A DNA stretch of 64,000 nucleotides from Oceanimonas doudoroffii (lineage in GTDB: Bacteria; Pseudomonadota; Gammaproteobacteria; Enterobacterales; Aeromonadaceae): positions 1,240,001 to 1,304,000 of the forward strand of contig NZ_NBIM01000001.1 of assembly GCF_002242685.1 (NCBI RefSeq), given 5' to 3'. The position numbers and the translations under genes were made by a program. Shown here in pieces: positions 1 through 64,000 of this stretch (position 1 is its first letter; each line of letters opens with the position of its first letter). The notes below the pieces were generated by a model that was not told the origin of the DNA, did not search any database, and saw only the letters and a program-made list of their open reading frames with translations.

Positions 1-201
1 CCCCGAACGAGAACCATTTGAACAATGGGGTTCTCGGCAAACCTGACCCGCGTCACAGTTTTTAAGGCAAAGCCTATTTTCATCTAACATTATTGCTGGT
101 TTTACCTAAAATCCCGCCATCGAATCGTTTGCGTAATCGTTTCGCCAGCCGATTCTTCGTTTAATCAGAGGACTTCGCTTCCTCACTGACAGGGCGCTAC
201 C
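1..201 (+). promoter_or_regulatory. upstream region of the ribose operon
   Basis: No gene is seen here. Near the left edge lies an imperfect inverted repeat (GAGAACC near 10 and GGTTCTC near 29) that could be the end of an upstream transcript, although no T-run follows. Two copies of AATCGTTT at 123-130 and 135-142 resemble LacI/GalR-family operators with a central CG and are candidate RbsR sites. A small hairpin (GAGGA 168-172, TCCTC 180-184) precedes the rbsD ribosome binding site AGGG at 191-194. I could not assign a -35/-10 pair with confidence. Confidence 0.45.
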
Positions 202-621
202 GTGAAAAAAACCACTCTGCTGAACAGCCGGCTGTCCGCGCTGGTGGCAAGCCTCGGCCACACCGACGAAATCACCCTGGGGGACGCCGGCCTGCCCGTG
301 CCTGCCGGGGTGGAACGCATCGATCTGGCGGTCAGCCCTGGCCTGCCGGGCCTTGAAAGCACACTTTGCGCGCTGCTCACCGAGCTGCAGCTGGAGGCCG
401 TGGTGCTGGCGGAAGAAATCAAGATGGTCAGCCCGGAGCTGCATCAGCGCCTGCTGGCTCAGCTGGCCGACGCCGGTCGAGCTCAGGGTCGCGACATTGC
501 CGTCAGCTATGTCAGCCATGGCGAATTCAAGCAGCGTAACCGCCACAGCCGGGCCGTGGTGCGCACCGGTGAATGCACGCCCTACGCCAACCTGGTGTTG
601 TGCGCCGGCGTGCCCTTCTGA
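202..621 (+). CDS. rbsD: D-ribose pyranase RbsD
   Basis: RbsD interconverts the pyranose and furanose forms of ribose so that the cytoplasmic ribokinase receives its substrate. The 139-residue product has the family length and conserved His20 and Asp28 ([12 protein letters not shown]), with the C-terminal [10 protein letters not shown] segment typical of RbsD. The start is a GTG at 202, supported by AGGG seven bases upstream and by alignment of the [10 protein letters not shown]-terminus with the family. It is the first gene of rbsDACBKR, seven bases before rbsA, so it should be co-transcribed with the transporter. Confidence 0.96.
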
Positions 622-628
622 GGTAACC

Positions 629-2131
629 ATGAACGCAGTATTGTCTCTTTCCGGCATTGAAAAGGCCTTTCCCGGCGTCAAGGCGCTGGATCAGGCCGGG
701 CTCAATGTTTATGCGGGCCAGGTGATGGCCCTGATGGGTGAAAACGGCGCCGGCAAATCCACCCTGATGAAGGTGCTTACCGGCATCTATCAGGCCGACG
801 CCGGCACCATTCACTACCGGGGCGAAGCGCGCCGTTTTAAAGGCCCGCGCGAGTCGCAACAGGCCGGCATTGGCATTATTCATCAGGAGCTGAACCTGTT
901 GCCGGAGCTGACCATTGCCGAAAACATCTTTCTCGGTCAGGAGCCGGTCAACGCCTTTGGCAAAATCGACTGGCGCCGGCTTTATGCCGACGCCCAGGGC
1001 CTGCTCGACCGGCTGCAGATCAAGCACTCCCCCAAAACCCGGGTGGGCGATCTCAGCATTGGCGCCCAGCAGATGGTGGAGATCGCCAAGGCGCTGTCGT
1101 TCAACGCCGATGTCATCATCATGGACGAGCCCACCGACGCCCTCACCGATACCGAAACCCGTGCCCTGTTTCGCGTGATAGAGGAGCTGCGCCAGAGTGG
1201 TTGCGGCATCGTCTATATTTCCCACCGGCTGGCGGAGATCTTTGAGATCTGCGATCGCATCACCGTGCTGCGCGACGGCAAGTGGATTGGCGAGGAAGCG
1301 GTGGCCGACATCGACGAAGACCGCCTGATTGAGATGATGGTGGGTCGCCGCCTCGACGAGCAGTACCCTCGCCTGGCGGTGGACTCGGGCCCGGAAGTGC
1401 TGAAGGTGGAACACCTCGCCGGCGCCGGGGTCAAGGACGTTAGCTTTACCCTGAAGGAAGGGGAAATTCTCGGCTTCTCCGGACTGATGGGCGCCGGCCG
1501 CACCGAGCTGGCGCGCATTCTCTACGGCGCCGAGCCCCGCCACGCCGGCACGGTAACCCTGGCCGGCCAGCCCTATCACGCCAGGACGCCCCATCAGGGG
1601 CTGGACGCCGGCATTGCCTATATCTCCGAAGACCGCAAGGGCGACGGCCTGGTGCTGGGGCTGTCGGTGCTGGCCAACATGAGTCTGTCGGCCCTGGCCG
1701 AATTCAGCCGAGGCCCCCAGCTCAATCACGGCGCCGAACGCTCGGCGGTGGACGAATTTATTCGCCTGTTCAATATCAAGACCCCGACCCGGGAGCAGTT
1801 GATCGGCAACCTCTCCGGCGGCAACCAGCAAAAGGTGGCCATCGCCAAGGGGCTGATGACCAACCCCAAGGTGCTGATCCTGGACGAACCCACCCGGGGC
1901 GTGGATGTGGGCGCCAAGAAGGAAATTTACCAGCTGATCAACCGCTTCAAGCAGCAGGGCATGGCCATTTTGCTGCTGTCGTCCGACATGCCGGAAGTGC
2001 TGGGCATCAGTGATCGCATTCTGGTAATGCACGAAGGGCGCATTACCGGTGAATTCAAGGCCGCCGAGGCCACTCAGGAACAACTGCTGGCCGCCGCCGT
2101 GGGCCAGGCGCAACAAGAGGAAATGGCATGA
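629..2131 (+). CDS. rbsA: ribose ABC transporter ATP-binding protein RbsA
   Basis: RbsA is the double ATPase that powers ribose import through RbsC, fed by periplasmic RbsB. The 500-residue protein holds two ABC domains. The first has a complete Walker [10 protein letters not shown] at residues 37-45 and the signature LSIGAQQ. The second has the degenerate loop GLMGAGRTE and the signature LSGGNQQK with [11 protein letters not shown], as is usual for sugar ATPases of this class. The ATG at 629 was chosen because it lies just after rbsD behind GAGG and matches the family N-terminus; the reading frame is open further upstream, but that part overlaps rbsD. Confidence 0.96.
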
Positions 2132-3093
2132 ACACCGCTCTCAACCCCGGCCGTCGCTGGTTCAGCAAGGAATGGCTGATCGCCCAGAAATCGCTGATCG
2201 CGCTGATCCTGCTGATTGGGGTGGTCTCCCTGCTCAGCCCCAATTTCTTTACCGTGGACAACCTGCTCAATATTCTGCGCCAGACCTCGGTCAACGCCAT
2301 TATCGCCGTGGGCATGACCCTGGTGATCCTCACCGCCGGCATCGATCTCAGCGTGGGCTCGGTGCTGGCCCTGTGCGGGGCCTTTGCCGCCAGCATGGTG
2401 TCGATGGAGCTGTCGATTTTCATCACCCTGCCGGCGGTGCTGCTGGCGGGCTTTGCCCTGGGCGGGCTAAGCGGTGTGATCGTGGCCAAAGGCCGGGTGC
2501 AGGCCTTTATTGCCACCCTGGTGACCATGACCCTGCTGCGCGGCGTGACCATGGTCTATACCGAGGGCAGACCCATTTCCACCGGCTTTACCGATGCCGG
2601 GGATATTTTCGCCTGGTTCGGTACCGGCTATGTGTTCGGTATTCCGGTGCCGGTGTGGCTGATGGGCCTGACCTTCCTCGGCGCCTGGTATCTGCTTAAC
2701 CATACCCGTTTCGGCCGCTATATCTATGCGGTGGGCGGCAACGAGGCCGCGGCCCGGCTGTCGGGCATCAACGTGGCCCGAGTGAAGATGGGCGTCTACG
2801 CCATCTGCGGCATGCTGTCGGCGCTGGCGGCCATTATCGTCACCAGCCGGCTGTCGTCGGCCCAGCCCACCGCCGGCACCAGCTATGAGTTGGACGCCAT
2901 CGCCGCGGTGGTGCTGGGTGGCACCAGCCTGGCCGGCGGCCGGGGCGCCATTATGGGTACCCTGATCGGTGCCCTGATCATCGGTTTTCTCAACAACGCC
3001 CTGAACCTGCTCGACGTGTCTTCCTACTACCAGATGATCGCCAAGGCTTCGGTGATCCTGCTGGCGGTACTGGTTGACAACAAAAACAAGTAA
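2128..3093 (+). CDS. rbsC: ribose ABC transporter permease RbsC
   Basis: RbsC is the inner-membrane channel of the ribose importer. The 321-residue sequence is strongly hydrophobic with about eight to ten membrane segments and contains motifs of the family such as [18 protein letters not shown] and [14 protein letters not shown]. It overlaps rbsA by four bases (ATGA), which implies translational coupling. The length matches E. coli RbsC. Confidence 0.96.
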
Positions 3094-3118
3094 TTCACAC
3101 AAGGAAAGGAAACGCATC

Positions 3119-4000
3119 ATGAAAAAACTGACCACCATGCTCTCCGCCGCGCTGGTAAGCGCCACCATGACCGCCGGCGCCTATGCCCAGGATACCCTGG
3201 CGCTGGTGATTTCCACCCTCAACAACCCCTTCTTCGTGACCATGAAGGAAGGCGCCGAGCAAAAGGCCGCCGAGCTGGGCTATGACCTGATCGTGCTTGA
3301 CTCCCAGAACGATCCCGCCAAGGAGCTCGCCAATGTGGAAGATCTGAGCGTGCGCGGCGCCAAAGTGCTGCTGATCAACCCCACCGACTCCGACGCCGTC
3401 ACCAACGCCATTCGCCTGGCCAACCGTGCCGGCCTGCCGGTGCTGACCCTGGACCGCGCCGCCAGCCGTGGTGACGTGGTGTCCCATATTGCCTCCGACA
3501 ACGTGGCCGGGGGCAAAATGGCCGGCGACTTTATCGCCGAGCGAGTGGGCGCAAGCGCCAAGGTGATTCAGCTGGAAGGCATTGCCGGCACCAGCGCCGC
3601 CCGTGAGCGCGGCGAAGGCTTTGCCCAGGCGGTGAGCGAGCACGGCTTTAACCTGCTGGCCAGCCAGCCCGCCGACTTTGACCGCACCAAGGGCCTGAAC
3701 GTGATGGAAAACCTGCTCACCGGCAATCCGCAGGTGCAGGCGGTGTTTGCCCAGAACGACGAAATGGCCCTGGGTGCCATGCGCGCGCTGCAGGCCGCCA
3801 ACAAGAAAGACGTGCTGATCGTGGGTTTTGACGGTACCGAAAACGGTATCAAGGCCGTGGAAGGCGGCCGTCTGGCCGCCACCATTGCCCAGCAGCCCGG
3901 CGAAATCGGTGCCATTGCGGTGGAAACCGCCGTGCAGGTGCTGAACGGCGAAACCGTGGCCAGCCATATTCCGGTACCGCTGCAGGTGATCGGCAAGTAA
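3119..4000 (+). CDS. rbsB: ribose periplasmic binding protein RbsB
   Basis: RbsB captures ribose in the periplasm and delivers it to RbsAC. The 293-residue precursor begins with a signal peptide ([20 protein letters not shown], likely cleaved after AYA) followed by the two-lobed binding-protein fold, with [12 protein letters not shown] near the N-terminus and VGFDGTENG near the C-terminus. The ATG at 3119 sits behind AAGGAAAGGAAA; an in-frame upstream start at 3074 would extend into rbsC and spoil the signal peptide. A stem-loop follows the stop codon, as is common after binding-protein genes. Confidence 0.96.
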
Positions 4001-4012
4001 CATCCCCTACCG

Positions 4013-4031
4013 CCGCAGGCACCGCCTGCGG
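4013..4031 (+). promoter_or_regulatory. stem-loop between rbsB and rbsK
   Basis: CCGCAGGC (4013-4020) pairs with GCCTGCGG (4024-4031) around a three-base loop. There is no T-run. Its place just after the binding-protein gene suggests an mRNA-stabilising hairpin that favours rbsB expression over the downstream genes. The role is inferred. Confidence 0.5.
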
Positions 4032-4113
4032 CCGGTCCATCATGCATTCAAGGCCCGTTGCACAGGCCCGGCCGACTAACACGGCAACGACAAAAGACCC
4101 AGAGACTCGGAAC

Positions 4114-5025
4114 ATGACTTTAACCGTAACCGGCAGCATCAATATCGATCACGTGATTCGGCTGCCCCAGTTTCCCCGCCCCGGCGAAACCCTGACCGGC
4201 AATGACTACCGCATTGTGCCCGGTGGCAAGGGTGCCAACCAGGCAGTGGCTGCCGCCCGGGCCGGTGCCGTCACCCAGCTGGTAGCCTGTGTGGGCGAAG
4301 ACCCCATGGCCGCCAGCCTGGTCGCCGGCTTTGCCGCCGACGGCATCAATACCAGCGCCATCGACACCGTGGCCGGGGTCAACACCGGCGTGGCGCTGAT
4401 CCAGGTGAACGACACCGGCGAAAACACCATCGCCCTGGCCGCCGGCGCCAACGCCGCCCTGACCCCGGAGCGGCTGCAGAGTCATGCCAGCGCCCTGCAT
4501 TGCAAGCAACTGCTGCTGCAGCTGGAGATTCCGCTGGAAACCAACCTGGCCGCCGCCCGCCTTGCCCGGGCCGAGGGCGCCCGCGTGGTGCTCAACCCCG
4601 CTCCCGCTCAAGCCTTGCCCGCCGAGCTGCTGGCGCTGGTGGACCTGATCACCCCCAATGAAACCGAGGCCGAGCGGCTCACCGGCGTGGCCGTCAATGA
4701 CGAAGCCGGGGCCGCTGCGGCGGCCAGGGCGTTGCACCAGCAAGGCATTGCCACCGTCATCATCACGCTTGGGGCTCGCGGCGTGTGGCTAAGTGAGCAA
4801 GGCCATGGCCGGCGCATACCCGGTTTTGCGGTCAAGGCGGTAGACACCACGGCGGCGGGCGATACCTTTAATGGCGCCCTGGTGGCTGCCCTGCAACGAG
4901 GCCAGGCACTGGAGCCGGCGGTGCGGTTTGCCCAGGCCGCGGCGGCCCTTTCCGTGACCCGCCCCGGTGCCCAGACCTCGGTGCCCTATCGGGCCGAGAT
5001 CGAGGCATTGCTGGAGCAGGCTTGA
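4114..5025 (+). CDS. rbsK: ribokinase RbsK
   Basis: Ribokinase phosphorylates ribose to ribose 5-phosphate with ATP in the cytoplasm. The 303-residue product is a PfkB-family kinase: N-terminal GSINIDHV and PGGKGANQA, a mid-protein LITPNETEAERLTG, and the C-terminal catalytic loop TTAAGDTFNGAL carrying the base Asp. The ATG at 4114 gives the family N-terminus MTLTVTGSINID; an earlier in-frame ATG at 4042 would add 24 unrelated residues. The gene abuts rbsR directly. Confidence 0.95.
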   Translation: MTLTVTGSINIDHVIRLPQFPRPGETLTGNDYRIVPGGKGANQAVAAARAGAVTQLVACVGEDPMAASLVAGFAADGINTSAIDTVAGVNTGVALIQVNDTGENTIALAAGANAALTPERLQSHASALHCKQLLLQLEIPLETNLAAARLARAEGARVVLNPAPAQALPAELLALVDLITPNETEAERLTGVAVNDEAGAAAAARALHQQGIATVIITLGARGVWLSEQGHGRRIPGFAVKAVDTTAAGDTFNGALVAALQRGQALEPAVRFAQAAAALSVTRPGAQTSVPYRAEIEALLEQA

Positions 5026-6030
5026 ATGGCCACCATCAAGGACGTGGCCAGGCTCGCCGGCGTGTCTACGTCCACCGTCAGCCACGTGCTGAACAAAACC
5101 CGTTTCGTCAGCCCGGAAATCACCGAAAGGGTACAACAGGCCATCGACCAGCTGCACTACACGCCGTCGGCACTGGCACGCAGCCTCAAGGTCAACCAGA
5201 CCCGTACCCTTGGCATGCTGGTGAACTCCAGCGCCAACCCGTTTTTTGCCGAAGTGGTTCAGGGAGTGGAGCAGCGCTGCTACGAGCTGGGCTATAGCCT
5301 GGTGCTGTGCAACACCGGCGCCGACAGCAACCGCCTGGGCACCAGCCTCGACATGCTGCAGCAAAAGCGGGTGGACGGCATTATCGTTATGTGTACTCGC
5401 GTCAACCTGACCGCGGGCGATCTTGAACGGCACGCCAGCCTGCCGCTGGTGATGGCCGACTGGGGCCCGGTGGATCTCGATGCCGATCTGATCCAGGACT
5501 CCAGCCAGCGCGGAGGCCGGCTGGCCACCGAACACCTGCTTCGCCTGGGCCACCGTCGCATCGGTTGCATTACCGGCCCCGCCGGCCAGCGCGCCAGCGA
5601 GGAGCGACTGGCCGGCTTCGAGGCGGCATTGGCCCGGGCCGGATTGGCGGTGCACCGCCCCTGGGTGGTGGAAGGTAACTTTGAACTGGCCGGCGGCCAG
5701 GCGGCCATGGCGCGTCTGCTGGCCCTGCCCGACCGTCCCACGGCGGTGTTTGCCTGCAACGACATGATGGCCGCCGGTGCCCTGCGGGCCCTGGCCGATG
5801 CCGGCCTGCATGTGCCGCAAGACATGTCCCTGGTGGGCTACGACAATATCGAGCTGGCCCGTTACCTAGTGCCGCGCCTCACCAGCATAGAGCAACCCAA
5901 GGCGGGACTGGGGGCACTGGCGGTGGATGCCCTGCTGGCACGCATTCAGAACCCCCATGCTCCCCGGCGTATCCTGCCTCTGGAGCCCAGCCTGGTGGCG
6001 CGGGAAAGCAGTGCTCCCCTGGCCATTTGA
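5026..6030 (+). CDS. rbsR: ribose operon repressor RbsR (LacI family)
   Basis: RbsR is a LacI/GalR-type repressor expected to bind the rbs promoter and release it when ribose is present. The 334-residue protein starts with a LacI helix-turn-helix (MATIKDVARLAGVSTSTVSH) followed by a periplasmic-binding-protein-like effector domain ending in VGYDNIELARYLVPRLTSI. The ATG follows the rbsK stop without any gap, so the regulator is the last gene of its own operon. The ligand assignment rests on the operon context and overall similarity. Confidence 0.93.
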   Translation: MATIKDVARLAGVSTSTVSHVLNKTRFVSPEITERVQQAIDQLHYTPSALARSLKVNQTRTLGMLVNSSANPFFAEVVQGVEQRCYELGYSLVLCNTGADSNRLGTSLDMLQQKRVDGIIVMCTRVNLTAGDLERHASLPLVMADWGPVDLDADLIQDSSQRGGRLATEHLLRLGHRRIGCITGPAGQRASEERLAGFEAALARAGLAVHRPWVVEGNFELAGGQAAMARLLALPDRPTAVFACNDMMAAGALRALADAGLHVPQDMSLVGYDNIELARYLVPRLTSIEQPKAGLGALAVDALLARIQNPHAPRRILPLEPSLVARESSAPLAI

Positions 6031-6077
6031 CGTCACTGCGGTTAGCCTCGGGGGTTTACCCTGAACCGCAATGACTT

Positions 6078-6953
6078 ATGGATAATCATCAGAAAGGACT
6101 GCTGCTCACCGCCCTGGGGGTGCTTATCATCTCCCCCGATGCCCTGCTGCTACGATTGGTCAACGTGCCGCCGGAGCAGCTGGTGCTGTGGCGCGGCCTG
6201 CTCAATATGCTGGGTTTCTGGCTGATCGTGGTGGCCCGCCACCGCCGGCACTGGCCTCAAGCCTTTCGCGTGTGTGGCCTGACCGGGGTGGGTTGCGCCC
6301 TGCTGTTTACCCTGGGCACCTTTGGCTTTGTGCTCGGCAACCACTTTACCAAGGCGGGCAACGTACTGGTGATCCTGGCGTGCTCACCGCTGATTGCGGC
6401 CCTGCTGAGCCGCGTGTTTCTGCATGAACGGCTGCCCCTGCGCACCTGGGTGGCCATTATTGCCTGCCTGCTTGGCATCGGCCTGATCGTGCTTGATGAC
6501 GCCGGCAGCGGCTCCCTCACCGGCAGCCTGCTGGCACTGTTGGCCGCCCTGGGACTGGCCGGTAACCTGACCCTGGCGCGCAGCAAACCCGGCGTGGACA
6601 TGAGCCCCATGCTGGCCCTGAGTGGCCTGTTCACCGCCCTGCTCACCTTTGCCTGGAGCGGCCAGATCATACTGCCCGAGGGCGCCAGCTTGGGCTGGCT
6701 GGTACTGTTATGCCTGGTGCTGCTGCCGGCGGGCTTTACCCTGATCCAGCGGGGCCCGCTCTATCTGCCTTCGGCGGAAGTCAGCCTGCTGATGCTGCTG
6801 GAAACCGTATTCGGCACCCTGCTTGTATGGCTGTTCTTAAGCGAACGCCCCAGCAACCTGGGACTGGTGGGCGGCGCCATCGTGTTGCTGGCCATGATCA
6901 TCAAGGCCGTGCTGGAACGGCGGCCGCTCGCCGTTAATCCCGTGCGAGCCTGA
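6078..6953 (+). CDS. EamA/DMT-family transporter
   Basis: This 291-residue protein has about ten hydrophobic segments arranged as two halves (LLTALGVLIISPDALLLRL at the start, GGAIVLLAMIIKAVLE at the end), the pattern of drug/metabolite transporters in the EamA family. Members export or import small metabolites across the inner membrane; the substrate here cannot be read from sequence. It sits 47 bases after rbsR and 16 bases before a LysR gene. A 7-bp inverted repeat (TGCGGTT 6037-6043, AACCGCA 6064-6070) lies just upstream of its start. Confidence 0.85.
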   Translation: MDNHQKGLLLTALGVLIISPDALLLRLVNVPPEQLVLWRGLLNMLGFWLIVVARHRRHWPQAFRVCGLTGVGCALLFTLGTFGFVLGNHFTKAGNVLVILACSPLIAALLSRVFLHERLPLRTWVAIIACLLGIGLIVLDDAGSGSLTGSLLALLAALGLAGNLTLARSKPGVDMSPMLALSGLFTALLTFAWSGQIILPEGASLGWLVLLCLVLLPAGFTLIQRGPLYLPSAEVSLLMLLETVFGTLLVWLFLSERPSNLGLVGGAIVLLAMIIKAVLERRPLAVNPVRA

Positions 6954-6969
6954 CAAGGAGCGTCTTTAT

Positions 6970-7884
6970 ATGTGGAAACTCAACCCGCGGGCACTGCGCT
7001 ATCTCAACGAGGTATCCCGTCAGGGCTCGCTGCGCAAGGCGGCCGCCAGGCTGAATGTGGATGTTTCGGCTATCAGCCGGCAACTGCACCAGCTGGAAGA
7101 GGAAATCGGCCTGCCGGTGGGCTATCGCAACGGCCAGGGCTTTGTGCCAACCGAGGTGGGCGAAGAGCTGATCTCCCTCTATCGTCAGCAAAAGGCGAGC
7201 GAAGACGCCACCCTGTCCCGCATCGAGGCACTGCAGGATCTGCGCCGCGGTCAGGTTACCCTGGCCGTGGGCGAAGGCTTTATCGCCGACCTGATCTCGG
7301 CACCGCTGCAAAGCTTTATGCAGCACTATCCGGACATTGCCATTTCCGTGGAGATGGCCGGTGCCAACGAGGCCGTCCGCCTGGTCAAGGAAGACGAAGT
7401 CGATTTGGCGCTGGTCTATGCGCCCCAGCCGGATTCGGCACTGCATTGCCACGTGACCCGCAATCGCCCGCTCGATCTGATCACCCCGCCCGGGCATCCG
7501 CTTTCCCGCAAGGGCCGGCCCGACATTCACGACGTCCTGAACTACCCGCTGGCGCTGATCGATCAGCAATTTGGCATGGGCCAGCTGCCCAGGCTGGTTG
7601 AGCAACTGGAACACATTCGCTTCAAGCCGCAGCTGAAAACCAACTCGGTGTCGGTCCTCAAGAATTTTGTGCTGTCCGGCATGGGGCTGACCTTTATGCC
7701 CAGGCTGACCGTGCACGAGGAAGTCATGGCGGGAAAAATTATCTGCCTGCCCGCGCCCCATCCGCTCCTGGCCAGGGCTGAGGCGCAGATCATCAGCCAC
7801 AAGGGTCGCGAGCTGACCGTGGCCGGCGAGCGCCTGCTGCGCCACCTGAGCGAGGGCATGCTGTTTTTCAGTCAGGGCAGATAA
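6970..7884 (+). CDS. LysR-family transcriptional regulator
   Basis: The 304-residue protein has an N-terminal winged helix-turn-helix (ALRYLNEVSRQGSLRKAAAR, roughly residues 9-28, then SAISRQLHQLEEEIG) and a substrate-binding effector domain. A strong ribosome binding site AAGGAG lies at 6955-6960. It precedes the TRAP genes in the same direction, separated by a region dense in inverted repeats, so it is the obvious candidate regulator of the TRAP-dipeptidase operon. It may also control the preceding transporter gene. The effector is unknown. Confidence 0.88.
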   Translation: MWKLNPRALRYLNEVSRQGSLRKAAARLNVDVSAISRQLHQLEEEIGLPVGYRNGQGFVPTEVGEELISLYRQQKASEDATLSRIEALQDLRRGQVTLAVGEGFIADLISAPLQSFMQHYPDIAISVEMAGANEAVRLVKEDEVDLALVYAPQPDSALHCHVTRNRPLDLITPPGHPLSRKGRPDIHDVLNYPLALIDQQFGMGQLPRLVEQLEHIRFKPQLKTNSVSVLKNFVLSGMGLTFMPRLTVHEEVMAGKIICLPAPHPLLARAEAQIISHKGRELTVAGERLLRHLSEGMLFFSQGR

Positions 7885-7897
7885 TGATCACCACCAT

Positions 7898-7953
7898 AGG
7901 TGTTGCGTAAATATCAACACCTTGACTATTGAAAAGTCAACAGATCAACACCT
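7898..7953 (+). promoter_or_regulatory. cluster of inverted repeats before the TRAP operon
   Basis: AGGTGTTG (7898-7905) and CAACACCT (7915-7922) form an exact inverted repeat with a nine-base spacer. It is followed directly by a second exact inverted repeat, TTGACT (7922-7927) and AGTCAA (7935-7940). A third CAACACCT lies at 7946-7953. This is the pattern expected of a regulator binding region, probably for the adjacent LysR protein. TTGACT could also serve as a -35 box, but no good -10 follows at the right distance. Confidence 0.55.
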
Positions 7954-8000
7954 AACCTGAAGCCGTCCCCCAACCAGTATCACGATATGGAGATCATTCG

Positions 8001-9032
8001 ATGAAAGCGTCATTTGCCCTTTCTCCCCTGCGCAAGGCCATGGTTACCCTGCTGGGCGCCGGCACCTTGATGGCAACCGGACTGACCCAGGCCGCCACCA
8101 CCATCGATCTGTCTTACAACGGTGCGCCGGATGCAGACAAAAACGCGGTTCACCTGTTTGCCAGCAACCTGAAGCGGCTGGTGGAAGAAAAAACCGATGG
8201 CGAGCTGGAGCTCACCCTCTATCCCAACAGCATGCTGGGCGAAGAAGTGCAGCGCATGGAGCAGGTGATGGCCGCCCCCGGCCTGAACATTGCGTCGTTT
8301 GCCGGTATTTCGCCCCTGTTCCCGGAAATTTACACCAGCTCCATTCCCTTCCTGTTCCGCGACTTCGACCATGCCCGCCGCTTCTTTGATGAAGGGGAAT
8401 ACTGGAAGGCCGCCCAGCAGGAATTTACCGACCGTACCGGCACCCACCTGCTGGCGGTGGTGGAAGAAGGCGGCTTCCTCGCCTTTACCAACAGCAAGCG
8501 CCCGATCAAGTCACCCGAGGACTTCAAGGGCCTGCGTTTTCGTGCCATGGACAAGAGCCAGGTAGCGCTGTATGAAGCCTTTGGTGCCTCAGGCACCCCC
8601 ATTCCCTGGACCGAAGTCTACATGGCGCTGAAAACCGGGGTGGCCGATGGGCAGATGAACCCGCCCATGTACATCATTCTGGGCAGCCTGCAGGAGGTGC
8701 AGCAGCACCTGACCCTGGCCAACATTCAGTATTCCGACCAGTTCCTGGTGGCCAATGGCGAACTGCTTGAGTCGCTGACCGACGAACAGCGTCAGGCGCT
8801 GAAAGATGCCGTGGCCGAAGCCAACCAGCTCAACCGCGAGTCCGTGGAAGCCAAGGTGGAAGAGCGCGTTCAGTTCCTGGCCGACAAGGGCATGCAAGTG
8901 TACCGTCCCACCGCCGAGGAGCTGGCGCAGTTCCAGGAAAAGGCCAAGCCCTCCTACATCAACTGGCTCAAAGAGCAGAACATTGAGCAGAAGTGGGTGG
9001 ACCTTGCCCTGGAAGACGCCGGCAAGTTCTGA
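8001..9032 (+). CDS. TRAP transporter substrate-binding protein (DctP family)
   Basis: This is the periplasmic receptor of a TRAP transporter, which imports carboxylate-bearing solutes using the sodium or proton gradient. The 343-residue precursor has a signal peptide ending around GLTQAATT and the DctP fold, with MDKSQVALYEAFGASGTPIPW and the region around ALKTGVADGQMNPP that contain family-conserved positions. The ribosome binding site GGAG precedes the ATG. The dctQ and dctM genes follow. The substrate is unknown; the downstream dipeptidase hints at D-Ala-D-Ala or a related peptide. Confidence 0.92.
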   Translation: MKASFALSPLRKAMVTLLGAGTLMATGLTQAATTIDLSYNGAPDADKNAVHLFASNLKRLVEEKTDGELELTLYPNSMLGEEVQRMEQVMAAPGLNIASFAGISPLFPEIYTSSIPFLFRDFDHARRFFDEGEYWKAAQQEFTDRTGTHLLAVVEEGGFLAFTNSKRPIKSPEDFKGLRFRAMDKSQVALYEAFGASGTPIPWTEVYMALKTGVADGQMNPPMYIILGSLQEVQQHLTLANIQYSDQFLVANGELLESLTDEQRQALKDAVAEANQLNRESVEAKVEERVQFLADKGMQVYRPTAEELAQFQEKAKPSYINWLKEQNIEQKWVDLALEDAGKF

Positions 9033-9059
9033 GTTTTTTCTGAATCATCCTACCTTTCT

Positions 9060-9077
9060 GGCGGCCTGACGGCCGCC
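9060..9077 (+). promoter_or_regulatory. stem-loop between dctP and dctQ
   Basis: GGCGGCC (9060-9066) pairs with GGCCGCC (9071-9077) around TGAC. It lies after the binding-protein gene and before the membrane subunits, with only a weak T-rich tract after it. It probably stabilises or partly terminates the dctP message so that the receptor is made in excess. Confidence 0.5.
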
Positions 9078-9087
9078 CCTTTACGCC

Positions 9088-9561
9088 ATGAGACAACGAC
9101 TGATAACCCTGATGAGCCGGCTGGTTGAGGCGGTGGTCGGTACCCTGATCCTGACCAACCTGCTGGTGCTGCTGTACGGCGTGGCTTCTCGTTACCTGTT
9201 GGGCCGTTCGCCCATCTGGATGGACGAACTGTCACGTTTTCTGATCATTGCCTGTGCCCTGCTGATGGCCGGCGTGGTGCTGATACGCAACGAACACATG
9301 CGTATTGGCCTGCTCGAGCAACGGCTGCCGTTGCCACTAGCCCGCCTCCTCAAGCTGTACCAGTGGTTGCTGATCCTGGTCATCAGCGCCGGATTCTGCT
9401 GGTACTCCTGGCATTACGCCTTTTCGGTAAGCCGCTTCACCACCATGGGGCTCGGCATCAGCCGCACCTGGCCGGTGCTCAGCCTGCCGCTGGGCTTTGG
9501 CCTGCTGTTTGTATTCAACCTGTTGCGCGGCCCCTTTGGCTGCAAGGAAGCCCGCTCATGA
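9088..9561 (+). CDS. TRAP transporter small permease (DctQ family)
   Basis: The 157-residue protein has four hydrophobic segments and the DctQ hallmarks SPIWMDELSRFLIIACALLM and IRNEHMRIGLL. It is the small membrane subunit that joins the large DctM permease to the rest of the complex. It overlaps the next gene by four bases (ATGA at 9558-9561), so the two membrane subunits are translationally coupled. Confidence 0.92.
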   Translation: MRQRLITLMSRLVEAVVGTLILTNLLVLLYGVASRYLLGRSPIWMDELSRFLIIACALLMAGVVLIRNEHMRIGLLEQRLPLPLARLLKLYQWLLILVISAGFCWYSWHYAFSVSRFTTMGLGISRTWPVLSLPLGFGLLFVFNLLRGPFGCKEARS

Positions 9562-10844
9562 CCCTGGCCATGTTTGCCTCCTTTATCATGCATGTCTTGC
9601 TGGGCCTGCCACTGTTTATTGCCCTGCTGTTCACCGCCGTGGTCGGTTTCATGTTTATCGATCCGTCCATGCTGGGCCGCATGGTGCCGCAGCAGTTTTT
9701 TGGCGGCATTAATGTCTTTTCCCTGATGGCCATTCCACTGTTCATTCTGGCCGGCAACCTGATGAACAGTGCCGGCCTGACGCAACAGCTGATGGCCCTT
9801 GCCCGGGTCCTGGTGGGCCACCTGCGGGGCGGGCTGGGTTATGTCAATGTGGTGTCGAGCGTATTCTTTGCCGGCGTCAACGGCTCGGCGGTGGCCGACA
9901 CCTCGGCGCTGGGCTCCCTGCTGGTGCCGGCGATGAAAAAGGAAGGCTATTCGGCCTCCTATGCCGCCGGCCTGACCGCGGGCAGCTCGCTGATCGGCCC
10001 CATTATTCCGCCCAGCATTTTCATGATCCTCTATGCCTCGCTCACCAATACCTCGGTGGGTGATCTGTTCCTGGCCGGCGTTATTCCCGGTTTGCTGCTG
10101 GGCCTGGTGTTCATGATCATGAACTGGTTTTACGCCCGCAAGGCACAGCTGCCGGTGTCGGGCCAGCGCCCGACCATGGGACTGTTTTTGCAGGCCCTGT
10201 GGGGCGCCCTGCCGGCACTGTTGGCCCCCTTTATCATCGTCGGTGGTATCGTATTTGGGGTGGTCACACCCACGGAGTCGGGTGCCCTCACCGTGGCCTA
10301 TGTGGCCCTGATCGGCCTGTTCACCAAGCAGCTGAGCTGGCACCGGCTGTGGAGCGCCCTGGTGGAAACCGCCCGCCTGACCAGTGCCGTGTTTCTGATC
10401 ATGGCCGCCTCGGCGGTGGTCAGCTGGCTGCTGTCTTACGCCCAGGTGCCCAAGGCCTTCGTGACCCTGTTTGATCCCATTATCGAACAGCCGGTGCTGG
10501 TGCTGTTGTTGCTTAGCCTGATCACCTTTGCCACCGGCATGTTCATGGAAGAGGTATCCGCCCTGATGCTGCTGACCCCCATCTTCATGCCCGTAGCCAT
10601 GGCGGCGGGCGTGGATCCGGTGCACCTCGGCATCATCATCACCCTGAACATCACCATTGCCCTGATAACCCCGCCCATGGGCGCCTGCGTCTTTGTGGCC
10701 GCCGCCGTCAGCCGGCTGGAAATTACCGAGCTGTTCAAGACCATCTGGCCCTTTGTTGCCATCGCGTTGCTGGTGCTGGTGGTGCTGATCCTGTTTCCCG
10801 GGCTGGTGCTGTGGCTGCCCGGACTGTTCGGAGGACAGCTATGA
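9558..10844 (+). CDS. TRAP transporter large permease (DctM family)
   Basis: DctM is the ion-coupled translocation subunit of the TRAP transporter. The 428-residue protein is highly hydrophobic with about eleven to twelve segments and family motifs such as VNVVSSVFFAGVNGSAVADT, GSSLIGPIIPPSI and a C-terminal ITPPMGACVFV. The ATG at 9558 was chosen because it overlaps the dctQ stop; the frame is open upstream but would run inside dctQ. Its own stop overlaps the start of the dipeptidase gene by four bases. Confidence 0.93.
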   Translation: MTLAMFASFIMHVLLGLPLFIALLFTAVVGFMFIDPSMLGRMVPQQFFGGINVFSLMAIPLFILAGNLMNSAGLTQQLMALARVLVGHLRGGLGYVNVVSSVFFAGVNGSAVADTSALGSLLVPAMKKEGYSASYAAGLTAGSSLIGPIIPPSIFMILYASLTNTSVGDLFLAGVIPGLLLGLVFMIMNWFYARKAQLPVSGQRPTMGLFLQALWGALPALLAPFIIVGGIVFGVVTPTESGALTVAYVALIGLFTKQLSWHRLWSALVETARLTSAVFLIMAASAVVSWLLSYAQVPKAFVTLFDPIIEQPVLVLLLLSLITFATGMFMEEVSALMLLTPIFMPVAMAAGVDPVHLGIIITLNITIALITPPMGACVFVAAAVSRLEITELFKTIWPFVAIALLVLVVLILFPGLVLWLPGLFGGQL

Positions 10845-11590
10845 ACGCCCCTATTCCCCTGCTGAATGATCCCGACTGGACGCGCGTGTCTGCGCTTCCC
10901 ATTCGAGAGAACCATGAGGATCTGGTGCCCGCCAGCCTGGCCCCGGCAAACCTGGCGTGCTACCCGGCCTACTACAAGCTGGGCATTCCCAACGCGGTGC
11001 CCGAATGCTATATGCGCCGGGGAGTGTATCAACGCCTGTTGGCGGCGTCCCGCAGCCTGCCCAAGGGCCTGACCCTGCTGGTGATGGACAGCTGGCGCCC
11101 CTATTCGGTACAGCAATATCTGTACGACACCCTGTATAACGCCATTGAAAACCACTGGCCCGACAAGCCCGCCGCCGAGCTGGAGCAACTGACCCGGGAG
11201 TTTGTGTCGCTGCCCAGCACCAATCCTCGAGCCCCCAGTCCCCATCTGACCGGAGGCTCGGTGGACGTAACGCTGATCGATGAGCACGGTTTGATGCTGG
11301 ACATGGGCAGCCAGTTCGACGAAGCCACGCCCTGGTCGCACACCGCCGCCTTTGAACAGCTGGCCTCGCCCACGCCCCATGAGCAGCAGGTGATTGCCAA
11401 CCGTCGCCTGCTCTACCGGGCCATGATCGACGCCGGCTTTACCAACCTGCCCAGCGAATGGTGGCATTACGACTTCGGCAACCAGTTATGGGCCTGGTAC
11501 CGCGGTCAGCCCCAGGCCTGTTACGGCCCCACCCACCCCGAAAGCCTGGAAAGCCGCTGGCGCCAGGAAATAGACCGCCGGCATCAATAG
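10841..11590 (+). CDS. D-alanyl-D-alanine dipeptidase (VanX/DdpX, peptidase M15D)
   Basis: The 249-residue protein carries the zinc-dipeptidase signatures of VanX and DdpX: SPHLTGGSVDVTL (zinc ligands His and Asp in the SxHxxGxxxD pattern) and SEWWHYDFGNQ (catalytic Glu and third zinc His). Upstream, DSWRPYSVQQ matches the conserved Arg region. These enzymes cleave free D-Ala-D-Ala. There is no signal peptide, so it should be cytoplasmic, where it would act on an imported dipeptide. The ATG overlaps the dctM stop, tying it to the TRAP transporter. No vanH or vanA gene is nearby, which argues for nutrition rather than glycopeptide resistance. Confidence 0.88.
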   Translation: MNAPIPLLNDPDWTRVSALPIRENHEDLVPASLAPANLACYPAYYKLGIPNAVPECYMRRGVYQRLLAASRSLPKGLTLLVMDSWRPYSVQQYLYDTLYNAIENHWPDKPAAELEQLTREFVSLPSTNPRAPSPHLTGGSVDVTLIDEHGLMLDMGSQFDEATPWSHTAAFEQLASPTPHEQQVIANRRLLYRAMIDAGFTNLPSEWWHYDFGNQLWAWYRGQPQACYGPTHPESLESRWRQEIDRRHQ

Positions 11591-11609
11591 GCCGGCGGCC
11601 TTCCGCAAC

Positions 11610-11630
11610 GGGCGGCTTTGCCAGCCGCCC
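11610..11630 (+). terminator. possible terminator after the dipeptidase gene
   Basis: GGGCGGCT (11610-11617) and AGCCGCCC (11623-11630) form an eight-base stem. No clear T-run follows, so its strength as an intrinsic terminator is doubtful. Confidence 0.4.
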
Positions 11631-11676
11631 TGCTAATGAGTAAACTGGCTGCATCTAGGTTGTTCGGATTTCGATA

Positions 11677-12219
11677 ATGAAGCAATTTGCCGAGTTTATT
11701 CCGCTGATCATTTTCTTTGTGGTCTACAAAACGGTGGATATCTATGCCGCCACCGGCGCGCTGATGGCCGCCACCTGTGTGCAGATGCTGGTGCAGTGGC
11801 TGCGCCACAAAAAACTGGAAAAAATGCACCTGGTCACCCTGGTGCTGGTGCTGGGGTTTGGCGGCATGACCATGTTTTTTCAGGATGACGCCTTTATCAA
11901 ATGGAAGGTAACCGCGGTCAACGGCCTCTTTGCCCTTGGCCTGCTGATAAGCCGCTACGGCTTTAGCAAAAACCTCATTCAGCAGATGCTGGGCAAGGAG
12001 CTCACCCTGCCCGATGCGATATGGGACAAGGCCAACCTGGCCTGGGCCGGTTTCTTTGCCTTTTGCGGCGCGCTCAACGTCTATGTGGCGTTCAACCTGC
12101 CCCAGGAATGGTGGGTCAACTTCAAGGTATTTGGCCTGCTCGGCCTGACCCTGCTGTTTACCCTGGCGACCGTGCTCTACCTCTACCGCCAGCAACCCGA
12201 ACACAACAATAACCGTTAA
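11677..12219 (+). CDS. yciB: inner-membrane septation protein YciB
   Basis: The 180-residue protein starts [28 protein letters not shown] and has about five membrane segments, matching the YciB/IspA septation-protein family. Members help keep the cell envelope and division apparatus intact, although the biochemical activity is not settled. [17 protein letters not shown] near the end is typical. It is followed 11 bases later by yciI, the same pairing as in many gammaproteobacteria. Confidence 0.93.
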
Positions 12220-12230
12220 GGACAAACCTC

Positions 12231-12530
12231 ATGTGGTATGTGATTTTCAGCCAGGACATTCCCGACAGCCTGCCCCTGCGCAAGGAAGCCCGTCCGGCCC
12301 ACCTGGCCCGGTTGCAGGCCCTGGCCGACGAAGGCCGGCTGCTGGTGGCCGGCCCCAACCCGGCCATTGACGCCGAAGACCCGGCCGATGCCGGCTTTAC
12401 CGGCAGCACGGTCATTGCCGAGTTCGACTCCCTCGAGGCCGCTCAAGCCTGGGCCGATGACGATCCCTATGTCGCCGCCGGCGTCTATGCCAGCGTGGTA
12501 GTCAAGCCCTTCAAAAAAGTCCTGCCCTGA
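12231..12530 (+). CDS. yciI: YciI-family protein
   Basis: A 99-residue single-domain protein of the YciI family (dimeric alpha-beta barrel fold). [25 protein letters not shown] contains the conserved early Asp and His of the putative active site, and [16 protein letters not shown] is the family C-terminal motif. Function is not established beyond a possible enzymatic role. It is very probably co-transcribed with yciB. Confidence 0.92.
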
Positions 12531-12539
12531 CAGCAAGCC

Positions 12540-12562
12540 GGCGCTGTTGCTAAAACAGCGCC
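12540..12562. terminator. hairpin between convergent yciI and atoE
   Basis: GGCGCTGTT (12540-12548) and AACAGCGCC (12554-12562) form a nine-base stem. It lies between genes that converge, so it may end transcription from both sides. A T-rich stretch (CTTCTTTCG) follows on the plus strand. Confidence 0.55.
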
Positions 12563-12598
12563 AGCCTTCTTTCGCCTTCCTTCACCAGCCCACGGGCA

Positions 12599-13945
12599 TC
12601 AGGTCATAAAATACAGCGCACCGGAAATCACCAGGCCGGAATACACCAGCATGATCAGGCAATAGCCCATGATGTCCCTGGCGCCCAGGCCGACAATGCC
12701 AAGCAGCGGCAGGGCCCAGAACGGCTGAATCATGTTGGTCCAGGCGTCGCCCCAGGCGATGGCCATGGCGGTCACCGTGGGGGACACCCCCAGTGCCTCT
12801 GCCGCCGGCAGCATAATGGGCGCCTGCACCGCCCACTGGCCACCGCCGGAAGGCACGAACACATTGACCAGCCCTGCACTGAGAAAAGCCAGCAGCGGAA
12901 AGGTATCGGTGGAAGACCAGGACACAAAGGTCTCGGTGATCTGACGGCCCAGGGAAATGCCTTCGCCGTTGGCGCCCATCATCATGCCCATGATGCCCGC
13001 GTAGAACGGAAACAGCAGCACAATACCGCTGATACCCCGCACGCTTTCGTCCACGGTGCGCATGTAGCGCTCCGGCGTGCCGTGTAGCAGCAGCCCGGAG
13101 AACAGGAAAATCGCGATGACCACATCCAGGCCCAGCACAAACCCCTTGCTGCTGAAGTGGTTGAACAGGTAAATGGCGGCAATGGCCACCAGCCCCAGCC
13201 CCAACAGGCGGCTGTCATCCAGGCGCTGCGCCGGCGTGTCACGCCGAGGCTGTTCACTGCGGGACTCCACCAGCCGGGTCGGATCGGCCACCTTGGCCTG
13301 CTGGCGCGGGTGCATGGCGCGGTTGAGCAGCGGCAGGCCAATCACCAGCAGGGCGATAATGGTCAGGTTGAGAGACGTAAACAGGGTCTGGGACACGCCA
13401 ATCGGATCGGACAGCACGCCGGCGGTAATGTGATGCAGGCTGTCGCCACCACTGGCCAGCGACAGCGGTACCGAGCCGGACAGGCCCCCGTGCCAGATCA
13501 GGAAACCGGAATAGGCGGAAGCCACCAGCAGCGGATAATCTACCCCTTCAACCTTACGCGCCAGCGCCCGGGCAAACACGGCGCCGATCACCAGGCCAAA
13601 GCCCCAGTTGAGCCAGCAACCGGCCAGGGCCACCAGGGTTACCATGACCACCGCCTGCCCCGGTGAGCGGGCCAGGGTCGCTAGGCGGTCCAGCAGGCGG
13701 TTGATCACCGGGGCCGACGCCAGGGCGTGGCCGGTGACGAAGATCAGTCCCATCTGCATCGCAAAACCAAGCAGGGTCCAGAATCCCGCACTCCAGTGCT
13801 GCACCATCTCGGGCAGCGTCTGCTGCGTGGAAACCATGCCGGCGCCCAGCACAAACAGCGTCAGCAGGGTGGAAAACACAAACGGAGAAGGCAGGTAACG
13901 CTGCACCAGGCTCACGCTGAGCCCTGTTACTGTATTGAACATCAT
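12599..13945 (-). CDS. atoE: short-chain fatty acid permease AtoE
   Basis: AtoE imports acetoacetate and short-chain fatty acids. The 448-residue protein begins MMFNTVTGLSVSLVQRYLPSPFVFSTLLTLFVL and has about twelve hydrophobic segments with FVPSGGGQWAVQAPIMLPAA, a hallmark of the family. Two adjacent ATG codons (13945 and 13942) are possible; AAGGA lies better spaced for the second. It is the last gene of the operon behind the two CoA-transferase subunits. The reading frame is open further upstream but that part overlaps the preceding gene. Confidence 0.92.
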   Translation of the reverse strand: MMFNTVTGLSVSLVQRYLPSPFVFSTLLTLFVLGAGMVSTQQTLPEMVQHWSAGFWTLLGFAMQMGLIFVTGHALASAPVINRLLDRLATLARSPGQAVVMVTLVALAGCWLNWGFGLVIGAVFARALARKVEGVDYPLLVASAYSGFLIWHGGLSGSVPLSLASGGDSLHHITAGVLSDPIGVSQTLFTSLNLTIIALLVIGLPLLNRAMHPRQQAKVADPTRLVESRSEQPRRDTPAQRLDDSRLLGLGLVAIAAIYLFNHFSSKGFVLGLDVVIAIFLFSGLLLHGTPERYMRTVDESVRGISGIVLLFPFYAGIMGMMMGANGEGISLGRQITETFVSWSSTDTFPLLAFLSAGLVNVFVPSGGGQWAVQAPIMLPAAEALGVSPTVTAMAIAWGDAWTNMIQPFWALPLLGIVGLGARDIMGYCLIMLVYSGLVISGALYFMT

Positions 13946-13989
13946 TAAGTCCTTTATGTAGATGAACAGCTTTGGTGGACGCTTCGCCG

Positions 13990-14652
13990 TCAGGCCGTGA
14001 AGGTCATTTCCGGTACCTGGTCGGGTACGATCAGCTTGCCAGCCGTTTTGGCCTGAATCTCTTCCACGCTGACCCCGGGGGCCCGCTCCCGCAGAATAAA
14101 GGCGCCGTTTTCGATCTCCAGATAGGCCAGATCCGTCAGCACCCGTTTGATGCAGCCGGCGCCGGTCAGCGGCAGGGTACAATGGGGCAACAGCTTGGAC
14201 TCACCGTTCTTTGAGGCATGGGTCATGGTCACTATGATGTTGTCGGCGCCGGCCACCAAATCCATGGCGCCGCCCATGCCCTTGACCAGTTTGCCGGGAA
14301 TCATCCAGGAGGCAATATTGCCGGCAACATCCACTTCAAAGGCGCCGAGCACGGTCAGATCCACATGGCCGCCCCGTATCATGGCGAAAGACTCCGCCGA
14401 GTCAAAAATGGACGCCCCGGTGCGTGCGGTGACCGTCTGCTTGCCGGCATTGATCATGTCGGCATCCAGCTCTTCTTCGGTGGGAAAGGCCCCCATGCCA
14501 AGCAGGCCGTTCTCGGACTGCAACATGACCTCCATGCCGTCGGGAACATAGTTGGCAACCAGGGTGGGAATGCCGATACCCAGGTTGACATAAAAACCGT
14601 CCTGCAGCTCACGGGCAACGCGCCGGGCCATTTGTTCGCGGGAAAGTGCCAT
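13990..14652 (-). CDS. atoA: 3-oxoacid/acetate-acetoacetyl CoA-transferase subunit B
   Basis: This is the beta subunit of a family I CoA-transferase that moves CoA between acyl-CoA and acetoacetate or a short-chain acid. The 220-residue product has GFYVNLGIGIPTLVANY near the start and the catalytic glutamate region SENGLLGMG at about residue 45. The ATG at 14652 gives the family N-terminus MALSREQMARRVARELQDG. It lies 55 bases after the A subunit and 44 bases before atoE. It could equally be called scoB; substrate preference cannot be fixed by sequence alone. Confidence 0.9.
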   Translation of the reverse strand: MALSREQMARRVARELQDGFYVNLGIGIPTLVANYVPDGMEVMLQSENGLLGMGAFPTEEELDADMINAGKQTVTARTGASIFDSAESFAMIRGGHVDLTVLGAFEVDVAGNIASWMIPGKLVKGMGGAMDLVAGADNIIVTMTHASKNGESKLLPHCTLPLTGAGCIKRVLTDLAYLEIENGAFILRERAPGVSVEEIQAKTAGKLIVPDQVPEMTFTA

Positions 14653-14707
14653 AAGATTGCCTCTTTTACTGATCCAGGGTGTCGACTGCCATGACCGGCC
14701 AGCCGCT

Positions 14708-15406
14708 TCAGCCACGCAGGGTGCGCTGTTCAATGCGTTTCTCAAACCGGCCGCAGATAACCCGGTCCACGTAAATGCCGGGGGTGTGTATCTCACCGGG
14801 CTCCAGTGCGCCGGGCTCGACGATTTCCTCGACCTCGACCACGGTGATTTTGCCGGCGGTAGCCACCAGCGGATTGAAGTTACGGGCGGTATGGCGATAG
14901 ATCACATTGCCATAGTGATCGGCCTTCCAGCCCTTGACGATGGCAACGTCGCCGGTAATGGCCTGTTCGAGAATGTGCGGCCGGCCGTTGAATTCGCGTA
15001 TTTCCTTGCCCTCGGCAATGAGGGTGCCGAAACCGGTGGCGGTATAGAAGGCGGGAATCCCGGCTCCGCCGGCGCGCAGCTTTTCGGCCAGGGTACCCTG
15101 TGGCGTCAGCTCCACTTCCAGTTCACCACTGATCAACAACTGCTCGAACAGGGCATTTTCCCCCACGTAAGACGCGATCACCTTGCGCACCTGCCGGTCT
15201 TCCAGCAGCAGCCCGAGTCCAAAGCCGTCCACACCGCAGTTGTTGGATACCACGGTCAGATCCCGAGTGCCCCGGCGCCTTACCTCGGCGATCAGGTTTT
15301 CGGGAATGCCACACAAGCCGAAACCGCCCGCCAGCAGGGTCATGCCATCCTCAAGGCCTGCAAGGGCCTCCTCGTAGGAATTTACTCGCTTATCGAAACC
15401 CGCCAT
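14708..15406 (-). CDS. atoD: 3-oxoacid/acetate-acetoacetyl CoA-transferase subunit A
   Basis: The alpha subunit of the CoA-transferase. The 232-residue product has [16 protein letters not shown], the CoA-binding glycine-rich loop (family GGFGxxGxP), and [16 protein letters not shown]. The start at 15406 is supported by GAGGAAA upstream. It is the first gene of the operon and faces a LysR gene across a 138-base AT-rich region. It could be named scoA. The acetyl-CoA acetyltransferase usually needed downstream in the pathway is not in this operon. Confidence 0.9.
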
Positions 15407-15544
15407 TACATTTCCTCTTTCTGTCACTACGGCAACTGAATGTTGCAAAGAGTATCCATTCGGGTTATTTATTTGTTAAGTTAAATTTATCAATCAATTG
15501 ATTTACTTTTTAAAATAATTGACCACCGCGAGAACGTTGATTTC
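15407..15544. promoter_or_regulatory. divergent promoter region of the ato operon and its LysR gene
   Basis: This stretch is far more AT-rich than its surroundings. It contains ATCAAT-CA-ATTGAT at 15489-15502 within a longer imperfect palindrome (flanking AAGTTAAA and TTTACTTT). A site of this kind between a LysR gene and its divergent target is the usual place for a LysR operator. Exact promoters were not resolved. Confidence 0.55.
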
Positions 15545-16435
15545 ATGACCGCCAAGCAGCTCCGTGCCTTTATCGCCGTTGCCCAAACTCTGAATTTTGC
15601 CCAGGCCTGTGAACGGCTGCACCTGTCCCAGTCGGCCCTGAGCCTGACCATCAAAGCCCTGGAAGATCACCTGGGCGGCCGCCTGTTCAGCCGTACCACA
15701 CGCCAGGTTCGCCTGACACCGGAAGGCGAGGCCCTGCTGCCGCTGGCACGGCGCCTGATGGCGGAGTGGGATAATGCCGAAGATCAGCTGCGTCAGCGCT
15801 TTGACCTTCAGCAGGGACGCGTCACCCTGGCCGCCATGCCGTCTTTTGCCGGCAACCTGTTGCCGCCTCTGCTGAAAACCTTTCGCAACCGTTATGAAAA
15901 AATCAATGTGACGGTCAATGACGTGATCAACGAGCAGGTGATCGACATGGTGCAGGATGGCCAGGTGGAGCTGGGAATCGCCTTTGAGCCGCCGCCGTCC
16001 ACCCGCCTGCAGTTCATCCCGCTGTACCGGGATCGCTTCGTTGCCGTGGTGCCGGCGGACGCTGAACTGGCCAGTAACCAAGAAGTGACCTGGCGGCAGC
16101 TGCTGACACAGCCGTTTATTACCCTGCAGCGCCCCTCGGCGGTGCGGCTGTTGCTGGAGCAGCACCTGCGGGAATGGCAGCTGGCCTTGCCGGTGGCATT
16201 TGAAAGCCACCAGCTCGCCACCGTGGGCAGAATGGTGGGCTGCGGCCTGGGCGTCAGCGTGGTGCCGGCGCTGTGCAGGGAGCAGATGCACGAACTGGGT
16301 GCCTGCTGCATGCCGTTGATCGACCCGGTGATTGAGCGCCCGGTGGGCATTCTCAGCAGGACGGATCACGAATTGTCCGTCGCCGCCCAGGCACTTTACG
16401 ACATACTGCTCTCCTCCCCCGTGCCGGCCTGTTAG
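15545..16435 (+). CDS. LysR-family regulator, divergent from the ato operon
   Basis: The 296-residue protein has an N-terminal LysR helix-turn-helix (MTAKQLRAFIAVAQTLNFAQ, then SQSALSLTIKALEDHLGGRLF) and an effector-binding domain of normal length. Its position back to back with the CoA-transferase/AtoE operon suggests it activates or represses that operon, perhaps in response to acetoacetate or an acyl-CoA. In E. coli the equivalent genes are instead controlled by the AtoS-AtoC two-component system. Confidence 0.88.
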   Translation: MTAKQLRAFIAVAQTLNFAQACERLHLSQSALSLTIKALEDHLGGRLFSRTTRQVRLTPEGEALLPLARRLMAEWDNAEDQLRQRFDLQQGRVTLAAMPSFAGNLLPPLLKTFRNRYEKINVTVNDVINEQVIDMVQDGQVELGIAFEPPPSTRLQFIPLYRDRFVAVVPADAELASNQEVTWRQLLTQPFITLQRPSAVRLLLEQHLREWQLALPVAFESHQLATVGRMVGCGLGVSVVPALCREQMHELGACCMPLIDPVIERPVGILSRTDHELSVAAQALYDILLSSPVPAC

Positions 16436-16577
16436 CCTCTAAGGCATGCCGGTGTGCCCTCGGCTCACGCTTTTGAACAAAAAACGAGCGGTAAATTTGC
16501 CTATTTCCACACTATGGATAAGGCTCATTTATGTCCTTGCTTGAAGGACATAATAAGCACACGGGAGACATAGCAAT

Positions 16578-16865
16578 ATGCATAAATTACTGACTTCAGC
16601 CCTGCTGGGAGTATTACTGACCGCAGGCGTGCCGGCGCTGGCCAACGAAACCCAGGCCGACAATCCGGTGGTGACCAGCATCAACATCAACACCGCCAGC
16701 CGTGATCAGCTGGCGCAGCTATCCGGTGTGGGGCAGGCCAAGGCCGATGCCATTGTGGCCTACCGGGAAGCCAACGGCCCCTTTGAGTCGGTGGATGATC
16801 TGATGCAGGTCAGGGGCATCGGCGAAGCCACGGTAGAGAAAAACCGCCACCTGCTGAGCAACTGA
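16578..16865 (+). CDS. ComEA-family helix-hairpin-helix protein
   Basis: A 95-residue secreted protein: signal peptide (MHKLLTSALLGVLLTAGVPA, cleavage after ALA) followed by tandem helix-hairpin-helix motifs (INTASRDQLAQLSGVGQAKA and FESVDDLMQVRGIGEATVEK). Family members bind DNA without sequence specificity; ComEA acts in DNA uptake and E. coli YbaV is the closest simple architecture. No other competence gene is adjacent, so a role in natural transformation is only a possibility. Confidence 0.88.
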   Translation: MHKLLTSALLGVLLTAGVPALANETQADNPVVTSININTASRDQLAQLSGVGQAKADAIVAYREANGPFESVDDLMQVRGIGEATVEKNRHLLSN

Positions 16866-16882
16866 TTGGCTGAATAAACACA

Positions 16883-16915
16883 CTGCCCCGTTCGGTGAAT
16901 GGCCGAACGGGGCAG
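16883..16915 (+). terminator. hairpin after the ComEA-like gene
   Basis: A 13-base perfect stem: CTGCCCCGTTCGG (16883-16895) and CCGAACGGGGCAG (16903-16915), followed by CTTTGGTTA. The stem is strong but the T-run is weak. Confidence 0.6.
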
Positions 16916-16958
16916 CTTTGGTTATGATAGCCGCCTTGTTCCCCATTCCGGTTTTCCC

Positions 16959-17864
16959 ATGTCAAAGCAACAATCCATTCGCAAGGCCGTGATCCCCGTG
17001 GCCGGCCTCGGTACCCGCATGCTGCCTGCCACCAAGGCCATTCCCAAGGAAATGCTGCCGGTGGTCGACAAGCCGCTGATCCAGTATGTGGTGAGTGAGG
17101 CGGTGGCCGCCGGCATCAAGGAGATTGTGCTGGTCACCCATGCCAGCAAAAATTCCATTGAAAACCACTTCGACACCAGCTTCGAGTTGGAAGCCACCCT
17201 GGAAAAACGGGTCAAGCGCCAGCTGCTGAGCGAAGTGCAGAACATCTGTCCCCCCGACGTGACCATAATGCACGTGCGCCAGGGCGAAGCCCGTGGCCTG
17301 GGCCACGCCATTCTCTGTGCCCATCCCCTGGTGGGCGATGCCCCCTTTGCCATTCTGCTGCCCGACGTGCTGATTGACGACGCCGCCTGCGATCTGGACA
17401 AAGACAACCTGGCCGCCATGATTGCCGCCTTTGGCGACAGCGGGCACAGCCAGATCCTGGTGGAGCCGGTAGCCGATGAGCTGGTGGATCAGTTTGGTAT
17501 CGTCGACCTGGGGGATGCCACCCTGAACCAGGGCGAGTCGGCGGCCATTGCCGCCATGGTGGAAAAGCCGGCCCGGGACGAAGCGCCGTCCAACCTCTCG
17601 GTGGTGGGTCGCTATGTGCTGCCGGCCTCCATCTGGCCGCTGCTGAAGAAAACCCCGCTGGGCAAGGGCGATGAAGTGCAGCTCACCGACACCATTGCCA
17701 TGCTGATGGCCGAAGAGCGGGTAGATGCCCACCACATCACCGGCAAGAGCCACGACTGTGGCAGCAAGCTGGGTTATATGATGGCCAACGTGGAATACGG
17801 CCTGCGCCACAAGGAGCTGGGCGAGGCGTTTCGCCAAAGCCTGCAGCAGCTGCAGGCTCAGTAA
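16959..17864 (+). CDS. galU: UTP-glucose-1-phosphate uridylyltransferase GalU
   Basis: GalU makes UDP-glucose from UTP and glucose 1-phosphate for envelope polysaccharides and trehalose. The 301-residue protein has the nucleotidyltransferase N-terminus [25 protein letters not shown] and the family motifs VEKPA and LTDTIAML. The ATG at 16959 gives the expected [16 protein letters not shown]; the upstream in-frame start at 16899 would lie in the hairpin region. It converges with the rssB-like gene, the same neighbourhood as in E. coli. Confidence 0.95.
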
Positions 17865-18841
17865 GGCACCCGGCTGGCGGTCAGCTCAATGCGGCCGCCA
17901 TGGCTGCCGCTGAGGCTGAGCTCGAGGGGAAAACGGCAATACTGTTGCCAGGGGCTGGCGCTAAAGCTGCCCCGCCCCACCGGGCCGACATTGCACTGCT
18001 CCAGCCAGTCACAGCCGACCATGCCGCCATTGGCCGCCTCCAGGGTATTGCTGTGGGCCTTGAGCCGCAGCAGCATGAGGTTGATGCCCGCGGTCAATCC
18101 CGCCTCAAACAGCCGCTGATTGATGTATTCCAGGGTCTGTGCCGGACTGTGCAGCGGGCTGCTGGCGCCACTGCGGTACTGCCGCAACGGCTCATTGAGC
18201 AAAAATGCCACCAGCAGCATCAGCATGGGGGTGTCCTGATGCAGTGGGTCGAACTCCGCCACCAGCAATAACAAATCGTCTTCCAGCCGCACCGACTGGG
18301 TAACCATCCAAGGCGTGCTGTGCCGGCACTGCAGCCGCCAGTCACCCAGGTGCTGCTCCCCCGACGGCCCCAACTCCCTGAGCAAACGCGTGGCGGCCAT
18401 GTCCCGGTGGCGATAGAACTCCAGGTGTGACGCCAGCTCCCGCAACTCCTTGTGTTCGCGCATGCCCGCCGGCAGCAGACTGGCGGCCAGCCGGCTTTTT
18501 ACCGCCGTCCAGTCACCCACCGGCTTTATCAGGTAATCACTGGCACCGGCCCTGAGTGCCTGGGCCACCTCGGCCATGTTGCCGGCCCCCGACACCGCCA
18601 CAAAGGGCAGCGACGGTTGCTGCTGGTGCAACAGGGTTACCAGAGGCAGGCCTCCGGGCGTGGCCAGCCACAGGTTGCCCAGCACCAGATCGGGCCGAAG
18701 CCGGGCCGCCAGCATCACCCCCTCGGCGGCACTGTCGGCCTCCAGCACGCGGGCGCCCCACAACTCCAGCCAGGCAAACGCCTGCCGGCGAAATACGTCG
18801 TCATCGTCTATCAGCAGCACCAGGGTAGCCGGTGTGAACAT
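17858..18841 (-). CDS. rssB: RssB-like response regulator with a degenerate receiver
   Basis: The 327-residue protein has an N-terminal receiver domain and a C-terminal region resembling the RssB pseudo-phosphatase. RssB delivers the stationary-phase sigma factor RpoS to ClpXP. The acidic cluster DDDD (residues 12-15), Ser84 and Lys106 of the receiver are kept, but the phosphoacceptor position reads [15 protein letters not shown], with Asn56 instead of Asp. The assignment to RssB rests on domain order, length and the neighbouring galU. The last seven bases overlap galU's end on the opposite strand. Confidence 0.72.
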
Positions 18842-18975
18842 GGTTTATTCCGTGGTTAAAGGTCATAAATTCAGCCTAGCCGATTTCCTTCGGACCGGCA
18901 GACAACCTCAGCCACGACTGTATTCCGGCGACGCTTTATTGGATAATGGTCACACCATTCCGGCACCCAGGCGCT

Positions 18976-19662
18976 ATGACTCCCGCAGAATATCAGGCAC
19001 TCACCTCTCCCAGACTGTCACACCCCGCCCGCAGCCTGTACCTGCTCTACCTCAGGCACCAGGCCCGGGGCGACGAGACTCAGCCCCTTGATTATCCAAG
19101 CCTGGGCCGGGCACTGGCGGTGCAGGGCGAAGGGGAATACCGTTACCGGGTGACCCCGGCCGGGTTGACCGAGCTGATTGACGAGCTGCAACAGGCCGGC
19201 CTGCTGGTGCTGCAGCAGCGGGCCCATCCGCAGCATTATCACGGGGCCCGTTTTCGCCTGGAGCTGAAGCGGCTGCAGGGGCTCACGCCCCTGCCCGCCC
19301 GCCAGTTTGCCATGCACCCGGACTGGCGTCCCGATGAGCAGCTCGACGGCCTGGCACGGCTGTGCGGCCTGCTCGACAGCCGCTATGACGACACCGAGTT
19401 GGGGGAATTTATCGCCTACTGGCTGGGCCGGCCGGAAGTGTTTGAAAACCAGCACCAGTGGATGCTGCGATTTGTGCGCCAGCTGAAAAAACAGCGGGCC
19501 CTGCGCCGGGATACCAACCCGGCGCCCGCCACCGGTTATCAGCAACAGGCCGCTCCCACCAGCACCGACACCGGCCCCAGCAAGCGGGCCCGGGAAATGA
19601 TGGAAGAAGCCCAACGCCTGCGCGACGAGCAACAGGAGAGCCATGATGAAAAAGACACCTGA
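18976..19662 (+). CDS. dnaT: DnaT-like primosomal protein
   Basis: The 228-residue protein has a DnaT-type C-terminal domain: FAMHPDWRPDEQLDGLARLC, GEFIAYWLGRPEVFENQHQW and MLRFVRQLKKQR. DnaT helps PriA and PriB load DnaC-DnaB at stalled forks. The N-terminal 90 or so residues look like a winged-helix module (SLGRALAVQGEGEYRYRVTPAGLTELIDELQ in part). I prefer the ATG at 18976 over the one at 18946 because MTPAEYQALTS looks like a natural start, but the upstream one is possible. It overlaps dnaC by 20 bases. Confidence 0.72.
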   Translation: MTPAEYQALTSPRLSHPARSLYLLYLRHQARGDETQPLDYPSLGRALAVQGEGEYRYRVTPAGLTELIDELQQAGLLVLQQRAHPQHYHGARFRLELKRLQGLTPLPARQFAMHPDWRPDEQLDGLARLCGLLDSRYDDTELGEFIAYWLGRPEVFENQHQWMLRFVRQLKKQRALRRDTNPAPATGYQQQAAPTSTDTGPSKRAREMMEEAQRLRDEQQESHDEKDT

Positions 19663-20488
19663 AGAGATGGCCGCCGATCTGGCCGACATTGCCCGCCGGC
19701 GGCGCCAGCAGCGCCACAAGGATCTCAGCCCGACGGCCGCCTCCGGCGATATCAAGCAGGTGCTGAGCCGGTTGCAACAGCTGCGCGCCGGCGGCAACCT
19801 GCCCCAGTACGATTACAACGGCCTGCGCCGGCAGTATGAACAGCAGGCCAACGCCGACGTGAAACGGTTGCAGCAGCAGGCCAAAGTGCACCGCACCGAG
19901 CGGCTGCTGGCCCAGGCCGACTTGAACAGCGACTGGACCTTTGCCAACATGGACGCCAGCGATCCCGCACTGGCGTCGCATATTGAAACCGCCCATCACT
20001 TTATCAACGCCTTTGATCACTGGGAAAAAAAGGGCGGTACCGGCATTTTGATCTATGGTGACTTCGGCACCGGCAAGTCGACCCTGGCCGGCTCCATTGC
20101 TCACGAGCTGATTCGACAGCACCAGAAGTCGGTGATCTTTCAGCAGTGGGCTTCGGTGGTGGATCGGCTGTTCTTCGGGGTGATTGAAGATCAGGAAAGC
20201 CGCAACCAGTATCGCCGTGCCCTGGAAGAGGTGGATTTGCTGGTGCTGGATGAAGTGGCCGCCAACCGCAGCCGGCTGGCGGAGAGCCAGTCCAGCTTTC
20301 TCGGCCATTTGCTGCGCCGCCGGCGCAACCTGTCAAAGAGCATTATCATCATCAGCAACCATGATCCGCAGTCACTGCACCGCGCGGTGGGGGATTTCTG
20401 CTTTGAAGCGATCAAGGCCTTTCACCCGGTAGACATCGCCCTGCGCGGCCCCAGCCGTCGGCCGGATATCGGGGATTACCGCAGCTGA
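19643..20488 (+). CDS. dnaC: DnaC-like helicase loader ATPase
   Basis: The 281-residue AAA+ protein has Walker A GDFGTGKST at residues 139-147, Walker B DLLVLDE at 198-204 and the C-terminal SIIIISNHDPQSLHRAVGD with RGPSRRPD as arginine-finger region. This is the DnaC/IstB-type loader that places DnaB on DNA. It is longer than E. coli DnaC (245 residues), the extra length being N-terminal. Pairing with a DnaT-like gene in front, and the lack of any transposase, favours DnaC over an IstB helper. AGGAGAG precedes the start. Confidence 0.85.
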   Translation: MMKKTPEEMAADLADIARRRRQQRHKDLSPTAASGDIKQVLSRLQQLRAGGNLPQYDYNGLRRQYEQQANADVKRLQQQAKVHRTERLLAQADLNSDWTFANMDASDPALASHIETAHHFINAFDHWEKKGGTGILIYGDFGTGKSTLAGSIAHELIRQHQKSVIFQQWASVVDRLFFGVIEDQESRNQYRRALEEVDLLVLDEVAANRSRLAESQSSFLGHLLRRRRNLSKSIIIISNHDPQSLHRAVGDFCFEAIKAFHPVDIALRGPSRRPDIGDYRS

Positions 20489-20501
20489 GGCGACCCGGTT
20501 A

Positions 20502-20741
20502 CTACAGCCGCCACCATATCAGTGCCAGCAGCCCTGCCCCCAGCAGCAGTTTATTGCGCAGACGCCTGGGGCTGGTCGCCAGCCGCCAGGCCAGGCTCAC
20601 TTTGGGCACCTGCTCGGCCAGTGCCAGCCAGTCTACCCCAGGTTGCTGGCGGCGCCGGGCCTGTTGGGTCAGCAGCTTCAGGCGCAGCGCCTCGGCCTTG
20701 AGTTGCAGCATTTGTTGCTCTTCTCGCAGGTCTCTGTGCAT
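20502..20741 (-). CDS. small YqjK-like membrane protein
   Basis: A 79-residue protein with a basic, coiled N-terminal half (REEQQMLQLKAEALRLKLLT) and a single C-terminal hydrophobic segment (LLLGAGLLALIWWRL). It resembles the YqjK family in size and design. It follows yqjE by nine bases and is the third gene of a yqjD-yqjE-yqjK-like operon. Function unknown. Confidence 0.65.
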   Translation of the reverse strand: MHRDLREEQQMLQLKAEALRLKLLTQQARRRQQPGVDWLALAEQVPKVSLAWRLATSPRRLRNKLLLGAGLLALIWWRL

Positions 20742-20750
20742 TGCGCCTCC

Positions 20751-21143
20751 TCAGTCCTTCATCGACCAGTCGCTCATGTCGCGCTGGCCACGAAGGTAAC
20801 TGACGTCTTCCTGCAGATCCTTCAGGGTCTGCTCCAGAAAACGCCGCTGCCCGGCCAGGTTGTTCACCATGGCCTGGCAGGCCCAGAGCATGCCCAGCAG
20901 CAGGGCTCCCGCCAGGCCGAAGAACACCCACACCCGGGCCACCGGCGACAACACCTCCTGCAGCCCGAACAGCAGGCTGACAAAGGCCATGAAAAACAGC
21001 GCCGCCGCCAGCAGCGCCAGCACACCCAGACGCACCATGCGCTCCTTCTGGGCGATAAACTCGATGCGAGCCAGGCGAAAGCGCACGAACAGCAGCTCGA
21101 TCAGGGTGTCGAGAAGATCCCGCAGCGGCGTTTTTCCGGTCAT
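20751..21143 (-). CDS. yqjE: YqjE-family membrane protein
   Basis: A 130-residue protein with two long hydrophobic segments (LGVLALLAAALFFMAFVSLL and VWVFFGLAGALLLGMLWAC) between charged ends, as in the YqjE/phage-holin-like DUF1469 family. The start at 21143 has GAGG directly upstream and follows the yqjD stop by four bases. The role is not established; family members are membrane proteins co-expressed with YqjD. Confidence 0.8.
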   Translation of the reverse strand: MTGKTPLRDLLDTLIELLFVRFRLARIEFIAQKERMVRLGVLALLAAALFFMAFVSLLFGLQEVLSPVARVWVFFGLAGALLLGMLWACQAMVNNLAGQRRFLEQTLKDLQEDVSYLRGQRDMSDWSMKD

Positions 21144-21147
21144 GACC

Positions 21148-21462
21148 TCAACGACCCCGGCACAGCAGCGCACCCAGCAGCAGACCCACCACGGCGGCCA
21201 CACCCATGGCATGATAGGGCTTACTGTGCACCAGATCATCGGCGTCGGCGGCAGCCTGACGGGTGCGCTCCACCACCGAGTCCTCCATATCCGCAAACTG
21301 CTGCTGGGCCCGGTCAAGCTGGGCCTTGAGCTTCTCCTTCAGGGCTTTGCCTTCCTTGCTGCCGTCATCGGCGGCAGCCTGATAGAGAGCCTCCGCGTCT
21401 TTGAGCAATTGCCTGATGTCGTCCATCAGGACGGCGCGTTCTGCTGCGTACTTACCGGCCAT
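21148..21462 (-). CDS. YqjD/ElaB-family ribosome-associated membrane protein
   Basis: A 104-residue protein of the DUF883 family: a long amphipathic helix (MDDIRQLLKDAEALYQAAAD to ERTRQAAADADDLVHSKPY) and a short C-terminal membrane anchor (AMGVAAVVGLLLGALLCRGR). E. coli YqjD and ElaB tether stationary-phase ribosomes to the inner membrane. GAGG lies before the start. First gene of the three-gene operon. Confidence 0.86.
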   Translation of the reverse strand: MAGKYAAERAVLMDDIRQLLKDAEALYQAAADDGSKEGKALKEKLKAQLDRAQQQFADMEDSVVERTRQAAADADDLVHSKPYHAMGVAAVVGLLLGALLCRGR

Positions 21463-21644
21463 GGTGCCTCCTCGTTTCAGTTGATCTTAACCACTTGAAC
21501 AAAACTGCACGCTCTGTGTACACCATATTCCCTCCCGTGATACTTGGCCAGCCACGCATCGCATTTTGGTGAAGGATGCGATCGAGACCGTCGCAGCCGC
21601 ACGACCGTGACGGCTTCGGCCCTTTCCCTTCGACCGCCCTGCCC

Positions 21645-21650
21645 TATACT
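21645..21650 (+). promoter_or_regulatory. candidate -10 box for the yceI-like gene
   Basis: TATACT lies 32 bases before the start codon at 21683. The matching -35 region (CTTTCC) is poor, so the promoter may need help or use another sigma factor. Confidence 0.4.
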
Positions 21651-21682
21651 CGAACCAGCCCAATCCCGTAAAAGGAGCAACC

Positions 21683-22258
21683 ATGAAACTGAAAAGCCTG
21701 CTGCTGGCGTCCGCATGCCTGACCAGCACCTCCGCCCTGGCCGACTGGCAACTGAACAACGAACTGAGCCGAGTGAGTTTTGTTACCGTGAAAAAGGAAA
21801 GCGTGGGCGAGCCCAATCACTTTGAGCGGGTCTCGGGCACGCTCAGCGACGCCGGCCGGTTTGAGCTGACCATTGATCTGGCCAGCGTGGAAAGCGGCAT
21901 TCCCATTCGTAACGAGCGGCTGGAGGAATATTTGTTTGAAACCGGCCGCTTTCCCAAACTCACCCTGAGCGCGGATCTTTCCGGCCAGCTCGAGGCCCTG
22001 ACCCAGGGCGAGGATCGAGTGATTGAAACCGACGCCACCCTCAACCTGCACGGCACCGAAAAGACCCTGCCCATCGCCGTGCTGGTCAGCCACAAGGGCA
22101 ACGGCGATCTGGTGGTCTCGAGCTGGAAACCGGTTATTGTGCAACAGGACGACTTTGGCTTTACCGCCGGCATCGACAAGCTGCAGGAGCTGGCCGGCCT
22201 GCCCTCCATCACCCGCACCGTGCCGGTGAATTTTGTACTGAGCCTGGAAAAGCAATAA
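21683..22258 (+). CDS. YceI-family periplasmic protein
   Basis: The 191-residue precursor has a signal peptide (MKLKSLLLASACLTSTSALA) and a YceI lipocalin-like domain (WQLNNELSRVSFVTVKKE, LTIDLASVESGIPIRNERLEEYLFE). YceI proteins bind isoprenoid lipids, probably polyisoprenoid quinones in the periplasm. AAAGGAG precedes the ATG. It stands alone with its own promoter region and a terminator. Confidence 0.88.
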   Translation: MKLKSLLLASACLTSTSALADWQLNNELSRVSFVTVKKESVGEPNHFERVSGTLSDAGRFELTIDLASVESGIPIRNERLEEYLFETGRFPKLTLSADLSGQLEALTQGEDRVIETDATLNLHGTEKTLPIAVLVSHKGNGDLVVSSWKPVIVQQDDFGFTAGIDKLQELAGLPSITRTVPVNFVLSLEKQ

Positions 22259-22304
22259 GCCGGCACTCCTGTTTAAGGCGAAAAAGTGAAATCGGTAGTG
22301 GTAG

Positions 22305-22331
22305 AAAAGGCCTGTGTGATCAGGCCTTTTT
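22305..22331. terminator. bidirectional terminator between yceI-like and attachment genes
   Basis: AAAAGGCCTG (22305-22314) and CAGGCCTTTT (22321-22330) form a ten-base stem, flanked by A-run and T-run, so it can end transcription from both strands. It overlaps the stop codon of the minus-strand gene. Confidence 0.85.
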
Positions 22332-22733
22332 ACCGCCGTTGGTGAGGGCGGCCAGTACTTCGCCGTAAGGTTCGCCAGTCAGGTTTTTATCCAGATCCCT
22401 TTGCAGTGCCTTGCGCAGCCGATCGTCCATGGCTTCGCGCAGCAGGCCAAGAAACTGGGGCGGTGCCGCCAGATAAAAACCCCCGATTTGGTTGTGATCC
22501 AGCGCATGACGTACCTCGTCGATAATATCGCGGGCAAAGCGCTGATTCTCGGTATGACAGGGATCGCTCTTCTCCGGTATGGCCTGCACGTCGGTAACAA
22601 GGTCACTCGCCTTGAGGCGAGCTTGCGGATGAACCAGATTCATCACCTCTTCCCCGGTGTTCTCCACCCAGTCCTGCTGGTAGAAAACGGCTTTGGCAGA
22701 ATCGGCAACAACGATCCAGTCTGGCAATGGCAT
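22320..22733 (-). CDS. host-attachment-family protein
   Basis: The 137-residue protein starts MPLPDWIVVADSAKAVFY and contains FYLAAPPQFLGLLREAMDDR and the C-terminal DLDKNLTG, matching the family annotated as required for attachment to host cells (Host_attach; archaeal-eukaryotic release-factor-like fold). Family members occur widely in free-living bacteria and the cellular role is poorly known. The start at 22733 is supported by AGAGGTG; the open frame continues upstream without family similarity. Confidence 0.8.
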   Translation of the reverse strand: MPLPDWIVVADSAKAVFYQQDWVENTGEEVMNLVHPQARLKASDLVTDVQAIPEKSDPCHTENQRFARDIIDEVRHALDHNQIGGFYLAAPPQFLGLLREAMDDRLRKALQRDLDKNLTGEPYGEVLAALTNGGKKA

Positions 22734-22944
22734 ATCACACCTCTTTTGCTGGTTGAACACCCCAACCTTATGGTTGAGCGTTCTAAGTATTGTTGATTCC
22801 TGCCGAATTGCATGGCGCTGAATGACCCCCAACGACCCGATTCGGCGCACCGGCTCAGCCGAGTAAAGCGATAGCGACAAGATGACTCCAAAGGGCGAAA
22901 TCATCATGAATGAGATAGATATGAAAAAAGATCGCTCACAAACA

Positions 22945-22972
22945 AAAAGCCCCGCTTTTCAGCGGGGCTTTT
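22945..22972 (-). terminator. terminator of the gcv operon
   Basis: AAAAGCCCCGC (22945-22955) and GCGGGGCTTTT (22962-22972) form an 11-base stem with T-run on the minus strand, 32 bases after the gcvP stop codon. The region from here to 22733 holds no recognisable gene. Confidence 0.9.
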
Positions 22973-23004
22973 GCTATCTCACCAGACCACAGCAAGTAAC
23001 CGAA

Positions 23005-25887
23005 TTACTCGCCGTAGGCTTCGGTGGGCAGGCAGCTGCAGAACAGGTTGCGGTCACCGTACACATCATCGATGCGGTTGACGGTGGGCCAGAACTTGCT
23101 GCGGCGCACGTCTTCAGACGGGAACACGGCCAGCTCGCGGCTGTAGGAACGGTTCCATTCGGAGTCCATGACGTCGTCCTGGGTGTGCGGGGCGTGCACC
23201 AGGGGGTTGTCTTCCAGGGTCCACTCGCCGCTTTCCACCTTGCGCATTTCGGCGCGGATCTGCTTCATGGCGTGAATGAAACGGTCGATTTCCACCTTGG
23301 ACTCGGACTCGGTCGGCTCGATCATCAGGGTGCCCGCCACCGGGAAGCTCATGGTCGGGGCATGGAAGCCAAAGTCGTTCAGACGCTTGGCCACATCCAT
23401 TTCACTGATGCCGCTGGTTTCCTTGAGCGGGCGAATGTCCACGATACACTCGTGGGCCACGCGATCGTTGCGGCCGGTGTAGAGGATGGGGTAATCCTCG
23501 GCCAGGCTGCGCATCAGGTAGTTGGCGTTGAGAATGGCCAGCTGAGTGGAGCGCTTCAGGCCTTCGTCGCCCAGCATGGCGATATACATCCAGCTGATCG
23601 GCAAAATGCTGGCGGAGCCGAACGGTGCGGCCGACACGGCGCCGTTGTTGCGGCTTTCCTTATCGGTTTTCACCACAGCGTGGCCGGCCACGAAGGGCGC
23701 CAGATGCGCCTTGACGCCGATGGGGCCCATGCCCGGGCCGCCGCCACCGTGAGGAATGGCGAAGGTCTTGTGCAGGTTGAGGTGCGACACGTCGGAGCCG
23801 ATAAAGCCCGGAGAGGTAATGCCCACCTGCGCGTTCATGTTGGCGCCGTCCATGTATACCTGGCCGCCAAAGCCGTGCACGATTTCGCACACTTCGCGAA
23901 TGTTTTCTTCATACACGCCGTGGGTAGACGGATAAGTCGCCATGATGCACGACAGGTTCTCGCCCGCTTCCTCGGCCTTGGCCTTGAGGTCGACCATGTC
24001 GATGTTGCCCCGCTTGTCGCAGGCCACCACCACCACCTTCATGTTGGCCATCTGGGCCGACGCCGGGTTGGTACCGTGGGCGGAGCTCGGGATCAGGCAG
24101 ATATCGCGATGCCCTTCTCCCCGGGACTCGTGGTATTTCTTGATGGCCAGCAGGCCGGCGTATTCACCCTGAGCACCGGAGTTGGGCTGAATGCAGATGG
24201 CATCGTAACCGGTGATCTTCACCAGCCAGCTTTCAAGCTCGCCGATCATCTTCTGGTAGCCCTGAGTCTGGCTCAGCGGCGCAAAGGGGTGAATGCGGGC
24301 GAACTCGGGCCAGCTCACCGGCACCATTTCGGCGGTGGCGTTCAGCTTCATGGTGCAGGAGCCCAGCGAGATCATGCCGTAGTTCAGCGCCAGATCCTTC
24401 ATTTCCAGCTTGTGGATGTAGCGCAGCATCTCGGTTTCGGAGTGGTAGCTGTTAAACACCTCGTGCTCGAGAATGGCGGTGTCGCGCACCAGCCCGGCGG
24501 GAATGGAGGCGGTGCCGGCGGCGGCCTTGGCGTCCAGGCTGTCCACGCTCAGGCCGTGGCCTTCACCCAGGAAGATGTCGAACAGCTCGGCCACGTCACC
24601 CCGGGTGGTGGTCTCGGACAGGGACACCCCGAGAGCACCGGCCAAATCGGAACGCAGGTTGGCGCCCTTGGCTTCGGCACGGGCCAGAATGGCGTCCTTG
24701 TCGGCGGTTTCCACGGTAATGGTGTCGAACCAGGTGTCGTGCTTGAGCGCCACGCCCTTGCTCTGCAGGCCCAGGGCCAGAATGTCGGTCAGGCGGTGCA
24801 CCCTATCGGCAATGCGTTTCAGGCCTTCCGGACCGTGATACACGGCGTAGAAGCTGGACATGTTGGCCAGCAGCACCTGAGCGGTACAGATGTTGGAGTT
24901 GGCTTTTTCGCGGCGAATGTGCTGCTCGCGGGTCTGCATCGCCATCCGCAGGGCCGGACGGCCGCGGGTGTCCTTGGACACACCGATAATACGGCCCGGC
25001 AGCGAACGCTTGTGCTCGTCGCGGGTGGCGAAGAAGGCAGCGTGAGGGCCACCGTAACCCATGGGCACACCAAAGCGCTGGGCGTTGCCCAGTACCACGT
25101 CGGCACCCAGTTCGCCCGGAGCCTTCAACAGCACCAGGGAGAGAATGTCGGCGGCCACACAGGCAATGCCCTTGCCGCTTTGCACCTGGGCGATCAGCGC
25201 CTTGAGGTCGCGGATCTGGCCGGTGGTGGACGGATACTGGAACAGGGCGCCAAAGACGTCGTGCTCCACCACCGCCTCGGCAGGGGCGACCTTGATGTCA
25301 AAGCCGTAGTGCTCGGCGCGCTCGCTGACCACGTCAATGGTCTGGGGGTGCACGTCGTCGGCAATAAAGAAGATGTTGGCCTTCTTGTTTTTGCTGACTC
25401 GGCGGGCCAGGGCCATGGCCTCGGCGGCGGCGGTGGCTTCGTCCAGCAGTGAGGCGCTGGCCAGGGGCAGGCCGGTCAGATCCTGGGTCATTTGCTGGAA
25501 GTTGAGCAGGGCTTCAAGGCGGCCCTGGGCGATCTCGGGCTGATACGGGGTATAGGCGGTATACCAGCCCGGATTTTCCAGCACGTTGCGCTGAATCACC
25601 AGGGGCACATGGGTATCGTGATAGCCCATGCCGATATAGCTCTTGAACACCTTGTTCTGATCGGCCAGGGTTTTCAGGTAGCCCAGGGCTTCCTGCTCGG
25701 TGCGCGGGGCGCCAATGCCAAGGGGCTGGTCGTTGAGAATGCTCGCCGGCACGGTCTGCTTGATGAGATCGTCCAGGCTGTCGGCGCCCACCACCGCCAG
25801 CATGTCGGCCACTTCCTGCTCGGAAGGACCAATATGACGGCCGATAAAGGCGTTATTCTGCTCAAGTTCAAACAAAGACTGGGTCAT
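23005..25887 (-). CDS. gcvP: glycine dehydrogenase (decarboxylating), P protein
   Basis: GcvP decarboxylates glycine with pyridoxal phosphate and passes the aminomethyl group to lipoylated GcvH. The 960-residue protein has the usual two-half structure; the PLP lysine lies in [20 protein letters not shown], and GSCTMKLNA and [11 protein letters not shown] are conserved cofactor-pocket motifs. Length matches the family. It follows gcvH after 169 bases that contain a hairpin, so it may be partly under separate control. Confidence 0.97.
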
Positions 25888-26026
25888 ATTTCCTTACTTC
25901 CTTCTTCGGGCACAAGGCCCGAGGGTAGACAGACGACCGGCCCCGTGGGGGGTACTTGCCGGCAAAGAGTCTGATATTGAGATTGCACATCAACAGCCGG
26001 GGCTGCGTGACCAGGGCAACATCAAC

Positions 26027-26048
26027 AAAGCCCCCATACGGGGGCTTT
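26027..26048 (-). terminator. hairpin between gcvH and gcvP
   Basis: AAAGCCCCC (26027-26035) and GGGGGCTTT (26040-26048) form a nine-base stem around four bases, right after the gcvH stop on the minus strand. The T-run after it is short (TTTG), so read-through to gcvP is likely; it could reduce gcvP relative to gcvTH. Confidence 0.65.
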
Positions 26049-26056
26049 AAACGTGC

Positions 26057-26446
26057 TTATTCTTCGTCGATGCTGTTTTCGTAGCCTTCGGCATCCAGCA
26101 GCTCGTCCAGATCGGACTCGTCTGCCAGCTTGATGCGGAACAGCCAGCCGTCACCGTAAGGGTCGGAGTTCACCAGCTCGGGGCTGTCTTCCAGATCCTC
26201 GTTCACGGCAATGATTTCGCCGCTCACCGGCGCATAAATGTCGGATGCGGCCTTGACCGACTCGGCTACGCAGCACTCTTCGCTGGCGTCCACGTTGCGG
26301 CCCACTTCCGGCAGCTCAACAAATACCATATCACCCAACAGATCCTGCGCATGTTCGGTAATGCCGATCACCGCTTCACCGTTCTCTTCAATACGTACCC
26401 ATTCGTGCGAGCGGGCATACTTCAGTTCACTGGGGATATTGCTCAT
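26057..26446 (-). CDS. gcvH: glycine cleavage system H protein
   Basis: GcvH is the lipoyl carrier that shuttles the aminomethyl group between P, T and L proteins. The 129-residue protein has the lipoylation site [16 protein letters not shown] with Lys65, and the acidic C-terminus typical of the family. The start at 26446 has GAGGAACAA upstream and gives [10 protein letters not shown]; the in-frame extension overlaps the end of gcvT. It starts 19 bases after gcvT. Confidence 0.97.
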
Positions 26447-26465
26447 CAGTTGTTCCTCTTGGTTC

Positions 26466-27569
26466 TTAAAACTCGGCAACCGCCTTGCCAAATCGTACAA
26501 AAGTCGGCTTGACCACGGCTACCGGCATCCATTTCTTGCGCAGTTCCACTTCCGCATTGTCGCCAATGGCGCGCGGCACCCGCGCCAGCGCAATGCTGAA
26601 ACCCAGTGTAGGCGAGAAGGTGCCGGAGGTGATCACGCCGTGCTGTTCATTCCCCTCGGCATCGGTAAACCGCACCGGGGTTCCGGCGCGCAACACGCCT
26701 TTTTCTTTCATGACCAGGCCAACCAGCTTGGGTTGATCGCCGGCGGCGCGCTGGCTCTCAAGCACGGCGCGGCCAATAAAGTCACGCTCGGCCGGCTCCC
26801 AGGCAATGGTCCAGGCCATGTTGGCGGCCAGGGGGGAGACGGTTTCGTCCATGTCCTGGCCGTAAAGATTCATGCCCGCTTCCAGGCGCAGGGTGTCACG
26901 GGCACCCAGGCCACAGGGGCGTACGCCGGCGTCTTTCAGGGCATTCCACAGGGCGCCGGCCTGGTCGGCGGGCACCACAATTTCGTAGCCGTCTTCACCG
27001 GTGTAGCCGGTGGTGGCAATGAAGAGGTCGCCGGCCTGCACCCCGAAGAAGGGCTTCATGCCTTCCACGGCGGCGTTTTGTTCGGCACTGAATACGGTGG
27101 CGGCCTTGGCCTTGGCGTTGGGGCCCTGCACCGCAATCATGGCGAGTTCGGGGCGTTCGGTCAGGGTAACGTCAAAGCCCTCGGCCTGTTTGGCCATCCA
27201 GGCCAGATCCTTGTCGCGGGTGGCGGAGTTGACGATCATGCGGTAATCGTCGTCGGCAAAGAAATAGGTGATGAGATCGTCAATGACCCCGCCCTGTTCG
27301 TTGAGAATGCCGCTGTAAATGGCCTTGCCCGGCTGGTTGGCGCGGCCGATGTCGTTGGCCAGCAGGCGCTGCAGGTAGGCTTTGGCCTGGGTGCCCTTCA
27401 CATCCACAATGGTCATGTGAGAGACATCGAACATGCCGGCGTCCTGGCGGACGGCGTGGTGCTCCTCAAGCTGAGAGCCATAGTTGATGGGCATTTCCCA
27501 ACCGTGAAAGTCCACCATTTTGGCACCGGCTTCCAGGTGCTGCGGATGCAAAACTGTTTGCTGAGTCAT
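26466..27569 (-). CDS. gcvT: aminomethyltransferase GcvT
   Basis: GcvT transfers the methylene carbon from lipoyl-GcvH to tetrahydrofolate and releases ammonia. The 367-residue product has [20 protein letters not shown] near the start, [12 protein letters not shown], and [12 protein letters not shown], all conserved in GcvT. AAGGAAG precedes the ATG. It is the first gene of gcvTHP and its leader carries a probable promoter but no recognisable glycine riboswitch. Confidence 0.97.
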
Positions 27570-27901
27570 GACGCTTCCTTATATTCCGAGCCCGGCCAGC
27601 GAGCGATAATCCGGTCTAGCGTGTTTGATTATACTCAAGCAGATTTGGGATAACACAGCAAGGAAGTCAAAAAAAACTAATCGTTTATTAACACAGTGCG
27701 AAATGTGAGCTATCCCTCGACGGCCTTTTTAACGTGAAGAAAGCTACATTCGTGGCTTTTAAAACCAAAAATTAACAAAAAATTAAAATTTGATGTATTT
27801 AATTGCCTTGTGACAAGCACAAGCGCAAAAGTTGCGCCTGTGTTCGAAAGAAAAATCGGCTTAAAAAAACTAATTACCAACAAGGCTCGGATTAGTTTTT
27901 C
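27570..27901 (-). promoter_or_regulatory. gcvT upstream region with promoter and palindromes
   Basis: No gene is present in these 332 bases. A TATAAT box at 27628-27633 (minus strand) suggests transcription from about 27621, giving a leader of about 50 bases. The matching -35 is poor, so an activator is likely. Farther up, AT-rich DNA holds the inverted repeats CTTGTG (27807-27812)/CACAAG (27818-27823) and GCGCAA (27823-27828)/TTGCGC (27832-27837). Glycine-cleavage regulators such as GcvA or Lrp are candidates; none can be assigned. Confidence 0.55.
27865..27900 (-). terminator. terminator after ubiI
   Basis: AAAAACTAAT (27865-27874) and ATTAGTTTTT (27891-27900) form an AT-rich ten-base stem with a T-run on the minus strand immediately after the ubiI stop. 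The stem lacks GC pairs, so it is weaker than usual. Confidence 0.5.
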
Positions 27902-29116
27902 TCAAGTATTTTCACCCATACGGGAAAGCCGGGGCTGCAGTCCGCCAATGCCCAGGGCATGGGCCGCCAGCCGACGCTTAAGGGGCATGAGGCCGTCGGT
28001 CAGGGTCAGGCCGAGGGTACGCACTTCCCGCACCAGCGGCAACCGGCTGCCAAATAGCCGCTTCAGCCCTTCCATGCCCGCCAGCATGGTGGCGGCCTCG
28101 GCCTTGCGCCAGCGCTCAAAGGCGCGCAGGCCGGCCAGTTCGCCAATATCCTTGCCCTCGGCGTGACGTGCCAGCAGGGTGTCGGCCAGGGCCGCGGCGT
28201 CCTGCAGGCCCAGGTTGACCCCCTGCCCCGCCAATGGATGTATGGTGTGAGCGGCGTCACCAATCAGCGCCCAGCGCGGGCCGCAAAATTGCTGGCTGTA
28301 GCGGGCCTTGAGCGGAATGGCGGCACGGGGACCCAACACGCGGCACAACCCCAGACGCAGATCAAAAGCAGTGGCCAACCGCTTGTTGAACTCGGCGTCA
28401 CTCAGCGCCAGCAGCGCCTCGGCCCGCGCCGGCGGGCAGGACCAGACAATGGAGCAGCGGTGCGGGTGGGCCAGGGGCAGAAAGGCGAGAATGTCATCGC
28501 CACGAAAGATTTGCCGGGCGCAGCGGCCGTGGGGCTCGTCGGTTTCAATGGTGGCCACCAGGGCGTGATGATCATAATCCCATTCGGTCATGCCCGGCTG
28601 CATCTGCCCGCGCAGCCAGGAGCGGGCGCCGTCCGCTCCCACCAGCAGCCGGCCGGTAATGGGGGTACCATTGTCCAGCAGCACAAAGGCACCGCCATCG
28701 CTGGCCGACACGGTCGCGGCCCGGGCCGGCAGGTGCAGGCTGATGTGCGGGCTGAGCCGCGCCTGCTCCAGCAGGTGGTGCTGCAGCAGCCGGTTTTCCA
28801 CAATATGACCCAGGTGGGGCTGATGCATCAGCTCGGCAGAAAAGCCGATGCGGGCCCGGCTTTCGGCTTCCCACACTTCCATTTCGGTATAGGGGCCGAG
28901 CCGGTCGCTGTTACCCGGCCAGGCATTCAGTTGCTCAAGCAGGGTCTGGGACGCCAGGTTAATGGCACTGACCCGGTTGTCGGCGATATCGCCAAAGTCG
29001 GAGTCGGGCGTCTGCCCTTCCACTACCGCCACCTTCATGCCGCTTGGCGCCAGCGCCAGCGCCAGGGTAAGCCCCACCATGCCGCCGCCAATAATAATGA
29101 TGTCTGCCGCTTGCAT
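27902..29116 (-). CDS. ubiI: FAD-dependent ubiquinone hydroxylase UbiI (VisC)
   Basis: UbiI performs the C5 hydroxylation in ubiquinone synthesis. The 404-residue flavoprotein has the FAD Rossmann motif IIIGGGMVGLTLALAL at the N-terminus and the second FAD motif LIGDAAHTIHPLAGQGVNLG near residue 280. Three bases separate it from ubiH, and it is the last gene of ygfB-ubiH-ubiI. UbiF is a close relative; the operon position supports UbiI. Confidence 0.93.
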   Translation of the reverse strand: MQAADIIIIGGGMVGLTLALALAPSGMKVAVVEGQTPDSDFGDIADNRVSAINLASQTLLEQLNAWPGNSDRLGPYTEMEVWEAESRARIGFSAELMHQPHLGHIVENRLLQHHLLEQARLSPHISLHLPARAATVSASDGGAFVLLDNGTPITGRLLVGADGARSWLRGQMQPGMTEWDYDHHALVATIETDEPHGRCARQIFRGDDILAFLPLAHPHRCSIVWSCPPARAEALLALSDAEFNKRLATAFDLRLGLCRVLGPRAAIPLKARYSQQFCGPRWALIGDAAHTIHPLAGQGVNLGLQDAAALADTLLARHAEGKDIGELAGLRAFERWRKAEAATMLAGMEGLKRLFGSRLPLVREVRTLGLTLTDGLMPLKRRLAAHALGIGGLQPRLSRMGENT

Positions 29117-29119
29117 CGA

Positions 29120-30310
29120 TTACCTCTTGCCCATGGCCCGCCAGGCCAGTTGACTCTTTAACGGGGCACAGGCGGCCATGGCCGACAACCCCAGATTGCG
29201 TCCGGCGGCGAGCACCGGGTTGTTGTTGGAAAACAGCAGTGCCAGCGCCGTGGTAAAATTCACCATGCCGGCCTGATCCGGCAGCCGCGCCCGGCCATAG
29301 TCACTCAGCACGCCATGACTGCCGATGTCCCGCCCTTCTGCCAGGGCCTGACTCACCCTGTCGGTCAGGGTGGCCACATCCCGCAGTCCAAGGTTAAAGC
29401 CCTGGCCGGCAATGGGGTGCAGCAGGTGGGCGGCGTTGCCCAACAGCACCACGCGGTGATGCCAAGGCTTGGGCGCTTCGTCCAGCACCAGCGGGTAACA
29501 GTGGCGCTTGCCGGTGCGGGTGAGTCTGCCCAGGCGGTAGCCAAACTGCCGCTGCAGGGTGGACAGAAAGGCATTGTCCTCCATCGCCATCAGTCGTTCG
29601 GCCCGCCCGGGGCTGATGCACCATACCAGGGAGCTGCGCCCCTCACTCATGGGCAGCAGCGCCAGCGGGCCTTCCGGGGTAAAGCGCTCAAAGGCACGGC
29701 CCAAATGCGGCTCGGCGGTGGCGATATTGGCAATGATGGCGCTCTGGTGGTAATCCAGCTGGCGGCGTGGCACGCCGAGCTGCTGGCCAACCAGGGAACG
29801 GTTGCCGTCGGCGGCCGCCAGCAGGCTGGTGGAAAACGCCGCGCCGCCCTCGAGCGCTATGGTCACGCGCTCGGGATGCTGTTCAAAACGAATGATGCGA
29901 TCGGGGCAGAACAGGGTGATGTTCTCACAGGCCGTCAGCCGCCGGTGCAGCTCACTGCCCACCGGCTGCAGCTCCACCACCTGGCCGAGGGCGGGCACGC
30001 CGTATTCCGCTGCGTGCATGGCCACCCGGCCAAAGTGACCCTGATCGGACACCTGAATATGGGTAATGGGGGTCGCCAGGGGCGCCAGCGCCGGCCAGAT
30101 CCCCAGCCGTTGCAGCAGGGTCTGGCTGTGCCAGGCCAGGGCAATGCTGCGGGCATCAAAGCCTGGATGGCGGTCGTGCTCGGGGCGCACGGCCTCGATC
30201 ACTGCCACGGAAAGCCGGCCGCCATCGGGCCGGCGCAGCCCGGCCAGGCCCAGCGCCAGCACGGCCCCGGCCATGCCGGCGCCGTTGATTACCACGTCGT
30301 AATGGGTCAT
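29120..30310 (-). CDS. ubiH: 2-octaprenyl-6-methoxyphenol hydroxylase UbiH
   Basis: UbiH hydroxylates C1 of the ubiquinone precursor. The 396-residue protein has VVINGAGMAGAVLALGLAG at the N-terminus and LLGNAAHLLHPIAGQGFNLG, including the Asn that distinguishes UbiH from relatives with Asp. The start at 30310 gives MTHYDVVINGAG; the upstream in-frame extension overlaps ygfB. In E. coli pepP lies between ygfB and ubiH; here only 25 bases separate them. Confidence 0.94.
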   Translation of the reverse strand: MTHYDVVINGAGMAGAVLALGLAGLRRPDGGRLSVAVIEAVRPEHDRHPGFDARSIALAWHSQTLLQRLGIWPALAPLATPITHIQVSDQGHFGRVAMHAAEYGVPALGQVVELQPVGSELHRRLTACENITLFCPDRIIRFEQHPERVTIALEGGAAFSTSLLAAADGNRSLVGQQLGVPRRQLDYHQSAIIANIATAEPHLGRAFERFTPEGPLALLPMSEGRSSLVWCISPGRAERLMAMEDNAFLSTLQRQFGYRLGRLTRTGKRHCYPLVLDEAPKPWHHRVVLLGNAAHLLHPIAGQGFNLGLRDVATLTDRVSQALAEGRDIGSHGVLSDYGRARLPDQAGMVNFTTALALLFSNNNPVLAAGRNLGLSAMAACAPLKSQLAWRAMGKR

Positions 30311-30335
30311 TGCGGTTGTGTGTTGTCGTGCTAAA

Positions 30336-30905
30336 TCAGTGCAGGGTTGGACGCTCGGGCACCGGGCGGCCCTTGCCGAATTCTTCAAAGGCCATGGTGG
30401 CACCGAGCTTGAGGTGTTCGTAGAGCACCACAAAGGCGGCTTCACTTTCTTCGTCTTCCTGCTCGAACTCGCCGGAAACCTGAGTGATGCTGCTGATGTC
30501 CTGGATCATCTCCTGCAGCTCGGGAGAGGCCTTGTTCAGCTCCTGCTGAACCACGCCAAAACCGGCCAGAAAGGCGCCGGCCCATTCCATCATGGCGTCG
30601 AGCCGGTCGTCGAGGGGCTCTTCGTCGGCGGGCAGCAACAGCTCAAACCGGCTTTGCTCCAGCAGATCGTCAAACACTCGGTTAAACAGCAGATTCACCG
30701 CCTTTTTCAGTTCGGCGGGCAGGCCAAAGCCATCGTTGAGCAGATCGTTGAAATGTTGCTGCCAGCGGGCGTCGTCCCGGGCCATGCCACCGCAGACAAG
30801 GCCACAAATCACGCCGTGAACTTCGGCGGCGGTCACCACCATGTTGTGCTGTTCCAGCAATGTGGTGAAGGCATCAAAGTTAAGGCGGGCGTTATCGTTC
30901 ATCAT
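30336..30905 (-). CDS. ygfB: UPF0149 family protein YgfB
   Basis: A 189-residue helical protein of the YgfB/YecA family, with HGVICGLVCGGMARDD and EWAGAFLAGFGVV as conserved motifs. Function in most bacteria is unknown; in Pseudomonas a homologue affects antibiotic tolerance through gene regulation. It lacks the C-terminal SEC-C metal motif of YecA. It starts back to back with zapA, as in E. coli. Confidence 0.93.
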   Translation of the reverse strand: MMNDNARLNFDAFTTLLEQHNMVVTAAEVHGVICGLVCGGMARDDARWQQHFNDLLNDGFGLPAELKKAVNLLFNRVFDDLLEQSRFELLLPADEEPLDDRLDAMMEWAGAFLAGFGVVQQELNKASPELQEMIQDISSITQVSGEFEQEDEESEAAFVVLYEHLKLGATMAFEEFGKGRPVPERPTLH

Positions 30906-31043
30906 TTACTCGAAAGTGGTGCTGAATTACCGCAGATCCTAGCACCGTCGCTCATTGCAGACCAGCAACCCCTTGAAAGTTCTGATACGCCACTATATAT
31001 TCGCGGGACTTTCATTGCTCATTGCAAGCCACCTGAGGACCAC

Positions 31044-31343
31044 ATGACCACAGCGGCAATCGACATCGTAATTCTCGGGCGCCCATACAAGGTGGCCTGT
31101 CCTGCCGGGCAGGAAGAGGCATTGCATCGGGCGGCCGACATGCTCAACGAGCGCATTCGCAAGTTTCGCGAAAGCGGCAAGTCCGCATCCAATGAGCAAA
31201 TCGCCATTATGCTGGCGCTGAATGTCTGCCACGAGCTTGAGCTTGAAAAGGACAAGAATCATCAATATGCTGACGCCATGGACAGACGCATCAAGATGCT
31301 TCAACACACCATTGAAGAGGCCCTCGCCAGCAAGGTAAACTGA
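31044..31343 (+). CDS. zapA: cell division protein ZapA
   Basis: ZapA crosslinks FtsZ filaments at the division ring. The 99-residue protein has the N-terminal globular part TTAAIDIVILGRPYKVACP and a long C-terminal coiled coil (MDRRIKMLQHTIEEAL). The ATG at 31044 is behind GAGGACC; the frame is open far upstream but only this start gives the family protein. It is followed directly by the 6S RNA, as in E. coli. Confidence 0.95.
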   Translation: MTTAAIDIVILGRPYKVACPAGQEEALHRAADMLNERIRKFRESGKSASNEQIAIMLALNVCHELELEKDKNHQYADAMDRRIKMLQHTIEEALASKVN

Positions 31344-31362
31344 GCCTGTTCCGACAATTTGT

Positions 31363-31545
31363 TTTTCCCTGGGGTGTTCGTCAGTGAGTGGCGTCCCTGA
31401 GCCGATATCAACAGCACAGGAATCCCGCGTTGCTCGCTATTGAGCATGCTCGGCCTCGACCGAGACGCCTGCGGCGGGTACCGGGCTTCCGCCTTGAACC
31501 GACGGGTTCAAGGACTAACACTCGCAACGGCACTCTGGGGACCCC
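31363..31545 (+). ncRNA. ssrS: 6S RNA (SsrS)
   Basis: 6S RNA binds the housekeeping RNA polymerase by mimicking an open promoter and lowers transcription in stationary phase. The stretch between zapA and the next gene contains the conserved blocks TCCCTGAGCCGATAT, GAGCATGCTCGG, CCTTGAACCGACGGGTTCA (a hairpin) and closing arms CCCTGGGGTGTTCG and CGGCACTCTGGGGA that pair with each other. Length of about 183 and location match E. coli ssrS. The ends are placed by comparison and may be off by a few bases. Confidence 0.93.
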
Positions 31546-31565
31546 TCATTACTTTCGGCCTTGTC

Positions 31566-31799
31566 ATGACCCAGCAACAACCCAACAATCCCCTGCACGG
31601 CATTACCCTTGAAGCCCTGCTGACCGAGCTGGTAGAAAAATACGGCTGGGACGAGCTGGCCCGCCGGGTCAATATCAACTGCTTCAAGAACGATCCCAGC
31701 ATCAAATCGAGCCTGAAGTTTCTGCGCCGCACGCCCTGGGCCCGCACTCAGGTGGAAGAGCTTTACCTGCGTCTCAAAAACAGTCCCTGGCATCGCTGA
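31566..31799 (+). CDS. VF530-family small DNA-binding protein
   Basis: A 77-residue protein with the VF530 (DUF2132) signature [34 protein letters not shown] and [14 protein letters not shown]. Family members are thought to bind DNA, on structural grounds, and no pathway is known. The ATG at 31566 is 20 bases after the 3' end of 6S RNA; upstream in-frame ATGs would overlap 6S RNA. It lies between ssrS and fau, which are adjacent in E. coli. Confidence 0.85.
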
Positions 31800-31864
31800 C
31801 CCTTTGCCTCGCACCCGGTATTGGGAATAAGCTCGGCACATTCTCGTTTTCAATGGAATGAGCC

Positions 31865-32443
31865 ATGTCAGAACGCCATATCATCCGTCAGCAGATCAGA
31901 AACGCCCGTCGCCGGCTGAGCCATGCCGAACAGCAGGCCGCCGCCCATGCCATTGTGGACCGGGTGGCCGACACGCCACACCTGGCCCAGGCCGGCAAGG
32001 TGGCACTGTATCTTGCCAATGACGGCGAGCTCGACCCCCACCCGCTGATCGATTGGTACTGGTCCCAGGGCACCCAGGTATATCTACCGGTGCTGCACCC
32101 CTTCAGCCCCGGGCACCTGATGTTTTTGCGCTATGATCCCGACGCGCGCCTGGTGGCCAACCGCTTCGGCATTCCCGAGCCCCGCCTCGATATTCGCCTG
32201 CTGTTGCCCAAAAATGAACTCGACGTGATTTACACCCCCCTGGTGGCCTTTGATGCCACCGGTAACCGCATTGGCATGGGAGGCGGTTTTTACGACCGCA
32301 CCCTGGCGGGCTGGCATCAAGGACAGGGCCCGCGCCCGGTGGGCCTGGCCCACGACTGCCAGCAGCTGCCCGCCATTCCCACCGATCACTGGGACGTCCC
32401 CCTGCCCGAGCTGCTCACCCCGGCCCGGCACTGGCGCTGGTAA
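31865..32443 (+). CDS. fau: 5-formyltetrahydrofolate cyclo-ligase
   Basis: This enzyme (YgfA/Fau) converts 5-formyl-THF to 5,10-methenyl-THF with ATP. The 192-residue protein has RQQIRNARRRLS at the N-terminus and the ATP-binding loop GNRIGMGGGFYDRTLAGW, which is diagnostic. Position near 6S RNA is conserved. In E. coli ssrS and ygfA share a transcript; here a small gene is in between. Confidence 0.94.
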   Translation: MSERHIIRQQIRNARRRLSHAEQQAAAHAIVDRVADTPHLAQAGKVALYLANDGELDPHPLIDWYWSQGTQVYLPVLHPFSPGHLMFLRYDPDARLVANRFGIPEPRLDIRLLLPKNELDVIYTPLVAFDATGNRIGMGGGFYDRTLAGWHQGQGPRPVGLAHDCQQLPAIPTDHWDVPLPELLTPARHWRW

Positions 32444-32476
32444 AAGCCCTGCCGGTATTTTATTACTGCTGCAGAC

Positions 32477-32560
32477 CGTAGGTTGAAATGAGTGTAGCGA
32501 ATTCCAACATTCCGCCGCCGGTTGTTTGTTGCGATTCGCTTCGCTCATCGGCAACCTACG
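32477..32560. repeat. 84-bp palindromic repeat, copy 1 (inverted)
   Basis: The element begins CGTAGGTTG and ends CAACCTACG, with inner arms around ATGAG, GCGAAT and CCAACA. Read as the reverse complement it matches copies 2 and 3. It lies between fau and rpiA. It can fold into one long hairpin. No coding capacity. Confidence 0.85.
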
Positions 32561-32652
32561 CTGTCCTACCTGTCACTCAGCAAACACAAGCCATGCAACC
32601 GGGGCCGGCTTTGCTATAATGCGCGGCACTTTTGCAGGAGAACAGCACAGCC

Positions 32653-33312
32653 ATGACACAAGACGAAATGAAAAAGGCCGCCGGCTGGGCGGCGCTGGAG
32701 TTCGTGACCCCGGGCAGCATTGTTGGTGTGGGCACCGGCTCCACCGTCAATCACTTTATCGATGCCCTCGGCTCCATCAAGGATCAAATCAAGGGCGCGG
32801 TATCCAGCTCCGAGGCCTCCACCGCCCGGCTGAAGGATCTGGGCATTCCGGTGTTTGATCTCAACGACATCAGCGAGCTCAACGTCTATGTGGATGGCGC
32901 CGATGAAATCGACGGCTCCATGGCCATGGTCAAGGGCGGCGGCGCGGCCCTGACCCGGGAAAAAATCGTGGCCGCCGTGGCCGACAAGTTCGTGTGCATT
33001 GTTGATGGTACCAAGACCGTCGAGGTGTTGGGCACCTTTCCGCTGCCGGTGGAAGTGATCCCCATGGCCCGGGAATACGTGGCCCGGGAGCTGCGCAAGC
33101 TGGGCGGCCGGCCGGTATACCGGGACGGTGTGGTCACCGACAATGGCAACCACATACTGGACGTACACGGCCTGGCCATTACCGAGCCCAAGGTGCTGGA
33201 AACCCGTATTAACGCCATTGTGGGCGTCGTGACCAACGGGCTGTTTGCCGAACGCGGTGCCGACGTGCTGCTGATTGGCACCCCCGACGGCGTGGTGCGC
33301 CAGGGCGGCTGA
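32653..33312 (+). CDS. rpiA: ribose-5-phosphate isomerase A
   Basis: RpiA interconverts ribose 5-phosphate and ribulose 5-phosphate in the pentose phosphate pathway. The 219-residue protein keeps [10 protein letters not shown], the catalytic DGADEID (Asp81, Asp84), Lys94 in [11 protein letters not shown] and Glu103, at the same positions as E. coli. The ATG at 32653 gives [12 protein letters not shown]; an upstream in-frame start at 32632 lies in the ribosome binding site. It is flanked by two copies of the 84-bp repeat in opposite orientations. Confidence 0.97.
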
Positions 33313-33332
33313 TATCACTGCTCAACCCAAAC

Positions 33333-33416
33333 CGTAGGTTGCCGATGAACGAAGTGAATCGCAACACAGGCAGACGCCTGCCAAATGTTGGAATTCGTTC
33401 CTCATTCCAACCTACG
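33333..33416. repeat. 84-bp palindromic repeat, copy 2
   Basis: Starts CGTAGGTTGCCGATGA and ends CATTCCAACCTACG; the same 84-base length as the other copies. It lies between the convergent genes rpiA and modC, where the long hairpin could act as a two-way transcription stop. Confidence 0.85.
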
Positions 33417-33453
33417 GACTGGATCTTCGCGTCGCGGAGATGACAGCCAATAT

Positions 33454-34503
33454 TCAGTTCACCAGGGCCACCGCCTTGATCAGGGCATAACACGCCATGC
33501 CCTGATGCAGCCCCAGCTGCCCCGCCGACCAGGCGGATACCTCGGCCAGCAATCGCTGGCCGCCATCAAGCTTCCCGTCCACCAGTACCCTGCCCTCACC
33601 CAGCTGATGCAGCACCACCAGCCTAAGCGGCAACTGGTTCAGTATCGATACCCCTGCCACCGGCGCCAGCGCCAGGCTCACATCCGAGGCCTGAATGCGC
33701 ACTCGGGCCCGTTCACCTCCCTGCCGGCGGGCATGCACCAGCCACAGGGTCTGACCGTTAAAGGCAAAGGGTGTTCGGCCATCCTCCAGCTCGGCTTCCA
33801 GCGTGCCTTCTAGTATGCTGGCCGCCCCCTGCTCCACAAACAGCGTCGAATCGGGACGGGCCATGGCCTGCTGCAATGGCTCAACCTGGGTGGTGCGGCC
33901 GCGCGCCATAAAGATCACCCGATCCGCCAGCCGTTCCACTTCGTCCGGAGCATGGGTGACATAAAACACCGGTACTCCGGCCCGGGCCGACAGTCCCTCA
34001 ATCCAGGGCAAAATCTCCCGTTTGGCCTGAGTGTCCAGGGCCGACAGGGGTTCATCCAGCAATAATAACCGGGGCGCCGTCAGCAGGGCCCGGCCAATGG
34101 CCACCCGTTGACGCTGGCCGCCGGAGAGTGAGGCCGCCCCCTGCGCCAGCAGGTGCGACAGTCCCAGCCAGCCCACCACTTCGTTTACATTGGGTCTGGT
34201 GATGCCTTTGGGCAGCCGGCGCCAGCCATAGAGCAGGTTGTCGCGCACCGACAGGTGGTTAAACAGGCTGGCCTCCTGAAATACGTAGCCAAAGCGGCGC
34301 CGGTGCACCGGCAGACCATGCAGGCTCTCGCCGTTCAGCCACAACTCGCCATCGGCCCGCTCCAGCCCGGCCAGGCAGCGCAGCAGCGTGGTCTTGCCAC
34401 AACCGGACGGGCCAAATAATGCGGTAACCCCAGTTGATGGCTGCTCAAAGGCGGCGTCGAGGCAAAATCCGGGGCGCACCAGCTTAAACCGAGCGCTGAT
34501 CAT
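33454..34503 (-). CDS. modC: molybdate ABC transporter ATP-binding protein ModC
   Basis: ModC powers molybdate import. The 349-residue protein has Walker A GPSGCGKTT at residues 31-39, signature LSGGQRQRVAIGRALL, Walker B LLLLDEPLSALD, and a C-terminal MOP domain (about residues 280-345) that binds molybdate. It overlaps modB by four bases. Full family length. Confidence 0.95.
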   Translation of the reverse strand: MISARFKLVRPGFCLDAAFEQPSTGVTALFGPSGCGKTTLLRCLAGLERADGELWLNGESLHGLPVHRRRFGYVFQEASLFNHLSVRDNLLYGWRRLPKGITRPNVNEVVGWLGLSHLLAQGAASLSGGQRQRVAIGRALLTAPRLLLLDEPLSALDTQAKREILPWIEGLSARAGVPVFYVTHAPDEVERLADRVIFMARGRTTQVEPLQQAMARPDSTLFVEQGAASILEGTLEAELEDGRTPFAFNGQTLWLVHARRQGGERARVRIQASDVSLALAPVAGVSILNQLPLRLVVLHQLGEGRVLVDGKLDGGQRLLAEVSAWSAGQLGLHQGMACYALIKAVALVN

Positions 34504-35180
34504 GGGTGCACCACCGAAAAGCGGCGGTTAAGGGCATACACCGCCATCAGAATGCTGAACGACAGCACCAGCAGCAGCGCCGACAGGGTATGGGCCTGAT
34601 CGTATTGCAGCATCTCCACATGATCGTAAATGGCGATGGAAATCACCTGGGTGGCGCCGGGAATATTACCGCCCAGCATCAGCACCACGCCGAACTCCCC
34701 CAGGGTATGGGCAAAGCCGAGCACGATGGCGGTAAGAAAACCGCGCCGGGCCAGGGGCACCGCCACGGTAAGGAACCGGTCCAGGGGTGAAGCCCCGAGG
34801 GTGGCGGCCACCTCCAGCGGACGCCGGCCCATGGCCTCAAAGGCCCCTTGCAGTGGTTGCACCACAAAGGGCAGCGAATAAAACGCCGAGCCAATCACCA
34901 GGCCGGTAAAGGTAAAGGCCAGGCTGCCACCTCCCAGCGCCATGGACAAACCGCCAATCACCCCATGGGGCCCCAGCGCCAGTAGCAGGTAAAAGCCCAG
35001 CACGGTGGGCGGCAACACCAGCGGCAGCGCCACCACCGCCTCGATGACGGTTTTGAGGCGGCTTTGGGTCTGGCTCAGCCACCAGGCCAGGGGCGTGCCC
35101 AGCACCAGCAACACCAGCACGGTGACCCCGGCCAGCCGCAGGGTCAGCCCGAGGGCGGCCATATCCTGAGGCGCCAGCAT
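34500..35180 (-). CDS. modB: molybdate ABC transporter permease ModB
   Basis: The 226-residue inner-membrane permease has five or so hydrophobic segments and the transporter-coupling loop EAMGRRPLEVAATLGASPLDRF with LGFAHTLGEFGVVLMLGG. ModB forms the membrane channel with ModC. It starts right after the modA stop and overlaps modC, so modABC is one transcription unit. Confidence 0.95.
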   Translation of the reverse strand: MLAPQDMAALGLTLRLAGVTVLVLLVLGTPLAWWLSQTQSRLKTVIEAVVALPLVLPPTVLGFYLLLALGPHGVIGGLSMALGGGSLAFTFTGLVIGSAFYSLPFVVQPLQGAFEAMGRRPLEVAATLGASPLDRFLTVAVPLARRGFLTAIVLGFAHTLGEFGVVLMLGGNIPGATQVISIAIYDHVEMLQYDQAHTLSALLLVLSFSILMAVYALNRRFSVVHP

Positions 35181-35927
35181 TTACTGCGCCGCGTCGGTGC
35201 CGTAACCGTAGGCCTGGATCACCGCCAGGCCTGCGGGGGAGCGTAGATAGTCCAGCAGGGCCGTTGCCGCCGGAGTATCGCGCAGCTGTACCGCCTGCTG
35301 CACAATGGGTGCATAACGGTCGGCGGGCACTTCCCACCAGGAGCCGTCGGCAAATTGCCCCTGGCTGAACACCTGGGACTTGGCCACAAAACCCAGATCG
35401 GCATTGCGGCTGTACACATACTGGTAGGTCTGGCCGATGTTTTCGCCCCGCACCATCTTTTTGCTGAAGCGCTCCCACAGCCCCATGCCGGTGAGCACCT
35501 CCTGGGCGGCGCGCCCATAGGGGGCGGTAGCCGGGTTGGCGATGGCCAGAAAACGAAAATCGCCATTGTTGAGTACCGACTGTTCGGCGTCTATCAGCCC
35601 CCGGTCCGGGCTCCACAGCACCAGGGTACCCAGGGCATAGGTAAAACGACTGCCGGGCACGATGGCTGCTTCATGCTCCAGCAGTGCGGGCCGCGCCTCG
35701 TCGGCGGCCAGAAACACATCAAAGGGTGCGCCGTTCTTGATCTGAGCATAGAGCTTGCCGGTAGAGCCGGACGAGATCAGCACGGTATGACCGCTTTGCC
35801 GCTCAAACTGCTCGCTCAGGGTGGTGATGGCATCGAGAAAATTGGCGGCCACCGCCACCCTGACCTCATCGGCCAGGGCCGGCATGGATACGCACAACAG
35901 CAACGTGGCGGAGGAAAGTTTGGGCAT
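35181..35927 (-). CDS. modA: molybdate-binding protein ModA
   Basis: The periplasmic molybdate receptor. The 248-residue precursor has a signal peptide (MPKLSSATLLLCVSMPALA) followed by DEVRVAVAANFLDAI, VLISSGSTGKLYAQI, and GAPFDVFLAADEARP, all family hallmarks. The start at 35927 was chosen for the signal peptide and AAGGACGA upstream; the open frame extends to 36179 but lies in the promoter. Just upstream is a ModE operator. Confidence 0.95.
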   Translation of the reverse strand: MPKLSSATLLLCVSMPALADEVRVAVAANFLDAITTLSEQFERQSGHTVLISSGSTGKLYAQIKNGAPFDVFLAADEARPALLEHEAAIVPGSRFTYALGTLVLWSPDRGLIDAEQSVLNNGDFRFLAIANPATAPYGRAAQEVLTGMGLWERFSKKMVRGENIGQTYQYVYSRNADLGFVAKSQVFSQGQFADGSWWEVPADRYAPIVQQAVQLRDTPAATALLDYLRSPAGLAVIQAYGYGTDAAQ

Positions 35928-35942
35928 CACGAATCGTCCTTT

Positions 35943-35966
35943 GGTTATATAGCCATGTATATAACG
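35943..35966. promoter_or_regulatory. ModE operator
   Basis: GTTATATA (35944-35951) and TATATAAC (35958-35965) are exact inverted repeats with a six-base spacer (GCCATG). This matches the known ModE box (TATATA-centred palindrome with TAACG end). It lies 16 bases before the modA start codon and between modA and modE, so molybdate-bound ModE should repress modABC here. Confidence 0.85.
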
Positions 35967-36051
35967 CAGCAATGTATCGCTATAAAATAAAAAACACAAC
36001 GCTAATGACGTATCATGGCCCCAGGCCCTGCCAACACATGCGAGGAACAAG

Positions 36052-36825
36052 GTGGAACTGGACATATTGCTGAGCCTGCAGCAACAGGGGCGACTGTTTA
36101 TTTCCCCCAAGCGGGTGCGTCTGCTGGAGTGCATTCGTGAGCAGGGCTCCATCAGCCGCGGCGCGCAAGCGGCGGGCATCAGCTACAAGTCGGCCTGGGA
36201 TGCGGTCAAGGACATGAACACCCTGGCCGGCCAGCCCCTGGTGGCCAGCGAAACCGGCGGCAAGGGCGGCGGCGGCGCCCGGCTGACCCCCTATGGCGAA
36301 CGGCTGCTGAAAATCTATGCCCTGCTGGGGCGTATTGAGCGCATGGCGGTAAACGCCCTGCAGGACGAAAGCGCTTCCCTCGACAGCCTGCTGGCGGTGG
36401 TGTCGCGCTTTGGCCTGCAGACCAGTGCCCGCAACCAGTTTTTTGCACAGGTGACATCGGTGGGCCGCCGGGATCTCAGCCATCAGGTCGGCCTGAGGCT
36501 GAATGGTGGCGCCACCCTGCTGGCGGACATTACCGAGCGCAGTTGCCGGCGGCTCGGGCTGATCCCGGGCAAGGAGGTGCTGGCGCTGATCAAGGCCCCC
36601 TGGGTGACCATTGAAACCGGGTCAGGGAAAACCCCCAACCGTCTGGCCGGCACGGTGTCGGCGGTCATGGCCGGTGATCGCTTTAACGAAGTGATGCTGA
36701 CGCTGGATCAGGGCGGCGAAATCTGCGCCCTGCGTCCGATCCATGAAACCCTGCCCGCCCTCGGCGCACGGGCATTTGCCTGCTTTGCCCCGGAGCAGGT
36801 GATCCTGGCCACGCTGGAGCCCTGA
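36052..36825 (+). CDS. modE: molybdate-responsive regulator ModE
   Basis: ModE represses molybdate uptake and activates molybdoenzyme genes when bound to molybdate. The 257-residue protein has an N-terminal winged helix (RLFISPKRVRLLECIREQGS, then SYKSAWDAVKDMN) and two C-terminal MOP-type molybdate-binding domains. It begins with GTG at 36052, supported by GAGGAA upstream and by family alignment. Full length as in E. coli. Confidence 0.94.
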   Translation: MELDILLSLQQQGRLFISPKRVRLLECIREQGSISRGAQAAGISYKSAWDAVKDMNTLAGQPLVASETGGKGGGGARLTPYGERLLKIYALLGRIERMAVNALQDESASLDSLLAVVSRFGLQTSARNQFFAQVTSVGRRDLSHQVGLRLNGGATLLADITERSCRRLGLIPGKEVLALIKAPWVTIETGSGKTPNRLAGTVSAVMAGDRFNEVMLTLDQGGEICALRPIHETLPALGARAFACFAPEQVILATLEP

Positions 36826-36829
36826 TACA

Positions 36830-36849
36830 GGCCCGGCTTCAGCCGGGCC
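36830..36849 (+). terminator. hairpin after modE
   Basis: GGCCCGGCT (36830-36838) pairs with AGCCGGGCC (36841-36849). Very stable stem but no T-run; the neighbouring 84-bp repeat may complete termination. Confidence 0.5.
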
Positions 36850-36872
36850 AGCTTGTAGCATGTGGCAAGAGG

Positions 36873-36956
36873 CGTAGGTTGGCGATGAGCGCAGCGAATC
36901 CCAACATTATACCGCCGGCTTCGTGTTGGTATTCGCAAGGCTCATTCCAACCTACG
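36873..36956. repeat. 84-bp palindromic repeat, copy 3
   Basis: Begins CGTAGGTTGGCGATGAGC and ends CATTCCAACCTACG. Same length and orientation as copy 2. It sits between the convergent genes modE and acnA. Confidence 0.85.
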
Positions 36957-36981
36957 GTTCACTGACTGACAGCTTCGAGCG

Positions 36982-39693
<2,712 letters not shown>

Positions 39694-39978
39694 GTTTCCT
39701 CCTTGGTTCCTGAGCGTCCGGCACCCCGTTACGGCAGTGCCGCCGAATAAGCATTATTTTTATATATCAGACAGTTAGGAATTGATTATGGCCCAAGGAC
39801 GAACAAGGATCAAAAAATGGCCGGCGACCGGCTTAGGGGCCATACTGCAAGGGGAATGACAACCATGATTTTTTGGCCTCAGCCCCGTTTTTTCTCGTTG
39901 GCACAATGCGCCGTGATGGCGTAGAAGGAAGCCCGAAATCACCTTGCACACTCAGTTACAGGACACCGCCGCGCACTC
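39694..39978. promoter_or_regulatory. intergenic region between acnA and rimK
   Basis: These 285 bases hold the divergent promoters. The acnA-proximal part is AT-rich (AAGCATTATTTTTATATATC near 39750). A hairpin-like GGCCTCAGCCCC lies near 39877. No gene or clear operator was found. Confidence 0.4.
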
Positions 39979-40881
39979 ATGAAGATCGCCATTCTTTCCC
40001 GCAATCCCTCGTTGTATTCCACCCGGCGCCTGCAGGCAGCCGCCGAGGCCCGGGGCCACGAGGTCAGCATCATCGATGCCCTGCGCTGCTACATGAACAT
40101 TAACGACAACAAGCCCTCCATCCATTACAAGGGGGAAGATCTGGCGCATTTCGACGCCATCATTCCCCGCATTGGCGCCTCGGTCACCTTTTACGGCACC
40201 GCCGTATTGCGCCAGTTTGAAATGATGGGTTGCTACACCCTCAACCACTCGGCGGCCATCAGCCGCTCCCGGGACAAGCTGCGCTCGCTGCAGGTGCTGT
40301 CGGGCCACGGCGTGGGCATGCCGATCACCGGCTTTGCCAACAAGCCCGACGACGTCCCCGATCTGATCGACATGGTGGGCGGCGCCCCACTGGTGATCAA
40401 GCTGCTGGAAGGCACCCAGGGGATTGGCGTGGTGCTGGCGGAAACCCGCAAGGCGGCGGAAAGCGTGCTGGAAGCCTTTATGGGCCTCAAGGCCAACATC
40501 ATGGTGCAGGAATTTATCGAAGAAGCCGGCGGCGCCGACATTCGCTGCTTTGTGCTGGGTGACAAGGTAATCGCCGCCATGAAACGCCAGGCTCAGGAGG
40601 GCGAATTTCGCTCCAACCTGCACCGGGGGGGCGAAGCGCGCCTGGTGCGCATTACCCCCGAAGAGCGCAAGACCGCCATCGCCTCGGCCAAGGCCATGGG
40701 CCTTCAGGTGGCCGGGGTGGATCTGCTGCGCTCAAAGCGTGGCCCCCTGGTGATGGAGGTCAACTCATCCCCCGGCCTGGAAGGCATTGAAAGTGCCACC
40801 GGCAAGGACGTGGCGGACCTGATCATTCAGCACATCGAAAGCCATGCCCATCGCAAACCCCGTCACCGGGAGCGTGGCTGA
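39979..40881 (+). CDS. rimK: ribosomal protein S6 glutamate ligase RimK
   Basis: RimK is an ATP-grasp ligase that adds glutamate residues to the C-terminus of ribosomal protein S6. The 300-residue product has ATP-grasp motifs [33 protein letters not shown] and the metal site [14 protein letters not shown]. The start [18 protein letters not shown] matches the family. It overlaps the next gene by one base. Confidence 0.94.
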
Positions 40882-41900
40882 TGAGAGCGACTTTTGAACT
40901 CGCCGGCCAGCATGTGGCTCCCGGCCGCCGCCAGACCATGCAGCTGGCCCTGGCCCAGCTCTATACTCAATCGCCACTGACGGTGCCGGTAGAAGTGGTG
41001 CACGGCAAACTGCCGGGCCCGGTGCTGCTGCTGTGCGCCGCCATTCACGGCGATGAGCTCAACGGCATTGAGGTGGTCAACCAGGTGCTGGCCAGGATCA
41101 ACCCGGCCCGCCTCAGAGGCACCCTGGTAGCGGTGCCCGTGGTCAATGTGTTCGGCTTTATTCACAAGTCCCGCTACCTGCCGGACCGGCGCGATCTCAA
41201 CCGCTGCTTTCCCGGCTCGGAAAAAGGCTCACTCGGCGCCCGGGTTGCGCACTTTTTCGTGAATGAGATCGTCAGCAAGTGCAGCCATATTATCGACCTG
41301 CACACCGGCGCGATTCACCGCAGCAACCTGCCCCAGATTCGTGCCCAGCTTGACTGTCCGGTCACTCGGCAAATGGCGGAGAGCTTTGGCGCGCCCATTA
41401 TTCTGGATGCCAGCATTCGCGACGGCTCCTTACGCTCGGTGGCAGAGACCCAGGGGGTGCCGGTGATCCTCTATGAGGCCGGCGAGGCGCTGCGCTTCGA
41501 CCCGCTGCCGATCAAGGCCGGGGTGCGGGGCGTGCTCAGGGTGATGCGCACGCTGGGCATGCTCAGGGCCACCACCGCCAAATCCGTGACCGAACCCATT
41601 ATCGCCCGCGCCAGCACCTGGATTCGAGCCGAGCACGACGGCCTGCTGCACCTGAAAGTGCGCCTGGGAGAGCGCATTCGCAAGGGGGACTGCCTGGGCA
41701 CCATCACCGCCCCCCTGGGCACGGAAAACCGGGATATCATTGCACCGCGCAGCGGCATTGTGATCGGCAGCCTGACCATGCCCCTGGTCAATGAAGGCGA
41801 CGCCATCTGCCATATTGCCCTGTTTGACGAGATCAAACAGGCGGAGAAAACGGTGGAACGCTTTGTGGACGAGTTGGATGTACAGACGCCGGCCATGTAG
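40881..41900 (+). CDS. succinylglutamate desuccinylase/aspartoacylase-family zinc hydrolase
   Basis: The 339-residue protein has the zinc-ligand motif AAIHGDELNGIEVV (His and Glu) and the third ligand in IIDLHTGA, plus a C-terminal barrel-like domain (HLKVRLGERIRKGDCLGTI). Family enzymes hydrolyse amide bonds of N-acyl amino acids. Its translational coupling to rimK suggests a link with glutamate tail handling or with a related metabolite. The substrate is unknown. Confidence 0.86.
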   Translation: MRATFELAGQHVAPGRRQTMQLALAQLYTQSPLTVPVEVVHGKLPGPVLLLCAAIHGDELNGIEVVNQVLARINPARLRGTLVAVPVVNVFGFIHKSRYLPDRRDLNRCFPGSEKGSLGARVAHFFVNEIVSKCSHIIDLHTGAIHRSNLPQIRAQLDCPVTRQMAESFGAPIILDASIRDGSLRSVAETQGVPVILYEAGEALRFDPLPIKAGVRGVLRVMRTLGMLRATTAKSVTEPIIARASTWIRAEHDGLLHLKVRLGERIRKGDCLGTITAPLGTENRDIIAPRSGIVIGSLTMPLVNEGDAICHIALFDEIKQAEKTVERFVDELDVQTPAM

Positions 41901-41923
41901 TGCATGGCCCGCTATCACCAATA

Positions 41924-42366
41924 GAAAAGGGGCAGCCACCGGCTGCCCCTTTTGATGTCGTCGGCTCGTTCCTGAACCTGATTGCTCCCTGCAATCCCTG
42001 ACCTGACTCCTCCGAGTCTTCCTCTTTCCCGTTCCATCGGGCTCGTCCCTGCATCTTCCATGAATGGCCGCCGTCCTGCTGCCAACCGCTTCTTCCTGAA
42101 GGTATCCCTGATCTTCCTGACCTGTTCCACTTGGCCTTCATGGCCGTGTCCCTTGCCATTCCTGGCTGCCGGCATCCTGCCTGCACCGTCTTCCCCGATT
42201 CCTTTCTTCACACCTTCCGTGTTGGTGTGTCCTGTGAGCCTTCCTGCTCGCTGCCTTCCCGGCAACTCAGCCTGCCTTGCTGTTGGTATTCATCATATCC
42301 TTTCCCCCGGCCGACACAATGCGGTGGGCAGGTTCACGCCTCTGCTTGAAATTCAACCTGACAACA
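41924..42366 (-). ncRNA. csrB: CsrB-like regulatory RNA (CsrA sponge)
   Basis: Read on the minus strand, the region contains about 26 GGA motifs in roughly 400 bases, many as CAGGAAG, CAGGATG, CAGGGA or AAGGA. Several lie in hairpin loops, for example GATTGCAGGGAGCAATC (41980-41996) and CTTCAGGAAGAAG near 42095. It ends in a strong intrinsic terminator. This is the architecture of CsrB/CsrC, which titrate the translational repressor CsrA. A TATAAA box at 42374-42379 puts the start near 42366; the 5' end is an estimate. Open frames in this region are accidental. Confidence 0.88.
41925..41953. terminator. shared terminator of the hydrolase gene and the CsrB-like RNA
   Basis: GGGGCAGCC (41929-41937) and GGCTGCCCC (41941-41949) form a nine-base stem with a three-base loop, flanked by AAAA and TTTT. 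It works in both directions, ending the plus-strand hydrolase transcript and the minus-strand RNA. Confidence 0.92.
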
Positions 42367-42373
42367 AAAATTC

Positions 42374-42379
42374 TTTATA
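42374..42379 (-). promoter_or_regulatory. candidate -10 box of the CsrB-like RNA
   Basis: TATAAA on the minus strand, in an AT-rich stretch just before the GGA-rich region. No convincing -35 is found 17 bases upstream, consistent with activator-dependent transcription. Confidence 0.5.
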
Positions 42380-42443
42380 TTCATAAACTTACAACGAATT
42401 TCCGCCAAAATCCATATATCAAAAGCGCCTTTTCCATGCGTGC

Positions 42444-42461
42444 CTTGAGAGATCGCTTACA
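42444..42461. promoter_or_regulatory. candidate UvrY/GacA binding site upstream of the CsrB-like RNA
   Basis: CTTGAGAGATCGCTTACA matches 15 of 18 positions of the inverted repeat that I recall for UvrY at E. coli csrB (TGTGAGAGATCTCTTACA). It is about 80 bases upstream of the predicted start, a plausible activator position. Confidence 0.6.
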
Positions 42462-42587
42462 GGGAGCGGGGGTAAATCAGGAAGGGGAATCATCAGTCGC
42501 CCCAGAGATAATGGTCGTTTGGCGCCGAATACCACGGACTCACGACCCAAAGGCAGGCTGGCGTATGGATAAACAGCGGTATTACAA

Positions 42588-42616
42588 ATAAAAAATGCCG
42601 GGGCAAGCCCGGCATG
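42588..42616 (-). terminator. terminator of the thr operon
   Basis: ATGCCGGG (42595-42602) and CCCGGCAT (42608-42615) form an eight-base stem with a T-run on the minus strand, just after thrC. Confidence 0.9.
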
Positions 42617-42638
42617 GTGATATGGCAAGCGGTTCGCC

Positions 42639-43913
42639 TCAGCCCATCATTTTCGCCTTGAGGGCGGCAAAGTCGGCGGGAATGGTCTCGGACAGGGATT
42701 CCATGGCGCCGTGCTTGGCCAGCGGGCCCGGCAGTTCAATGTCCTGCTCCAGAATGCGGTCCACACTTTCCTTGAACTTGGCCGGATGAGCGGTACACAG
42801 GAAGATGCCCACTTCGTCCTTGCCGCGCTCCTTGTTGAGCAGATCCCAGGCGATGGCGCCGTGGGGCTCGCACAGGTAGCCCTTGGCAAACAGCCGCTTG
42901 AGGGCGTCCTGGGTTTGCTCATCGTTAAGGGCACCGGAAGCGATATCAGAAAGACTCCAGCCCTTGACCCGGCACAGCTCTTCCACCCGCGGCCAGTTGT
43001 TGGGTCGGCTCACGTCCATGGCGTTGGACAGGGTGGCCACGGTGGCCTGCGGATCCCAGTTGCCGCTTTCCAGGTAACGCGGCACGGTGTCGTTGGCATT
43101 GGTGGCGGCCACAAAGCGCTTCACCGGCAGGCCGATGGCCTTGGCAATCAGACCGGCGGTCAGGTTGCCGAAGTTACCGGACGGCACGCAGATCACCGCC
43201 TTGTTGCGCTGCTCGGCGGGCAGCTCGGCCACGGCTTCAAAGTAGTAGCACACCTGGGCCAGCAGACGGCTGATGTTGATGGAGTTGGCGGAATTCAGGC
43301 CCACGGCGGCCTTCAGCTCTTCGTCGTCAAAGGCGTTCTTGACCAGCGCCTGGCAGGCGTCAAAGTCACCCTGCACCGCAAAGGTGCGAATGTTGCCACC
43401 CAGGGTGGTGAACAGCTTTTCCTGCAACGGGCTGATTTTGCCCTCGGGGTAGAGGATCACCACTTCGATATTGGGCAGGCCGTAGAAGGCGTGGGCCACG
43501 GCGGCACCGGTGTCGCCGGAGGTGGCGGTCAGAATGGTGATCTTGCCTTCACTGCTCAGGGTGGCCAGGCACTGGGCCATAAAGCGGCCGCCAAAGTCCT
43601 TGAACGCCAGAGTCGGGCCGTGGAACAGCTCCAGGGCGTAGGTGTGCTCGTCCACCTTCACCAGCGGCGCCGGAAAGGTAAAGGCGTGCTCCACCATGGC
43701 GGTGAGGGTGTCCTTGGGAATTTCGTCACCGATCAGATGCTGCAGTATGGCTACCGAGCGGGGCACCAGCGGCTGCTCCAGCAGGGCGTCAACGTTGGCA
43801 AGCGGGCTCAGGTTTTCCGGAAAGAACAGGCCCTGGCCCCGGCCCAGGCCCTGCTTGACGGCGCCGGCAAAATTGATGGTCTCTGCATTATCCTTGATGT
43901 TGTACAACTTCAT
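42639..43913 (-). CDS. thrC: threonine synthase
   Basis: ThrC converts O-phosphohomoserine to threonine using pyridoxal phosphate. The 424-residue protein has the PLP lysine Lys105 in [14 protein letters not shown] and the phosphate loop [11 protein letters not shown]. The start at 43913 gives [19 protein letters not shown], the family N-terminus; it overlaps thrB by four bases. Last gene of thrLABC. Confidence 0.96.
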
Positions 43914-44866
43914 AGCTTGGTTCCTGTGACTCGCGCGCCTTCGGCGTCGAGTTTGCAAATATGGCAAAAGCCATCCTGATTCTGAATAAAGTGGTCGGCC
44001 AGCCAGGCCTTGAGTTTTTCCGCCTGATGCAGATCCTTCATCACCGTAAACACGGTGGGGCCACTGCCGGAAATGCCGGTGGCCAGGGCCCCCATGGCGG
44101 CGGCGTGCTCACGCACTTCCTTAAAGCCGGGGATCAGCTGGGCACGATAGGGCTCGGCAATCACGTCCTTGAGCATGGCCGCAGCCACCTGCTCCTGACC
44201 GGTGTGGCTGGCGTGCACAAAGCCCGCCAGGCGACGACCGTATTCCAGGCAGTCCTGACGGCGGTACTGGGCCGGCAGAATTTCCCGGGCGGCAGAGGTA
44301 GACACGGCGATGCCGGGGTAACACACCACCCAGTACCATTCTTCAAAGGACGGCAGGGTCTGGCTGACCACACCGGCTTCGTCCAGCACCAGTTGCATGC
44401 CGCCCAGGTGACAGGGTGCCACGTTGTCGTAATGCACCGAGCCGGAGATTCGCCCTTCCAGCTCACCCATCAGCAGCATCAGCTCATGCTCGCTCATGGC
44501 GTTATCGTAAAAGGCGTTCAGGGCCACAAAGGCGGCCACTATGCTGGTGGCGCTGGAGCCCAGCCCCGAGCCCACCGGCAGGTTCTTTTCCAGGGTCATG
44601 GTCAGCGGCTTGCGCGCCAGGCCCTTTTTGTCGAGCGCCTTTTCATAGGACAGCCAGCAATCGTAAACGATATTCTGGGTGTAATCGTCCGGCAGCTTGT
44701 GGGCATAGGGACCGGCATTGGTAAGGTAAAAATCGCCGCTGGCGTTTTCCACCAGCACGCGGTCCCCCAGCAGGGAGCCATCGAGGGGGGCCAGCGCGGC
44801 CCCCAGTACATCAAACCCAACACTGACGTTGGCGGTAGAGGCCGGCGCGTAGGCTACAACACTCAT
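43910..44866 (-). CDS. thrB: homoserine kinase
   Basis: ThrB phosphorylates homoserine. This GHMP kinase of 318 residues has the ATP loop [11 protein letters not shown] at about residues 97-107, the N-terminal [16 protein letters not shown], and the C-terminal [12 protein letters not shown]. It starts directly after the thrA stop. Confidence 0.96.
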
Positions 44867-47323
44867 TTAAATCTCCTGCTTCCAGTTATGGGTGCGCAAC
44901 AGGTCGGCAAAGACACCGGCGGCGGTCACATCGGCACCGGCACCGTAGCCACGCAGCACCAGCGGAATGGGCTGGTAATACTGGGTGTAAAACGCCAGGG
45001 CGTTTTCGCCGTCCTTGACTTTAAACAGGGGATCATCCCCGTCCACGGCCTTGATCGCAACCTTGCATTGGCCATTTTCGATAACGCCCACATAGCGCAG
45101 CACTCGTCCTTCGCCCGCCTCGGCGGCCTTCTCGGCAAACCAGGCGTCCGCTTCCGGCAATCGGGCCATAAAGGACTCGATATCACCGCTGGCGTCAAAG
45201 CCCGGCGGCAGCGCCTGCTCCACCTCAATCTCGTCGAGGCCGAGCTCCATGCCCGCTTCCCGGGCCAGGATCAGCAGCTTGCGGGCCACGTCCATGCCGT
45301 TCAGATCGTCGCGGGGGTCCGGCTCGGTAAAGCCGTTCTCCCGGGCGATGCGGGTGGCTTCGGCAAAGCTCATGCCCTCATCCAGCTTGCCAAAGATATA
45401 GGACAGAGAGCCGGACAGTATGCCGCCAAAGGCCTTGAGCTTGTCGCCGGCACGAATGAGGTTCTGCAGGTTCTCGATCACCGGCAGGCCGGCGCCCACG
45501 TTGGTTTCGTAAAGGAACTTGCGACGAGTGGAACGGGCCGAACGGCGCAGCTCGCGGTAGTAATCCAGGCTGGCGGTGTTGGCCTTTTTGTTGGGGGTAA
45601 CCACGTGAAAGCCGGCGGCAAGAAAGTCGGCGTACTGATCGGCAATCTGCTCGCTGGTGGTACAGTCCACCAGCACGGGGTTGATCAGGTGGCTGTCTTC
45701 CACCAGCCGGGTGACCCGCTCCAGACTGAAGCTTTCCTGGGCCTGCTCCAGGCGATCGCGCCAGTCATTGAGGCTGATGCCGTTTTTATCCAGCAGCATT
45801 TTGCGGGAGTTGGCGATGCCCACCACCCGAATGCCGATGTCCTGGGCTTCCAGCACCGATTGTTGACGACGGATCTGCTCGAGCAGGGCGCCGCCCACGC
45901 CGCCACAGCCCACCAGAAACACATCGATGAACTGACGGCTGGAGAAGAAGTTCTGATGGCAGGCCTTGATCGCCTCGGTCACCTTTTCCTTGCGGATCAC
46001 CGCCGAGATGGAGCGCTCGCTGGACCCTTGAGCGATGGCCACGATATTGATCGAGGCTTCCGCCAGGGAATTGAAGAAGCGGGCAGACACGCCCCGGGCG
46101 GTGCGCATGCGGTCCCCCACCAGGGAGATGATCGCCAGATCGTCAATCACATCCAGCGGCTCCAGCAGGTTGTTCTTGAACTCCAGGGCAAATTCGTTGG
46201 CGATGGCCTTTTGCACCTTTTGCTTGTCGTAGGTATGAATACAGAAGCTGACGCTGTATTCCGACGAGCTTTGGGTGATTAGCACTATGCTGGCACCGGC
46301 ACGGGAGATGCAGGAAAACAGCCGGCCGGCCATGCCCACCATGCCCTTCATGCCCGGGCCGGAGATGTTGATCATGGTCATGCCGGCCAGATCGGAAATG
46401 CCCTTGACCTGCAGATCGTCGTCACTGCACTCCGGGCCGATCAGCGAGCCTTCGCCCTGAGGGTTACCGGTATTCTTGATCAGGCAGGGAATGTGGAACT
46501 GGGCGATGGGAGCGATGGTTTTAGGGTGCAGTACCTTGGCACCGAAATAGGACAGCTCCATGGCTTCCTTGTAGGACAGCTGGCGCAGCAGCTTGGCGTC
46601 GGGCACCAGCCGCGGGTCACAGTTGTAGACGCCGTCCACGTCGGTCCAGATCTCGCAGCACTCGGCACCCACGCAGGCGGCCAGCACGGCGGCGGAGTAG
46701 TCGGAGCCGTTGCGGCCCAAAATGACGGTTTCACCCTTTTCATTGCCGGCGGTAAAGCCCGGCATCAGGTAAACGCAGTCGTCACGCAGGCCCTTGTCGG
46801 CGAAACGCTGGCGGGACACCTCGATATTGACCTGGGCCTCCAGCACACTGCCCTCGCCCAGCAGCATTTCCTGGGGCGAGATCACTTCCACCTGCTCGCC
46901 CCGGGCGCGCAGCAGTTCGGCCATGGTGGCGATGGACAGCGCCTCGCCCCGGCTGAGAATGCGGGCCTGAATATTGTCGGGGCACTGTTGCAGCAGGCTG
47001 ACCCCCTGCAACAGCCGGGTCAGCTGGTTGAGCTCGCGCTCCACCACGGCCTTGAGCCCGGTGTCGTCCAGTTCGGCATACTTGCCCTTGAGTCCGTCGA
47101 TGATGCCGTGAAAAATCTGCTCGATTTCCTTCAGCACCGGCGCCGCTTCCAGGCCGCGAATGGTCTGCTCCACCACGGCCACCAGGTGGTTGGTTACTCG
47201 GGCCGGTGCCGACAGCACCAGCGCCACCTGGGACTGCCGCTGGTTGTTGACCACGATATCGGCCACGGTGTCGAACCGTTCGTTATTGGCCAGCGATGTA
47301 CCGCCAAATTTCAGGACTCGCAT
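44867..47323 (-). CDS. thrA: bifunctional aspartokinase I/homoserine dehydrogenase I
   Basis: ThrA carries the first and third steps from aspartate to threonine. The 818-residue protein has the kinase motif KFGGTS at residues 5-10, ACT-type regulatory domains about 315-460, and a dehydrogenase with NAD(P) motif GCGGVGG at 472-478. The regulatory part suggests inhibition by threonine. GGGAGTAATGA precedes the start. Expression is under the leader peptide and attenuator upstream. Confidence 0.97.
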
Positions 47324-47344
47324 TCATTACTCCCTGTGTAAAAC

Positions 47345-47381
47345 TAAAAAAGCCCGTATCTGGTAGGGACACGGGCTTTTC
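47345..47381 (-). terminator. thr operon attenuator
   Basis: AAAAGCCCGT (47348-47357) and ACGGGCTTTT (47371-47380) form a ten-base stem followed by a T-run on the minus strand, between thrL and thrA. When threonyl- or isoleucyl-tRNA is scarce, ribosome stalling in thrL would prevent this stem from forming. Confidence 0.92.
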
Positions 47382-47409
47382 GATTCAAATTCTGTTTGTC
47401 GTCAGCGCA

Positions 47410-47481
47410 TCAGCCCGCCCCGGTGCCACCGATGGTGGTGCCGGTAATAATAATGGTGGTGGTGCGGGTGAACTGCAGCAT
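47410..47481 (-). CDS. thrL: thr operon leader peptide
   Basis: A 23-residue peptide too short for normal gene calling. It contains eight Thr and four Ile, with runs FTRTTTIIITGTT, and ends GGTGAG, closely like E. coli ThrL (which also ends in GAG). AGG precedes the ATG. It stands before the attenuator and thrA, so it senses charged tRNA-Thr and tRNA-Ile. Confidence 0.93.
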   Translation of the reverse strand: MLQFTRTTTIIITGTTIGGTGAG

Positions 47482-47511
47482 GACATACAACCTGTAACAA
47501 CGAATGGCATA

Positions 47512-47540
47512 GCAATAACCCGGGGCCGGCGGCTTGTCAA
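47512..47540 (-). promoter_or_regulatory. thr operon promoter
   Basis: A perfect -35 TTGACA (47535-47540, minus strand) is followed after 17 bases by TATTGC as a -10. The GC-rich spacer and imperfect -10 suggest some dependence on ppGpp or other factors. It sits just downstream of the lasT stop codon. Confidence 0.6.
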
Positions 47541-47542
47541 CT

Positions 47543-48241
47543 TCACTCCCGGTGTTTGAGGGCCCGTTCAAGGTCCTTGCAGAGCAGGTGCAACAGGTTC
47601 AGGTCCCGCTGCTCCAGCACAGGCAATCGGTCTTTAACCCACTCGGCCAGTTTTTCCTGCTGAGAAACCCCGATGAAATCCAGTAATTGTTCTGTTTTTT
47701 GTTGCAGCACGCGAAGCTGAGCGTTTTCCTGCCGAACGTCGCTTTTTTGTTCAGCTTTCGGTGCCAGCCCCTGACTGAACTCCCAGGCATACAGCATGAT
47801 GGCCTGCCCCAGATTCAGCGACGGATAACTCACCTTGAGCGGCAGATAGCTGATGATATCGGCCTGGGCCAGGTGCTCGTTGCTCAGGCCCGACTCTTCA
47901 CAGCCAAACAACACCGCCACCCGTTGTACCGCCTTGTTGTTGATCTGGGACACGGCTTCCCGGGGGGTCAGATAATGCTGATAGCGGCCCCGGCGGCGGG
48001 CCGTGGTAGCGATCACCAGATCCATGTCGGCCAGGCCCTCGGCCAAGGTAGGATAATATTCGGCCTGCTCCAGTATCTCCTGGGCGCCGTGGGCCACCCA
48101 CTGGGCCTGATCCTGCTCATGCACTCGGCTGTTGACAAGGCGCATGCGCGAAAAGCCCATGGTTTTCATGGCGCGGGCCGCGGCGCCGACGTTTTCCGGA
48201 CGGGCCGGCGACTCCAGTACGAAATACAACTCCACCGACAT
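47543..48241 (-). CDS. lasT: SpoU-family RNA 2'-O-methyltransferase (LasT/TrmJ-like)
   Basis: The 232-residue protein has the SPOUT-fold motifs YFVLESPARPENVGAAARAMK, LFGCEESGLSNE and SLNLGQAIMLYAWEF. It belongs to the SpoU group and is closest to LasT (YjtD) by position next to thrL, the E. coli arrangement. TrmJ is the better-studied relative, modifying position 32 of tRNAs; the exact target here is not known. Its start overlaps the roxA stop by one base. Confidence 0.87.
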   Translation of the reverse strand: MSVELYFVLESPARPENVGAAARAMKTMGFSRMRLVNSRVHEQDQAQWVAHGAQEILEQAEYYPTLAEGLADMDLVIATTARRRGRYQHYLTPREAVSQINNKAVQRVAVLFGCEESGLSNEHLAQADIISYLPLKVSYPSLNLGQAIMLYAWEFSQGLAPKAEQKSDVRQENAQLRVLQQKTEQLLDFIGVSQQEKLAEWVKDRLPVLEQRDLNLLHLLCKDLERALKHRE

Positions 48242-49383
48242 TACTCGTCTTCCTCAAAATACCAGTAGCCCTGATTCACCAGCGGCAGCAGGCAGTCGAG
48301 CAGGTTGCGGGGCGCCTTCAGGCAGGCCACTTCCGGGCCACAGATGCGGGCCTGATCACACAGCAGGGCAATGGCGTCGGCATCGGGCTCGGCCAGCTGG
48401 TAACGATCGCCATCCAGATAAAACACATCCGCGCTGCCTTCATGGTAGAAACAACGTACACCGCCCAGGCGGTAGAGGTGGTCGCCGTGATCCAGACGCA
48501 GCACCAGTTCTTCCAGGCTGTAGACGGGCTCGGCGGTTTCAAGATCGAGGTCGTGTTTGGCTTCCGAAATCATTTCGCCAAACCAGTCATTCAATCGAGT
48601 GTCGTCGTCGAGCAGCTCGCGCATCAATGTCTTGACCTGATCCATCACGCTGGCATCGAGGCGGCCATGGGCGGCGGCGGCACTCATGCCGGCATCGTCA
48701 AAACGTCGAGTGCTGTCCACATGGGCCAGCAGATGGTCCGCAAAGCTCGAAAACAGATCCCGGGCGTCCGGGGCACGAAAACCGATGGAATAGTTCATTG
48801 CCGGGGTCTCGGCGTAGCCCTCATGAGGGCAGCCGGGGGGAATGTAAATCATGTCGCCGGGCTGCAATACCTCGTCGATCACCGCCTCGAACTCGTCGCA
48901 GTGACGCAGGGCGCCGTGGGCGGCGAACTCCCGCAGGTGTTGGCGCTCCCCTACCCGCCAGCGGCGGCTACCGGCGCCCTGAAGAATAAAGACACCGTAC
49001 TGGTCGATGTGCGGACCCACGCCACCGCCCGGGGTGGAAAAGCTCACCATGACGTCGTCAAAACGCCAGCCGGGAATAAAACGAAACAGCTCGGCCAGAT
49101 CCTGCACGCCGGGGTGCCACTGGTTGACCGCCTGCACCAGCAGGGTCCAGTCGTTTTCACCCAGGTGGTCGTATGACTCGAAAGGCCCGGTTTCCGCCTG
49201 CCAGCGGTCCTGCTCACGCCAGACCCGGCGGGATTCGATATGGGGCTCGAGGGCCAGGCCGGCCAGCTCGTCGGGGCTCAGGGGATCATCAAATTCGGGC
49301 AGGGCAGCCTTGAACAGGCGCGGCCGGCGCTGCCAATCGTGGGCCAGAAAGTGGTCGATATCCAGTTTAAGTGGGCTGTGCAT
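48241..49383 (-). CDS. roxA: ribosomal protein L16 arginine 3-hydroxylase RoxA (YcfD)
   Basis: RoxA is a 2-oxoglutarate and Fe(II) dependent JmjC-type oxygenase that hydroxylates an arginine of ribosomal protein L16. The 380-residue protein keeps the iron ligands His125 and Asp127 (GPHIDQYGVFILQ) and His187 (CPHEGYAETPAMNYSIG), the same positions as E. coli. C-terminal winged-helix-like region present. It is coupled to lasT, so two ribosome/tRNA-modifying genes share a transcript. Confidence 0.94.
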   Translation of the reverse strand: MHSPLKLDIDHFLAHDWQRRPRLFKAALPEFDDPLSPDELAGLALEPHIESRRVWREQDRWQAETGPFESYDHLGENDWTLLVQAVNQWHPGVQDLAELFRFIPGWRFDDVMVSFSTPGGGVGPHIDQYGVFILQGAGSRRWRVGERQHLREFAAHGALRHCDEFEAVIDEVLQPGDMIYIPPGCPHEGYAETPAMNYSIGFRAPDARDLFSSFADHLLAHVDSTRRFDDAGMSAAAAHGRLDASVMDQVKTLMRELLDDDTRLNDWFGEMISEAKHDLDLETAEPVYSLEELVLRLDHGDHLYRLGGVRCFYHEGSADVFYLDGDRYQLAEPDADAIALLCDQARICGPEVACLKAPRNLLDCLLPLVNQGYWYFEEDE

Positions 49384-49399
49384 GAAAAACTCGCAACGA

Positions 49400-49436
49400 G
49401 GGCATAATGGCGTTAACTATGGCCGCCATTATGCCC
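49400..49436. promoter_or_regulatory. inverted repeat before roxA
   Basis: GGGCATAATGGCG (49400-49412) and CGCCATTATGCCC (49424-49436) form an exact 13-base inverted repeat with an 11-base loop. A partial third copy, GGGCATAATCAT, follows at 49444-49455. It lies 17 bases before roxA; it may be an operator, or a terminator for the preceding GNAT gene. Confidence 0.55.
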
Positions 49437-49523
49437 GCGGCGCGGGCATAATCATAGGTACAAGCCGCCCGGCGTGGATATAACGACGGGAGTAAGCCGG
49501 CACCAAGACAGAAACGGGTCGGT

Positions 49524-50018
49524 TCAGAGTGCGTCAAAGGCCGGGTGGTAGGTCACCAGGCCGGCGGGCGCCGGCTGTTTCAGGGCCAGCGCCATAAAGG
49601 CATCGCCGGCATCGGGATAGGGGCAGGTCAGCCCCAGCTCCCGCGCCGGACGAAAGCCAAAGCGCTGGTAATAGGCCGGGTTGCCCAGCACCACGATGCC
49701 GGCCCAGTCAAAGTCGTTGGCGGCCTGAATGGCCTCACGAATCATCTCCGAGCCCACGCCCTGATTCTGGCAGTCGGGCCACACGCTCACCGGGGCCAGT
49801 CCCAGCCAGCCGATGTCCTCACCGTTGATCAGCACCGGGCTCATGGCCAGATGGCCAATCACGGCGCCCTCATACTCCGCTACCTGGCTGACACTGATGG
49901 CGCCCTGCTCGCGCAAGGCCAGCACCAGGTCGGCCTCGTCGGGGCGGTCAAAAGCGGCGTACACCACCTCATCGATATCGTCGCCGTCACCGGGACGTTC
50001 GGTTCTGCAAATCAACAT
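49524..50018 (-). CDS. GNAT-family N-acetyltransferase
   Basis: The 164-residue protein has the GNAT core APVSVWPDCQNQGVGSEMIR (acetyl-CoA pyrophosphate loop QNQGVG) and NPAYYQRFGFRPA. It resembles YhbS-type acetyltransferases. Its substrate cannot be told. The start at 50018 is 16 bases after pdxH; the frame is open upstream into pdxH. Confidence 0.85.
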   Translation of the reverse strand: MLICRTERPGDGDDIDEVVYAAFDRPDEADLVLALREQGAISVSQVAEYEGAVIGHLAMSPVLINGEDIGWLGLAPVSVWPDCQNQGVGSEMIREAIQAANDFDWAGIVVLGNPAYYQRFGFRPARELGLTCPYPDAGDAFMALALKQPAPAGLVTYHPAFDAL

Positions 50019-50034
50019 ACTGCCTTCCGTACGC

Positions 50035-50670
50035 TCAGGGTGCCAGACGGGAAATGGTCCAGCCGTCCTGCTCGCGCTGGTACACAAAGCGGTCATGCAG
50101 CCGGTTGGCGCCCCCCTGCCAGAATTCCACCGCATCGAATTTCACGCGAAAGCCGCCCCAGAAGCTGGGCAGCGGCACCTCGCCGCTGGCGAACTTCTGC
50201 TTCATTTCCAAAAACTTGGCTTCCAGCAGGCCTCGGGCCGAGATCCGTGAGGACTGTTTTGATACCCAGGCGCCAATCTGGCTGTCCTTGGGGCGGCTGG
50301 CGAAATATTTCATCACCTCGGTGGCGGCGAGTTTTTCAACCTGGCCGGTGATGTGCACCTGGCGCTCCAGTGGATGCCAGGGAAACAGCAGGCTGATGCG
50401 GGGATTGTGGTTAAGGTGCGCGGCCTTGCGGCTGCCCATGTTGGTGTAAAACACAAAGCCCTGCTCATCCACCTGCTTGAGCAGCACGATGCGCTGATAA
50501 GGCTGGCCTCGCTCGTCGACCGTGGCCACCACCATGGCGGTGGGATCGGGCAGCCCGGCGGCAATGGCCTGCTGCATCCAGGTTTCAAACAAGGCAAGGG
50601 GGGTGTCGGGCAGGTCATTACGCCGCAGGCCGCCCTGCAGGTATTCCCGTCGGTAATCCGCCAGCTCCAT
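50035..50670 (-). CDS. pdxH: pyridoxamine 5'-phosphate oxidase
   Basis: PdxH oxidises pyridoxamine or pyridoxine 5'-phosphate to pyridoxal phosphate using FMN. The 211-residue protein starts [17 protein letters not shown] and has [18 protein letters not shown] and the C-terminal [19 protein letters not shown], all diagnostic. Full length. Confidence 0.95.
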
Positions 50671-50807
50671 GTGTGTTGTTTCCGTCGGCTGAAAGTGGCT
50701 TCATTGTGCAAAGCCGGCTCGGGCTTGGCAAGTGTTGTTGCCAGGACGTGGGACGCAGAGACGTGAAATGTAAGGAATGAGGGAATGAGGAGAGAAATGA
50801 AAATAAA

Positions 50808-50834
50808 AAAGCCGGAGAAGGACTCTCCGGCTTT
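50808..50834 (-). terminator. terminator of pnp
   Basis: AAAGCCGGAGA (50808-50818) and TCTCCGGCTTT (50824-50834) form an 11-base stem with a T-run on the minus strand, 18 bases after the pnp stop. Confidence 0.93.
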
Positions 50835-50851
50835 GGCGTTAACCGAGTGGC

Positions 50852-52996
50852 TTATTCGGCGCTGTCGGTCTTGGCTTCTTCGCTGGCCTCGGCGGCAGGC
50901 GCTTCGGCTTCTTCCGGCTTGTTCGCTTCCTTGATGGACAGGCGAATGCGGCCCTGGCGGTCCACTTCCAGCACCTTGACCTTGACGGTGTCACCCACTT
51001 TCAGGTGATCGGACACATTCTTCACCCGCTCTTCGGTGATCTGGGAGATGTGCACCAGACCGTCCTTGCCGGGCAAAATGTTAACAAAGGCGCCAAAGTC
51101 GGCCAGACGAACCACCTGACCTTCGTAGATGGTGCCGCTTTCCACTTCCGCGGTCAGCTGTTCAATGCGGCGAATGGCGGCCTTGGCGGCTTCACCGTCA
51201 ACGGCGGCAATCTTCACGGTGCCGTCGTCATCCAGCTCGATGGTGGTACCGGTTTCTTCGGTCAGGGCACGAATGGTGGCGCCACCCTTGCCGATCACAT
51301 CACGGATCTTCTCGGGGTTGATCTTGATGGTGTGAATACGCGGCGCGAAGTCGGAAATATCGGCACGGGGCGCCTGCAGGGCCTCGTCCATCACCTTCAG
51401 AATGTGAAGGCGGGCGTTGCGGGCCTGGTTCAGGGCCACTTCCATAATTTCCTTGGTGATGCCTTCGATCTTGATGTCCATCTGCAGGGCGGTTACGCCC
51501 TCGTTGGTTCCGGCCACCTTGAAGTCCATGTCACCCAGGTGGTCTTCGTCACCCAGAATGTCGGACAGTACCACAAAGCCTTCTTCTTCCTTCACCAGAC
51601 CCATGGCGATACCGGCCACCGAGGCCTTGATCGGCACACCGGCGTCCATCAGGGCCAGTGAAGTACCACACACGGAAGCCATGGAGGAAGAGCCGTTGGA
51701 TTCGGTGATCTCGGACACCACCCGCACGGTGTAGGGGAATTCTTCCGCGCTCGGCATCACCGCGGCCACGCCGCGCTTGGCCAGGCGGCCGTGACCGATT
51801 TCCCGACGCTTGGGGCTGCCGACCATGCCGGTTTCACCCACGCAGTAGGGAGGGAAGTTGTAGTGCAGCATAAAGCGGTTGGCGCGCTCGCCGGTCAGCT
51901 CATCGATCAGCTGGGCGTCACGCTCGGTGCCCAGGGTCGCGGCCACCAGGGCCTGGGTCTCGCCCCGGGTAAACAGGGAAGAGCCGTGGGCACGGGGCAG
52001 CAGGCCGGTGGCCACGTTCAGGGCACGGATCATGTCGGGCTCACGGCCATCGATACGCGGCTCGCCGCGAACCACACGGCCACGCACGATGGTTTTTTCC
52101 AGCTTGCCCAGCAGTTCCTGGATTTCCTTGATTTCCGCTTCCGGTGACTGCTCCAGCACGGCGGCCTGTACCCGAGCCTTGATATCGGCAATGGCGTCGC
52201 GACGGGCGGTCTTGTCGGTGATGCGGTAGGCTTCACCCAGCTCGGCGGACGCCAGCTCGGCGACCTTGGCCTTGAGGGCCTCGTTTTCGGCCTTGGGCTG
52301 CCAGTCCCAGGGCTGGGTGCCCACTTCGGCGGCCAGCTCGTTGATGGCGTTAATGGCGGCCTGCATCTGGTCGTGACCATACATCACGGCACCCAGCATG
52401 ACGTCTTCGGGCAGCACGGAGGCTTCGGATTCCACCATCAACACGGCACCGGCGGTACCGGCCACCACCAGATCCAGCTGGCTTTCCTTAAGCTCGGTGA
52501 TGCTGGGGTTCAGCACGTATTCACCGTTCAGGTAACCCACTCGGGCGGCACCAATGGGGCCGGCAAAGGGAATGCCGGAGATGGCCAGGGCGGCGGAGGT
52601 GCCCAGCATGGAAATGATGTCCGGGGCGATTTCCGGGTTGGCGGACATCACGGTGGCAATCACCTGAACTTCGTTTTTGAATCCATCGGGAAACAGCGGA
52701 CGAATGGGACGATCGATCAGACGCGCGGTCAGTGTTTCACCTTCGGTGGGACGGCCTTCACGCTTGAAGAAGCTGCCGGGAATACGGCCGGCGGCGTAGG
52801 CCCGCTCCTGGTAGTTGACGGTCAGCGGAAAGAAGTCGCGGCTTTCGTCGGCTTCGCGCTTGCCGACCACACTTACCAGCACGGAAGTGTCGTCGATACT
52901 GGCCATCACGGCGGCGGTAGCCTGACGGGCGATCACGCCGGTTTCAAGGGTGACGGTATGCTGACCGTACTGGAAGGTCTTTACGATAGGATTCAC
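50852..52996 (-). CDS. pnp: polyribonucleotide nucleotidyltransferase (PNPase)
   Basis: PNPase degrades RNA 3' to 5' with phosphate and is part of the degradosome. The 714-residue protein has two RNase PH domains, a KH domain ([20 protein letters not shown], about residues 560-600) and an S1 domain ([20 protein letters not shown], about 620-690), with an acidic Ala/Glu tail. The 201-base region between rpsO and pnp contains a hairpin and probably the sites for autogenous control. Confidence 0.97.
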
Positions 52997-53152
52997 GTGG
53001 TAGATTCCTTTAACTGTTTGATTCTTTAATACGCCGGCACAGTATACTTGATTCCTGTTTAAAGGACAGAATGGCTGGAATAAAAGCGTAAGGGGTAAGG
53101 CGTGAAGAGTGAGGTGGATGCTTTACCCCTCACAACTAAAAAACAGGCAATA

Positions 53153-53178
53153 AAAAAGGGAGCCGAGGCTCCCTTTTT
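53153..53178 (-). terminator. terminator between rpsO and pnp
   Basis: AAAAAGGGAGCC (53153-53164) and GGCTCCCTTTTT (53167-53178) form a 12-base stem with T-run on the minus strand, 19 bases after rpsO. In E. coli the same place holds a terminator with partial read-through into pnp. Confidence 0.9.
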
Positions 53179-53197
53179 AACAAGGCTTTGGAGTCGA

Positions 53198-53467
53198 TTA
53201 ACGACGCAGGCCCAGCTTTTCGATCAGGGCACGGTAGCGCTCTACGTCTTTGCGCTTCAGGTAGTCCAGCAGGTTACGACGCTGGGATACCATGCGCAGC
53301 AGGCCGCGGCGGCTGTGGTGATCGTGGATGTGCTGCTTGAAGTGGCCCTGCAGGTGGTTGATCTGGGCGCTCAGCAGAGCTACCTGCACTTCGGGAGAGC
53401 CGGTGTCGCCTTCGCCACGGGCGAATTCGGCAACGATCTGGGCTTTGGTTTCAGCATTTAGTGACAT
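53198..53467 (-). CDS. rpsO: 30S ribosomal protein S15
   Basis: S15 binds 16S rRNA early in assembly. The 89-residue protein starts [20 protein letters not shown] and contains [17 protein letters not shown] and DHHSRRGLL, diagnostic of uS15. The start at 53467 is fixed by family alignment. The 114-base leader between truB and rpsO may hold its autoregulatory pseudoknot. Confidence 0.97.
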
Positions 53468-53581
53468 GGTGTCTACTCCAAATAACATGAATGAATTCCA
53501 GCCGATCACTAATTCAGCCGGAAGGAAGCACGGCATTCTACCAGCAACGCCGCGCTTGGCAACCTGAAATGCGCGCTAAAT

Positions 53582-54517
53582 TCAGCGCACCAGCCGGCGC
53601 GGCGCCACCTTGCCGTCGTCATCGATTTCACCGACGCCGACAAAACGATGGTCTTCGCCCACCGTCATGCGCACAAACCCCTCAAGGGGCGCGCCCGACA
53701 CCTGCACCGCCTGGCCGTGCAGCAGGTAACCGGCCACCAGCTCCGACAGGTTCACCTCGGGCAGGCTCTGCACCGCGGTGTCCATTGGCAGCAGCAGCGG
53801 ATCCAGTTCCACCCGGGGCGAAATCTCATTGGCCTTGCAGTTGTCGAGAATGCACTGCAGCTGCTCCAGGGTCAGCATGCGTTCGCCCGGATATCCGGCC
53901 ACCGCCAGCCGGCGCAGCACGGTGACGTGGGCACCACAACCCAGCCGCTCGCCCAGATCGTCGACGATGGTGCGAATATAGGTACCCTTGCTGCAGTGTA
54001 CTTCCAGCTCCACCTCGTCCCCTTCAAAGCGAATGAGCTTGAGCTCAAACACCGTGATCGGGCGCGCTTCCCGGGGCACCTCAATGCCTTCCCGGGCGTA
54101 CTGATACAGGGGTTTGCCCTGGTACTTGAGCGCCGAATACATGGAGGGGATCTGTTCAATGTCACCGCGAAAGTGATCCAGCGCCTCGATCAGCTCGCCG
54201 GTGGACACATTCACCGGGCGGGTCTCCACCACTTCACCGTCGGCGTCACTGGTGTCGGTGCGCTCACCGAGCTTGGCCACCACCCGGTAGCGTTTGTCGG
54301 CATCAAGCAGAAACTGGGAAAACTTGGTGGCTTCACCCAGGCAGATCGGCAGCATGCCGGTGGCCAGCGGGTCCAGGGCACCGGTGTGGCCGGCCTTGGC
54401 GGCGGCGTAGATACGCTTGACCTGCTGCAGGGCATCGTTGGAGGTAATACCCGCCGGCTTGTCGAGCAGCAGAATGCCGTCTACCTCACGGCCGCGAAAA
54501 CGTCGCTGACGCCCCAT
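53582..54517 (-). CDS. truB: tRNA pseudouridine-55 synthase TruB
   Basis: TruB makes pseudouridine 55 in the T-loop of tRNAs. The 311-residue protein has the catalytic [15 protein letters not shown] with Asp49, YQYAREG, and a C-terminal PUA-like domain. The start at 54517 directly follows the rbfA stop; the open frame upstream overlaps rbfA. Confidence 0.95.
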
Positions 54518-54518
54518 C

Positions 54519-54923
54519 TCAGTCCTGCTCCTTGTCGTCTTCGTCGTCGCGGCCGGCGCTGCGGCGCTTGTCTTCGGCGACGGTGCTCGACACCAGGGTG
54601 GAGATGCGCATGCCTTCCACCAGGCTCTGATCATAGGAGAAGCGCAGCTCCGGGGTGACCCGCAGGCGCATGGCCTTGGCCACCAGGCTGCGAATATAAC
54701 CGCTGGCGTCCTTCAGCGCCTCCATGCCCTGCTCCACGCGCTCGGCGTCGTTGTCGAGAAAGGTCACGAATACCTTGGCGTAATTAAGATCCCGGGACAC
54801 TTCGACTCCGGAAACGGTGACCATGCCCAGACGGTCGTCTTTGATTTCCCGCTGCAGGATAACGGCAATCTCTTTTTGCAGTTCCTGTGCTACCCGGCGG
54901 GTACGGCTGAATTCTCTGGCCAT
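54519..54923 (-). CDS. rbfA: ribosome-binding factor A
   Basis: RbfA is needed for late 16S rRNA maturation and cold adaptation. The 134-residue protein begins [20 protein letters not shown] and has the KH-like core [16 protein letters not shown] and [13 protein letters not shown]. The ATG at 54923 was preferred to an upstream TTG at 54941 because it matches the E. coli N-terminus and has GGA upstream. Confidence 0.94.
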
Positions 54924-54942
54924 TGCTTTTTTCCAAGACAAA

Positions 54943-54960
54943 GGGGGCCTCGAGGCCCCC
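54943..54960. promoter_or_regulatory. 18-bp perfect palindrome between infB and rbfA
   Basis: GGGGGCCTCGAGGCCCCC is perfectly self-complementary and is followed on the minus strand by TTTG. With no unpaired loop bases the real hairpin would be shorter. It may work as a partial terminator or a processing or stabilising hairpin inside the operon. Confidence 0.55.
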
Positions 54961-54996
54961 GTTGATAACAGTGTTCAGACGTGGTTGGCCGCGACC

Positions 54997-57708
54997 TTAC
55001 AGGGTGCGCTGCACTTCCACAATCTGATATACCTCGATCTGGTCGCCTACGCGCACGTCGTTGTAGTTCTTCACGCCGATGCCGCATTCCATGCCGTTAC
55101 GCACTTCCTGAACGTCATCCTTGAAGCGACGCAGGGATTCCAGCTCGCCTTCGTAAATCACCACGTTGTCGCGCAGTACGCGAATCGGATTGCTGCGCTT
55201 GACCACGCCTTCGGTAACCATACAGCCGGCGATGGCGCCGAACTTGGGCGAACGGAACACGTCACGCACCTGGGCCAGGCCGATGATCTCCTGCTTGAAC
55301 TCGGGTGCCAGCATGCCGGTCATGGCCTGCTTCACTTCGTCCAGCAGCTCATAGATCACACTGTAGTAGCGCAGGTCGATCTCTTCCGCCTCGATCATCT
55401 TGCGGGCGGAAGCGTCGGCACGCACGTTGAAGCCCAGAATGATGGCGTTGGACGCGGCCGCCAGGCTGGCGTCGGTCTCGGTAATGCCACCTACGCCGGA
55501 GCCCACGATCTTCACCTTCACTTCGTCGGTGGACAGCTTCATCAGCGAGTCGGAGATCGCCTCGATGGAGCCCTGTACGTCCGCCTTCAGCACCAGGTTG
55601 ACCTCGGCCACTTCGCCTTCGCTCATGTTGGCGAACATGTTCTCCAGCTTGGCCTTCTGCTGGCGGGCCAGCTTGACTTCGCGGAACTTGCCCTGACGGT
55701 ACAGCGCCACTTCCCGGGCCTTTTTCTCGTCCCGTACTACCGTGGCTTCGTCACCGGCAGTGGGCACGCCGGACAGGCCCAGAATCTCTACCGGAATGGA
55801 CGGACCGGCGGCTTTCACTTCGCGACCCAGCTCGTCCTTCATGGCGCGTACCCGGCCGTACTCCAGGCCGCACAGCACGATGTCACCCTGGTTCAGGGTG
55901 CCGTCCTGCACCAGCACGGTGGCCACGGGGCCGCGGCCCTTGTCGAGACGGGATTCGATCACCACGCCGGAGGCCATGGCGTCGTATACCGCGGTCAGCT
56001 CCAGTACTTCGGCCTGCAGCAGGATCGCTTCCAGCAGTTCGTCGATACCGGTACCGGCCTTGGCGGAGATGTGTACGAAAATGTTTTCGCCACCCCAGTC
56101 TTCCGACATCACGCCGTGCTGAGCCAGTTCGCTCTTGACCCGATCCGGATCCGCTTCCGGCTTGTCCATCTTGTTCACGGCCACGATCAGCGGCACTTCG
56201 GCGGCCTTGGCGTGCTGAATGGCTTCAATGGTCTGGGGCATCACACCGTCGTCGGCGGCCACCACCAGAATCACGATGTCGGTGGCCTTGGCACCACGGG
56301 CACGCATGGAGGTAAAGGCCGCGTGTCCCGGCGTATCCAGGAAGGTGATCATGCCGTTCTCGGTTTCTACGTGGTAGGCACCGATGTGCTGGGTAATGCC
56401 GCCGGCCTCGCCAGACGCCACCTTGGTACGACGAATGTAGTCCAGGGTGGAGGTCTTGCCGTGGTCAACGTGACCCATGATGGTCACCACAGGCGCGCGG
56501 GACTTGCGCTCGGCGTCGGTGTCACGGTCGGACAGCACGCGCTCTTCCAGCTCGTTTTCGCGGCGCAGCACCACCTTGTGGCCCATTTCCTCGGCCACCA
56601 GCTGAGCGGTTTCCTGATCGATCACCTGGTTGATGGTGACCATGGCGCCCATCTTCATCATCGCCTTGATGACTTCGGTGCCCTTGACCGCCATGCGGTT
56701 GGCCAGCTCGGCCACACTGATGGTTTCGCCGATTTCCACTTCACGGCTCACCGGCTGGGCCGGCTTCTGGAAGCCATGCTTCATGGACTTGGGCGTCATC
56801 ACCTTGGCGCGCTTGCCCTTGCGCTGGCGCTCGTTGCGGCTTTCGCGATCTTCACGATCTTCCTTCGACTTACCACCCTTGCGCTTCTTGCCACCGGTGC
56901 GACGGGCTTTCTGCTCTTCGCTCTGATCGGCTTCGTCTTCGGCGGCACGGGCGTGCTGGCTGGTGGTCACGTGGTAGTCCGCGTCTTCCGGCTTCTTGGC
57001 CGCTTCTTCGGCCCAGCGCTTCTCGTTTGCTTCCGCCAGCTTGCGCACTTCTTCCGCCTTCTGCTGGGCTTCCAGCTCGGCTTTGCGCAGGGCTTCTTCT
57101 TCGCGCTGTTTTTTCAGGTTTTCTGCTTCGCGCTTGGCCATCTCATCCGCCTTTTTCTGCTCTTTGCTCTGGGACTGGTCGGTCCCCTGCTCGGTGTTCT
57201 TCTGAGCCTGCAGCTGAGCCTGACGGGCTTTTTCTTCCGCTTCACGCTTGGCTTTTTCTTCCGCTTCGCGCTTGGCTTTTTCTTCCGCCTCGCGCTTGGC
57301 TTGTTCTGCTGCTTCTCGTTGGGCCGCTTCCTCGGCCTCACGACGCGCCTGAGCCTCGGCTTCCTGGCGCGCCTTTTCTTCCTCTTCACGACGCTGGTCT
57401 TCGAGCGCATCGCGTCTTACGTAGGTGCGCTTCTTGCGCACCTCTACCTGCACTGCCTTGCTCTTGCCGCCGGCACCCTGAACACTCAGGGTACTCATGG
57501 TCTTGCGCTGCAGGGTCATCCGTTTGGGTTCATTATCGTCATTGGCACCGTGCTGCTTTTTCAGATGCGCAAGCAAGGCGGCCTTTTCAGTTTCGGAAAC
57601 GGTGTCGTTGCCGGATTTCTCCATGCCCGCCTCACGAAACTGCTGGATCAGACGATCAACCGGCGTGTCGATGTCACTGGCAAGTTGCGTCAATGATACT
57701 TCTGCCAT
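54997..57708 (-). CDS. infB: translation initiation factor IF-2
   Basis: IF-2 brings initiator tRNA to the 30S subunit with GTP. The 903-residue protein has an N-terminal IF2 domain, a long charged Ala/Glu/Lys/Arg repeat region (about residues 85-210, [17 protein letters not shown]), a GTPase domain with [14 protein letters not shown] and NKMD, and C-terminal domains that bind fMet-tRNA. The start [20 protein letters not shown] is canonical. Internal starts for shorter forms, as in E. coli, are possible but not resolved. Confidence 0.97.
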
Positions 57709-57727
57709 TCATTTACCTCCGATGATC

Positions 57728-59230
57728 TTAATCTTCGTTCTGCTCTCCGAACCAGCAGATGTTACGGGCAGCCATGATGAGTTCGCCCGCGCGGGTCTCA
57801 TCGAGGCCTTCAATGCCTTCCAGGTCGTCAATGCCCTGCTCTGCCAGATCTTCCAGATTCCCGACACCACGAGCGGCCAGTTGATAGGCCAGCTCGCGGG
57901 TCATGCCGGTCAGACCCAGCAGGTCTTCTGCCGGCTCTACCCCTTCAAAGGATTCTTCCTGGGCCAGGGCACGGGTAGTCAGTGCGTCCTTGGCCCGGTT
58001 GCGCAGCTCTTCGACGGTATCTTCGTCCAGACCTTCCACACTCAGCAGCTCGCTGACCGGAACATAGGCGATTTCTTCCAGGGTGGAGAAGCCTTCGCCC
58101 ACCAGCAGGGAAGCAAAGTCGTCGTCGATGTCCAGGCTGTCTACAAACAGGGTAATGATCTTGTCGTTTTCGGCCTGGTGCTTTTGCTGCAGGTCTTCCA
58201 CCGTCATCACATTCAGTTCCCAGCCGGTCAGCTGGGAAGCCAGGCGCACGTTTTGACCATTACGGCCAATGGCCTGGGCCAGGTTGCCGGCTTCCACGGC
58301 GATGTCCATGGAATGGGCGTCTTCATCCACGATGATGGAGGCCACATCGGCCGGCGCCATGGCGTTGATCACGAACTGGGCGGGGTTGTCGTCCCACAGC
58401 ACGATGTCCACGCGCTCGCCACCGAGCTCACCGGATACCGCCTGCACACGGGCACCACGCATGCCCACACAGGCACCGATGGGATCGATGCGGCGGTCGT
58501 TGGTCTTGACCGCAATCTTGGCGCGGCTGCCCGGATCCCGGGCGGCGGCCATGATTTCGATGATTTCTTCACCGATTTCCGGCACTTCAATGCGGAACAG
58601 CTCTTTCAGAAATTCCGGGTTGGAGCGGCTGACAAACAGCTGGGCACCACGGGCTTCGGGGCGAACTGCATAGAGCAGACCTCGCACCCGGTCACCGGAG
58701 CGGAACGACTCGCGGGGCAGCAGATCTTCGCGGAAGATCACGGCCTCGGCATTGTTGCCCAGATCCAGGATCACGTTGTCGCGGGTGGCCTTTTTCACCA
58801 CACCGGTAATGATTTCGCCTTCCTGGTCCTGGAACTGCTCCACCACCTGCATGCGCTCGGCTTCACGCACCTTCTGCACGATAACCTGCTTGGCAGTCTG
58901 GGTGGTGATGCGGTCAAAGGTGATGGACTCGATTTGATCCTCTACGTAGTCACCGAGCTGAATTTCGGGCTCGTCGATCTGGGCCGCTTCCAGGGTGATT
59001 TCCCGGTAGGCGTTGGTCAGGGACTCCTGATCTTCCACCACCTGCCAGCGACGGAAGGTATCGAAGTCTCCGCTCTTGCGGTCGATGGCAACCCGGACTT
59101 CGATGTCGCCTTCGTATTTTTTCTTGGTGGCCGTGGCCAGCGCGGTTTCCAGCGCCTCAAAAATTTTCTCGCGAGGCACCGCCTTTTCGTTGGAAACGGC
59201 GTCTACAACCAGCAATATTTCTTTATTCAT
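57728..59230 (-). CDS. nusA: transcription termination/antitermination protein NusA
   Basis: NusA binds RNA polymerase and controls pausing, termination and antitermination. The 500-residue protein has the N-terminal polymerase-binding domain ([20 protein letters not shown]), an S1 domain, KH domains and two C-terminal acidic repeats ([18 protein letters not shown] and [18 protein letters not shown]). It follows rimP by 14 bases. Likely controls its own leader. Confidence 0.97.
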
Positions 59231-59244
59231 GTCCGAGGGCCTCG

Positions 59245-59703
59245 TCAGTCAAAGTTCGGAACCAGATTTGCTTTTTGAATGTTGGCGTAGGCCACGGGAA
59301 ATTCCTGGCCATTCACCTCCAGCCGGACCATGGTGTCGTCGGCCGACACCACAATGCCTTTGAGTTTGCGGCGATTGTTCACGGCCATGCGCAGTGCCAG
59401 TTCGGCCTCCTGGCCGATAATGGCCTGGTAATGGGCCGGTTTGAACAGAGGTCGTGCGAGCCCCGGGGATGAGACTTCCAGATCATACTCGGTGGAAATG
59501 GGATCTTCCACATCCAGCACGGCGCTGACCTGCCGGCTGACTTCGGCGCAATCGTTCACATCGATGCCGTTTTCATGATCGATGTACAGCCGCAGGGTCG
59601 AGTGACGGCCGGCGCGAACAAATTCCAGCCCCAGCAGTTCAAAGCCCAGCGCCGCTACCGGTTCGCTGAGCATCTCGGTCAATCGTTGTTCCAATGTAGC
59701 CAA
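59245..59703 (-). CDS. rimP: ribosome maturation factor RimP
   Basis: RimP is needed for 30S subunit maturation. The 152-residue protein has [15 protein letters not shown], the central [19 protein letters not shown] motif and the C-terminal [11 protein letters not shown]. The start appears to be TTG at 59703 ([12 protein letters not shown] after initiation), behind GGGGG; E. coli RimP has a similar N-terminus (STLEQKLTEM). A farther TTG upstream in the frame lies in a terminator and is less likely. Confidence 0.92.
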
Positions 59704-59722
59704 AGCTACCCCCTTCAAAAAC

Positions 59723-59742
59723 AAAAAAAGGGCTCGCAGCCC
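59723..59742 (-). terminator. second leader terminator of the rimP-nusA operon
   Basis: GGGCT (59730-59734) and AGCCC (59738-59742) form a five-base stem followed on the minus strand by seven T. The T-run is strong but the stem is short. It lies between the initiator tRNA and rimP. Confidence 0.6.
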
Positions 59743-59790
59743 AGTTTAAATATGCATCGCCAAACCGATGCCAAAGTCCAGATAACAAAA

Positions 59791-59814
59791 AGCCCCGATA
59801 TTCAAATCGGGGCT
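59791..59814 (-). terminator. first leader terminator after the initiator tRNA
   Basis: AGCCCCGAT (59791-59799) and ATCGGGGCT (59806-59814) form a nine-base stem with TTTTTG on the minus strand. It ends transcription of the tRNA, with read-through into rimP-nusA-infB. Confidence 0.9.
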
Positions 59815-59881
59815 ATTCACCTGGACCCTGATTGTCGCCTCGCAGCGACCATTCATCGTGAGCAGACGATGAACGTGAAAT

Positions 59882-59958
<77 letters not shown>

Positions 59959-60016
59959 TCCGAAATCGTGCGAGATTATAGTCAAATCGAGCATTCATCT
60001 CAACCGAACTATAAAT

Positions 60017-60103
60017 TGGTGCCGAGAGCGGGACTTGAACCCGCACGCCCATACGGGCACTACCCCCTCAAGATAGCGTGTCTACCAATTCCACCATCTC
60101 GGC
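60017..60103 (-). tRNA. tRNA-Leu(GAG)
   Basis: An 87-base class II tRNA with a long variable arm and anticodon GAG (loop TTGAGGG), CCA encoded. It matches E. coli leuU, which also lies between secG and metY. Confidence 0.96.
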
Positions 60104-60109
60104 AAAAAC

Positions 60110-60445
60110 TTAGTTGGGAACGTCGCTGCCGCTTTCGACCGGAACGTCACCCTGAACAGGAGTTTCAACTACTTCGGGAGCCGTCAGGTCTTCCCACTCG
60201 CTGCTCTGCTTGGTTGCATTGGTAGAGAGATTACCAAGCACCAGACTTACTACAAAGAAACCAGCCGCCAGCAATGTGGTCGTTTTGGTCAGGAAATTAC
60301 CTGAGCCGCTGGATCCGAAAACCGTATTGGATGCACCCGCTCCGAAGGAGGCGCCCATATCGGCGCCTTTCCCTTGCTGTATCAGCACCAGGCCAATCAG
60401 GGCCAGTGCTATCAGCAGGTACACCACCAAAAGAATCTCGTACAT
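60110..60445 (-). CDS. secG: protein-export membrane protein SecG
   Basis: SecG is the small subunit of the SecYEG translocon. The 111-residue protein has two membrane segments (MYEILLVVYLLIALALIGLV and LLAAGFFVVSLVLG) flanking the conserved cytoplasmic loop QQGKGADMGASFGAGASNTVFGSSG. The start at 60445 fits the family. It is followed by tRNA-Leu within seven bases. Confidence 0.95.
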   Translation of the reverse strand: MYEILLVVYLLIALALIGLVLIQQGKGADMGASFGAGASNTVFGSSGSGNFLTKTTTLLAAGFFVVSLVLGNLSTNATKQSSEWEDLTAPEVVETPVQGDVPVESGSDVPN

Positions 60446-60607
60446 TTTGCTACCTTTGGTTGGCGCTCGCTTCCCTTGGCAGGCTGCCCTTGGGAGCGGG
60501 GCTAATACTAGCGACACCCCCGATGGGATACAAGCGCAATTTTAAAAAATTCGTTCAAGTGCATAAAAAGAAGGCAAAGCGATGATTACACAACCGTTTT
60601 TGCCTGA

Positions 60608-60658
60608 AGTGTGAGAAGACGGAGGTAATTAAGCGCATTTTACTGCCCTCCTCACACT
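60608..60658 (-). terminator. imperfect hairpin after glmM
   Basis: AGTGTGAG (60608-60615) and CTCACACT (60651-60658), with inner GGAGG and CCTCC arms, form a long stem-loop just after the glmM stop on the minus strand. No T-run next to it; may separate glmM from secG. Confidence 0.45.
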
Positions 60659-60667
60659 CCACCCGGT

Positions 60668-61993
60668 TCAGAGCACCGCTTCGGCGATATATTCGGCCAG
60701 GCGGCGCACCTGGGGCTCATCGGCGCCTTCCACCATCACTCGAATCAACGGTTCCGTGCCCGACTTTCGCAATAGCACTCGGCCCTTGCCGGCCAGCTCC
60801 GCCTCGGCCACGGCCACCCGTTGTTGTACTTCTTCCTGGGCCAGGGGATCGGTGCCGGGAGCATAGCGCACATTAACCAGTACCTGGGGAAACAAAACCA
60901 GCCCCGAACGCAGCTCGGCCAGCGTCTCCCCTTGGTTGATCAGGGCCCGCAGCACCTGCAACGCGGCGACGATGCCATCACCGGTGCTGTTGTGATCCAG
61001 GCTGATGATATGGCCGGAGTTCTCACCACCCAGTTTCCAGCCGTGCTCCTTGAGCTGCTCCATGACGTAACGATCCCCTACCTTGGCGCGCTCAAAGGGA
61101 ATGTCCAGCTCCGCCAGGGCCAGCTCCAGGGCCATGTTACTCATCAGGGTGCCAACCACGCCACCACCGAGCTTGCCCCTGCGCTGGGCGTCCCGGGCAA
61201 TGATGTACAACACCTCGTCACCGTCCACCAGGGCCCCGGTGTGATCCACCATGGCCAGGCGGTCGCCGTCACCGTCAAAGGCAATACCCAGGTCGGCACC
61301 ATGCTCCCGCACCGCCGCCTGCAAGGCCGCCGGGGCGGTGGAACCGACGCCGTCGTTGATGTTAAGCCCGTTGGGCTGCACGCCGGTACGGATCACCTTG
61401 GCACCCAGCTCTTCAAACACCGCCGGTGCAATGTGATAGGTGGCACCATGGGCGCAGTCAAGCACTATGGTCAGGCCATCCAGGTGCAGACCGCTAGGAA
61501 AGGTGCTCTTGCAGAACTCAATGTACCGGCCGGCGGCATCGTTGATACGGCTAGCCTTGCCGAGCTGATCCGACGGCACGCAGTCCATGGGCTGATCGAG
61601 CATGGCTTCAATGGCCAGCTCCACCTCGTCGGGCAGCTTGGTGCCGTCGTGAGAAAAGAATTTGATGCCGTTGTCGTAATAGGGATTGTGTGACGCACTG
61701 ATGACGATGCCCGCTTCGGCCCTGAAGGTGCGGGTCAGGTAGGCAATGGCCGGGGTCGGCATGGGGCCCAGCAGTGCCGCCTGCAGGCCGGCGGCAGACA
61801 GGCCCGCTTCCAGTGCCGACTCCAGCATGTAACCGGAAATGCGGGTGTCCTTGCCAATCAGTACCTTTCTGGTACCGGTTTGCGACAACACCTTGCCGGC
61901 GGCCCAGCCCAGCTTCATCACAAATTCGGGGGTAATGGGGTACTCACCGACCCGGCCGCGTACGCCGTCGGTACCAAAATATTTTCTGCTCAT
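60668..61993 (-). CDS. glmM: phosphoglucosamine mutase GlmM
   Basis: GlmM interconverts glucosamine 6-phosphate and 1-phosphate for peptidoglycan and LPS synthesis. The 441-residue protein has the phosphoserine loop [19 protein letters not shown] with Ser101, the metal loop DGDGDR, and the C-terminal [15 protein letters not shown] phosphate-binding motif. Its start overlaps the folP stop by four bases. Confidence 0.96.
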
Positions 61994-62832
61994 GAAGATT
62001 GTTCCTGATAGTGGGCGGCCCTGCGCCATACGCGCAGGGCGTCGACCATTTCCTTTACATCGTGCACCCGTACAATTTGCGCGCCTTGCGCCACTGCAAA
62101 CAGATGGGCCGCCAGGGTACCGGCCAGGCGCTCACTGACCTCACGATCCAGCAACTGGCCAATCATCGACTTGCGCGACATACCTGCCAGCAGTGGCAGT
62201 CCGAGCCGGTGCAGCTCGCCGATGCGGCCCAGCAGTTCGTAATTGTGCTCCAGGGACTTGCCGAAGCCGTAGCCGGGATCCAGACAAATGCGTTCGCGGG
62301 GAATGCCCGCCGCAGCACAGGCGGTCAACCGTTCCTCGAGAAAAACGGCTACCTCGGCGGCCACATCGTCGTAATCCGGCGCCTGCTGCATGGTACGAGG
62401 CTGACCCTGCATGTGCATCAGGCAGACGGCGGCACCGCTGGCAGCAGCCACCTGCAAGGCATCGGGTTCGCGCAGGGCGCGAATGTCATTGATCAGATCG
62501 GCCCCGGCCCCGACCGCCTCGCCCATGACCACCGCCTTGCTGGTATCCACCGATATCCAGCAGTCCAGCTCGGCCCGCAGCCGCTCAATAACGGGCACCA
62601 CCCGTTCCAGCTCCTGCTGCTCGGCCACCTCATCGGCACCGGGCCGGGTCGACTCACCGCCCACATCAATAATGCTGGCACCGTCGGCCACCATTTGCAG
62701 GGCATGGCGCAGGGCGGCGTCCTGGCCGTGAAAACGGCCGCCGTCGGAAAAAGAGTCTGGGGTGATATTGAGCACACCCATTACCTGTGGCGTGGAAAGA
62801 TCCAGCGTACGGGATAAAGAAGATAACAACAT
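61990..62832 (-). CDS. folP: dihydropteroate synthase
   Basis: FolP joins p-aminobenzoate to the pterin in folate synthesis and is the sulfonamide target. The 280-residue protein has [29 protein letters not shown] and [14 protein letters not shown], all conserved. Translationally coupled to glmM. Nothing in the sequence suggests a resistance variant. Confidence 0.96.
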
Positions 62833-62856
62833 AAACGGGTGATTCCTAAAAACAAA

Positions 62857-62883
62857 AAGCCCCGGTAAGGATGACCGGGGCTT
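62857..62883 (-). terminator. terminator after ftsH
   Basis: AAGCCCCGGT (62857-62866) and ACCGGGGCTT (62874-62883) form a ten-base stem with TTTTTG on the minus strand, between ftsH and folP. Some read-through into folP is expected because no promoter was found in the short gap. Confidence 0.88.
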
Positions 62884-62898
62884 AATTTATCATAAAAC

Positions 62899-64000
62899 TC
62901 AGTTGCTGGTGGCGTCACCGGGCTTGTTCAGGTCGGGAGACGTCGCTTTTTTGTCTTCGCTCTCTTCCTGCTTGTCACCGGTGCCGGCGGTCGGCCCCTG
63001 GGGCTTGTCACCGTGCTCATCCTTCCAGTCGGCGGGCGGACGGACATCCCGGCGCGCCATCAGATCGTCGATCTGGCGGGCGTCGATGGTCTCGTACTTC
63101 ATCAGCGCGTCCTTCATGGCATGCAGAATGTCGATGTTATCGTTCAGGATCTGCTTGGCCCGGTTGAAGTTGCGCTCAATGACCTGCTTGACCTCGGCAT
63201 CGATCAGCTTGGCGGTTTCATCGGACATGTGCTTGCTCTTGGCCGCGCTGCGACCCAGGAACACCTCGCCCTCTTCTTCCGCATACAGCAGGGGGCCCAT
63301 TTTTTCGGACAGACCCCACTGGGTCACCATCTTGTGGGCGATTTCGGTGGCCCGCTCGATGTCGTTGGACGCGCCCGTGGTCACCTTGTCAAAGCCATAG
63401 ATGATTTCTTCCGCCAAGCGGCCGCCGTACAGGCTGGAAATCATCGACTCCAGGTGCTGCTTGCTGTAGCTGAACCTGTCCTGCTCGGGCAGGTACATGG
63501 TCACACCCAAGGCACGGCCACGAGGTATGATGGACACCTTGTACACGGGATCGTGCTCGGGCACGATACGGCCCACAATGGCGTGACCGGCTTCGTGATA
63601 GGCAGTCATTTCCTTTTCGGACTCGGACATCACCATGGAGCGGCGCTCGGCACCCATCATGATCTTGTCCTTGGCCTTTTCGAACTCTTCCATCGATACC
63701 AGACGGCGACCGCCACGGGCGGCAAACAGGGCGGCCTCGTTCACCAGGTTGGCCAGATCGGCACCACTGAAGCCAGGGGTACCCCGGGCAATCAGGGAAG
63801 CCTCTACGTCGTCGCCCAGCGGTACACGACGCATGTGTACCTTGAGGATCTGCTCACGGCCACGTACATCGGGCAGCCCTACCACTACCTGGCGGTCGAA
63901 ACGGCCCGGACGCAGCAGTGCGGGGTCGAGCACGTCGGGGCGGTTGGTGGCGGCGATGACAATAACGCCCTCGTTGCCTTCAAAGCCGTCCATTTCCACC
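62899..64000 (-). CDS. ftsH: ATP-dependent zinc metalloprotease FtsH (C-terminal part)
   Basis: FtsH is the membrane-bound AAA+ protease that degrades LpxC, sigma-32 and faulty membrane proteins. Only the last 367 or so residues lie in the window; the gene runs off the right edge. Visible are the end of the AAA domain ([28 protein letters not shown]) and the protease with the zinc motif HEAGH, followed by a charged C-terminal tail. The GTG at 63997-63999 is an internal Val codon, not a start. Confidence 0.96.

Follow-up and report, generated by a model that had tools for sequence, protein, structure and literature searches.

The CsrB RNA of Escherichia coli contains 22 GGA triplets, most of them described as CsrA sites, and in the established Csr scheme phosphorylated UvrY drives the RNA, which sequesters CsrA dimers (PMC7652899). 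The E. coli csrB box, TGTGAGAGATCTCTTACA, is centred at -183/-182 and is reported to be bound by UvrY (PMC4682653). Vibrio genomes are described as having two to four csrB copies, among them V. cholerae CsrB/C/D and V. tasmaniensis csrB1-4, which lie at conserved loci and are attributed to duplication (PMC6262261, PMC6550530). In Pseudoalteromonas fuliginea, three RNAs per genome (Pf1, Pf2 and Pf3) were identified from their GGA counts, promoters and terminators; Pf1 and Pf2 are reported as having no matches beyond the genus, and Pf2 and Pf3 are those described as tested (PMC11882849). Shewanella CsrB1 and CsrB2 combine GGA motifs with an upstream UvrY/GacA box, TGTAAGN6CTTACA (PMC3171408). 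Our search of the open-access literature returned no csrB in Oceanimonas and, among the matches listed, none in Oceanisphaera, Zobellella or Aeromonadaceae.

Here, we have analysed a 64,000-nt stretch of Oceanimonas doudoroffii DNA (GCF_002242685.1, NZ_NBIM01000001.1, positions 1,240,001-1,304,000 of the forward strand), hereafter the window, to whose numbering the coordinates refer. An intergenic locus within it very probably represents a third csrB gene ("csrB3"), encoding a BarA-UvrY-activated non-coding RNA of ~364 nt that would titrate CsrA beside two sister RNAs. Like E. coli CsrB/RsmB (RF00018), the predicted RNA has many loop GGAs, an intrinsic terminator and a far-upstream palindrome with a GATCTCT core, as described in PMC4682653. 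It differs from E. coli CsrB in scoring under the Rfam gathering cut-off, in being a third copy located 3' of thrC, and in the imperfect right arm of its palindrome (CTCAAG for CTTACA). A putative IHF site is described for E. coli csrB, whereas no IHF-like site with up to one mismatch was found at the Oceanimonas copy.

The several copies and conserved loci recall the Vibrio sets, the three RNAs per genome those of P. fuliginea, and the GGA motifs with an upstream box the Shewanella pair. However, the Vibrio sets belong to a different lineage and come with expression data, the P. fuliginea RNAs were examined by promoter fusion, gel shift and glycogen assay (PMC11882849), and the two Shewanella genes are near neighbours whose expression and UvrY dependence are proven (PMC3171408), whereas the Oceanimonas copy is predicted from sequence. 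Since multi-copy csrB sets are known in vibrios and P. fuliginea, the Oceanimonas RNA would be a further member of a familiar class; its novelty lies in the locus, the lineage and the position under the Rfam gathering score.

A GGA-rich intergenic region downstream of thrC

The initial annotation had pointed to about 26 GGA triplets on the minus strand of a gene-free stretch. The 738-bp gap between thrC (stop at 42639) and a convergent desuccinylase/deacylase-like gene (stop at 41900) is indeed without genes, and positions 41924-42366 hold exactly 26 GGAs on the minus strand and none on the plus strand, including the hairpin GATTGCAGGGAGCAATC it had singled out (41996-41980). The locus is intergenic and, by its sequence features (Table 1), appears to be non-coding, with its own predicted promoter and an intrinsic terminator. 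The desuccinylase-like gene (ATG at 40881), whose product has its nearest named relative in O. marisflavi (96% identity), is overlapped by a gene read as RimK-like, the pair spanning 39979-41900 on the plus strand.

Table 1. Predicted features of the thrC-linked csrB-type locus and its neighbours
Feature	Position	Strand	Basis or remark
Predicted CsrB-type sRNA, third copy	41922..42285	-	~364 nt, 24 GGA; ends predicted from promoter and terminator
RF00018 match	41919-42201	-	Covariance search
Intrinsic terminator hairpin and U-run	41925..41953	-	Sequence; helix 12 of the consensus fold
Predicted -10, TATGAT	42292..42297	-	Orthologue alignment
Predicted -35, TTGTGT (3/6 consensus bases, 16-nt spacer)	42314..42319	-	Orthologue alignment
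Conserved element AAAAGGCGCTTTT	42421..42433	-	17-row alignment
UvrY/GacA-type palindrome TGTAAGCGATCTCTCAAG, 18 bp	42444..42461	-	Oriented alignment; E. coli csrB counterpart as given in PMC4682653
Terminator-like hairpin 3' of thrC, between thrC and the sRNA	42595..42615	-	Generic terminator/promoter scan
thrC, threonine synthase; upstream neighbour in 17/17 orthologous loci	42639..43967	-	
Desuccinylase/deacylase-like gene; convergent neighbour, beside 7/17 loci	40881..41900	+	

In dinucleotide shuffles of the minus strand of 41924-42366, the mean GGA count was 18.5 (sd 2.8), and 26 or more were reached in 15 of 2000. CAGGA occurs eight times on this strand, against a shuffled mean of 2.0, with 2 of 2000 shuffles as high. 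Among 443-base tiles of the window, the best minus-strand tile, at this locus, had 27 GGAs, the next non-overlapping one 15 and the best plus-strand tile 14. Thus, the GGA excess reflects partly a purine-rich composition and is partly motif-specific.

The CsrB-like RNA within the earlier interval held up, but its extent did not, as the predicted 5' end lies ~80 nt further in. Because the predicted promoter falls inside that interval, two of the 26 GGAs (42305 and 42300) lie upstream of the predicted start.

Covariance searches

Besides two tRNAs, the window contains three RNAs that score above the Rfam gathering thresholds, 6S RNA (31363-31545, +), the S15 leader (53411-53525, -) and the rimP leader (59723-59847, -); at these thresholds no family matched the CsrB-like locus. 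When RF00018 was run against 841 bases with an E-value threshold, it matched the locus with 41.2 bits (E = 9e-10). The Rfam search proposed in the initial annotation thus gave a match (E ~1e-9), but one that missed the gathering score of 71 bits, which is a threshold curated for annotation and not a biological property. Long parts of the model remain unaligned, as does the 5' quarter of the predicted RNA, and the mean alignment accuracy is 0.63.

Across the whole genome, RF00018 returned three matches: one of 84 bits (C4:151143-151453), one that barely attains the cut-off with 71.0 bits (C5:180653-180954) and the window copy (41.2 bits, genome-wide E = 1.0e-9). With stricter filters, the two sister loci of the same genome were reported and the window locus was not. 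The permissive genome-wide search also matched 8 of 14 control genomes at E ≤ 10, only E. coli exceeding the cut-off. The stricter search listed, among its matches, 7 of the 17 thrC-linked loci described below, one of them over the cut-off; the other 10 were below the listed ranks or lost to the filters. At the thrC locus of genome G012, the orthologue reached 76.1 bits and so exceeds the cut-off. A distant-mode search of a plasmid collection gave no match to the locus. As the Rfam score is under the cut-off, the CsrB conclusion rests mainly on the orthologues, the promoter and box, the structure and the paralogues.

Orthologues share the position 3' of thrC

When 61 genomes were searched at the DNA level, 26 of them yielded matches, and the long matches were confined to the same GTDB genus. 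Counting the window's genome, 17 of 23 genomes of this genus have a copy downstream of thrC, on the same strand. The predicted RNAs at these 17 loci measure 282-416 nt and carry 19-28 GGAs each. For each of the 24 window GGAs, a GGA was found within three columns in 11-16 of the 16 aligned RNAs (the window's own included).

The downstream side is more variable. The desuccinylase-like gene was found at 7 of the 17 loci, a gene read as acyl-CoA thioesterase II at 6 of the other 10, and at the remaining 4 only an antisense frame was kept. The desuccinylase-like gene was tried as a synteny anchor and discarded: with 80 of 310 relatives kept, the sRNA and thrC occurred at 4 of the 80 named loci, all in Oceanimonas, because the conserved neighbour is thrC.

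Six genus genomes had no match. In four of them (G004, G010, G014 and G017), thrC is present and no such RNA lies in its downstream flank, which indicates that the copy is dispensable in some lineages; G008 and G022 yielded no thrC match at 1e-80 or better, which left no position to inspect. We have also surveyed 26 thrC loci from 28 genomes, other genera included, of which 25 are informative (the L158 contig ends 39 bases past thrC). None had a GATCTCT-type box, and no flank exceeded 10 same-strand GGAs in 300 bases. In one flank (L155) the short motif GCAGGGAGCA occurs, but no GGA cluster accompanies it.

Predicted promoter, UvrY-type box and terminator

A generic scan of 41700-42700 reported no promoter, and the prediction comes instead from the orthologue alignment. 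The -10 reads TATAGT in 11 of the 17 loci and TATGAT in the window. The centre of the palindrome TGTAAGCGATCTCTCAAG lies ~167 bp upstream of the predicted start in the window, and 165-167 nt upstream in 17/17 loci; as the start was assumed 7 nt past the -10, this constancy is that of the box-to--10 distance. In all 17 loci, the best match to the E. coli palindrome sits at this fixed place. In the 3.83-Mb genome, the pattern TGTNNGNGATCTCTYA has three occurrences, one before each csrB, and its reversed control has none; since the pattern was derived from these three loci, what is informative is that the rest of the genome lacks it.

The box is followed, after ~10 bp, by the element AAAAGGCGCTTTT, in which GA-n-AA-nn-CG-n-TT is invariant across the 17-row alignment. 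The element is also present at the genome's own copy A and partly at its own copy B (the paralogues described below), and is perhaps a second activator site.

The strong intrinsic terminator noted initially was found as AAAAGGGGCAGCC-GGT-GGCTGCCCCTTTT (41953-41925). The generic terminator scan did not list this hairpin, probably because the U-run was counted into the stem. In the consensus fold it forms a helix of 11 pairs with 100% of cells paired over 16 RNAs. With its A-run and T-run, the palindrome could also stop transcription of the plus-strand desuccinylase-like gene.

That the RNA follows thrC in 17/17 loci would fit an sRNA derived from the thrC 3' UTR, or a base-pairing sRNA of the thrC region, in which the GGAs are incidental. 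However, thrC has its own terminator-like hairpin, the sRNA has its own conserved predicted promoter and UvrY box, and a similar architecture recurs at two unlinked csrB loci. Such an origin is therefore extremely improbable. A third csrB gene explains these features better, even though the -35 matches only three of the six consensus bases, the generic scan found no promoter and some shuffles reach the GGA count.

RNA structure and covariation

The minus strand of 41920-42376 (457 nt) folded at -161.7 kcal/mol, with a z-score of -4.5 relative to 100 shuffles. RNAalifold was applied to 16 of the 17 RNAs, excluding L011, which lacks ~80 nt, and returned 63 pairs; 54 local pairs were analysed and 9 long-range pairs dropped. 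Over the 864 cells (54 pairs × 16 RNAs), 97.7% were paired. Twenty of the 54 pairs had changed on both sides, versus 8.2 ± 1.6 in shuffles (0/500 as high). Sliding by 1-3 columns reduced this number to 3-6, a control biased in favour of the structure, which was derived from the same alignment.

In the window RNA, GGAs had a mean predicted unpaired probability of 0.80, compared with 0.63 for GAG/AGG triplets, some of which overlap GGAs, and 0.46 for bases overall. The probability exceeded 0.5 for 19 of the 24 GGAs, and several GGAs lie in loops of covarying hairpins.

The 17-row alignment bears on the possibility that the region is a protein-coding gene on one strand, for which four open frames might be invoked: 41915-42265 (-, 116 aa), 41833-42186 (-, 117 aa), 41982-42386 (+, 134 aa) and 42131-42349 (+, 72 aa). 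All begin with TTG or GTG. The first is stop-free with a length divisible by three in 1 of the 16 other rows (L006). The second, in its covered part (41908-42186), is intact in 2 of 16 (L011, and L019 without a start codon), and both plus-strand frames in none. A few other rows have no stop but lose the phase (L007 and L019 for 41915-42265; L006 and L010 for one plus-strand frame each). With frames that break in the 17-row alignment and substitutions that come as compensatory pairs, the frames were rejected as genes, and we give a coding function almost no credence.

Paralogues and the Csr circuit

In the genus, copy A is adjoined by genes read as rsmD and sseA at 22/22 loci examined, copy B by a dacA-like gene at 20/20 loci, and the thrC-linked RNAs form copy C. 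In a tree of 58 RNAs, group C (17 rows) lies on one side of a 98/100 branch, which 96% of the 200 bootstrap trees contain. The branch that sets off group A (22 rows) has 100/99 support, and group B (17 rows) was not resolved as one. Five of the six genomes without copy C cluster in the A part together with G011, which has it, which favours loss over a late gain; midpoint rooting served for drawing only, and G008 is absent from the tree. The initial annotation had suggested a lineage-specific version of CsrB, with which the orthologue search, the thrC-flank survey and the separate clade agree.

The genome encodes one CsrA (119.4 bits; NCBIfam cut-off 73), UvrY (423.1 bits; cut-off 280) and BarA (1224.7 bits; cut-off 890). 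UvrY was over the cut-off in 23/23 genus genomes. BarA was matched in 23/23, over the cut-off in 21 and partially in two, where the matches end at model positions 566 and 582. Loss of uvrY or barA was thereby ruled out as the reason for the missing copies; copy C can be lost while BarA-UvrY is kept. The anatomy, homology, conservation and covariation of the locus, like the presence of csrA, uvrY and barA, are read from the genomes themselves.

Copy C might instead be a decayed, non-functional csrB duplicate that is still GGA-rich: its Rfam score is below those of both sisters, the branch to group C is longer than that to group A, it is missing in some genomes, and in G013 it is cut to 282 nt. 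Yet the box and promoter, the spacing between them, the GGA positions, the stems and the terminator are all kept across 16-17 genomes, and 20 of 54 pairs have changed on both sides, a pattern that points to purifying selection. We regard decay as very unlikely. Rather, the CsrB-like RNA first proposed from the GGA pattern is corroborated by the RF00018 match, the two further CsrB loci, the UvrY-box pattern confined to the three csrB loci, the 17 orthologues 3' of thrC with covarying stems in 16, and the presence of csrA, uvrY and barA.

Proposed mechanism and implications

BarA would phosphorylate UvrY, and UvrY-P would bind the palindrome at 42444-42461 and activate the promoter at 42292-42319. 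RNA polymerase would then produce a non-coding RNA of ~364 nt, ending at the terminator at 41925-41953. Its 24 GGAs, mostly predicted to be single-stranded, would bind many CsrA dimers and keep CsrA off mRNAs, in addition to what the sister RNAs from the other two loci take up. That the RNA is transcribed, that UvrY binds the palindrome and that CsrA is sequestered are predictions here, as is any effect on carbon flow or lifestyle.

A third copy would complete the Csr circuit of this environmental genus group. Annotation at the Rfam gathering score can undercount CsrB copies, and a deletion study confined to the two copies that reach it would leave one sponge at work. The 17 genomes with the copy and the at least four without it at this locus form a natural series for asking what an extra sponge buys.

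Differences among copies

Three orthologues, L016 (G015), L018 (G006) and L019 (G019), carry a mid-RNA insertion that adds a GGA-bearing hairpin. It reads GTTACAAGGAGTAAC in L016 and L018, and its left part is repeated threefold in L018. Gain of hairpin modules may be a way in which CsrB RNAs grow.

Between box and promoter, no IHF-like site with up to one mismatch was found at the genome's own copies A or C. Copy C shares with copy A the lack of the site seen at sister copy B (L004), where a perfect match to the IHF consensus (AATCAATCACTTG) lies between box and RNA. Its restriction to copy B suggests that the copies are regulated differently. The thrC-linked copy could conceivably be a subfunctionalised CsrA sponge, long separate and regulated in its own way, through which the genus group would respond to a signal ignored by both sister copies; we consider this tentative reading rather unlikely.

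The region upstream of copy A also varies. In L197, L213, L206, L217, L224 and L208, which belong to a subclade mostly without copy C, it has no GATCTCT palindrome and contains forms such as TGTAAGAGATCCGCC or TGTGAGACATTGGCC. These forms resemble the weak E. coli csrC repeat as quoted in PMC4682653.
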